NCBI RefSeq assembly: GCF_021890735.1
Contig: NZ_JAKKUR010000015.1
Coordinates: 1-35,040, forward strand
Length of the DNA stretch: 35,040 nucleotides
Source of the DNA: Thermanaeromonas sp.
Lineage (GTDB): Bacteria; Bacillota; DSM-521; Neomoorellales; Neomoorellaceae
Direction: 5' to 3'
A model generated the notes under the pieces. That model was not told the DNA's origin, did not search any database, and was given only the letters and a program-made list of their open reading frames with translations. Numbering within the stretch: the first letter of the stretch is position 1; each line of letters starts with the position of its first letter. The position numbers were made by a program, and so were the translations under genes. Shown one piece after another: positions 1-35,040 of the stretch.

Positions 1-248
1 TGATAAGCAACCTGGAATTGGTGCTAGAAGAAATGCAGCGGGAGGCTTGGTTAAAAGGACTGGAAAAGGGTAAACTTGAAGGCAAGCTTGAAGGTAAACT
101 TGAAGGTAAACTGGAGGGTAAGATCGAAGCTAAACTGGAAGTAGCAAGAAACTTACTCCTTCTTGATGTTGACCTTGACACCATTACCAAAGCCACAGGG
201 CTTAGCCTGGAAGAAATAGAAAGCCTTAAAAAGCAACTAGGGCATTGA
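1..248 (+). CDS. Rpn-family (PD-(D/E)XK) recombination-promoting nuclease/putative transposase, C-terminal part
   Basis: The reading frame is already open at base 3 and runs to TGA at 246-248, so the gene begins outside the window. What is visible is the tail only: a helical stretch with a run of GKLE-type repeats (about residues 17-40 of the visible part), then a segment ending in LEEIESLKKQLGH. This charged repeat tail is typical of Rpn/YhgA-like proteins, whose N-terminal half carries the nuclease fold. The nuclease domain is not visible, so the family call rests on the tail and on the related copy just downstream. The repeats are encoded by tandem near-identical 12-base units, which are prone to change in number. 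Confidence 0.6.
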   Translation, partial: ISNLELVLEEMQREAWLKGLEKGKLEGKLEGKLEGKLEGKIEAKLEVARNLLLLDVDLDTITKATGLSLEEIESLKKQLGH

Positions 249-249
249 A

Positions 250-770
250 GTGCTTCTATCGACTTTTTCGCGACAGGCCAATATCTGACTTCCCTCCTCC
301 GGCCGGGGCGGATGAGCTACCGCTTGTTCCCATTAATAAGCCTAAGGGAGTTGGTATATATCTTTTCGACTTCCGCTATCGGCCAACCTAATAGCCAGTT
401 CTTTCCTGCTAGAGCAAAAAATTACACCAAGAGAACGTGAAGCGCCTTTGCAAACTGGCCGAGGTACTCTGAAAAGGGCTCACCTTGATAAGTTTTGCTA
501 TCTGAAGGCGTGGCTGAAAAAAATCCTAAAGCCCAAGATACTTACGTATGCACAGGTGAAACTTGAGAATATCTTAGCAGTAAGTTATCCCTGGGAGGTG
601 AAAAAGATTATAAGCAACCTGGAATTAGTGCTAGAAGAAATGCAGCAGGAGGCTTGGTCAAAGGGACTAGAGAAAGGTAAGTCAGAAGGCAAATTAGAAG
701 TGGCAAGAAATTTACTCCTTCTTTTAGCCGAGAAGAGGTAGAAAACCTTAAAAAGCAGCTGGAACACTAA
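250..770 (+). pseudogene. Degenerate second copy of the Rpn-type gene
   Basis: It starts directly behind the first copy. A CFYRLFRDRP-like stretch near 250-285 resembles the usual Rpn N-terminus; later come FLLEQKITPRERE (about 403-441) and a tail nearly identical to the upstream copy (ISNLELVLEEMQ, from about 607). The pieces lie in different frames. In the tail, 37 bases present in the first copy (after the CTTCTT of the LLLL codons) are missing here. The main frame therefore stops at 739-741, and the family ending EEVENLKKQLEH is found in another frame, stopping at 768-770. The middle of the gene is also shortened. It is a pseudogene with several lesions. The N-terminal family match is by eye only. 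Confidence 0.6.
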
Positions 771-882
771 AGACGTTTATATTTGGTTCTTTCACGAGTA
801 CTGGATATCCGAGACCCGTCCTTCGGCTGATACAGATGGACTGCCAGCCACCCCCGTTAGTAAACCTGAGCCTCGAGTTCTG

Positions 883-1435
883 CTATCTTCTCTTCGGATG
901 TAAATCGATATAGTGAGGAACATTTTCCTTAAAGCTTTTGTTATCGCTTTCTAACAATGAGCCACAACCCGCCCTCAGTACATATCTGGCAGCAATCCGA
1001 TAATTCAGCAGCTAGTACCATACTTTTTACCTCTTCCACCGCCATCCATCTTTTGCCCAGCCGGTAATTAAGTTTCCTTAAGAACATCCACATCCAGAAA
1101 GAAAAAAGCTCCACGGAAAATTACGGCGTCAAACCTTTCATCGGGAAAAACCAGGGGCTTGAGAGGTGTACTTACCAAACTGAGGCGATTTAAAAGCCCC
1201 CGCGCTTTCGACTTTCTTCTTCCAGCCAATCCCTTACTCCCTGTCTTTCCTCGCCTATGGTAAAAAACGCATAAGGCAAGACTTCCGCTAAAGCCCAGGT
1301 TATCCCCCCAGAAAAGGGTCCTAGTTCCAGGATTTCCTTTGCCTCAGGTGGCAGAACTTCTTGCACATGCCTGGCCAGATAAGGATATACCGGCGTCCAA
1401 AGCTTATTAAGCCTCAAAAGTTCTGCTAAGTCCAT
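883..1435 (-). pseudogene. Class I SAM-dependent methyltransferase, frameshifted
   Basis: The first 81 codons (ATG at 1435) contain a glycine-rich SAM-binding motif I, EILELGPFSGGI, then stop at 1190. The protein continues in a second frame from about 1195 (LLNRLSLVSTPLKPL, then FDAVIFRGAFFFLD, a motif II/post-II pattern) to about 1070. A third frame (NYRLGKRWMAVEEV to GLWLIVRKR) ends at 941. A fourth frame (SFKENVPHYIDLHPKRR) probably supplies the original C-terminus, ending at 883. At least two, probably three, small indels are needed; the first is in a G-rich run near 1195. The motif order is what an intact enzyme would show, so this is a recently decayed gene. Substrate unknown. Bases 771-882 hold no recognisable gene. 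Confidence 0.6.
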
Positions 1436-1568
1436 CCCGGGTTCCCACCACCCGGAAACAAATAGAAATCCCTAAAACCGCTACACTATTTCCCTGCTTG
1501 GAATATTCGATAACTTCAGGTTCACGCGTCCTTCTGCAGGTGATAATCTGCGGTACATCAGCCCGCAT
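1407..1568 (-). other. Unrecognised 53-codon open frame in an otherwise gene-poor stretch
   Basis: The stretch 1436-1655 lies between the methyltransferase remnant and the UPF0173 gene. The only open frame of note starts at ATG 1568 and encodes VPQIITCRRTREPEVIEYSK followed by a hydrophobic VAVLGISICF segment. It overlaps the start of the methyltransferase remnant by 29 bases. The composition looks protein-like, and it may be the end of another decayed gene, but I recognise no family and there is no good ribosome-binding site. It could equally be chance. Confidence 0.2.
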
Positions 1569-1655
1569 TTCCCCTAGAAGCCATAACCTTCGGCCACGCC
1601 TGCTCAGTTATCCGGAAATTCGGTCGCGCATCTATTGCTAGTTTTATGGACAGGT

Positions 1656-2336
1656 CTAGAGCTCGAACACCTCCCCTGGACGAAGCACTACTACCCGCGC
1701 ACCAACACGCGCCTCTACTTTCCTCTGGAAATCATGCGGGTCCGCCTCAATCAAAGGCCACGTATTGTAATGCACTGGCACGACGACCTTGGGCTTCAGG
1801 TATTCCGTCGCAATTACTGCATCGTCTACGCCCATAGTAAAGTTGTCCCCAATGGGAAGAAAGGCCAGGTCAAGAGGCTCCAGCTCTCCGATGAGCTTCA
1901 TGTCGGAAAACAGCCCGGTGTCGCCAGCAAAATATACCCGCTTGCCATAAAACTGCACCACAAACCCGCATGCATGGCCTCCCTCAACGCCGGCACCATG
2001 AAAAGCGGGAGTGACCCTCACGTAGCCGAAATCAAAGCAACGCTTGCCTCCAATATGCATGGCATGGGCTCTCAATCCCTTGCCTTCACAAAGGCGCGCT
2101 ACCTCGGCGGTGCTGATCACCAGTGCGTTGCTCGCCCTGGCGATAGCCTCCGTATCGCCAAGATGGTCAAAATGAGCATGAGAAACAAGTATATAGTCCG
2201 GCTTCAGCTCGTCGGGTTTAACGGGAGCCACTGGGTTGCCGGTGATATACGGGTCAAAAAGCAGTGTCTTATTGGAAGACCACAGCTCCACTGCTGCATG
2301 CCCAAGCCACCTGGCGCGGATTACTTCCTCTGCCAT
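1656..2336 (-). CDS. UPF0173 family metal-dependent hydrolase (metallo-beta-lactamase fold)
   Basis: A 226-residue protein of normal length for the UPF0173/YtkL family. Seen: an N-terminal WLGHAAVEL start of the fold, the zinc motif SHAHFDH (residues 52-58, with H53, H55, D57, H58), a further His near 113 (TPAFHGAG), the metal-bridging Asp in FAGDTG, and a late His in VVPVHYNTW. All metal ligands of the fold are present, so it should be active. The physiological substrate of this family is not known. The start ATG is preceded by an AGGGGGAG-type ribosome-binding site. It follows the 55-residue gene on the same strand, 108 bases apart. Confidence 0.85.
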   Translation of the reverse strand: MAEEVIRARWLGHAAVELWSSNKTLLFDPYITGNPVAPVKPDELKPDYILVSHAHFDHLGDTEAIARASNALVISTAEVARLCEGKGLRAHAMHIGGKRCFDFGYVRVTPAFHGAGVEGGHACGFVVQFYGKRVYFAGDTGLFSDMKLIGELEPLDLAFLPIGDNFTMGVDDAVIATEYLKPKVVVPVHYNTWPLIEADPHDFQRKVEARVGARVVVLRPGEVFEL

Positions 2337-2444
2337 AGACGCATCACTCCCCCTGCGGTCTCTAATTTTTTAATGGTGCGTCACTCCTTCGCTGCCCCTT
2401 CCGAAGCAGAAAGGAAGTTACTTCAACATGGGCGTTGCTTACTT

Positions 2445-2612
2445 TTAACTTCTTTGCCCCAACTGCCAGCGCTGTAAAATCCGAAGTTCCTTCAGACGGC
2501 GCTCCAAACGCCGCTTCTCCTGCGGGTCGCTGTCCGCCCCTATCTGCTCTAGCAATTCATGAATTTTCTTCGCCGTGCTTTCGATGGCTGCCTCCAGCTC
2601 TTCCGGCGCCAT
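2445..2612 (-). CDS. Small charged helical protein, 55 residues, function unknown
   Basis: ATG at 2612 follows a strong AGGTGAGGG ribosome-binding site 4-5 bases upstream. The product, beginning MAPEELEAAIESTAKKIHEL, is rich in Glu, Lys, Arg and Leu with heptad-like spacing and is predicted to be almost entirely helical, probably a short coiled coil. There is no cysteine, signal peptide or membrane segment. It lies 40 bases downstream of the aminopeptidase gene on the same strand and is probably co-transcribed with it. No family recognised. Confidence 0.6.
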   Translation of the reverse strand: MAPEELEAAIESTAKKIHELLEQIGADSDPQEKRRLERRLKELRILQRWQLGQRS

Positions 2613-2652
2613 TGCCCTCACCTCAGGTAGTTTTTTATTCGACGTAAATCAG

Positions 2653-3657
2653 TTATATCCTGCCCAAACTACCATAACTTTGAAAGTCAGCCTGCCTCAG
2701 ACCCCTCTGCCCTCCTAAAATAGCCTGCCCGTCGATTTCCAGAATGGGCTCTAGCAGTACCCCATCCAGGTGACAGGGTGCTTCTACTTTTCCGCCCATG
2801 CTTAGGTTGTCGCCTAGAGCAATATGGACTGTTCCCCTCACCTTCTCATCTTCTAGCACCTTTCCAGTAAGCTGTGCCCGTGGATTAAGCCCTATACCTA
2901 GCTCCGCTATGTTCCGTGCCGTTCGACCATACGAATTTAACTGTTCCTCCAGCCAAATGGCCGCCCGGCCACCAGCCACCGCTACCACTTCACCCCGCCG
3001 CACTTCGAGCCGCAGCGGCTCCTCCAGCAACCCCCAGCCAGATAGGCTGCCGTCTATTACCAGGATGCCTTCGGCCGTACCTTCCACAGGAGCAATGCAG
3101 GCTTCGCCTGCAGGGAGATTGCCAAAGCTGCCGGAAACGGTATATAAACCGCTATCCACATATCCCTGACGCCCTTCCAGGGAGAAAGTTAATTCGGTCC
3201 CGGCAGGAGTGTACAGCGTGGCCCGCCGACCTTCCGTTAAAAGCTGTGCATAATAGCGACATTCCGTTGCCATTTTTTCGTAATCCACATCCAGAGCACG
3301 CACCAGCATTTCAACCGTGGCCCCGGGAAGACTGACTATGCGCGCCCCAGCCTGACAGGCTTGACGCCTGGCCCGGGTGTGGGAAAGGGATTTCGAAGTT
3401 GGCATCACTACTACCTGAGCTGCCTGCATGGCTTGCGCTACTCCTTGGGGCGGTTCCCCACGCTTGACTAATGGCGGCAACGACAGGAGCAATGCTTCCG
3501 CACCTAGTTCCCTCGCTGCTCTGTAGAAACTTTTGCCAATCTCCTCCAGAGGCTCATCTGTGACCACTAAAACCTCTTCACCAGGCTTTACGGCCAAGCA
3601 AGTATTCAAAGCCAGATGCACTACTCTCATTAGCTCCTCCATCTTGTCAAACCACAT
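2653..3657 (-). CDS. Aminopeptidase of the M29-like (aminopeptidase T/leucyl aminopeptidase) family
   Basis: Likely a cytoplasmic metallo-aminopeptidase releasing N-terminal residues from peptides. The frame is open up to 3801, but ATG at 3657 (MWFDKMEELMRVVHLAL) has a GGAGGCGGAG ribosome-binding site and gives 334 residues, close to the family length; the upstream extension is not protein-like. Visible: the N-terminal CLAVKPGEEVLVVTDE segment typical of this family, a TLYTPAGTELTFSLEGR segment, and the C-terminal region GTVHIALGDNLSMGG, HLDGVLLEP, which carries the His and Asp usually involved in metal binding (family knowledge). Family assignment is good, substrate specificity unknown. It is probably the first gene of a small unit with the 55-residue protein. 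Confidence 0.7.
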   Translation of the reverse strand: MWFDKMEELMRVVHLALNTCLAVKPGEEVLVVTDEPLEEIGKSFYRAARELGAEALLLSLPPLVKRGEPPQGVAQAMQAAQVVVMPTSKSLSHTRARRQACQAGARIVSLPGATVEMLVRALDVDYEKMATECRYYAQLLTEGRRATLYTPAGTELTFSLEGRQGYVDSGLYTVSGSFGNLPAGEACIAPVEGTAEGILVIDGSLSGWGLLEEPLRLEVRRGEVVAVAGGRAAIWLEEQLNSYGRTARNIAELGIGLNPRAQLTGKVLEDEKVRGTVHIALGDNLSMGGKVEAPCHLDGVLLEPILEIDGQAILGGQRGLRQADFQSYGSLGRI

Positions 3658-3810
3658 CACTACTCCGCCTCCAAAAGAAGGAAAATAAAAAACCCGTAGA
3701 ATTAATACTATCAATAGCGATAGCCTGTGTTCGTTGGCTACAGCCAACTCCCAGCAGCGGCCTAGGCTTACCACTCTCTTCCAGGTGATTACGAACGCCA
3801 CATGGAGAAA

Positions 3811-4840
3811 CTATGCGTATATGATATATACTGTGGCCCCGACCCGCGTGGTTAACTCAGTGTGGGCGCAGAAAATAGCCTTGCAAGACGGCCCGTCCTG
3901 TTTGTACGTACGGGATTTCTTAATTATCGCCCTCTTGCCGAATTCCTCCGCAAACGTCTTCGCATCCTCCGCTGAACCCAGGTTCAAAACTATCTTGTTC
4001 CGGCAGTTCTCCAGCACTATGTCCCTGAACGCAGGCTTGCTTTCCAACAATAGTTGCGCCGTGGTCTGCAATGCCAGTACTGTCGCACACCTGAACGACC
4101 GCCCTATCGCCAGCAGGCGTTCAAAATCCGGGTTCACGTATCGCGGGAATTCATCCACGTAAAGCACGTGGTAGGGCCTCGTCCTCTCATTCCCCGGCCT
4201 TCGGAACACCGCTGACTGGAAATGCATGATGATGAACTGCCCGAACACGTCGCCCAGCTTCCCAAACCTGCCCATAGCCGTATTTACCACTAATACCCCT
4301 CCGCCCTCCAGGTGGCGCTCAAGGTTTACGTCGCTCTTCCCCACCAGTACCCTGTTAAGAAGCGCATTTCCGGTTATGTTTTCCAGCTGAAGCCTGAGAC
4401 CCAGCGCATGCCGGAACATCTCTTCCTTGTTCTTGCCTAAAACTTCCTGCCGGAAGTACTGGGTGAGCGAAGTAGGCCCCCGCTCCTTCCTCTTGACAGT
4501 CTGCAGGCAGTTCAGGAGCTGGCTTTCGTCTCGCAGTACTTCCGTCATCATCTTGATGTCCAGGTTATCCCCATAAGCAGCTTTGAGGAGCAGCACGGTG
4601 TTCCGCGCCATTACCCCCTGCACCTGCCGGAAGAAGGCCTCCTGCTTCCCGAAAAGCGACTGGAGGACCGTCTTCATGATTTCCGCTACCGTCAACGCGT
4701 CACCCTCCAGAGGGTTGAACCGGGGCGTGTCCGGGTCCTCCGGGTTGATAAATATCACCGGAATGCCCAAGGTACGGGCCATCTCCGCTACGTCGGCACT
4801 GAAGTCGCCTTTGGGCCCTACTACCGTTATCCCAATAGCC
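3811..4840 (-). pseudogene. TraG/TraD/VirD4-type conjugative coupling ATPase, internal fragment
   Basis: Homology to coupling proteins begins near 4840 with TVVGPKGDFSADVAEMAR, continues through PEDPDTPRFNPLEGD, the Walker B-type YVDEFPRYVNPDF and ALQTTAQL, and fades after FGKRAIIKKSRTYK near 3900. The N-terminal membrane part and the Walker A P-loop are missing. The last 30 residues to 3811 (ending TVYIIYA) do not look like the family's C-terminus. Codons upstream of 4840 in the same frame are antisense to the integrase remnant and are not part of the gene. It is a both-ends truncated remnant of an integrative and conjugative element. With the integrase tail it marks an internal deletion of that element. 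Bases 3658-3810 hold no gene I can support. Confidence 0.75.
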
Positions 4841-5070
4841 ACGACCTCCGGCACACCTGTGCTTCGATTATGCTCGCACACGGTGTCCCTCTTCCTACGG
4901 TCCAAGAGATCCTCCGCCACAAGGACGCCTACACTACCGCCAAGATGTACTCGCACACTCTCCCCCGCTGGCACCGGGCGGCGGTAGAGAGGCTCGAGAA
5001 GGCTATTTCCGCAGATGGGCGGCAACTGGGCGGCAACTCGGCACCCGGCGACGATCAGGAAAAAATTTAG
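4841..5070 (+). pseudogene. Tyrosine recombinase (phage/ICE integrase), C-terminal fragment
   Basis: The frame reads SHDLRHTCASIMLAHGVPLP, then VQEILRHKDAYTTAKMYSHT, and ends at TAG 5070. This holds the C-terminal catalytic motifs of the family: HxxR in HDLRHT, the His in LRHKD and the tyrosine nucleophile in KMYSHT. The N-terminal arm-binding and core domains and the first catalytic Arg are absent; homology starts abruptly at the junction with the opposite-facing TraG fragment near 4840. The gene's 3' end sits 35 bases from the 3' end of tRNA-Thr, the usual layout for integration into a tRNA gene. It cannot be functional. Confidence 0.8.
5017..5038 (+). repeat. Two tandem 11-base repeats at the integrase 3' end
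   Basis: The unit GGGCGGCAACT occurs twice without spacing (5017-5027 and 5028-5038), inside the last codons of the integrase remnant. Direct repeats at this place are commonly arm-type binding sites of tyrosine recombinases; that role is inferred from position only. Confidence 0.5.
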
Positions 5071-5103
5071 GAGCCGCAAACCCTTGCGACTCCCTAAATT
5101 TTT
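5061..5103. terminator. Bidirectional intrinsic terminator behind tRNA-Thr
   Basis: An inverted repeat pairs AAATTTAGGAGCCGCAA with TTGCGACTCCCTAAATTT around a short ACCC loop, with one extra base and one mismatch. Read on the minus strand it is followed by six T and ends the tRNA-Pro/tRNA-Thr transcript; on the plus strand it is followed by five T. The integrase stop codon lies within the stem. Confidence 0.75.
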
Positions 5104-5104
5104 C

Positions 5105-5180
5105 TGGAGCCGGCGGCCGGACTCGAACCGGCGACCTGCTGATTACAAGTCAGCTGCTCTACCAACTGAGCTACGCCGGC
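5105..5180 (-). tRNA. tRNA-Thr(TGT)
   Basis: Complete cloverleaf on the minus strand: acceptor GCCGGCG paired with CGCCGGC, D-arm TAGCTCAGTTGGTAGAGCA, anticodon stem-loop with TTGTAAT (anticodon TGT), T-arm GTTCGAGTC, discriminator T and an encoded CCA (5105-5107). Its 3' end faces the integrase remnant, making it the probable attachment site. Confidence 0.95.
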
Positions 5181-5187
5181 AAAATGG

Positions 5188-5264
5188 TGGTCGGGATGAC
5201 AGGATTTGAACCTGCGACCCCCTGCTCCCAAAGCAGGTGCTCTCCCAAGCTGAGCTACATCCCG
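5188..5264 (-). tRNA. tRNA-Pro(TGG)
   Basis: Complete cloverleaf on the minus strand: acceptor CGGGATG paired with CATCCCG, anticodon loop TTTGGGA (anticodon TGG), T-arm GGTTCAAATCC, discriminator A and an encoded CCA (5188-5190). It is the first gene of a two-tRNA transcript, seven bases upstream of tRNA-Thr. Confidence 0.95.
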
Positions 5265-5274
5265 GGCTGCCTTA

Positions 5275-5303
5275 ATTTTAGCACGGCTTTTCCTTCATGA
5301 CAA
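5275..5303 (-). promoter_or_regulatory. Sigma-A-type promoter of the tRNA-Pro/tRNA-Thr unit
   Basis: On the minus strand a -35 box TTGTCA (5298-5303) and a -10 box TAAAAT (5275-5280) are separated by exactly 17 bases. Transcription should start a few bases before the tRNA-Pro 5' end. The remaining stretch 5304-5489 shows no gene. Confidence 0.7.
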
Positions 5304-5489
5304 GAGCTAGGCTTCTTTACCCCATTCCTAAACTTGCTTACCTAAACATTAATACAGTTGTTCTCGCTGGGAGAGGCATTCCCTGCAGCTCTAAGCTTTA
5401 TCTTTTTCACGTCTAGCCCCCTAGTATTCACCACAAAAAGGTCGCTGCATCCCTTAGGTTGCCAACTCCAGCCCCTATCTTCCGTGCCT

Positions 5490-6410
5490 TCATCCTCTTT
5501 TACTTATCTTAACCCTTGCCCCTATTCTTTCTCTCAGGCGGCACATAGCGCAAACATCTTCCGTAGTTACCTGGCCGCAAAGGGCACATTCCTTGAGTTT
5601 TACCTCTTCTTCCGCAGCCTTAAAAAGGTCTTTATGTTTCAAGAACCCTTTCATGAAGGCCAGCTTAGTCCCGGGAGAGGCTTCCTCTATGTGGTTTAAA
5701 GCCTCCTTGTATAAAATAGTAGTAGCCCCCTCGGCATGAGGGCATTCTTCAGCCAGAAATGGTATACGCTGGATCAGGGCATAAGCTAAACATTCTCGCT
5801 CAGTTAGAGTATATAAAGGCTTAACCCTTTTGGCTAACTTGGGATGGGTAGAAGGCAGGTGCGGGTGCTGGCGGGCAAGATACCCCGTCTGCCAGTGCAG
5901 AAGATTGCCTAATAAGGCCGAAACCTCATCGTCTAGATTATGCCCAGTAACTACAGTGGTGAAGCCCCCTTCCACGGCATATCTGTTAAAAAGATACCTC
6001 TTTACACGGCCGCAGACTGCGCAGGGTACCCTCCGGCTTTTCCTGGCCAGCTCAGGAATGCTTAGCCCGAACTCCTCGTCTACTGAGACTATCCGCAGCT
6101 CTGCTCCTCTCTGGGCTGCAAAGGATTTACAAGTCTCACGTGAGCGGTCGGAATATCCCGGGATTCCTAAGTCTAAATGCAGGGCTGTAACGTTATATCC
6201 CAGACGTAAAAGTGCGTCCCACAAACTTAAGCTATCTTTACCCCCAGAAACCACTAAAAGCAAGGGCTCGGTAGGAGAAAACATTTTATGGGCCTGGATA
6301 TTCCGCCTTATCTGTTTCAAAAAGTACTCCACGAAGCAATTGGGGCAGAAGGCTGCATGGTGTTGGCGCACTTCCACAGAAGCCTTGCCCCGGCAAATTT
6401 GACATCGCAT
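5490..6410 (-). CDS. ttuA: TtuA-type tRNA-5-methyluridine(54) 2-sulfurtransferase
   Basis: ATP-dependent enzyme that adenylates ribothymidine-54 in the tRNA T-loop and replaces O2 with sulfur from TtuB thiocarboxylate; the resulting s2T stabilises tRNA in thermophiles. Seen in the 306 residues: N-terminal zinc-finger cysteines C3, C6, C22, C25; PP-loop SGGKDS at 55-60; cysteines C130, C133 and C223, matching the three [4Fe-4S] ligands known in TtuA (130, 133, 222 in Thermus); and a C-terminal zinc finger C275, C278, C287, C290. Length and every key residue fit TtuA better than TtcA. The ATG lies three bases after the ttuB stop, and its ribosome-binding site is formed by the last ttuB codons, so translation is probably coupled. 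Confidence 0.9.
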   Translation of the reverse strand: MRCQICRGKASVEVRQHHAAFCPNCFVEYFLKQIRRNIQAHKMFSPTEPLLLVVSGGKDSLSLWDALLRLGYNVTALHLDLGIPGYSDRSRETCKSFAAQRGAELRIVSVDEEFGLSIPELARKSRRVPCAVCGRVKRYLFNRYAVEGGFTTVVTGHNLDDEVSALLGNLLHWQTGYLARQHPHLPSTHPKLAKRVKPLYTLTERECLAYALIQRIPFLAEECPHAEGATTILYKEALNHIEEASPGTKLAFMKGFLKHKDLFKAAEEEVKLKECALCGQVTTEDVCAMCRLRERIGARVKISKRG

Positions 6411-6413
6411 ATC

Positions 6414-6611
6414 TTACCCTCCCGAAACGGCCGGGAAAACTTCTATAACCTCATCGTCCCGGATAAATTCATCTCGTGTCAGTATGGTGTCGCCCCTAAC
6501 CACTAAGTGAGATTCTAAATTTATATTGAGTTCTCGAGCAATATCTGCAAGCTTTTTTCCCCCGGGGATTTCTATCTCCCTTCTTTGGGGGCGGTGGAGT
6601 ATGACCTTCAT
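6414..6611 (-). CDS. ttuB: TtuB-like ubiquitin-fold sulfur carrier (MoaD/ThiS family)
   Basis: A 65-residue beta-grasp protein ending in Ser-Gly-Gly, the C-terminus that is adenylated and thiocarboxylated by an E1-like enzyme. Being directly upstream of ttuA, it is most likely the sulfur donor for tRNA s2T54, though MoaD/ThiS roles cannot be excluded from sequence. A TTG at 6614 is in frame, but ATG at 6611 is chosen because a GGGAGGAG ribosome-binding site precedes it at proper distance. A TATAAT box lies just upstream. Confidence 0.8.
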   Translation of the reverse strand: MKVILHRPQRREIEIPGGKKLADIARELNINLESHLVVRGDTILTRDEFIRDDEVIEVFPAVSGG

Positions 6612-6626
6612 CAAATCTCCTCCCTC

Positions 6627-6655
6627 ATTATAGCTTGCCTTAGATATTTTGTCCC
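6627..6655 (-). promoter_or_regulatory. Possible promoter of ttuB-ttuA
   Basis: On the minus strand GGGACA (6650-6655) and a perfect TATAAT (6627-6632) are 17 bases apart. The predicted start would fall inside the ttuB ribosome-binding site, leaving almost no leader, so the call is tentative. Confidence 0.4.
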
Positions 6656-6676
6656 TAAGGCGTGAAATGTAAAACC

Positions 6677-6705
6677 TTGACTGGACAACCTATCCGCACT
6701 AAAAT
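6677..6705 (+). promoter_or_regulatory. Sigma-A-type promoter of the zinc-ribbon gene
   Basis: TTGACT (6677-6682) and TAAAAT (6700-6705) on the plus strand are separated by exactly 17 bases and lie about 45 bases upstream of the ATG. It is divergent from the ttuB promoter. Confidence 0.7.
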
Positions 6706-6751
6706 AGTAACAGCTATGGTTAAAATTTTTAAAAGAACAGGAGGAGACTAC

Positions 6752-6862
6752 ATGGCCGTTTGGAAGTGCAACCACTGCGGGTACGAGAAAGAAACCAGGT
6801 GCAAACCCAAGAAGTGCCCCGAATGCGGCCAGAAAGACACCTTTGCCAAAAAAGAAAGTTAA
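6752..6862 (+). CDS. RCKP-type rubredoxin-like zinc-ribbon protein, 36 residues
   Basis: The tiny protein begins MAVWKCNHCGYEKE and contains RCKPKKCPECGQKDTF: two CxxC knuckles (C6/C9 and C20/C23) plus a further Cys at 15 in the RCKP motif. This is the hallmark of short rubredoxin-like or zinc-ribbon domains that bind Zn or Fe. ATG at 6752 has an AGGAGGAGA ribosome-binding site; the in-frame extension upstream to 6662 overlaps the promoter and is not used. It is a single-gene unit with its own promoter and terminator, the only plus-strand gene in this part. Role unknown; such proteins often accompany redox enzymes. Confidence 0.85.
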   Translation: MAVWKCNHCGYEKETRCKPKKCPECGQKDTFAKKES

Positions 6863-6883
6863 TTATATCACACCTTGATATCG

Positions 6884-6911
6884 GACCTTCCTTCAAAGGA
6901 GGTCTTTTTTT
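6884..6911 (+). terminator. Intrinsic terminator of the zinc-ribbon gene
   Basis: The stem GACCTTCC pairs with GGAGGTC (one bulged base) around TTCAAA and is followed by seven T. The T run overlaps the stop codon of the opposite-strand E1 gene. Confidence 0.8.
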
Positions 6912-7716
6912 ATTGTCGCGTTTCGCAGGTAAAAGTGTACTCCTCCAAGGTGCGGATGCGGGGACTATCTCCACATACGGGGCAAGCCGGGTTACGCTCT
7001 GCCCTTACTTCTCTAAACCGCATCTCCAGCCCGTTATAAATAAGCAGGCGGCCCACCAAAACCTCCCCCACTCCTAAAAGGAGCTTAAGAACTTCCGTAG
7101 CCTGTATGGCCCCTATAACACCGGGGACGGCACCTAAAATACCCGCTTCCTGGCAGGTGGGTACTGCTCCCGGAGGTGGCGGCTCAGGGAAAATACAGCG
7201 GTAACACGGGCCCTCCTTAGGTTTTATGGTCATAACCAATCCGTCCCATTGTAGCACGCCTGCCTCCACCAGGGGTTTACCGACCATTACACAGGCATCA
7301 TTTAAAAGATAGCGGGTGGGGAAATTATCAACCCCGTCTACAATAACTTCGTAGCCTTGAATAACGTCCAATATATTATCTTTGCTTAACCGTAGTTGGT
7401 GTACGTTCACGGTTATATGGGGATTCAAAGCAAGTAAAGTCTGCCTGGCCGACTCTGCCTTAGGCAGTCCTACCCGTTCGGTATTGTGAAGTATCTGCCG
7501 CTGCAGGTTGGACAATTCCACCGCATCTCCATCCACAATACCTATAGTGCCTACACCGGCTGCTGCAAGATAATAAGCCACCGGTGACCCCAGCCCTCCT
7601 GCTCCCACCACCAAAACCTTGCTTTGCTTGAGCTTCTTCTGGCCTTTTCCGCCTACATTAGGTAAAATGATCTGCCGGCTGTAGCGTTCGATTTCCGTTA
7701 TGGACAGTTCTACCAA
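6910..7716 (-). CDS. MoeB/ThiF/HesA-family adenylyltransferase (E1-like; TtuC candidate)
   Basis: Activates the C-terminal glycine of a ubiquitin-fold sulfur carrier with ATP. Seen in 268 residues: nucleotide-binding GAGGLG at 38-43, the ELSNLQRQ segment (68-74), DGVDNFPTRYLLND (127-140), catalytic-type C188 in VPTCQEAG, and the zinc ligands C171/C174 and C245/C248. All hallmarks are intact and the length suits MoeB/TtuC. In Thermus one such enzyme (TtuC) serves thiolation, molybdopterin and thiamine pathways; the nearby ttuB makes that role likely here, but the pathway cannot be fixed from sequence. It is the last gene of the row queT-ubiE-ubiD-ubiA, 31 bases after ubiA. Confidence 0.85.
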   Translation of the reverse strand: MVELSITEIERYSRQIILPNVGGKGQKKLKQSKVLVVGAGGLGSPVAYYLAAAGVGTIGIVDGDAVELSNLQRQILHNTERVGLPKAESARQTLLALNPHITVNVHQLRLSKDNILDVIQGYEVIVDGVDNFPTRYLLNDACVMVGKPLVEAGVLQWDGLVMTIKPKEGPCYRCIFPEPPPPGAVPTCQEAGILGAVPGVIGAIQATEVLKLLLGVGEVLVGRLLIYNGLEMRFREVRAERNPACPVCGDSPRIRTLEEYTFTCETRQ

Positions 7717-7747
7717 AGGTCTTTTCCTCCCCTCTAAGTACTTTCCT

Positions 7748-8623
7748 CTAAAACCTTAAGGCCAGATCCACTACCGTAAAAATAAACATGAGCACGCTTA
7801 GATACCCGTTCATCTGCAAAAAAGCCACGTTTAGCTTGGACAGGTCTTCAGGTGAAACCAACCTGTGCTCGCGGATTAAAATCAGGGCCGCTATAACCAC
7901 ACCTATAAAATAGAAAATACCTAGTTGCAAGACGAAGCCCACCCCGGCCAGAAAAACCAGAGAGACCGCATGAACAATTTTCGCTATGAGCAATCCCTTA
8001 TCTTTACCAAACCTGGCCGGTATAGAATGTATCCCGTATTTCCGGTCGAAATCGTAATCCTGGCAGGCATAGATAATATCGAAACCTGCCACCCACAGGC
8101 CCATTCCTATTCCCAATATCCACGCCGGAAGGTCGAGACTGGCTTTTACCCCTACCCAGGCACCCATGGGCGCAAGAGAATCAGCAAAGCCAAGTACGAA
8201 ATGGCAAGCCCATGTCCAGCGCTTGGTGTAAGAATAAATTACTAATACAAAAACAGCCACCGGCAAAAGCTTCACACATAGCTCATTTAGCTGCCATGCG
8301 GAAATAAACAATAGGGCGAACGAAAGAATAGTATAGACCCACACTTCGGCAATGGAAATCAGTCCCCGAGGGATGGCCCGGTTGGCCGTTCTCGGGTTCA
8401 AGGCGTCGATATGCCTGTCTATCAGGCGGTTCAAAGACATAGCCGCAGTTCTGGCACCGGCCATGGCCAAGGTGATCCACAACAAATGGTGAAAACTGGG
8501 TACCCCACCTGCTGCTAGCCAAGCGCCCAAGTAAGCAAAGGGAAGTGCAAAGATAGTATGTTCAAATTTAATCATCTCCAAAAAGATACCCAGCTTCCTT
8601 AAGAAGGCTGGGGGGTAAGCCAT
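7748..8623 (-). CDS. UbiA-family prenyltransferase (4-hydroxybenzoate/MqnP-like)
   Basis: Integral membrane enzyme that attaches a polyprenyl chain to an aromatic ring, here most likely in menaquinone synthesis. The 291 residues carry the two Mg-diphosphate motifs of the family, NRLIDRHIDALNPRT (from N65) and DYDFDRKYGIHS (about residue 190), among about eight hydrophobic helices. The chosen start (ATG 8623) has a GAGGTG ribosome-binding site and overlaps the ubiD end by 56 bases; a later ATG at 8575 has no proper site. Its UbiD and UbiE neighbours fit the futalosine route (mqnP, mqnL, menG), though mqnA-D are not in the window. Confidence 0.85.
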   Translation of the reverse strand: MAYPPAFLRKLGIFLEMIKFEHTIFALPFAYLGAWLAAGGVPSFHHLLWITLAMAGARTAAMSLNRLIDRHIDALNPRTANRAIPRGLISIAEVWVYTILSFALLFISAWQLNELCVKLLPVAVFVLVIYSYTKRWTWACHFVLGFADSLAPMGAWVGVKASLDLPAWILGIGMGLWVAGFDIIYACQDYDFDRKYGIHSIPARFGKDKGLLIAKIVHAVSLVFLAGVGFVLQLGIFYFIGVVIAALILIREHRLVSPEDLSKLNVAFLQMNGYLSVLMFIFTVVDLALRF

Positions 8624-10043
8624 ACTCTTCCCACCTCTTCATTACCAGACGGCTCATTTCCGGGCTTGTTTGCACTTCTTGCGGCCAGGGGCGGGGGTGA
8701 CCTTCCTCCGGGAGCTTGCGCGTGGCATCTATCCCCATTTTACTACCGTATCCCACCTGAGGGGAAGCGTGATCTAATACATCCAGGGGACCCTCCACTA
8801 TAAAGGTATCCCGGCGGGGATCCACATTCCCCAGCACCCGCCAGAGTACCTCGCTGGTATCATGCACATTGACGTCGGCATCCACTACAATCAAAAACTT
8901 AGTGAACATCATTTGCCCCATTCCCCAGAGAGCATACATTACTTTGCGCGCCTGGCCGGGATAACTTTTCTCTATGGATACGATAGCACAATTATGGAAA
9001 ACCCCTTCTACCGGGAAATGAATATCCCTTACTTCGGGCAGTTGTAGCTGGATGAGAGGCAGGAAAAGACGTTCGGTTAATTTACCCAGAAAAGCGTCCT
9101 CCATGGGCGGCTTTCCTACTACTGTAGCCGGGTATATAGCATCACGGCGCCGGGTAATACACGTAAGGTGGAAGACCGGGTAATAGTCCTCAGGGGAATA
9201 ATAACCCGTATGATCTCCAAAGGGCCCTTCCAGCCGCCTTTCTTCTATATCCACATATCCCTCTAGAATGATCTCCGCTTGAGCGGGAACTTCCAAATTA
9301 ACCGTCAGCGCAGGTACTAACTCCACAGGCTCCCTCCTTAAAAAGCCGGCCAAGATCATCTCATCTATCCCACGCGGAAGGGGTGCCGTGGCCGCATAGA
9401 TAAGGGCTGGATCTCCCCCCAGGGCTACTGCCACTTCAAGACGCCTGTTGGCTCGGCGGAAATGTTCCGCCGCATCCTTGTGGAGGTGCCAATGCATACC
9501 CGTGGTTTTTTCATCAAAAACCTGCATCCTGTACATCCCCACATTCCTTTGTCCCGTTACGGGATCCCGGGTAAAAACCAAAGGGAGGGTTATGAAGGGA
9601 CCCCCGTCGCCCGGCCACAGCTTAAGCACCGGGAGCTCTTTTAAAGACGGCGGCTCCACTATAACCTCCTGACAGGGTGCCTTTTTAACCACTCGGGGAA
9701 AATACTTTTGGAGTTCTAAAAGCCTCGGGAGGCTTTGGAGTTTGGCTTGCCAGCTCGATATATCGGGAAATTTTAGCAGCTCGCCCAGACGCCGTGCCGG
9801 CTCATCAAGGTCCGTAATTTCAAAAGCAGTTTTGAGCAATTCTTCACTGCCGAAAAGATTGGTAACCACGGGCATGGAATAACCCTTAACGTTCTCAAAT
9901 AAGAGGGCCGGCCCTCCGGCTTTCACCACCCGTTCGGTTATAGCGGCGATTTCCAAAACCGGATCCACCTGAACCCGTATCCGGTGAAGGAGACCTTTTT
10001 TTTCTAAGGCTAAAATATATTCCCGTAGATTTTGGTAAGCCAA
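8568..10043 (-). CDS. UbiD-family prenylated-FMN-dependent decarboxylase (MqnL candidate)
   Basis: Removes the ring carboxylate from a prenylated (naphthoic or benzoic) quinone precursor using prenyl-FMN. The 491 residues match the usual UbiD length. Seen: N-terminal LREYILALEKKGLLHRI, the RNVGMYRMQ segment containing a conserved cofactor-site Arg, the EGPFGDHTGYYSPEDYYP segment with conserved acidic residues, and the C-terminal IDATRKLPEEG. The maturation partner UbiX, which makes prenyl-FMN, is not in this window. Position between ubiE and ubiA supports a role in menaquinone rather than degradation of aromatics. Confidence 0.88.
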   Translation of the reverse strand: MAYQNLREYILALEKKGLLHRIRVQVDPVLEIAAITERVVKAGGPALLFENVKGYSMPVVTNLFGSEELLKTAFEITDLDEPARRLGELLKFPDISSWQAKLQSLPRLLELQKYFPRVVKKAPCQEVIVEPPSLKELPVLKLWPGDGGPFITLPLVFTRDPVTGQRNVGMYRMQVFDEKTTGMHWHLHKDAAEHFRRANRRLEVAVALGGDPALIYAATAPLPRGIDEMILAGFLRREPVELVPALTVNLEVPAQAEIILEGYVDIEERRLEGPFGDHTGYYSPEDYYPVFHLTCITRRRDAIYPATVVGKPPMEDAFLGKLTERLFLPLIQLQLPEVRDIHFPVEGVFHNCAIVSIEKSYPGQARKVMYALWGMGQMMFTKFLIVVDADVNVHDTSEVLWRVLGNVDPRRDTFIVEGPLDVLDHASPQVGYGSKMGIDATRKLPEEGHPRPWPQEVQTSPEMSRLVMKRWEEYGLPPSLLKEAGYLFGDD

Positions 10044-10072
10044 AGCGAGATCACCACTTTTTCCTTATGCTT

Positions 10073-10783
10073 TTAATCCCCTTTGATGCCCACATGAATG
10101 GCTACAATACCGCCGCTAAGCTCACGGAAAAAAGCTTCCTTCAAACCTATTTTAGTAAAAAGTTTGACAAGCTCCTTTTGATGGGGGAAATTTTTAAGGG
10201 AACGCGGCAGGTAACTATAAGGATCTTTGTCTCCTACCGCTAGACGCCCGATCAAGGGGACCAAGTAATTGAAGTAAAGATAATAAAGCTGTTTAAAAAG
10301 GAAACCCGAGGGCTTGGCCAGCTCTAAAGAGATCACCCGCCCTCCCGGCTTCACCACCCGCTGCATTTCCCACAAGGTTTTCTCTATATCCGGTACGTTT
10401 CGAAGGGCGAAGGCGATGGTGGCGCAATCAAAAGTGTTATCTTCAAAGGGTAGTGCTACAGCATTGCCTTGCACAAGCTCTATTATTCTACCGTAGGGAC
10501 TACGGGCCAGGTTAACCTTCGCCACTTCTAACATTTCCTGGCAGAAGTCGAGCCCCACCACTCGGCCATCAGGGTAAACGGCTTCCGCCAGCCCTAAAGT
10601 CAGCATCCCGGTGCCGCAACACACATCCAGGGCTAGATCCCCATTTTTTAGCTTCGCTTCTTCTACGGTTGCCCGGCGCCAGCGCTTGTCCAGGTTGAAG
10701 CTTAAAAGGGTATTCATAAGGTCGTAGCGGTGGGCAATTTTACCGAAAAGCCTTCTTACGTAAACTTCTTTTTCAGTAGCCAT
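10073..10783 (-). CDS. menG: Demethylmenaquinone methyltransferase (UbiE/MenG)
   Basis: SAM-dependent C-methyltransferase for the last step of menaquinone synthesis. Seen in 236 residues: the N-terminal FGKIAHRYDLMN signature of UbiE/COQ5, motif I LDVCCGTGMLTLGLA (about 52-66), GLDFCQEMLEVA, the family signature IAFALRNVPDI, and ELAKPSGFLFKQLYYLYFNY. Lies 20 bases from queT and 29 from ubiD on the same strand, so probably one transcript. Confidence 0.9.
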   Translation of the reverse strand: MATEKEVYVRRLFGKIAHRYDLMNTLLSFNLDKRWRRATVEEAKLKNGDLALDVCCGTGMLTLGLAEAVYPDGRVVGLDFCQEMLEVAKVNLARSPYGRIIELVQGNAVALPFEDNTFDCATIAFALRNVPDIEKTLWEMQRVVKPGGRVISLELAKPSGFLFKQLYYLYFNYLVPLIGRLAVGDKDPYSYLPRSLKNFPHQKELVKLFTKIGLKEAFFRELSGGIVAIHVGIKGD

Positions 10784-10803
10784 CTCAGCGACCTACCAGT
10801 CTT

Positions 10804-11265
10804 CTAGTAATGTATCTTTAACTTCCGCAATTGGCGTATCAAGGGTACCCCTAAAATTAAGACGGCTACGGCCTCCCCCGCGGCGACACTCAAGATGGAA
10901 AGTAATACATTAACCTTAAGTAAAAAAGAAAGATAGGTACCCACAATTAAACCGTTAAGCACTATGGGAGGTAGGTAAGCCAGGGGAGAGTGACGCAACC
11001 TAAAAGTTAGCCAGGTAGCCACTAAGGTGGTAAGGCTACCCAGGAAAATATCGATAGGCCCCAGGCCACCGTATATGTTGCTAACCAAGCAGCCTATAAA
11101 TAAACCCCATATAGCTTCAGGAAAAAGCAGGGGCAAAAGAGTTAATGCTTCAGCCACCCGGATTTGGAATACCCCAAAGCTTATGGGAGCCAGAACAATG
11201 GTGACAACTGCATAGACGGCAGCGATTAGAGCGCCTCTTGCTATTTGAGGTGTGACTTTCCTCAC
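10804..11265 (-). CDS. queT: QueT-family ECF transporter substrate-binding subunit (queuosine precursor)
   Basis: A 153-residue membrane protein with five or six hydrophobic segments, starting MRKVTPQIARGALIAAVYAV and carrying FGVFQIRVAEALTLLPLL and GPIDIFLGSLTTLVA, as in the QueT (COG4708) family of ECF S-components. It would capture a queuosine precursor in the membrane and work with a shared EcfAAT module encoded elsewhere. GTG start at 11265 with an AGGAGG site eight bases upstream. It may head the transcript that continues into menG; the link is positional only. About 220 bases of leader separate it from the ferritin-like gene. Confidence 0.8.
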   Translation of the reverse strand: MRKVTPQIARGALIAAVYAVVTIVLAPISFGVFQIRVAEALTLLPLLFPEAIWGLFIGCLVSNIYGGLGPIDIFLGSLTTLVATWLTFRLRHSPLAYLPPIVLNGLIVGTYLSFLLKVNVLLSILSVAAGEAVAVLILGVPLIRQLRKLKIHY

Positions 11266-11393
11266 CTCCCGAACCTCCTTTCGCAGCTGATAATATTATT
11301 CTACAAGGATCATCCTTAACCTTCTTCAGTTTATCATAACTCCTTTCTTTGAATTTCAAGCCCGGTACAGCAATCGAACGCTTTAACAACAAA

Positions 11394-11415
11394 ACTCCCG
11401 GTTCATACCGGGAGT
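11394..11415 (-). terminator. Hairpin terminator between the ferritin-like gene and queT
   Basis: A perfect nine-base-pair stem (ACTCCCGGT with ACCGGGAGT) with an ATGA loop is followed on the minus strand by TTTGTTGTT. It should end the ferritin-like transcript; its place 128 bases ahead of queT would also allow an attenuator role. Confidence 0.6.
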
Positions 11416-11486
11416 AACCTGAAAGCTCCTGCAGAATGTAAATGTCGGGGATGGGTAAAGCACGCACCTTAGTCTCCACTTTAGCT

Positions 11487-11954
11487 TTAAATATTTTGGG
11501 ATACAGAGTAATATTTACGTTCACATTCCAGTTCATATAGTTTACTAAATTTTACCAGGTGAACCTCTTCATCATTGATTATTTCCTCCAAAATCTTATT
11601 TACCCGGTCATAGGGTGATATCCCGATAATATTTGAATACTCAACTCCCGCTTCTCTTTCACCTTTAATAGCTAACATAATCCCTTCGCAGTAATTTCTG
11701 AATGCTGGCGGGCTAACAGGTTGGGTTGCTTCCTTAGGTTTTACGCCAGTTAGACTTTCTAGCAATTCCGTAATAGCCTTAGCGTGATCCAATTCGTCCT
11801 TCCGAGCTTCGGCAAAAGACTCTACCCCTGCGTAGGTTTTCGATATATCACGTAATTGGCCATAAAATACGGCAGTGGCACGTTCATCAAGCAAAGCCTT
11901 TCTTAGTCCCTCTATTACTTTGTAAAATGTTTCCGCAAAGTAAGACGGTTCCAT
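11487..11954 (-). CDS. Ferritin-like (rubrerythrin-fold) domain protein
   Basis: A 155-residue helical protein with the repeated metal-binding pattern of a four-helix diiron fold: early Glu in LLDERATAVFYGQL, DELDHAKAI about 70 residues in, a Glu-rich KGEREAGVEYSNI helix, and NDEEVHLVKF near the C-terminus. The two ExxH-type motifs are the direct evidence. Such proteins act in iron handling or oxygen/peroxide protection, or occur in spore coats; the sequence does not decide. It stands alone with a hairpin terminator after it. Confidence 0.7.
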   Translation of the reverse strand: MEPSYFAETFYKVIEGLRKALLDERATAVFYGQLRDISKTYAGVESFAEARKDELDHAKAITELLESLTGVKPKEATQPVSPPAFRNYCEGIMLAIKGEREAGVEYSNIIGISPYDRVNKILEEIINDEEVHLVKFSKLYELECERKYYSVSQNI

Positions 11955-12013
11955 AAAAATTCCCCCCTAAAAAGTGTACCCTACACATACTTATTCCAAC
12001 AGGATCCTTGTGG

Positions 12014-12217
12014 TGCAGACGAAGCTTACTGCGTCGCTTTGAACGTTGGCTTGCCAAGTTCGAGCTGTCCCATATCCGGTTTCACGACCTGCGCCACACT
12101 TATGCCACCCTTTTGCTCTAGGGTTGCGAACACCCAAAGGTAGTATAGGAGCTTCTGGGCCATGTCCAGATCAGCGCAACTCTAGATGTTTACCTCTCAC
12201 GTGCTCCCGCAGCTTAA
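12014..12217 (+). pseudogene. Tyrosine recombinase (integrase) C-terminal remnant with two in-frame TAG codons
   Basis: The frame starting near LLRRFERWLAKFELSHI (from 12026) continues with RFHDLRHTYATLLL (HxxR box), then TAG, GCEHPKVV, TAG, ELLGHVQISATLDVY (His and Tyr boxes) and ends with TAA at 12215-12217. Two amber codons interrupt an otherwise well-kept domain, and the N-terminal two thirds are absent. It points toward tRNA-Leu 234 bases downstream. This is a decayed integration scar, independent of the one at tRNA-Thr because the sequences differ throughout. Confidence 0.75.
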
Positions 12218-12312
12218 GCAGGCACCAGCGGCCAACCTCAATGAGCTTTTATCCTAAAAAAATTTCCCTTCCCCAGGGATGGAGAAGGGAGCTGAACTAT
12301 AATGTAGTAATA

Positions 12313-12348
12313 AAATAACCGCTGGAGGAATACCTCCCGCGGTTATTT
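12313..12348. terminator. Strong inverted repeat, probable tRNA-Leu terminator
   Basis: AAATAACCGC pairs with GCGGTTATTT and, after one mismatch, GGAGG with CCTCC around AATA. On the minus strand it is followed by TATTAC after the T-rich end and lies about 100 bases past the tRNA-Leu 3' end; the stem is symmetrical enough to work in both directions. The stretch 12218-12312 holds nothing else recognisable. Confidence 0.55.
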
Positions 12349-12370
12349 CTTTCACCGGGGTATGGGAGGA

Positions 12371-12418
12371 GGTTGCAGTACGGTTGCAGTATTTTATTCA
12401 TTTTAGTCCGTTGCAATA
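12371..12418 (+). repeat. GGTTGCAGTA direct repeats beside the integrase scar
   Basis: GGTTGCAGTA occurs at 12371-12380 and 12382-12391, and a related GTTGCAATA at 12410-12418. They lie between the integrase remnant and tRNA-Leu and may be arm-type recombinase sites left from the attachment region (inference). Confidence 0.4.
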
Positions 12419-12450
12419 CGCTCCTCGATCCCCGGAACCCTTGATTTTTT

Positions 12451-12537
12451 TGGTGCGGCAGGGGGGATTTGAACCCCCACGGGCGTAGACCCACTAGATC
12501 CTGAATCTAGCGCGTCTGCCAGTTCCGCCACTGCCGC
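12451..12537 (-). tRNA. tRNA-Leu(CAG)
   Basis: Complete class II tRNA on the minus strand: acceptor GCGGCAG with CTGCCGC, anticodon stem CTAGA/TCTAG with loop TTCAGGA (anticodon CAG), a long variable arm, T-arm GGTTCAAATCC, discriminator A and an encoded CCA (12451-12453). The 3' end faces the integrase remnant. Confidence 0.95.
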
Positions 12538-12549
12538 ACGTCTGAGTAT

Positions 12550-12578
12550 AGTTTAGCACCTGGCATCTAAGGAGTCAA
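12550..12578 (-). promoter_or_regulatory. Promoter of tRNA-Leu
   Basis: On the minus strand TTGACT (12573-12578) and TAAACT (12550-12555) are 17 bases apart, 12 bases upstream of the tRNA 5' end. The rest of 12579-12771 shows no gene. Confidence 0.6.
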
Positions 12579-12771
12579 GGGGATTGCCGCCTGGCGCATC
12601 TCCAGTTTTCGCTGGCGAAGGCCAAGCCAGCTTATAGGCGAAGCAATTTAATCTGGTCAAAGAAGGTTCGACGGGCCTCAGCGGTGAAACTGGGGACCTT
12701 CAGGTCTCACACTTTCTTTGACTACCATGATAGAATAATCATAAAAACCCCGGGAGTTAGAACCAAGAGCT

Positions 12772-13446
12772 ATGAATATATGCAGACACCCTTACTCACC
12801 TTGGGTTTCAGTGGCTGTTCCGGCTTTGCTTTTCATTTTGTTAGGTATCTATTATCCGGAGCTCCACCTTTGGGATAAAACTATTGCCGGTCTTATAGGC
12901 AAGGCCAGCCTGGTGGAAGGAAAAAATCTCCCCTTAACCTTTATTTTTCTCAATTGGTGGGGAACAAAAAAGGGCATGTTTGCTACTTGTACCTTAGGAG
13001 TCGCATCCCTATTCTTATTTTACCGGCGCATCCGGGAAGGCCTGCTTTTGGCCGGGGGAATGCTCGGCGGATGGGTTTTCCTTGAGGTAACTAAAGCCCT
13101 TTTTCACCGAAGAAGACCGGAAGGGCTATATCTTTTTCCGGCCCCCGGGTACAGTTTCCCCAGCGGGCACGCCTTTGTAACCTTTCTTTTTACAACCTTT
13201 TTTATCTCGCTGTCCCTACCCTTAATATACCGGCAAGGACGCAATTCGGGTCATGGGTGGCTTAAGATTCTACTTTTTTCCTCCTACATAATTCTTACTG
13301 CACTTACCCTAGCTACGGGTTGGAGCAGAATTTACTTCGGTATGCACTATCCTACCGATGTGCTGGGCGGTTGGCTAGCTGGTGTCTTTTGGGCCGGTTT
13401 ATACAATAAGATACAGGCCTGGTATATACGCCACACACAACGTTAA
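12772..13446 (+). CDS. PAP2-family membrane phosphatase
   Basis: Hydrolyses a lipid or isoprenoid phosphate (undecaprenyl diphosphate, phosphatidic acid or similar) on the outer face of the membrane. The 224 residues show six hydrophobic segments and the full three-part phosphatase signature: KALFHRRRP, SFPSGHAF and SRIYFGMHYPTDVLGG. All catalytic residues are present. The start is uncertain because the ribosome-binding site before ATG 12772 is weak. One of few plus-strand genes; it has no operon partner, and 13447-13597 downstream is empty. Confidence 0.85.
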   Translation: MNICRHPYSPWVSVAVPALLFILLGIYYPELHLWDKTIAGLIGKASLVEGKNLPLTFIFLNWWGTKKGMFATCTLGVASLFLFYRRIREGLLLAGGMLGGWVFLEVTKALFHRRRPEGLYLFPAPGYSFPSGHAFVTFLFTTFFISLSLPLIYRQGRNSGHGWLKILLFSSYIILTALTLATGWSRIYFGMHYPTDVLGGWLAGVFWAGLYNKIQAWYIRHTQR

Positions 13447-13597
13447 GGCTAAGACTCGCTCCTGAATTACTCTTCCAATGCAAAACCGGTGGTCTTATAC
13501 TTCAATCCTACTTCAATACTTAAAGTTAGATAACGCTATCGGGCACTTCGGATGCTCACCGGCCGGCTAAACCTTTATACTTCGGCCATTCTGCCAG

Positions 13598-15538
13598 TCA
13601 TACCCATTCTAAAGTTACCCGGTCACCTTCCTTTAACGGCGTGGTAAATTCTGCAGGTTGACCGTTCACCTCCATCCTCAAAGTCTTTTTCCCTTGTGGT
13701 GGAGTAGTCCCTATCTCGAGGTAAGTAAATAAATCCGCAAAAATCACCTGGCTCGTTTTCACCATTAATTCGATTTCCTTGCCGTTTAAAGTGATTTTGA
13801 TTTTACGGGTTCCGGCCTTCGCACCCGTATCGAGAACATCGCCATCTTTAACCAAAGCCTCCGGCCGTACCCTCTCGCCATTTAAAAAAACAGGCTCGTT
13901 CCCGGGCTCCCCTAAATAGTTAAGAACATCCGCCACGGTCTCCAAGGGATTAAATTCAATCTTGGACCGGTCGTATACTTCAGCCTCCCGGGATACAGCG
14001 CACCCGTTTAAGAGAATTAAGGGTTCCAAGGTTATTTTTCTCCCGTTGTAGATTATGGTTTTATTCTTTAAGGGCGGGACCAGATCTCCTACCACAACCC
14101 GGGCATCTTCTCCTTTCTCCCCCGGGATAAACTCTATCTTATCGCCTCCTTGAACGAAGACATCCAGGGAGGCGGGCTCCCCATTTACCAAAATCTTTCC
14201 GGGTCTCCCCGGTTTGCCTTTTACGAAATGCAGCCGGCCGTTTATCTCCACCCCTATGCCCCGTCCCGGCCGGCCGTAAAGGTCCCGTACCGGAAGTCCG
14301 GCGGCCAGCAAAGCCTGGGCCACGGTCAGCTTGCGGGAAGCAAGAGCTTGCACGGGCCGCCCATTAACCTCAATTTGAGACAAAATTAAACCTTCTTGGC
14401 GCAGGGCTGTCACGGCTATCCCTAAAGGCGTGACAGCTTGGGGTCCGGCGAAACTGGGCGCACCCACGATATCCGGCAAGGCCTCCCGGCCCCGCACTGC
14501 CACCCTGTCTTCGGGGAGTTCCAAGCAGCGCGCCAGGCTAGGAGCAAGGCCGGGGGTTAAGCTCCCGCCTCCGATAAGAAGTACAGCCTGAGGTGGACGG
14601 CCGTTGAGAAGTAAAATTTGTTCTGCCACTTGACGAGCCAGCTCTCTAACGGCAGGCTGGAGTAGCTCTATAAGCTCTTCCGCAGGAAAAGCCCTCTTTT
14701 GGCCCACGATGTCCGCAAAAGAGATGGTCCCGCCTCTGTGAATCGCTCTTTTAACCTTTTCTGCTGTAGTGAAGTCGAGTAATAGTTCTCTGGCTAAATG
14801 TTCAGTTACCTCATCCCCTGCTTGAGGCACCATGGCGTACCCCACAATGCTTCCTTCGCGGGTTAACGCTATATCCGAAGTGCCCGCACCGATATCCACT
14901 AACGCCACATTCAAGCCGCGCATGGCCGGAGGCACGGCTACAGCCGCAGCAGCGATGGGCTCTAAAGTGAGGGAGCCTATCTCTAGCCCTGCCCACCGGA
15001 GGGCCGAAACCAGGGAATCCACCACCACCCGGGGTAGAAAAGTAGCAACGATTTCCACCCCCATAGTGTATCCCCGCTGGCCCACCAAATAACCGATACT
15101 GGAACCATCCAGCGTGTACTTCACTACACTGTAGCCTACACAATGATACTCTCCCGGTTTATCCCGGCCGGCAAGCACCGTATTCTCCGCTTCTTGTATA
15201 GCATCCGCCTCCAGGGCCAGGACTTCTTCCCTATCTATCTCCTTAGAGGGGGAGATCTCCTTTTCTGCGGCCGCCTTTTGAGTTTTTAAAGCCCTCCCTG
15301 CTGCAGCTACAGCTACTTTAGTAAGGGTGGTACGGGCTTTGCGTTCCAGCTTTTCCTTTACCTCCCGGATTATGTCGGCCACTTGCGGTATGTTATGGAT
15401 CTGGCCGTCCAGCATGGCCCGCTCCCTATGTTCCCGTACAACAGCCGCCTTAACCCGGAACTTTGACCCCTCTTTACTCACAATTACACCTGCAACTTTC
15501 CTCGTACCCACATCCAGCGCAAAGATCTCTTCCCCCAC
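13598..15538 (-). CDS. FtsA-like actin-fold ATPase with long C-terminal [VILY]NG-turn tail
   Basis: The first 388 or so of 646 residues form an FtsA/PilM-type actin-like ATPase: phosphate-1 EEIFALDVGTRKVAGV, phosphate-2 ALVDIGAGTSDIAL (about 212-225) and the adenosine motif LLIGGGSLTPG (about 320). Residues 389-646 are unlike cell-division FtsA. They hold eight turn motifs of the VNG/ING/YNG/LNG type (near 391, 432, 451, 497, 510, 552, 584, 624), several followed by GDxVxxxP-like ends as in beta-grasp or SLBB domains. GTG 15538 is chosen since it has a GGGGGG-type site seven bases upstream; the frame stays open to TTG 15604, which lies in a terminator tail. There is no FtsA C-terminal amphipathic anchor and no ftsZ neighbour, so a role in division is not implied. 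Confidence 0.75.
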   Translation of the reverse strand: MGEEIFALDVGTRKVAGVIVSKEGSKFRVKAAVVREHRERAMLDGQIHNIPQVADIIREVKEKLERKARTTLTKVAVAAAGRALKTQKAAAEKEISPSKEIDREEVLALEADAIQEAENTVLAGRDKPGEYHCVGYSVVKYTLDGSSIGYLVGQRGYTMGVEIVATFLPRVVVDSLVSALRWAGLEIGSLTLEPIAAAAVAVPPAMRGLNVALVDIGAGTSDIALTREGSIVGYAMVPQAGDEVTEHLARELLLDFTTAEKVKRAIHRGGTISFADIVGQKRAFPAEELIELLQPAVRELARQVAEQILLLNGRPPQAVLLIGGGSLTPGLAPSLARCLELPEDRVAVRGREALPDIVGAPSFAGPQAVTPLGIAVTALRQEGLILSQIEVNGRPVQALASRKLTVAQALLAAGLPVRDLYGRPGRGIGVEINGRLHFVKGKPGRPGKILVNGEPASLDVFVQGGDKIEFIPGEKGEDARVVVGDLVPPLKNKTIIYNGRKITLEPLILLNGCAVSREAEVYDRSKIEFNPLETVADVLNYLGEPGNEPVFLNGERVRPEALVKDGDVLDTGAKAGTRKIKITLNGKEIELMVKTSQVIFADLFTYLEIGTTPPQGKKTLRMEVNGQPAEFTTPLKEGDRVTLEWV

Positions 15539-15610
15539 ATCAACACCCCCCAAAAAGCGCCATCTTTTTGGAATTCTCCCCGGGATAAAAAAATCCTTCC
15601 CCAAAAATTT

Positions 15611-15638
15611 TAAGCCCCTCCCTTGGGGAGAGGGGCTT
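15611..15638 (-). terminator. Hairpin terminator after the 63-residue gene
   Basis: AAGCCCCTC pairs with GAGGGGCTT around nine bases, followed on the minus strand by AAAATTTTT. It separates the small-gene pair from the FtsA-like gene and argues against the upstream TTG start of the latter. Confidence 0.55.
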
Positions 15639-15652
15639 CCCGGTTCGAAACC

Positions 15653-15844
15653 TTAAGGGTCCATATAAGTGTGTTTGCGGAGAAGCTCGCGGAGCTCTTC
15701 CCCGTCTTTCTTTTCATTATCTATCATGGCCTGTATAAGGCTGCGCATTCCCTCGCGATGTTCCGCTGCAGCTATCCTGGACCATAGGGCTAGTTCCTCT
15801 TCATCAAGCTCTAAAACCTTGCGTACGTTATCCGTCCAGTGCAT
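15653..15844 (-). CDS. Small uncharacterised protein, 63 residues
   Basis: ATG at 15844 (MHWTDNVRKVLELDEEEL) is preceded by a GGAGGGA ribosome-binding site; six further in-frame codons upstream lack one. The product is acidic, helical and contains EHREGMRSLIQAMIDNEKKD, ending KHTYMDP. No signal peptide or membrane segment. It lies 89 bases downstream of another small gene on the same strand, and both have WxH-rich helical pieces, suggesting joint function. No family recognised. Confidence 0.6.
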   Translation of the reverse strand: MHWTDNVRKVLELDEEELALWSRIAAAEHREGMRSLIQAMIDNEKKDGEELRELLRKHTYMDP

Positions 15845-15933
15845 AAAATCCCTCCTTCCCAAACTTGCCTTACGGTTGGGTAACTTCGTCGATTTCCGGC
15901 GCTCTTTACTCTTTTAGAATCTCGCCCTTGATC

Positions 15934-16266
15934 CTACTTTTCCTTTGTTTCCTTTGTATCCTTTGTCTCCTCTGTATCCTTGGATTTCTCCTTCACGGTA
16001 AACGGGTCGCCATAGGGCGGATCATAGGGAGGAGGACCGTAAGGCGGATGATAAGGGGGTGGATAGTGCGGTGGCATATGATCCATACGAGCTAAATAAT
16101 GGTTCCAGAACATAGCTTCGTGTACCTCGTTGCAGATATGTTTAAGAAGTACATGCCGTACACCGGGAGAGTCGGTCATACCGGCAGCTTCCGCGAGCAA
16201 TTTTATCTCTTCTAGATCGATGTCAAGAGCCCTTCGTACCTCATGATGGTGCAAACCGCCGTTCAC
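15934..16266 (-). CDS. His-rich helical protein with Pro-Pro-Tyr and acidic/Lys repeat tail
   Basis: About 110 residues from GTG 16266 (NGGLHHHEVRRALDIDLEEI), chosen for an AGGAGGGAGG site nine bases upstream. The N-terminal 65 residues are helical and His-rich, with HEAMFWNHYLARMDHM. Then follow repeated PPY units (four in a row, residues about 66-90) and a low-complexity end built from KDTEETKDTKETKEK, encoded by imperfect repeats at about 15940-15980. PPY-rich tails are common in spore-coat and surface-adhering proteins of Firmicutes, but there is no direct evidence here. Function unknown. Confidence 0.6.
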   Translation of the reverse strand: MNGGLHHHEVRRALDIDLEEIKLLAEAAGMTDSPGVRHVLLKHICNEVHEAMFWNHYLARMDHMPPHYPPPYHPPYGPPPYDPPYGDPFTVKEKSKDTEETKDTKETKEK

Positions 16267-16373
16267 CCATGCCTCCCTCCTCAAAACAAAGTAGTTTTAT
16301 AATCATCCGTCAATACAGCTTATGCCAAAATTTGCTATGAGGTGAACAGCGGCGGGCACCAAAAATTATAGGC

Positions 16374-17669
16374 CTACACTGCAGCTTTAAAAGCCCGGGA
16401 TGCGGCAGTGATGGTCCTCTCTATATCTTCGTCGGTGTGGGCCAGAGATACAAAGGCTGCCTCGAACTGGGAGGGCGGAAGATAAATACCCTGTTCGAGC
16501 ATGGAGCGGAAGTACCTGGCAAAGCGTTCCACATTCGAGGTTAGGGCTGTTTCGTAATCTACAACTTCGTTGGAAGTAAAGAATACGGTAAACATGGAGC
16601 CTTTCCGGTTGATGGTTACCTCTAGACCGGCTTCGCCGGCTTTTTCTCTTAATCCCCTCTCCAAAAGGGCTCCTTTCTCCTCCAAAGCCTCGTATACACC
16701 CGCGCGCTGTAAGATCTTTAAAGTAGCGAGCCCTGCTGTCACGGCTAAAGGATTGCCCGATAGAGTGCCCGCTTGATAAACAGGCCCGGAGGGGGCCACC
16801 TGTTCCATTATATCTCTTCTTCCTCCGTAAGCTCCTACCGGAAGCCCGCCGCCTATAATCTTACCCAGACAAGTAAGATCAGGCTTCACCTTATAAATTT
16901 CCTGAGCTCCCCCGTAGGCCACCCGGAATCCGGTCATGACCTCATCAAAAATGAGAAGGGAGCCGTATTTACGGGTAATATCCCTTAGCCCTTCCAGGAA
17001 ACCCGGGCGAGGAGGTACACAGCCCATATTTCCCGCTACGGGTTCTACTATTACAGCCGCAATCTCCTCACCTACCTGTTGAAAAACCTTTTCTACGCTC
17101 TCTAGATCGTTATACCTGGCCACTAAAGAATTACTGGCCGTACCCACAGGTACCCCGGGACTGGTAGGGACGCCAAAGGTAAGGGCCCCTGACCCTGCCT
17201 GGATTAAAAAATAATCGGCGTGGCCATGATAACATCCAGCGAATTTGACAATCTTTTCTCTTTTAGTAAAGGCTCTGGCTACTCTTATGGCGCTCATGGT
17301 GGCTTCCGTACCGGAGTTTACCAAGCGCACCATCTCTATGGAAGGTACCGCCTGAGTGATCATCTTGGCCAGTTCATTTTCCAGCTCTGTGGGCGCACCG
17401 AAACTGGTACCCATCTCCTTTAAAGTTTTTTCCAGGGCCTCCACCACTTCCGGATGGCGGTGCCCCAAGATCAAGGGACCCCAGGAGCCCACATAATCTA
17501 TGTATTCGTGCCCGTCGATATCGTAGATACGTGCACCCTCTCCTTTCGCTATAAAAGGTGGGGTCATACCTACAGCCCGGAAGGCGCGTACGGGACTGTT
17601 CACCCCTCCCGGCATGAGCTTCACTGCTTCTGCATACGCCTGGACAGAACGCGGCCACTGCCTGGCCAA
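16374..17669 (-). CDS. hemL: Glutamate-1-semialdehyde 2,1-aminomutase
   Basis: PLP enzyme converting glutamate-1-semialdehyde to 5-aminolevulinate, the step after HemA. The 431 residues have the full family pattern: [11 protein letters not shown] (20-30), [12 protein letters not shown] (118-129), GCYHGHAD (145-152), FDEVMTGFR (241-249) and the PLP lysine K270 in CLGKIIGGG. The start is TTG 17669 behind a GGGGGAAG site, 21 bases after ahbB. It is the last gene of the heme cluster; no clear terminator is seen in 16267-16373. Confidence 0.95.
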
Positions 17670-17690
17670 GGCTTCTTCCCCCTTTTCCCG

Positions 17691-18173
17691 CTATTTTTCG
17701 GTAAAATAACGCATACTTTCTTTTTTCAACTCCGCGGTGCTGAAGATAACCCGGTACTCATAATGTCCGATGGACCGGGCAAGCTTACGAGCTAAATCTT
17801 CACACTCTTCACGTGTCCGCCCGTGGATCATGGCAAAGAGGTTATAGGGCCACCCCGGCCTAGTTTTGCGCTGGTAACAATGGGTCACCTCCTTAAAAGA
17901 GGCCAGCTTGCTACCCGCAGCTTCTACCTCCTCCTCCGGTACCCGCCAAACTACCATAGCATTAGCGGTAATCCCGGCCTGCCAGTGGCGTATAGCCGCT
18001 CCAAACCTCCGGATAAGCCCTTCTTGTTGAAAGGCTTTAAGATAGGCCAGGACCTCCTCCTCATTAAGGCCCAAAATTTCCGCAGCTTTTTGAAAAGGGC
18101 GGGGTTCTAAAGGCAGGTCTCCCTGAAAGAAACGCACGATATTCTTTTCTGTTTCAGATAACTTCCGCACCAC
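17691..18173 (-). CDS. ahbB: Siroheme decarboxylase subunit AhbB (NirD/L-type, Lrp/AsnC fold)
   Basis: With AhbA, removes the acetate carboxyls at C12 and C18 of siroheme to give 12,18-didecarboxysiroheme. About 160 residues: an Lrp-like helix-turn-helix (EKNIVRFFQ to QEGLIRRFGAAIRHWQAG) followed by an alpha-beta half with THCYQRKTRPGWPYNLFAMIHG. The frame is open back to TTG 18197, but GTG 18173 gives a more typical N-terminus and a short 20-base overlap with ahbA. In these proteins the HTH no longer works in regulation (family knowledge). Confidence 0.85.
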   Translation of the reverse strand: MVRKLSETEKNIVRFFQGDLPLEPRPFQKAAEILGLNEEEVLAYLKAFQQEGLIRRFGAAIRHWQAGITANAMVVWRVPEEEVEAAGSKLASFKEVTHCYQRKTRPGWPYNLFAMIHGRTREECEDLARKLARSIGHYEYRVIFSTAELKKESMRYFTEK

Positions 18174-18633
18174 CGTCTTCCCCGTCCTTAAAATCAAAGT
18201 TTACCCGTATCTTAAAGGGGCGTTCTGCAGGCAGTTCTAAAAGCTCGGTCAACCCTGTGCGCGCTTTGATCTCTTCCAGCACTCTATCCAGGTGTTTCCG
18301 GCTGGGCCCGATCAAAGTAAACCACATATTATATTCATCTTCCCGCAAGTAGTTATGGGTTATACCCGGAAACGAATTTACAATTTCCGACACTTCTTCT
18401 AGCCGTTCAGGAGGGACTTTAAGCGCACATAAAGTACTTACATAGCCGAGCTTCCTTAGATCGAAAACTGCTCCGATACGCCTGATTATCCCTTTCCTCT
18501 TAAGTTCCCGGAGCCTTGCGATCACTTCGGATTCGCTTACACCCAGGCGCTGGGCCAGCTCTAAGTAAGGCCTGGGCGTCAGGGGAAATTCTTCTTGCAC
18601 AAGATTAAGCAGCCGGCGATCCAAGGCGTCCAA
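18154..18633 (-). CDS. ahbA: Siroheme decarboxylase subunit AhbA (NirD/L-type, Lrp/AsnC fold)
   Basis: Partner of AhbB. The 159 residues begin MDALDRRLLNLVQEEFPLTP and contain the Lrp-like HTH with SESEVIARLRELKRKGIIRR (about 33-52), then VSTLCALKVPPERLEEV and THNYLREDEYNMWFTLIG, the conserved core of heme d1/alternative heme decarboxylases. It overlaps ahbB and lies 61 bases after nirJ2. Together the pair supplies the step missing from the classical heme route. Confidence 0.88.
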   Translation of the reverse strand: MDALDRRLLNLVQEEFPLTPRPYLELAQRLGVSESEVIARLRELKRKGIIRRIGAVFDLRKLGYVSTLCALKVPPERLEEVSEIVNSFPGITHNYLREDEYNMWFTLIGPSRKHLDRVLEEIKARTGLTELLELPAERPFKIRVNFDFKDGEDGGAEVI

Positions 18634-18694
18634 TTTTCCTTTCCTCCCATGGTATAGGGCATAAACCGGAAACTGAGTTGCCTGGTATACTTCT

Positions 18695-19708
18695 TTATAT
18701 TTCTTTGCCTGGACTATAGCTTTCTTTACCTAAGCTATAGCGGCACCACGGATCTTCTGCCATGTAATCCCCTGAGAACGAGTACGCTCTGGCCCTGCAG
18801 CCACCGCAGATGGTACGAAAACGGCAGCGGCCGCAAACACCCGTATAATTTTGGCTGCGTAAGACTGCAAAAACTTCGCTTTCACGCCAGAGGCGATCGA
18901 AGGGTACCTCCCGCACATTACCCGCCTTAAGGTTGAGGTATGCACAAGGCTGAACATCTCCCCGCGGTCCCACAAGGCAGTAGGCTATACCTGCCAGGCA
19001 ACCCCGGCTGTAGGGCAGCTTTAGACCCATCTCCTGAGCCAAACGTATGAATTGAGGGGCGCAGGTAGGCTTAAGCTCAATGGGCACTTCCTGCTGCTTC
19101 GCTAATATACTTCGGATAGTCTCTTCGTACTGTGCTGCCCGGAAGGCGTCTTCCTCTAAGTTAGCCGCCCTCCCCGTAGGAACAAGGAAGAAAAAATGGT
19201 GCGCCCTGGCTCCCAGGCTTAAGGCAAGGTCGGTGATTTTAGTTAATTCCTCCCTGTTCCAGTCGAAAACCGTAGTGTGTACTTGAAAAGGCAGCCCTGC
19301 GCTGCGGCAAGCTTCCATTCCCGCCACGGCCTTCTCCCAGGCACCTTCCCTCCGGCGGAGGCGGTCATGCTTAGTGGGGTCGCAGCTATCCAAAGAGATG
19401 CCTACTGCCGCAGCCCCGGCTCTTTTTAGTTCACGGGCCAGTTCCGGCGTAAGTAGCGTACCGTTGCTGCCCAACACGGCGCGCAATCCCTGGCTTGAAG
19501 CGTAAGCCACAAGCTCAAGAAGGTCTGGGCGCATTAACGGCTCGCCGCCGCTAAAGATAAAAAGGCGAAAGCCGGCCCGTGCGGCTCCGTTTATGAGTTC
19601 CTTGGCTTCAGCATAGGAAAGCTCTTCTTCTAGCTTAGCGCCGGAATCCCTGTAGCAGTGGTCGCAGTATAAGTTACACTGATTGGTAGTATTCCAGGAA
19701 ATGAGCAT
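18695..19708 (-). CDS. nirJ2: Radical SAM/SPASM heme-pathway protein NirJ2 (AhbD-like)
   Basis: Radical SAM enzyme of the alternative heme pathway, probably converting the two propionates of Fe-coproporphyrin III to vinyls (AhbD step). The 337 residues start MLISWNTTNQ; C11, C15, C18 form the CxxxCxxC that binds the SAM [4Fe-4S] cluster, followed by IFSGGEPLMRPDL. The C-terminal SPASM-like part has further cysteines: GDVQPCAYLNL and CGRCRFRTICGGCRA. Three bases separate it from hemB. NirJ2 rather than NirJ1 by its short N-terminus; exact reaction inferred. Confidence 0.85.
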   Translation of the reverse strand: MLISWNTTNQCNLYCDHCYRDSGAKLEEELSYAEAKELINGAARAGFRLFIFSGGEPLMRPDLLELVAYASSQGLRAVLGSNGTLLTPELARELKRAGAAAVGISLDSCDPTKHDRLRRREGAWEKAVAGMEACRSAGLPFQVHTTVFDWNREELTKITDLALSLGARAHHFFFLVPTGRAANLEEDAFRAAQYEETIRSILAKQQEVPIELKPTCAPQFIRLAQEMGLKLPYSRGCLAGIAYCLVGPRGDVQPCAYLNLKAGNVREVPFDRLWRESEVFAVLRSQNYTGVCGRCRFRTICGGCRARAYSFSGDYMAEDPWCRYSLGKESYSPGKEI

Positions 19709-19711
19709 CCT

Positions 19712-20689
19712 TCACAACCACCTGGCGACATCTTTGGCAAAGTAAGTTATAATGAGATCCGCACCCGCACGTTTAATAGCCGTCAGCACTTCCAGCACCA
19801 CCGGGCGCTCATCGAGCCACCCCTTTTCGGCTGCCGCCTTTATCATAGCATACTCGCCGCTCACATTGTAGGCCGCTACGGGACAATTAAACTTCTCTTT
19901 AACCATACGTATAACGTCCAGGTAGGCCAGGGCCGGTTTTACCATAACGATATCGGCTCCTTCTTCCAAGTCCTGGGCCACTTCCCGCAGGGCCTCGCGG
20001 CCGTTGGCCGGATCCATCTGGTAGCTCCGCCTATCTCCGAATTGGGGAGCAGAAGCTGCTGCTTCCCGGAAAGGACCGTAAAAAGAAGAAGCATATTTAG
20101 CCGCATAGGAAAGGATGGGCACATAGGTGAATCCGTGGGCGTCGAGCTTCTTCCTTATAGCCCCTACTCTACCGTCCATCATGTCCGAAGGAGCCACCAT
20201 GTCCGCCCCGGCTTCCACATGGGAAAGGGCGGTCCGGGCCAAAAGCTCCAAGGTGGGGTCGTTAAGGATTACTCCGTCGTCCACCACCCCGCAGTGGCCG
20301 TGGCTGGTATACTCGCACAGGCACACATCGGTGATGACCAAAAGACTCGGAAATTCCTTCTTTATGGCCCGGATGGCCTGCTGGACCACTCCGTCAGGGG
20401 CGTAAGCCGGGGAACCCATTTCGTCCTTCTCACCCGGATCTGGGATGCCGAAAAGCAGTACGGCCGGTATCCCCAGCTTTACTACTTCCTCGGCCTCCCT
20501 AACCAGATTGTCCACCGAGACCTGGTAGACCCCGGGCATGGAAGCCACGGGGTTTCTTACTCCCTTCCCTGCTGTTACAAAAAGGGGGTATATCAAATCT
20601 TTCACTGATAGCTCCGTCTCCCGGACCATCTCCCTTAAGACCGGGTTCTGCCGCAACCTGCGCGGCCTTATGACGGGGAAGCCTGCCAC
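19712..20689 (-). CDS. hemB: Porphobilinogen synthase (delta-aminolevulinate dehydratase)
   Basis: Condenses two 5-aminolevulinate molecules to porphobilinogen. The 325 residues have the two active-site lysines, K198 ([15 protein letters not shown]) and the Schiff-base K251 ([11 protein letters not shown]), and the zinc-site cysteines C123, C125 and C133 in [14 protein letters not shown], so it is a zinc-dependent form. Embedded between nirJ1 (53 bases) and nirJ2 (3 bases), so translation with nirJ2 is likely coupled. Confidence 0.95.
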
Positions 20690-20742
20690 TTGCTCTCCCT
20701 CCTTTGCTAAATATCCATCCGGACATCCTTTACTTTTTTTAA

Positions 20743-21921
20743 TTAAACTCTTCCTTTAATCTCCTCTTCGGTCAAATAACAAGCGGGGTCGGACTCCCAA
20801 AAATCCCCTGTGGCCGCTTCCGCGCGAGCCCGGCAGTTACCGTTACAGATATCCAGCCAGAAACATTGCCGGCACCTACCCTTAAGGAGAGGCTTCCTAT
20901 CCCGCAATCCGGCCAAAAGGGGATGTTTGGCTTCCGACCAGATCCGGCTAAAAGGCTCTTCCCGGATGTGCCCTACCGTATGGTGCAGGGTAAATTGATC
21001 CGGATGCACCCCCCCTTCCCAGTCAATGGCACCGATGGCCATACCGCTCCGGTTTCCCCCGTTTAAACGCAGGAGCTCTAGGGCATAGGCGGCCCGTTCT
21101 GGGTCTTCCTTTTTAAGATGGAAATACAGGTAAGGTCCGTCAGCATGGTTATCCACGGTCAGCATCTCTATCTTTTTGCCCTTCCTGCGCCACCGGTACA
21201 CCCTTTCTATAAGAAGGTCCATTACTTCCCTCGTCTCCTCGTGGCTCAGGTCCCTTTCGGCCATACGGCTCCCCCGGCCAGTGTACACTAGATGATAAAA
21301 GCACACCCGCGGTATACCTTCTTCTTCGACCAAATATAAGATATCGGGTACCTGCGTAAGGGTGTCCTTGCTTAAGGTAAATCTCAACCCGACTTTTTGC
21401 CCGGCGTTAAGACAGTTATGGATCCCTTCCAGCGCCCTAAGGAAGGCGCCTTTTTCACCCCGGAAACTATCATGTGCGCTGTCTACTCCGTCCAGGCTTA
21501 CACCTACGTAGCTTACGCCCAATATCCTTAATTTCCGGGCGGTACTGGGATCGATTAAGGTGCCGTTGGTGGAAACAACCACCCTTATATTCCGGTTGAC
21601 TGCATATGCCATAAGATCAAAAATATCTTTCCTTAGGAGCGGCTCACCCCCGGAAAGGAGTAGGACCGGAACACGGAAAGAAGCCAGGTCATCCACCAGG
21701 GCTTTAGCTTCCGACGTGGTAAGCTCCCCGGGTGCGGGCTCCCCGGTGGCTTCCGCATAGCAATGGCGACATTTTAGATTACAAGCCTTTGTACAGTTCC
21801 AGACCACCACGGGCCCGCTGTCTTCCCGGGCTCCGGCCCGGGCAGTACGGCTTAAGGAATCATAGCGCAACGTGTCCCCGTAAAAGCTGTCTCCACAGAG
21901 AAGCTTGCTCAGACTGATCAA
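20743..21921 (-). CDS. nirJ1: Radical SAM/SPASM heme-pathway protein NirJ1 (AhbC-like)
   Basis: Probably removes the C2 and C7 acetate groups of didecarboxysiroheme to give Fe-coproporphyrin III (AhbC step). The 392 residues open with [20 protein letters not shown], the typical N-terminal extension of NirJ1; the radical SAM cysteines are C47, C51, C54 (CNLKCRHC); [13 protein letters not shown] follows. The SPASM-like end has [19 protein letters not shown]. It is 17 bases after cobA-hemD on the same strand. The division of labour between NirJ1 and NirJ2 is known from heliobacterial and Desulfovibrio work; assignment here is by similarity of layout. Confidence 0.85.
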
Positions 21922-21938
21922 GAGAATCCTTTACCCCC

Positions 21939-23480
21939 TTACTCCCTTGCTCGTTTACTAGTTTTAGCAAAATATTCTAACAAGGCCTGGATAAGACCCT
22001 CTTCGGTATATTCCCTGGCCTCTACCGCGACCTTTAGGCCCGCCTCGCGGGCGGCCTTACCGGTTACGGGACCTATGCAGGCCACGACCGTATCTTTTAG
22101 CAGCTCCGCCGCATCTCCGCCCAGCACCTCCAGCAGGGAGCGGACTGTTGAGGCACTGGTAAAAGTAACGGCATCTATTTTCCCATTAGACAACCATTCC
22201 CGCAATCGATCGGCATCTCCGTCGGCTTTTTCCGTTTTATAAGCGGCTACCTCCACTACTTCAGCCCCGCTCTGCCTCAGTTCCTCTGCAAGGACCGGCC
22301 GGGCTATATCTGCCCTGGGTAGAAGCACCCTTTTGCCTTTTACGTAAGGCTTTAAACCCGAAGCCACCGCTTCGGCTATATACTCCGCCGGCTGGTAGTC
22401 TGCCAAGATACCCCGCTCCGCCAGGGCCTCTGCAGTGGCCGGTCCTATGGCCGCTATTTTTACCCCGGCCAGGCTTCTTACATCCAAGCCTTGGGCCTTA
22501 AGGCGCCGCCAGAACCACTCCACCCCGTTCACGCTGGTAAATACAATCCAGTCGAAACGGGATGCTTCTTTTACCATCCTATCGAAGGTTTCCAGATCGA
22601 CTGGAGGCCTTATCTTTATGGCCGGAAACTGGACCACTTCGGCTCCCAATTCTGAAAGCCTTTGGGCCATTCCCTTTCCCCGGGGCCACGGGCGGGTAAC
22701 AACGATCCTCCGTCCGGCCAGAGGCTTGTTATCCCACCAGGCCAATTTTTCCCGCAGCCGGACTACCTCCCCCACCACTATAACGGCCGGGTTGCGGAAG
22801 GAGGCGGCTTGGGCCTTAGCTTCAATATCTACCAGGGTCCCCACCAAGGTTTCCTGTTCCGCCCGGCTTCCCCAGCGGATAAGAGCGCAAGGAGTGGAGG
22901 GCGGGCGGCCGTGGAGCAGCAATTGTCCCACAATATGGGAGAGATTGCCTACTCCCATCAAAAATACCAGGGTATCCGCGCTGCGGGCCAGCTCCCGCCA
23001 GTTTATCCGCGTTCCTTCTTTGCCGGGGTCTTCGTTGCCGGTAACAATAGCCACCGTAGAAGCCACTCCCCGGTGGGTCACCGGGATGCCTGCATAGGCA
23101 GGTACGGCCACAGCCGAGGTAACCCCCGGAACTATCTCAAAAGGGATACCGGCCTCTCTGAGGGTCAGGGCTTCCTCCCCGCCGCGACCAAAAAGGAAGG
23201 GATCTCCCCCTTTAAGACGTACTACTTTTTTACCTTCCCTGGCGAGCCTTACAAGGAGGTTATTTATCTCCTCTTGGGATAGGGCGTGCCGCCCCGGGGC
23301 CTTACCCACGTAAATTTTTTCGCAATCTTCCCGGGTGAAGTGGAGTAACTCGGGGTTTATAAGACGGTCGTAAACCACAGCATCTGCTTCTGCCAAACAA
23401 TCCTTTCCCCTCAAAGTTAAAAGCCCTACATCTCCTGGCCCGGCACCTACCAAATATACCTTACCTTTGGCCTGCACCAT
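21939..23480 (-). CDS. cobA-hemD: Uroporphyrinogen-III C-methyltransferase / uroporphyrinogen-III synthase fusion
   Basis: Bifunctional: the C-terminal HemD half cyclises hydroxymethylbilane to uroporphyrinogen III, and the N-terminal half methylates it twice with SAM to precorrin-2. Residues 1 to about 250 have the SUMT motifs VYLVGAGPGDVGLLTLRG, VRLKGGDPFLFGRGGEE and GIPVTHRGVAS. Residues from about 260 have RIVVTRPWPRGKGMAQRL, FDWIVFTSVNGVEWFW and DAVTFTSASTVRSLLEVL of HemD. The fusion is common in clostridia and channels material toward siroheme. It overlaps hemC by 20 bases. Confidence 0.95.
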   Translation of the reverse strand: MVQAKGKVYLVGAGPGDVGLLTLRGKDCLAEADAVVYDRLINPELLHFTREDCEKIYVGKAPGRHALSQEEINNLLVRLAREGKKVVRLKGGDPFLFGRGGEEALTLREAGIPFEIVPGVTSAVAVPAYAGIPVTHRGVASTVAIVTGNEDPGKEGTRINWRELARSADTLVFLMGVGNLSHIVGQLLLHGRPPSTPCALIRWGSRAEQETLVGTLVDIEAKAQAASFRNPAVIVVGEVVRLREKLAWWDNKPLAGRRIVVTRPWPRGKGMAQRLSELGAEVVQFPAIKIRPPVDLETFDRMVKEASRFDWIVFTSVNGVEWFWRRLKAQGLDVRSLAGVKIAAIGPATAEALAERGILADYQPAEYIAEAVASGLKPYVKGKRVLLPRADIARPVLAEELRQSGAEVVEVAAYKTEKADGDADRLREWLSNGKIDAVTFTSASTVRSLLEVLGGDAAELLKDTVVACIGPVTGKAAREAGLKVAVEAREYTEEGLIQALLEYFAKTSKRARE

Positions 23481-24405
23481 AGCTCCTCCGCACTCCTTCC
23501 AGGATGGCTCTGGCTCCCCGTTTGAGGAGCTTAGCTGCCAAGCGCTTACCCACCTCTTCAGGCCGGCTTACCGAGCCCGCTTCCACGTCCCTTAACAATT
23601 CCCTGCCGTCCAGGCTGGCTACCATCCCTTCTAGGATTAGGCAGCTTCCTTCCGCCCGGCCCAGGGCGGCTATAGGCACCTGGCACCCGCCCTCCAATTC
23701 TCTGAGGAAAGCCCGCTCTGCTTGTACGCAGGCGAAAGAAGGTGGGTCATTTAACGGTTTAATCAATTCGAGTACCCGCTTGTCATCCTTCCGGACTTCA
23801 ACTCCTATAGCTCCCTGCCCCACGGCTGGAAGGCAGATGTCATAAGGCAGCTCCTCGCTCACCCAGTGGCTCATCCGGAGGCGCTTTAACCCTGCGGCAG
23901 CAAGAATTATCCCGTCCAAACCTTCTTTTTCCATCTTGGCCAGCCGTGTAGTAACATTTCCCCTCAGATCGACAATTTCTAAATCCGGCCGCCAGTGCCA
24001 GAGCTGCGCTTTCCTCCGCAGGCTGCTCGTGCCCAGGCGGGCCTTTGCCGGAAGGCCGGTCCAACCTTGACCCCGGCGCGAAACCAGAACATCCCGGGGG
24101 TCCTCCCTCGGTCCTATGGCACCTATAACCAGACCATGAGGGAGCACCGTAGGCACATCCTTCATACTGTGGACCGCCACATCTATACGGCCTTCCTCTA
24201 AAGCTATCTCCAACTCCTTAGTAAAAAGGCCCTTGTCACCGATGCGGGCCAGGGCCACATCCAGTATCTTATCTCCTTTAGTTTTTAATGTTACCAGCTC
24301 GCATTTAAGCTCCGGATGAACTCTCTTTAACGCTGCTATGACCCATTCGGCCTGCCATCTAGCTAGTGCACTTTCCCGGGAACCTACTACCAATTTAAGT
24401 CCCAT
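23461..24405 (-). CDS. hemC: Hydroxymethylbilane synthase (porphobilinogen deaminase)
   Basis: Polymerises four porphobilinogen units. The 314 residues show GSRESALARWQAEWV (8-22), HSMKDVPTVLP (79-89), GTSSLRRKAQL (125-135), DLRGNVTTRL (146-155) and the dipyrromethane-cofactor cysteine C241 in LEGGCQVPIAA. Complete and of normal length. A 90-base gap precedes it after hemA, the longest inside the cluster, which may hold an internal promoter or processing site, but none is clear. Confidence 0.95.
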   Translation of the reverse strand: MGLKLVVGSRESALARWQAEWVIAALKRVHPELKCELVTLKTKGDKILDVALARIGDKGLFTKELEIALEEGRIDVAVHSMKDVPTVLPHGLVIGAIGPREDPRDVLVSRRGQGWTGLPAKARLGTSSLRRKAQLWHWRPDLEIVDLRGNVTTRLAKMEKEGLDGIILAAAGLKRLRMSHWVSEELPYDICLPAVGQGAIGVEVRKDDKRVLELIKPLNDPPSFACVQAERAFLRELEGGCQVPIAALGRAEGSCLILEGMVASLDGRELLRDVEAGSVSRPEEVGKRLAAKLLKRGARAILEGVRRSYGAGQR

Positions 24406-24495
24406 ACGCCTATGAGCCTCCCCGGTACGTCTCCTTTCTCCGGCCTACCTTAACCCCGGCTCTTCCACCATAGCTTTCCACCAAGCAGGTTCGGG

Positions 24496-25809
24496 CTACC
24501 TCCCGTCGGCCCGGCACCTCAAATCACCTGTATCCTGCTCTTCCTTCACCTCAAGGCCGAAGAGCTCTTGCAGAGCTTCTACATACAAATGACCCTGGGG
24601 TTTAAAAACTGCTTGCTTAAGATTGACCACAACATCATGCAACAACTGGTTTACAATGGAATTAGCCAGAGTCCCTATAATTTTCTTTTCCCTGGGTGAG
24701 GGCGAACCCAGGCGGTTGAAGGCGCGCCGTAGCTCCGCCTCTTTTATGGCCTCCGCCTTCTTCTTAAGGGCTACAATGGTAGGTACCACAGATAGCGAAC
24801 CTAACCACTGGAAGAAATTTTCCACCTCTTCGGCAATGATGCCTTCTGCCTTCTGCGCTGCTTTCTGCCGCTCTTCCAGGTTATTCAATACCACCTGTTG
24901 CAAGTCGTCGATATCGAAGAGCTTGACACCCGGAAGGTCCCCCACGGCGGGATCGATATCCCGGGGTACGGCGATATCTATCAGCATCAGAGGCGTATTT
25001 TCCCGGCCCTTTCTGGCCCGGGCTACTTGCTCGGGATGTAAAATATAATGGCTGGCCGCCGTACAGCTTATAACTATATCCGCTTGAGGTAAAATATCTT
25101 CCAGATTATCTAATCGTACAGCCTGGCCGCCAATGGTCTGGGCTAAAGCCTTCGCCCGCTCATAGGACCGGTTAGAAACCAAAACGGTAGTAACTCCGTT
25201 ATCCCTAAGATAACGGGCAGCCAGAGTGCTCATTTTCCCTGCTCCGATGACGAGAACTGTCCGCCCTTCTAGGCTACCAAAGACCTGCCTGGCCAGCTCT
25301 ACCGCGGCGTAACTTACGGACACCGTATTGTGGTTTATACGCGTTTCTGTCCTTACGCGCTTTCCTGTAGAGATGGCCTGCTGGAAAAGCGTATTTAATA
25401 CAGGGTGCGTCGCATCATTTGCCCGGGCTATATCATAAGCTTCGGCTACTTGGCCTAAGACTTGAGCTTCTCCCAGGATCATGGAATCAAGCCCTGAAGC
25501 CACCCGGAAGAGGTGCCTTACGGCTTCATAGGAGCTGTAAGTATATAAATACTTATCTAAAAGGGAAAGCTCCTCTTCACAACGCCGGCTCAAAAAATCC
25601 TTGGTTTCTCTAATGGCTTGCTCGGGTTCTGAGGTGACGAAATATACCTCTGTACGGTTACACGTGCTTAAGATAACCGCTCCCGCTATGTCCGGCAGCT
25701 CCTTTAAAGACTTTAGAGCTTCCGGCAGGACATAACGGGGAAAAGCCAGCTTTTCCCTGATCTCCACCGGAGCCGTGCGGTGATTTAAGCCTACCACCCA
25801 GATAAACAC
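24496..25809 (-). CDS. hemA: Glutamyl-tRNA reductase
   Basis: First committed step of tetrapyrrole synthesis: NADPH-dependent reduction of glutamyl-tRNA(Glu) to glutamate-1-semialdehyde. The 437 residues have the catalytic C50 in LSTCNRTEVY, GLDSMILGEAQVLGQV, and the NADPH-binding VLVIGAGKMSTLAARYL (about 185-201), plus the C-terminal dimerisation helices. It overlaps the preceding sirC gene by 19 bases, so it is translationally coupled. Feedback by heme or protein turnover is common in other bacteria, but nothing in this sequence shows it. Confidence 0.95.
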   Translation of the reverse strand: MFIWVVGLNHRTAPVEIREKLAFPRYVLPEALKSLKELPDIAGAVILSTCNRTEVYFVTSEPEQAIRETKDFLSRRCEEELSLLDKYLYTYSSYEAVRHLFRVASGLDSMILGEAQVLGQVAEAYDIARANDATHPVLNTLFQQAISTGKRVRTETRINHNTVSVSYAAVELARQVFGSLEGRTVLVIGAGKMSTLAARYLRDNGVTTVLVSNRSYERAKALAQTIGGQAVRLDNLEDILPQADIVISCTAASHYILHPEQVARARKGRENTPLMLIDIAVPRDIDPAVGDLPGVKLFDIDDLQQVVLNNLEERQKAAQKAEGIIAEEVENFFQWLGSLSVVPTIVALKKKAEAIKEAELRRAFNRLGSPSPREKKIIGTLANSIVNQLLHDVVVNLKQAVFKPQGHLYVEALQELFGLEVKEEQDTGDLRCRADGR

Positions 25810-26429
25810 CGCTCCACCCGCTCCCTCGCAGCCTTTTTATCTCCTCGGGCAACTAATTCCAGGAGCTCCGTGTCCCTGGCCAGTTTGCGGAATATGTCGG
25901 CCCTCTTTGTCTGGTCTTCCGGGAATCTTTCCTTAAGGAGAGGCCGCAGCTCTGCTAAAAATTGGCTAAAACTACCGTATTCCTTCCCAACCATCTCTTC
26001 GATCCTCTCCCTTAGCCAAGCGGCCAAGGCCGGGCTCTGACCGCCCGTAGAGATAGCCACCTGAAGGCTGCCCTTGCGTACTACGGCCGGTACCAGAAAG
26101 GAGCTTTCCTCAGGCCCATCCGCCACATTAACCCAAATACCTCGCTCCCGGCACTCTTTGGCTACTCGCCAGTTAAGCTGCCTGTCCGGGGTAGCAACAA
26201 AAACCAAAACCTTACCCTTAAGGTCGGGCGGCTGGTATTCCCGGGGCTCCCAGTCGATACGGCCCTCCCGGGCCAGACCGGCCAAGCGCGGGGTTACTTC
26301 CGGGCTGACCACGGTAACCCGGGCCCCGGCTTTAAGTAACCCTTCCACCTTGCGTTCCCCTACCCGACCGCCGCCGACCACCAGGCAAGGCTTATCCTTT
26401 AACTGTAAAAATACAGGATAATAATTCAC
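25791..26429 (-). CDS. Precorrin-2 dehydrogenase (Met8/CysG N-terminal type), possibly also ferrochelatase
   Basis: Oxidises precorrin-2 to sirohydrochlorin with NAD. The frame is open to 26504, but GTG 26429 gives the canonical N-terminus NYYPVFLQLKDKPCLVVGGG, and its G is shared with the TAG stop of the polyprenyl synthase gene (TAGTG). The NAD-binding VVGGGRVGERKVEGLLKAGA is at 17-36, followed by NVADGPEESSFLVPAV and STGGQSPALA of the Met8/CysG fold, then a helical C-terminal third. No separate CbiX/SirB/CbiK chelatase gene is in the window, so this protein may also insert iron, as Met8 and CysG do (inference). Confidence 0.88.
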   Translation of the reverse strand: MNYYPVFLQLKDKPCLVVGGGRVGERKVEGLLKAGARVTVVSPEVTPRLAGLAREGRIDWEPREYQPPDLKGKVLVFVATPDRQLNWRVAKECRERGIWVNVADGPEESSFLVPAVVRKGSLQVAISTGGQSPALAAWLRERIEEMVGKEYGSFSQFLAELRPLLKERFPEDQTKRADIFRKLARDTELLELVARGDKKAARERVERCLSGW

Positions 26430-27397
26430 TAAAACTTCCGCACCCTCACAAAAGTGGTTAACTCCTCCAGAATATCCCGGGCACGCCCGGGAGGAAGGGA
26501 CCATAGCTGCGCCCTGGCCTTGGCGAGGTACTTCTCGGCCAACTCCAGGGTAAAATCGATTCCTCCCGAGTTACGGATAATCTCCAACGCCTCGGCTATC
26601 TCCTCTTCGCTCTTACGAGGCTTGGCAAGAAGCAGGCTTAAACGCCGGTGATAGAAAGAATTGCTTAAAGCATAAATCGCCGGCAGGGTTAAAATCCCCT
26701 GGCGCAGGTCGCTACCCACCGGTTTACCAAGGCTTTCGGGGTCGGCCACCATATCCAACACGTCGTCGGTCAACTGGAAGGCCATGCCCAGATAGCGCCC
26801 GTACAGGCGCAGCGCCCTAACGTTTTCCGGAGCGCCCCCTGCAGCTATGGCTCCCAGCTCGCAGCTGGCCGAAATAAGGAGAGCCGTCTTGCGCCGTATA
26901 CGCTCGAGATACTCCCGCAAAGTTATTTCTAACATAAAGGCAGAATCCAGTTGATCCAGCTCCCCCTGCACCATCTTAACGCTAACCTGCGCAAGCAAAG
27001 AAGGTATGCGCGGGTCGTCGTAGGTGGCAACTAACAATAAAGCCCGAGCAAACAAATAATCACCGGCGTGCAGGGATACCTTTTCCCCCCACCTGGCCCA
27101 TACCGTAGGTTTTCCCCGCCTTAAGGGAGAGGCATCGATAACATCATCGTGAATAAGGGTAGCCATATGGATCATTTCCAGAGCTACCGCTAAAGGCAAA
27201 AGTTGTTCCAGCGACCCACCGCAACACCTGCCGGCCAAAAGGGCAAAAGCAGGGCGTAAGCGTTTTCCCCCGGCGGTAACCATCTGGCGTGCCGCCTGAG
27301 CCAGAACGGGATCGGGGGCCTCAGCCTGTTTTAACAGCTCTTCTTCCACCGCTTCTAAATCCCGGCGTACTTCGGATAAACAAGTGAGATCAATCAT
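26429..27397 (-). CDS. Polyprenyl (heptaprenyl-type) diphosphate synthase, catalytic subunit
   Basis: Elongates farnesyl diphosphate with isopentenyl diphosphate to the long chain used by UbiA for menaquinone. The 322 residues have the first Asp-rich motif DDVID (84-88, in LIHDDVIDASPLRRGKPT), GKRLRPAF (44-51) and the second motif DDVLD (211-215). No small HepS-like subunit is adjacent, so it may be a homodimeric hexa/heptaprenyl or longer synthase. It heads the heme cluster. ATG 27397 has no visible ribosome-binding site and lies only seven bases after a TATAAT box. Confidence 0.88.
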   Translation of the reverse strand: MIDLTCLSEVRRDLEAVEEELLKQAEAPDPVLAQAARQMVTAGGKRLRPAFALLAGRCCGGSLEQLLPLAVALEMIHMATLIHDDVIDASPLRRGKPTVWARWGEKVSLHAGDYLFARALLLVATYDDPRIPSLLAQVSVKMVQGELDQLDSAFMLEITLREYLERIRRKTALLISASCELGAIAAGGAPENVRALRLYGRYLGMAFQLTDDVLDMVADPESLGKPVGSDLRQGILTLPAIYALSNSFYHRRLSLLLAKPRKSEEEIAEALEIIRNSGGIDFTLELAEKYLAKARAQLWSLPPGRARDILEELTTFVRVRKF

Positions 27398-27403
27398 ACT
27401 TTT

Positions 27404-27412
27404 ATTATACCA
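27404..27412 (-). promoter_or_regulatory. Extended -10 promoter in front of the polyprenyl synthase/heme cluster
   Basis: On the minus strand TGGTATAAT (27404-27412) fits the extended -10 consensus TGnTATAAT; the -35 region is poor. The expected start of transcription falls at or next to the ATG, implying a leaderless message. Confidence 0.5.
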
Positions 27413-27439
27413 CGTCGAAAAACCAATATCGTAATCCCC

Positions 27440-27498
27440 ATTAACATAAAACAGGAAGCACTCCGGTATCCCAGCCCGATTAACTTAAAACAGGAAGC
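27440..27498 (+). repeat. Short direct repeat around the stop codon of the Wzy/TPR gene
   Basis: ATTAACATAAAACAGGAAGC (27440-27459) recurs with one change as ATTAACTTAAAACAGGAAGC (27479-27498), 39 bases apart; similarity extends into the following CCGTATC. It looks like a small tandem duplication of the gene's last codons and stop. Confidence 0.6.
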
Positions 27499-29819
27499 TC
27501 CCGTATCTGGTCGAACTGGGTCAAAAAATCGGGGTGGCTCTTCCGAAGTTCTTCTAACAGCTGATTTGCCTTCGCCTCTTGGCCTTGCTGCTTTAACACT
27601 AGAGCCCGCCACAGCTTAACTTCGGGTTCCAGCTTTTTGTCTTTACCGGCTTTTTCCAGGCTATCCATAGCTTCCTTGTTTCGCCCTAAGAAATACTGGG
27701 CCTTAGCTACTTCCAAACGCAGGGCAGGGCTAAGGCTAAGGCCGCCTGACTTCTCGTCATGGAGCTTTTCTAAATCACCGAGGAGTTTAAGCCGCTGCTC
27801 GATTTCCGAAGGCAGATGCAAAGCTTGGGCAAATAATTCCCTAGCCTTTTCCCCCTGGTTTTCCTGCAAAAGCCGCATTCCACAAGCAACATACCCCCGG
27901 GCCAGGCTTTCCCACGTACTCACCACCCAGGGAGCGAGGTCCCGGGCTTTTTCCAGGGCTTTAACCGTCTGGTCTACTTCCCCTAAGGCCCAGTAAACTT
28001 CCGCCAACCGGAGCCTTAATAAATAATTATACGGCTCCTTTTCCACGGCCTGTAAGGTTAGGTTTAAAGCCTCCGAGTACTTGCCTTCCCTCAAATATAT
28101 AGAGGCCAAGTCGGCAGCATAAGAGGCCATAAAGGGGTCGTACTTTACAGCCTCCTCCAGCTTGGACGCGGCCGCGCGCAGGTTGCCTTGCTGGTAGGCT
28201 TGGAGCCCTTCCCGGGCCGAAGCCGTACCCGCCAGGAAGGATATGCTAAAAACGAAGATAATAAGGGCTGCCAGAGCCACCACACTGGCGTATTTTACCT
28301 GTACCCTGGAGAACTCCCGGGAAGAAAGGAGAACTTCTTCCCCACGCCTCAAGCGCTCAAGGCTCCGCATCAAGCCCCACAAGGACCACAGTAGTATGGA
28401 TACCGCCCCTAAAGCGAGATCGAAATCTAAAGCGGCGTGCAGTCCTAAACTTAACGCTCCAGCGAATAAAGCCCCCACCAGAAGCCGGTCTTCGCCTCGG
28501 TAAGACAGGTAATTTTTAACCGCTACAGACACGTAAGACAGCCATAAACCTGCCACCACTACCATTCCCACCAGGCCCGTTTCTACGGCGAGCTGTGCGT
28601 AATAGTTATGTACCTGGGTAGAGCTGTAGAAGTAACGCTGGTAGTGCCGGTAAGCTGCCTCCCATCCTCCCCCACCATAACCTAAAAGAGGCTTTTCTTT
28701 AAGCATATTGATGGCATCCCGGGTCCATTCTATCCTCTCCCGGCTGCTCCTCGTCTCCAGATTGATGTCTTTTATGCGCTGGATTATGTGGGAAGGCAGA
28801 AGCTTTTCCAGCACCGCTGCCTGGTCTGGGCTTCGCAAAGATGTACTGGAGGGCAAAACGGCCGAGTAGCTATACCAACCGGCCGCCAGAAGCAACACCA
28901 AACTTAGAGCAAGGGCCAGGCGGGTACGGGCGGAAGGTACAAGCCTTACCGCTGCAATAGCAAGAAGCTGTAACCCTATAGCCAAGACCAGGCCTGCCAG
29001 AAACCATGTCCAGGCTCCGGTATAATTTTGGGCCACGGCCAAACTTAAAAAGCGGTTACCCACCAGTGCACAACCGAAGGTAACTGCAAGGTGGGCTAGG
29101 AAACCAAGCCTAAAACCCCGGGGCAATACCAAAAAGTAAAGGGCCAGGGTTAAAGGATATACAAGATAAGCTCCCCGGGAGCCTGTCCCTATGAACACCA
29201 TAAGAATAATATAGTTGCCGGCAGCATAAGCAAGGCGGGCTCCATTTTGGGCCCTGCTCCAGAGGTAAAACCCTATAAAGCTTACCCCCATTAAATAAGC
29301 GGCCAAGGCGTTGGGGTACTGCAGGGTAGAATATATTCGCCCCCCTACAAACCCGTCTTTGATGTATATTATCTCCGTAGCCGTAAGCAAGCCAGCCAGG
29401 CACACCCCTATACCCGAAGCATAAAGGCTGTGCAGGATCCATCTTGTAGTGAGTTCGTTTCTGTTTAGCTGAACTATTAACCAAAAAACCAAGAAATAAA
29501 GGGTTACTTTGCTTACCTCGGCCAGAGCGAGGCTCCGACTGGCCGGCTTGATACTGCTCAACACATAAACCATGACCAAACCCAGGGCAAGATAATCCAA
29601 GGAAGATCTCAAGAAACTTATTTCCCGCCGCGAAAATTTCCAGAGCCAGGTCAGTATAAAGATTACAGTAGTTAAAATAAGGGTCCAGCGTTGCTCTACA
29701 GGGAAGAAAAGCCCGCGGAAAAAGGGCGGGTAGAAAAGCAAAACTAACAGGGCACCAAAGCTTATATACCACAACGAGCTATTTCCCTGAGGAACTACAA
29801 CTTTTTTCCGGCTCGGCAT
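27480..29819 (-). CDS. O-antigen ligase/polymerase-like (Wzy_C) membrane protein with C-terminal TPR repeats
   Basis: A 779-residue protein. Residues 1 to about 540 hold about a dozen membrane segments; the large extracytoplasmic loop has SRERIEWTRDAINMLKEKPLLGYGGGGWEAAY and QVHNYYAQLAVETGLVG, the Wzy_C signature with the conserved H in VHNYY. From about 545 to 770 come TPR-type helices (AREGLQAYQQGNLRAAASKL, YLREGKYSEALNLTLQAVEK, AKAQYFLGRNKEAMDSLEKA). The family polymerises or transfers surface glycans; Wzy-TPR fusions occur in Gram-positive thermophiles, and no glycosyltransferase genes adjoin it here, so its substrate is unknown. The start ATG has a GGGAGGGG site. Confidence 0.75.
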   Translation of the reverse strand: MPSRKKVVVPQGNSSLWYISFGALLVLLFYPPFFRGLFFPVEQRWTLILTTVIFILTWLWKFSRREISFLRSSLDYLALGLVMVYVLSSIKPASRSLALAEVSKVTLYFLVFWLIVQLNRNELTTRWILHSLYASGIGVCLAGLLTATEIIYIKDGFVGGRIYSTLQYPNALAAYLMGVSFIGFYLWSRAQNGARLAYAAGNYIILMVFIGTGSRGAYLVYPLTLALYFLVLPRGFRLGFLAHLAVTFGCALVGNRFLSLAVAQNYTGAWTWFLAGLVLAIGLQLLAIAAVRLVPSARTRLALALSLVLLLAAGWYSYSAVLPSSTSLRSPDQAAVLEKLLPSHIIQRIKDINLETRSSRERIEWTRDAINMLKEKPLLGYGGGGWEAAYRHYQRYFYSSTQVHNYYAQLAVETGLVGMVVVAGLWLSYVSVAVKNYLSYRGEDRLLVGALFAGALSLGLHAALDFDLALGAVSILLWSLWGLMRSLERLRRGEEVLLSSREFSRVQVKYASVVALAALIIFVFSISFLAGTASAREGLQAYQQGNLRAAASKLEEAVKYDPFMASYAADLASIYLREGKYSEALNLTLQAVEKEPYNYLLRLRLAEVYWALGEVDQTVKALEKARDLAPWVVSTWESLARGYVACGMRLLQENQGEKARELFAQALHLPSEIEQRLKLLGDLEKLHDEKSGGLSLSPALRLEVAKAQYFLGRNKEAMDSLEKAGKDKKLEPEVKLWRALVLKQQGQEAKANQLLEELRKSHPDFLTQFDQIRELPVLS

Positions 29820-29923
29820 ACCCTTTTTCGTCCCCTCCCACCTTATCTGGCCTTCTTAACATTCGCCACCTCCTAGTTCTTTTCCTGCTACCTGGAAGCT
29901 GGATTTTTTCCGGGTCTAAACGG

Positions 29924-29929
29924 TATAAT
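29924..29929 (+). promoter_or_regulatory. -10 box upstream of the DUF3006 gene
   Basis: A perfect TATAAT 24 bases before the ATG at 29954; no good -35 box can be seen at the usual spacing. Confidence 0.4.
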
Positions 29930-29953
29930 CGTGTAGGAGGGATGGGGATAAGG

Positions 29954-30154
29954 ATGTTAAAAAAACAACCGCCCTTGATTATAGAGCGGCTTGACGAAGA
30001 ACAAGCTATCCTCAAATTTAATAACCAAACCTTTTCCCTTCCCCGCGCCCTTCTTCCCCGGGCGGCCAAGGAAGGCGATGCCTTAAAGATAGCCGTAGCC
30101 CTTCTACCACCTGCAAACTTTGCTAACCCCAAGAGGAGGCCTACCCAAATTTAA
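29954..30154 (+). CDS. DUF3006 family protein
   Basis: About 66 residues: PPLIIERLDEEQAILKFNNQ, then TFSLPRALLPRAAKEGDALK, the compact beta-barrel-like pattern of DUF3006 (an RxExxxAVL start and LPxxxKEGDxxxI end). Function of the family is unknown. ATG 29942 is also in frame but sits immediately after the AGGAGG site, so the later ATG 29954 is preferred. It is convergent with the M55 peptidase gene and their 3' ends overlap by four bases. Confidence 0.7.
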   Translation: MLKKQPPLIIERLDEEQAILKFNNQTFSLPRALLPRAAKEGDALKIAVALLPPANFANPKRRPTQI

Positions 30155-30963
30155 CTTTTAGCTAGAGCGGCCATGGCCCGGAAGGCACGGTAGGCCTCCA
30201 TATAACTCTTTGTCTCATACACAACCGTCCGGGCTCCCCGGCGCTTGCTACGAGGCAGGAGGGCGGCTGCTTCAGCCTGGGATACCTCCTTAAACTCTAC
30301 CTCCAGGGTAACCGGCGCGGGAGGCTTAAGGGGAGCAAAAGATTTTATATCTCCCAAGGCCTCGAGCACGGCAAGCTTTATCTTCTCCCTTGCCGCTACC
30401 GGGCTGAGGCTGTAAGCCGAATAATAGCTGCGCGCTTCTTTCACTACTACTGTTTTTACCTCACCCAAAAGCTCCCTGGCCTCAGCACAAGCTACGTTGT
30501 CCCCTGATACCACTACCACTGGAATCCCGTACAAACCGGCTACCCACGCATTAAGACCTATCTCCCCTACTTCCCGTCCGTTAACCCGGCAGGACAGGAT
30601 GGCTGCAGTATAGGTGTGAGCAAGGACTCCTGCGCTCCCGGCCCGTGCATGATATCCGACAAACAACACAGCGTTAAACCTGGGGTCTATCCCTTCCATC
30701 ATCCCTAAAGGCTTCGGGCCGCCTTTAATCAGGTGGGCCTTGGGAGATAAAGCTTCGCCTTGTAAGTTATGCATCTTGTTGTGAGCATCGTTCACTACAA
30801 CACGTGTAGCCCCGGCAGCGAGGGCCCCGCGTACTGCCGCGTTCACTTCCCCGGCGAGCAACCGGCAGGCCCGCTGGTACGCATTTCCTCCTGAGGGTTC
30901 TACCTCTTCCCAGGTAGTTACCCCCGCCACACCCTCCATATCTGCCGAGATATAAACATGCAA
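30151..30963 (-). CDS. M55-family D-aminopeptidase (DppA-like)
   Basis: Zinc-dependent peptidase expected to release N-terminal D-amino acids such as D-Ala, e.g. from cell-wall peptides. The 270 residues show ISADMEGVAGV at the N-terminus (metal ligands D8 and E10), VVNDAHNKMHN (with His near 60), LFVGYHARAG, AHTYTA, and VSGDNVACAEA. These are the conserved blocks of DppA. It follows the LysM gene by 12 bases on the same strand, consistent with a wall-related pair. Confidence 0.88.
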   Translation of the reverse strand: MHVYISADMEGVAGVTTWEEVEPSGGNAYQRACRLLAGEVNAAVRGALAAGATRVVVNDAHNKMHNLQGEALSPKAHLIKGGPKPLGMMEGIDPRFNAVLFVGYHARAGSAGVLAHTYTAAILSCRVNGREVGEIGLNAWVAGLYGIPVVVVSGDNVACAEARELLGEVKTVVVKEARSYYSAYSLSPVAAREKIKLAVLEALGDIKSFAPLKPPAPVTLEVEFKEVSQAEAAALLPRSKRRGARTVVYETKSYMEAYRAFRAMAALAKS

Positions 30964-30975
30964 ATCGTTTCCCTC

Positions 30976-31692
30976 CTACCACCATACGGGCAGGAAGCCG
31001 CCCAGAACTACAGGGCCGAAGAAGTGGGGGAACCGTACGCCTACTACCAAGAAGGGTAGGAAACCACCGGGATCCTGCCGGTACCTCAAGCGATGATGGC
31101 ACATCAGCATACCGTGCGCCAAGGGATGCATATCTTCGGTAACAAAGTCATCGTCGTCCCTGTAGCGGACCCACAGCATGTATCTATCCATACTCAAGGC
31201 CCGGGGATCCGGCAGATCCCAAGCTATCACAGTGACCGTCCTTTGATCCCCGTCGGCTAAAGCCACGCCCTTAGCCTGAGGGGCGTGCTCGGTCCCAAAG
31301 AGGGCAAAGGCTAAACGCCGCAAGGGCAGGGGACGGAATACGGGTATACACAGGCGCTGGCCGGGGTAAATGAGGTTGGGATCCGTTATTTGAGGATTGG
31401 CTTGTACTATCCTTTCTACCGTAGTACCGAAGCGGCGGGCAATTTCATAAAGGGTATCCCCGCGCCTTACTACGTAGATAAAGCCTCCGGGGCAGAAAAA
31501 TTTGTCCCGTAAGGGTACGCATATCACTTGCCCGGGGAATATGCGGTCGGGATCGGGTACATGAGGATTGGCCGCTATCAGATCGTCCAAGGAGACGTTG
31601 AACCTCTGGGCGATGAAGAACATGGTATCTCCCGGTTGCACTATATAGGGAAACCCTCCCGGGCAAGGTGGTACACGTTGAGCCTCGACCAT
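30976..31692 (-). CDS. Protein with two LysM domains and a unique C-terminal domain
   Basis: Binds peptidoglycan or spore cortex through two LysM repeats, FPYIVQPGDTMFFIAQRFNV (from about 14) and FIYVVRRGDTLYEIARRFGT (from about 71), each introduced by CPGGF and closed by PGQ-C-P with paired cysteines. Residues from about 125 contain TVIAWDLPDPRALSMDRYML, HGMLMCHHRLRYRQDPGG and a hydrophobic Gly/Phe-rich end. There is no classical signal peptide, as in SafA-type spore proteins, so it may be placed on the spore from the mother cell (inference). The gene precedes the D-aminopeptidase gene. Confidence 0.8.
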   Translation of the reverse strand: MVEAQRVPPCPGGFPYIVQPGDTMFFIAQRFNVSLDDLIAANPHVPDPDRIFPGQVICVPLRDKFFCPGGFIYVVRRGDTLYEIARRFGTTVERIVQANPQITDPNLIYPGQRLCIPVFRPLPLRRLAFALFGTEHAPQAKGVALADGDQRTVTVIAWDLPDPRALSMDRYMLWVRYRDDDDFVTEDMHPLAHGMLMCHHRLRYRQDPGGFLPFLVVGVRFPHFFGPVVLGGFLPVWW

Positions 31693-31778
31693 AGGTGACC
31701 CTCCTTTTTAACCTCCCGTTTTGGGAAACAGTGTGCTACTCTCAAGATATGCAGGGCCACCCTGGTCGGTGATTATCT

Positions 31779-32150
31779 TTAACCCAGGCGCCGTAAATGC
31801 TCAATGAAAATTGAAGCTGTGGCCAAATTGGTAGCAGCAGGGACATTATGTACGTCGCATATACGTAACAGAGCGTTGATATCCGGCTCGTGGGGCTGGG
31901 GGGTTAAGGGATCCCGCAAGAAAATCACCATATCCAGCCGGCCCTTGGCCACCAAAGCCCCCATCTGCTGGTCACCCCCCAGGGGTCCGGATAGCAACCG
32001 GTACACTTTTAAACCCGTACGGGCCATAATCTGGGCTCCGGTAGTTCCAGTAGCTATAAGCCGGTGCCGGGCCAAAATATCCCGGTGCTGGTAAACGAAA
32101 TTTACCAACTCTTCCTTCTTTCGGTCATGGGCGATGAGGGCGATACGCAT
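31779..32150 (-). CDS. mgsA: Methylglyoxal synthase
   Basis: Converts dihydroxyacetone phosphate to methylglyoxal and phosphate, a bypass when phosphate is short. In the 123-residue form the known active-site residues are present with a constant offset of 11 from E. coli: H8, D9, D60 ([11 protein letters not shown]), D80, H87 and D90 ([14 protein letters not shown]). ATG 32150 is chosen for its GGGAGGAAGG site; the frame is open ten codons further upstream. The start lies inside the end of the YkgJ gene (49-base overlap), so both are likely expressed together. Confidence 0.93.
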
Positions 32151-32827
32151 GAGACCTTCCTCCCGGTTAGTACTTCCCACAAGCTAGGTGAGCACATATC
32201 CCGCAGGTATGAGGCGGGTGACTTTAGTTTACGCCGTTCCCAGTAGAACCCCAGCTCGTCCTGACCCCGGTTTACAATGGCCGAACGTAGGGCCAGGCTC
32301 CTGTAAGTAGCCGGACAACAATAATAAGTCCGGCAGACCAAAGGCCGGTAAGGATAAAGGCGGCAGAGGTTGTTGCCCGGGGTAAGGAATATACAGTAAC
32401 CTTCCGCATCAGTCTTTAAAGTAATATCCCAGACCGGCCCTAGCTTACGTACCCGGCAATACCCGGTTATCACCTCCCTGACGGATATATCCCGGCCGGT
32501 AAGGTTTTTAATACCTTCGCGCAATAAAAATACATCGGCCAACGTCAAAGGCAGGCGGTCCCGGCAGCAATGGGGGCAACCCCGGCAGTCACCTTCCGGC
32601 CGAAAGACCTTGTAGAGTTTAAAGCTTTCCACCTTCTCCAGGGCACGCAAATAATCCTTTACCGTGGCTTCCGGAGAAGTAACTACCAGATCGTACCCTC
32701 CCTTTCCGTTTACATACCACGGCCTTACCACCACCGGCTCCACCGTAACTGTCTCCACTGTGGCCTCTTCCCTGTTACTAATTGAGCTGCCTTCCCCTGC
32801 CGGTATTGCCAACCCGTGTTTTATCAT
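32102..32827 (-). CDS. YkgJ-family (CxxCxxCC) cysteine-cluster protein
   Basis: About 241 residues. The cysteine signature [16 protein letters not shown] near residue 88 and the later [20 protein letters not shown] plus LVCRTYYCC form the YkgJ/Zn- or Fe-S-binding cluster pattern (UPF0153-like). The N-terminal 75 residues are not part of the domain. ATG 32827 overlaps the hydF stop by four bases (ATGA). Biochemical role unknown; tight coupling to hydF suggests, but does not show, a role in metal cluster assembly. Confidence 0.75.
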
Positions 32828-34050
32828 CTTGAAGACCCTTCTTCCCACACCATTTTGGCTGCAGGGAAGGGCTCCAGGGCCCGGTCCAATATACCATGGA
32901 CGTATGCCAGGAAAACACCGTAGTTTACTATGGGTACCCCGGCCGCTTTAGCCGCCTGGATACGGTAGAGCATCTCCCGCCGGTTTATCATGCACGCCCC
33001 ACAGTGTACGATCAGCCGGTAAGGGGACAGATCTTCCGGAAAGCCTCCCCCGGATACCCACTGGAAATCGAGCTCTCCTCCCACCTGCTGGCGGAGCCAC
33101 CGGGGTATTTGCACTTTTCCTATATCCTCGGGCTGGCGGTGGTGGGTGCAGGCTTCGGCTATGAGCACCCGGTCGCCCGGTTTCAAATGCTTTATAGCCT
33201 TGGCTCCCCTCACCAGCTCCAGCAGGTCCCCTTTATACCGGGCCATAAGGATGGAAAATGAGGTCATCCAGACCTCCCTGGGCGTGGCGGCAGCCACCTT
33301 TGAAAAAACTTGGGAGTCCGTGATCACTATCTTGGGCCGCGGGATCTTAGCTAAGGCATCTGTAAGCTCCTTCTCCTTTACCACCAATCCCATGGCATTG
33401 TGGTCCAAAAGGTCGCGCAGGACCTGCACTTGGGGCAAAATAAGTCGCCCTTTAGGTGCGGCCGTATCTATGGGTACCACCAGTACGGCGAGATCACCCG
33501 GTTCTACAAGGTCGCCTACCAAATAGGGAGCCTCAAAGTCGGAAGGGGCAGCCTTGATAAGCTCCCTTTTTAGCTCCTCTATACCCTGGCGGGTTTTAGC
33601 GCTTACAGGGAGTATCTTTTGCCCCAGGGCTTGCTCTAGATCAGCAAGCCTTGTCCGCCCGTCTACATCGATCTTGTTAAGCACAGCTACTACCGGAATT
33701 TTAGCTTCAGCCAAGCGTGCTTTAAGCTCAAGCTCATAATCCCCTACCCCATGCTCAGGGTCTAAGACCAAGATAGCCAGATCAGTTTTACGTAGAACCT
33801 CCAACGTCTTTTTGACCCTTAGTGCGCCCAACTCACCAGTATCATCGATGCCGGCCGTATCTATAAGGACCACTGGACCCAGGGGCAGGATTTCCATAGA
33901 TTTAAACACCGGATCTGTAGTAGTCCCCGGAATGCTGGAGACCACAGCCAGCTCCTGGTTTGTGAGCGCGTTTATAAGGCTAGACTTGCCTGCATTGCGC
34001 CGGCCGAAAAGGGCTATATGGAGCCGGTTACCCTTAGGGGTGTCCAACAT
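32824..34050 (-). CDS. hydF: [FeFe]-hydrogenase maturation GTPase HydF
   Basis: Scaffold on which the 2Fe subcluster of the H-cluster is built before transfer to HydA. In 408 residues: a Ras-like GTPase with P-loop GRRNAGKSS (16-24), switch PGTTTDP (41-47), DTAG (64-67) and NKID (125-128); a dimerisation domain; and the cluster motif C301-x-H303 ... H349-C350-x2-C353, exactly the HydF signature. It starts at ATG 34050 with GGAGGTGA. HydE, HydG and the hydrogenase are not in the window. Confidence 0.94.
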   Translation of the reverse strand: MLDTPKGNRLHIALFGRRNAGKSSLINALTNQELAVVSSIPGTTTDPVFKSMEILPLGPVVLIDTAGIDDTGELGALRVKKTLEVLRKTDLAILVLDPEHGVGDYELELKARLAEAKIPVVAVLNKIDVDGRTRLADLEQALGQKILPVSAKTRQGIEELKRELIKAAPSDFEAPYLVGDLVEPGDLAVLVVPIDTAAPKGRLILPQVQVLRDLLDHNAMGLVVKEKELTDALAKIPRPKIVITDSQVFSKVAAATPREVWMTSFSILMARYKGDLLELVRGAKAIKHLKPGDRVLIAEACTHHRQPEDIGKVQIPRWLRQQVGGELDFQWVSGGGFPEDLSPYRLIVHCGACMINRREMLYRIQAAKAAGVPIVNYGVFLAYVHGILDRALEPFPAAKMVWEEGSSR

Positions 34051-34074
34051 ATGGTTTTCACCTCCCCTGCCCAG

Positions 34075-34112
34075 AAAAAAGGAGTCGCTTGCTACCCTTG
34101 GCGACCCCTTTT
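34075..34112 (-). terminator. Intrinsic terminator of the tat genes, just before hydF
   Basis: AAAAGGGGTCGC pairs with GCGACTCCTTTT (12 base pairs, one G-U) around 12 bases and is followed by a T run on the minus strand. It ends only 25 bases before the hydF ATG, leaving no room for a separate promoter. Confidence 0.8.
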
Positions 34113-34141
34113 CTACGCATTACCTTTTACTTAGGAAGAGC

Positions 34142-34390
34142 TTAAGCCTTCCCTTCCTTTTCCCCAACCTCTTTTCCGTCTTCTACCTTGGCTTCTTTCT
34201 TATTTTCCCCCTTGGCTTCCTCAAACTTTACTGCTTCTTCTAGCTCGTTACTTAAAGAAGTAGTGGCCTTCTTAAATTCCCGTATGCCCTTACCCAAAGC
34301 CCGACCTACCTCGGGAAGTTTTCCAGGCCCGAAAATAATCAAGGCCAGGACCAAAATAAGGAGAAGCTCGGGAACTCCCAAATTAAACAT
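34142..34390 (-). CDS. tatA: Twin-arginine translocase subunit TatA
   Basis: Pore-forming component of the Tat system that exports folded, often cofactor-carrying proteins. 82 residues: a short N-terminal membrane helix ([16 protein letters not shown]), the hinge [17 protein letters not shown] and an amphipathic helix, then a highly charged Lys/Glu tail. ATG 34390 with AGGAGGAAAAATTCT upstream is preferred over the in-frame GTG at 34411. It lies 41 bases after tatC. Confidence 0.92.
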
Positions 34391-34431
34391 AGAATTTTTC
34401 CTCCTTTTCACGAAAATTTACTTTGACCTTC

Positions 34432-35040
34432 TCATGCTTCTTCTCCCTCTACTCTCTCCTGCTTCCTGCGGACCAAATAAGAGAGCCAAATGCTGCTCTC
34501 ATAAAGGAGCACCATGGGTAATCCTAAAAGAAGCTGAGAAACAACATCCGGTGTGGGGGTTATCACCGCGGCTATAACCATAATTACAAGCACCGCCAGT
34601 TTGCGGTTCCTAGCCAGAAACTGCGGCGAAACCAGGCCCAGCCTAGTCAAAAGCATAACCACCAGGGGCAACTGAAATATAACACCAAAAGGTAGTACGA
34701 AGGTGGTAAGGAATCCAAGATATTTGGATATTGTGATAAGCGGCTGGAACCCTTCGCTCGCTGTTACCAAAAGAAACCGCAGAGCAACCGGTAAAACCAC
34801 CGAGTACCCGAAAACTATTCCACCAAAAAAGAGCATAAGGGAAAAGGGCATCACTATATAAACCCACCGGCGCTCATGGGGGTGTAGGGCCGGAAGGATA
34901 AAGCTCCAAACCTCCCACAGAATAACAGGCAAAGCCAAAAAAATAGCCGCCAAAAAAGACATCTTTATAGAAGTAAAAAATGCTTCCGCCGGGGTGATAT
35001 ATACCAGGCTAACCCCTAGCTCCTTCACCGGACGAGTAAG
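34432..35040 (-). CDS. tatC: Twin-arginine translocase subunit TatC, partial at right edge
   Basis: Receptor for twin-arginine signal peptides. The frame is open to the last base of the window (LTRPVKELG), so the N-terminal helix and its conserved EHLxELR are outside. Visible: YITPAEAFFTSIKMSF, ALPVILWEVWSFILPALHPHERRW, FGGIVFGYSVVLPVALRFLL, and FLTTFVLPFGVIFQLPLVVM, the conserved TatC segments with about five remaining membrane helices. Followed by tatA, the common two-gene Gram-positive Tat layout. Confidence 0.92.
   Translation of the reverse strand, partial: LTRPVKELGVSLVYITPAEAFFTSIKMSFLAAIFLALPVILWEVWSFILPALHPHERRWVYIVMPFSLMLFFGGIVFGYSVVLPVALRFLLVTASEGFQPLITISKYLGFLTTFVLPFGVIFQLPLVVMLLTRLGLVSPQFLARNRKLAVLVIMVIAAVITPTPDVVSQLLLGLPMVLLYESSIWLSYLVRRKQERVEGEEA

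Follow-up and report, generated by a model that had tools for sequence, protein, structure and literature searches.

The window analyzed here, a stretch of 35,040 nucleotides from a Thermanaeromonas sp. contig, contains on its minus strand, at positions 13598 to 15538, a gene for a 646-residue protein that resembles the actin-like ATPase FtsA in its N-terminal part and carries a long tail of another kind. The locus raises the question of whether such a protein still belongs to cell division or serves a different cellular machine. The start codon of the gene is GTG. A longer frame would be possible from a TTG at position 15604; the GTG start is preferred because relatives begin with the pattern M..x(I/L)FALDIGT, which matches it.

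The ATPase domain had been judged intact in a preliminary description of the locus, and our analysis agrees. The nucleotide motifs DxGTR, DxGxGT, and GGG are identical in all 43 aligned family sequences, as is a family motif comprising H37, R40, D44, G45, Q46, and H48. A full-length AlphaFold2 model built on the 43-sequence alignment had a mean pLDDT of 90 and a pTM of 0.71. Fold alignment and motifs delimit the ATPase domain to residues 1 to 381 (positions 14396 to 15538, minus strand), including the part that aligns along the 1C (SHS2-type) domain of FtsA. This region superimposed on V. maritimus FtsA (7q6f) with a VIA-align Z of 42.1 and an rmsd of 1.9 over 359 aligned residues, compared with Z values of about 32 for PilM and about 25 for MreB. 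In Pfam, the N-terminal part matched PilM_2, FtsA, and MreB, the top match being PilM_2 (PF11104; score of 50.2 against a cut-off of 27). The NCBIfam models gave 101 to 102 bits for FtsA (TIGR01174; cut-off, 175.85) and 63.1 bits for PilM (TIGR01175; cut-off, 133). As both scores lie below their cut-offs, the protein falls outside both curated families.

The tail had been reported to carry eight [VILY]NG turns, and these were found at residues 391, 432, 451, 497, 510, 552, 584, and 624, with a ninth occurrence, at residue 311, lying inside the ATPase domain. The number is far above chance, as shuffling the last 272 residues 10,000 times yielded 0.38 such turns on average and never more than 4. 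The 43 family sequences have between 1 and 8 of them per tail, and the turn number is therefore not a conserved feature of the family. Tail length ranges from 199 to 421 residues in the same sequences, suggesting that the number of tail domains probably differs between family members.

Because a fold search with the whole model matched the ATPase part only, the tail was modeled separately, giving a prediction with a pLDDT of 93 in which three consecutive ubiquitin/ThiS-like beta-grasp domains can be assigned, their Z values of 7 to 8.5 being modest by the alignment tool's own note. The first predicted domain (residues about 382 to 478; positions 14105 to 14395, minus strand) corresponds to residues 6 to 95 of the tail model and matched a TGS domain (3hvz; Z of 8.5) and SAMP1 (4hro; Z of 8.3). 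The second (residues about 490 to 572; positions 13823 to 14071, minus strand; tail model residues 111 to 193) matched 2Fe-2S/ThiS-like folds with Z values of about 7 and contains a Pfam ThiS match at tail residues 138 to 190. The third (residues about 578 to 646; positions 13601 to 13807, minus strand; tail model residues 200 to 267) matched a MoaD-type protein (1vjk; Z of 7.4) and ThiS (1zud; Z of 6.7). In Pfam, too, the tail matched ThiS (above its cut-off), Ub-Mut7C, and, more weakly, other beta-grasp families, and ThiS was found independently in 36 of 41 family tails. The beta-grasp character proposed earlier is thus borne out. The proposal of a chain of short beta-rich units held in part: the tail is predicted to be ordered and rich in beta structure, with GDxV/GDxI-type ends near residues 465, 566, and 638, but the turns fall within three predicted beta-grasp domains and do not mark eight units.

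The best Foldseek matches of the tail model were two bacterial multi-ubiquitin proteins (PDB 9d5a and 9cd2; E value of 6e-7), which share with it a string of ubiquitin-like domains; because the TM-scores were only about 0.2, these matches support the single domains only. The arrangement of the domains differs, and the multi-ubiquitin chains, as listed, have no ATPase domain.

In the models the C terminus is a beta strand belonging to the third beta-grasp domain, and no C-terminal amphipathic membrane helix is present, in agreement with the earlier view that the membrane anchor of FtsA is missing. The predicted tail is not FtsA-like. The highest mean Kyte-Doolittle value over 19 residues was 1.5, so the 646-residue protein lacks a strongly hydrophobic segment. 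The suggestion of a role in surface assembly gained no ground, since nothing pointing to secretion was found.

One explanation for these features is that the protein is a second FtsA, an accessory member of the divisome that joins the Z ring or is used in special divisions. FtsA is both its closest fold (Z of 42) and a better curated match than PilM (101 versus 63 bits), and the two share nucleotide motifs. The genome, however, already has a canonical ftsA (418 bits; contig C114) adjoining a gene that we named ftsZ from its translation, so the window's gene is not the sole ftsA; the canonical FtsA has a Trp/Leu/Phe-rich C-terminal stretch. Where FtsA has its C-terminal helix, the window protein has a beta-grasp tail; it also scores below the FtsA cut-off and is not encoded beside ftsZ. 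The position of R300 in E. coli FtsA, a contact for FtsZ, is occupied by alanine in the window protein and is not kept as arginine in the family (A in 13, S in 6, V in 6, and R in only 4 of 43 aligned sequences). The gene had been described as having no division gene nearby, and this was upheld: the window has 72 open reading frames of 80 residues or more, many of them overlapping, and a Pfam scan of 30 besides this gene gave no match to a division family. We consider a divisome role quite unlikely.

A role as a PilM-type ATPase, in a type IV pilus or a similar machine of the envelope, would accommodate the top Pfam match and the RefSeq name PilM given to a family member in an Anoxybacillus gene table. 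The fold is related, and the window protein has a DGxI-type loop, as PilM does. In contrast to PilM, it scores far below the curated cut-off (63 versus 133 bits) and has a three-domain tail. No pilus family, pilNOPQ included, was present among the 30 window reading frames scanned or among the 25 commonest families of upstream neighbors. A pilus function is therefore very unlikely, even though some members share the database name.

The resemblance of the tail to ThiS, Ub-Mut7C, and TGS domains also allows the reading that it is handled by a ThiF-type enzyme, either as a sulfur carrier or as a protein modifier, and a ThiF gene and a TtuA-type gene do lie about 6 to 10 kb away in the window. The tail shares its predicted fold with ThiS, MoaD, TGS, and SAMP proteins, but its domains are in tandem, are fused to an ATPase, and lack the C-terminal GG, which was absent from all 43 sequences of the family alignment. 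On the missing GG end we reject a conjugated modifier or sulfur carrier, to which we attach a negligible probability despite these two genes.

A search for the same architecture identified a separate and widely conserved family. In the genome collection, 162 stretches encode a relative, and the best 80 of these 162 include Bacillaceae, Halanaerobiales, selenomonads, Clostridia, Omnitrophota metagenome-assembled genomes (MAGs), and others. Strong matches (E value of 1e-120 or better) were found in 29 of 41 near genomes. The gene is present in 118 of 199 genomes sampled from the window's phylum, with one match each, and in 69 of 120 genomes sampled from the class of a selenomonad genome, again with one match each except in G254. 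In that genome (G254:C3:111679-113788) the gene is in two pieces, ATPase and tail, which may be due to breakage of the gene, a fault in the assembly, or a genuine split. The two samples overlap by at least three genomes (G244/G048, G268/G164, and G276/G186, with identical coordinates). The family is widespread and mostly single copy, and an FtsA-fold ATPase found in over half of the sampled phylum and class genomes goes under the names FtsA and PilM.

We compared the distribution of the gene in the same 199 phylum genomes with those of FlhA (flagella), Spo0A (sporulation), and the CheA dimer domain (chemotaxis). In counts made without correction for the tree, CheA was present in 116 of 118 carriers versus 55 of 81 noncarriers, FlhA in 113 versus 57, and Spo0A in 112 versus 64, and CheA was the best predictor of the gene among the three. 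Of the 165 genomes encoding CheA as well as FlhA, 111 carried the gene; it was also carried by 5 of the 6 that had CheA without FlhA and 2 of the 5 that had FlhA without CheA, and by none of the 23 that had neither. After collapse to 97 families, in which the labels of G194 and G205 are guesses, CheA was present in 58 of 59 carrier families versus 23 of 38 others. Noncarriers missing from the phylum listings were taken to be the genomes left over in the series G041 to G215, and lists and family labels were transcribed by hand. The window's own genome has CheA and FlhA, both encoded outside the window.

The class sample gave a sharper picture: the gene, CheA, and FlhA occurred together in 69 of the 120 genomes, the three lists being matched by eye, and the other 51 had none of the three. 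As the sets are identical, flagella and CheA are indistinguishable as partners within this sample, and the coincidence, in counts that ignore kinship, may rest on few losses. Every carrier in both samples (118 of 118 and 69 of 69) has CheA or FlhA, and 19 of 20 further carriers screened for CheA alone were positive, the exception being G223. In the phylum sample, two carriers (G062 and G202) had FlhA but no CheA match.

The five carriers without FlhA, three of which belong to one family, all have CheA and CheR. For this reason chemotaxis is judged a likelier partner than the flagellum, and a strictly flagellar gene was rejected. Within the set of genomes that have FlhA, carrying the gene makes no difference to the presence of CheA (111 of 113 carriers versus 54 of 57 others), so that the advantage of CheA as a predictor comes from few genomes. 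A sporulation gene was likewise rejected, as the link with Spo0A is the weakest of the three and 6 of 118 carriers lack it. CheA occurs without the gene in 55 of the 199 phylum genomes, 54 of which also have FlhA; the gene is therefore not needed for chemotaxis as such and is accessory. The association with motility genes also argues against the second FtsA considered above, since division would have no reason to need a gene only in motile genomes.

The gene neighborhood was analyzed at 61 loci, namely, the window and 60 stretches from the 118 phylum-sample carriers, mostly one per family, with neighboring reading frames predicted by a simple frame finder. No neighbor was constant across these loci and no operon was conserved throughout, and a constant operon partner was accordingly rejected. 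In the window's clade hemL and other heme genes are frequent neighbors, and CheR and HD-domain proteins are also frequent. A CheR gene lies near the FtsA-like gene in 8 of 61 loci, seven times within three reading frames upstream on the same strand. Among 96 upstream same-strand neighbors the commonest Pfam families were CheR (9), Aminotran_3 (hemL type; 6), CheC (5), and the CheA dimer domain (4). These 96 are a subset of 136 such neighbors found, with near duplicates and short frames dropped by hand; from the 80 loci of set 1, a clustering rule left out 39 with Bacillaceae-type neighbors, and L060, whose frame fell in no cluster, was excluded as well.

Three Omnitrophota MAG loci (L022, L032, and L040) have the order CheB, CheA, CheC, the FtsA-like gene, topA, and xerC, and two more (L078 and L026), cut by contig ends, retain parts of it. 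In four Clostridia-type MAG loci (L011, L013, L017, and L037), cheR lies one to three reading frames upstream of the gene. The order of heme genes, cheR, and the FtsA-like gene looks ancestral. Among the 30 window reading frames scanned, which include heme genes, no chemotaxis or flagellar family was found. A crude scan for sigma-28 promoters, with approximate starts, gave a score of 10 or more for 15 of 139 upstream regions versus 213 of 1,897 control reading frames, which is no enrichment and lends no support to a late flagellar gene. In Bacillaceae the gene is divergent; it is flanked on one side by aroA, with ccpA and motPS farther out, and on the other by ytxJ-ytxH-ytxG. The ytxH gene there is two genes from the FtsA-like gene (L166, 14488-14853). 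A crosslinking-based model, PDB 9a51, pairs the actin-like protein Mbl with YtxH, a parallel that is possibly due to chance.

These neighborhoods bear on whether the link to motility could be indirect, the gene serving some other trait of free-living cells with larger genomes, such as envelope, shape, heme, or stress functions, and being lost together with motility. Genomes without CheA are mostly small, and general gene loss could thus contribute to the association; a hemL-type gene or other heme genes adjoin in 13 of 61 loci, more often than CheR, and the Bacillaceae gene has the aroA and ytx neighbors just described. Against this stand the exact match of the three gene sets in the class sample, the better prediction by CheA than by Spo0A, and the CheR, CheC, or CheA neighbors in several lineages. 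We regard an indirect link as unlikely. Taken with the counts, which carry no tree correction, these observations suggest that the gene probably works in chemotaxis or motility.

The protein would then be a paralogue of FtsA that no longer takes part in cell division and instead serves the chemotaxis and motility apparatus, keeping the ATP-driven core and changing its cargo. The FtsA-like core would bind ATP, and the protein may form short filaments or an ATP-switched scaffold, as do FtsA, PilM, or MreB. The three-domain beta-grasp arm could act as a docking surface replacing the membrane helix and the FtsZ contact. The protein might help to place, cluster, or partition a cargo, which would be either the chemosensory array or the basal body of the flagellum. 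A scaffold of arrays or basal bodies is the likeliest mechanism, though still a tentative proposal with the odds against it. The fuller picture is slightly more doubtful: a distinct family of bacterial actin-like proteins, derived from FtsA and acting as a filament or switch, whose triple ubiquitin-like arm would hold on to chemosensory arrays or the basal bodies of flagella and which would provide much of Bacillota with a cytoskeletal element devoted to chemotaxis and motility.

Positioning of chemosensory arrays is performed in Vibrio by ParC and ParP (PMC5706961). The likeness extends to the proposed task only; no homology is claimed, and the window protein, unlike ParC/ParP, has an FtsA/actin-type fold. 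A literature search of mostly freely readable papers other than bioRxiv preprints found no description of an FtsA-like protein that has a beta-grasp tail or is linked to chemotaxis. Neither the fold nor the domains are new, and the gene already bears other names in annotation; for their combination and for the co-occurrence, that search gave no earlier description. If the protein does serve chemotaxis, a new task would be added to those of the actin-like families, and the protein would offer a handle on the placement or partition of sensory arrays.

Several features around the gene deserve mention in their own right. A TraG/TraD-type coupling-protein match (positions 3811 to 5079, minus strand) lies in an otherwise chromosomal-looking stretch. 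The TtuA-type PP-loop gene (5490 to 6410) and the ThiF-type gene (6910 to 7716), both on the minus strand, are near each other, and after them come UbiA, UbiD, and UbiE family genes, a group that possibly represents a tRNA thiolation or cofactor pathway. Between hemL and the FtsA-like gene is a 116-residue reading frame (15934 to 16284, minus strand) with a Tyr/Pro-rich repeat and no Pfam match. Beyond it, at 16374 to 25809 on the minus strand, a heme/siroheme cluster contains a hemL-type gene, two siroheme-decarboxylase-like genes, radical SAM genes, and genes for ALAD, HemD/methylase, porphobilinogen deaminase, and glutamyl-tRNA reductase, and looks like an alternative (siroheme) route to heme.
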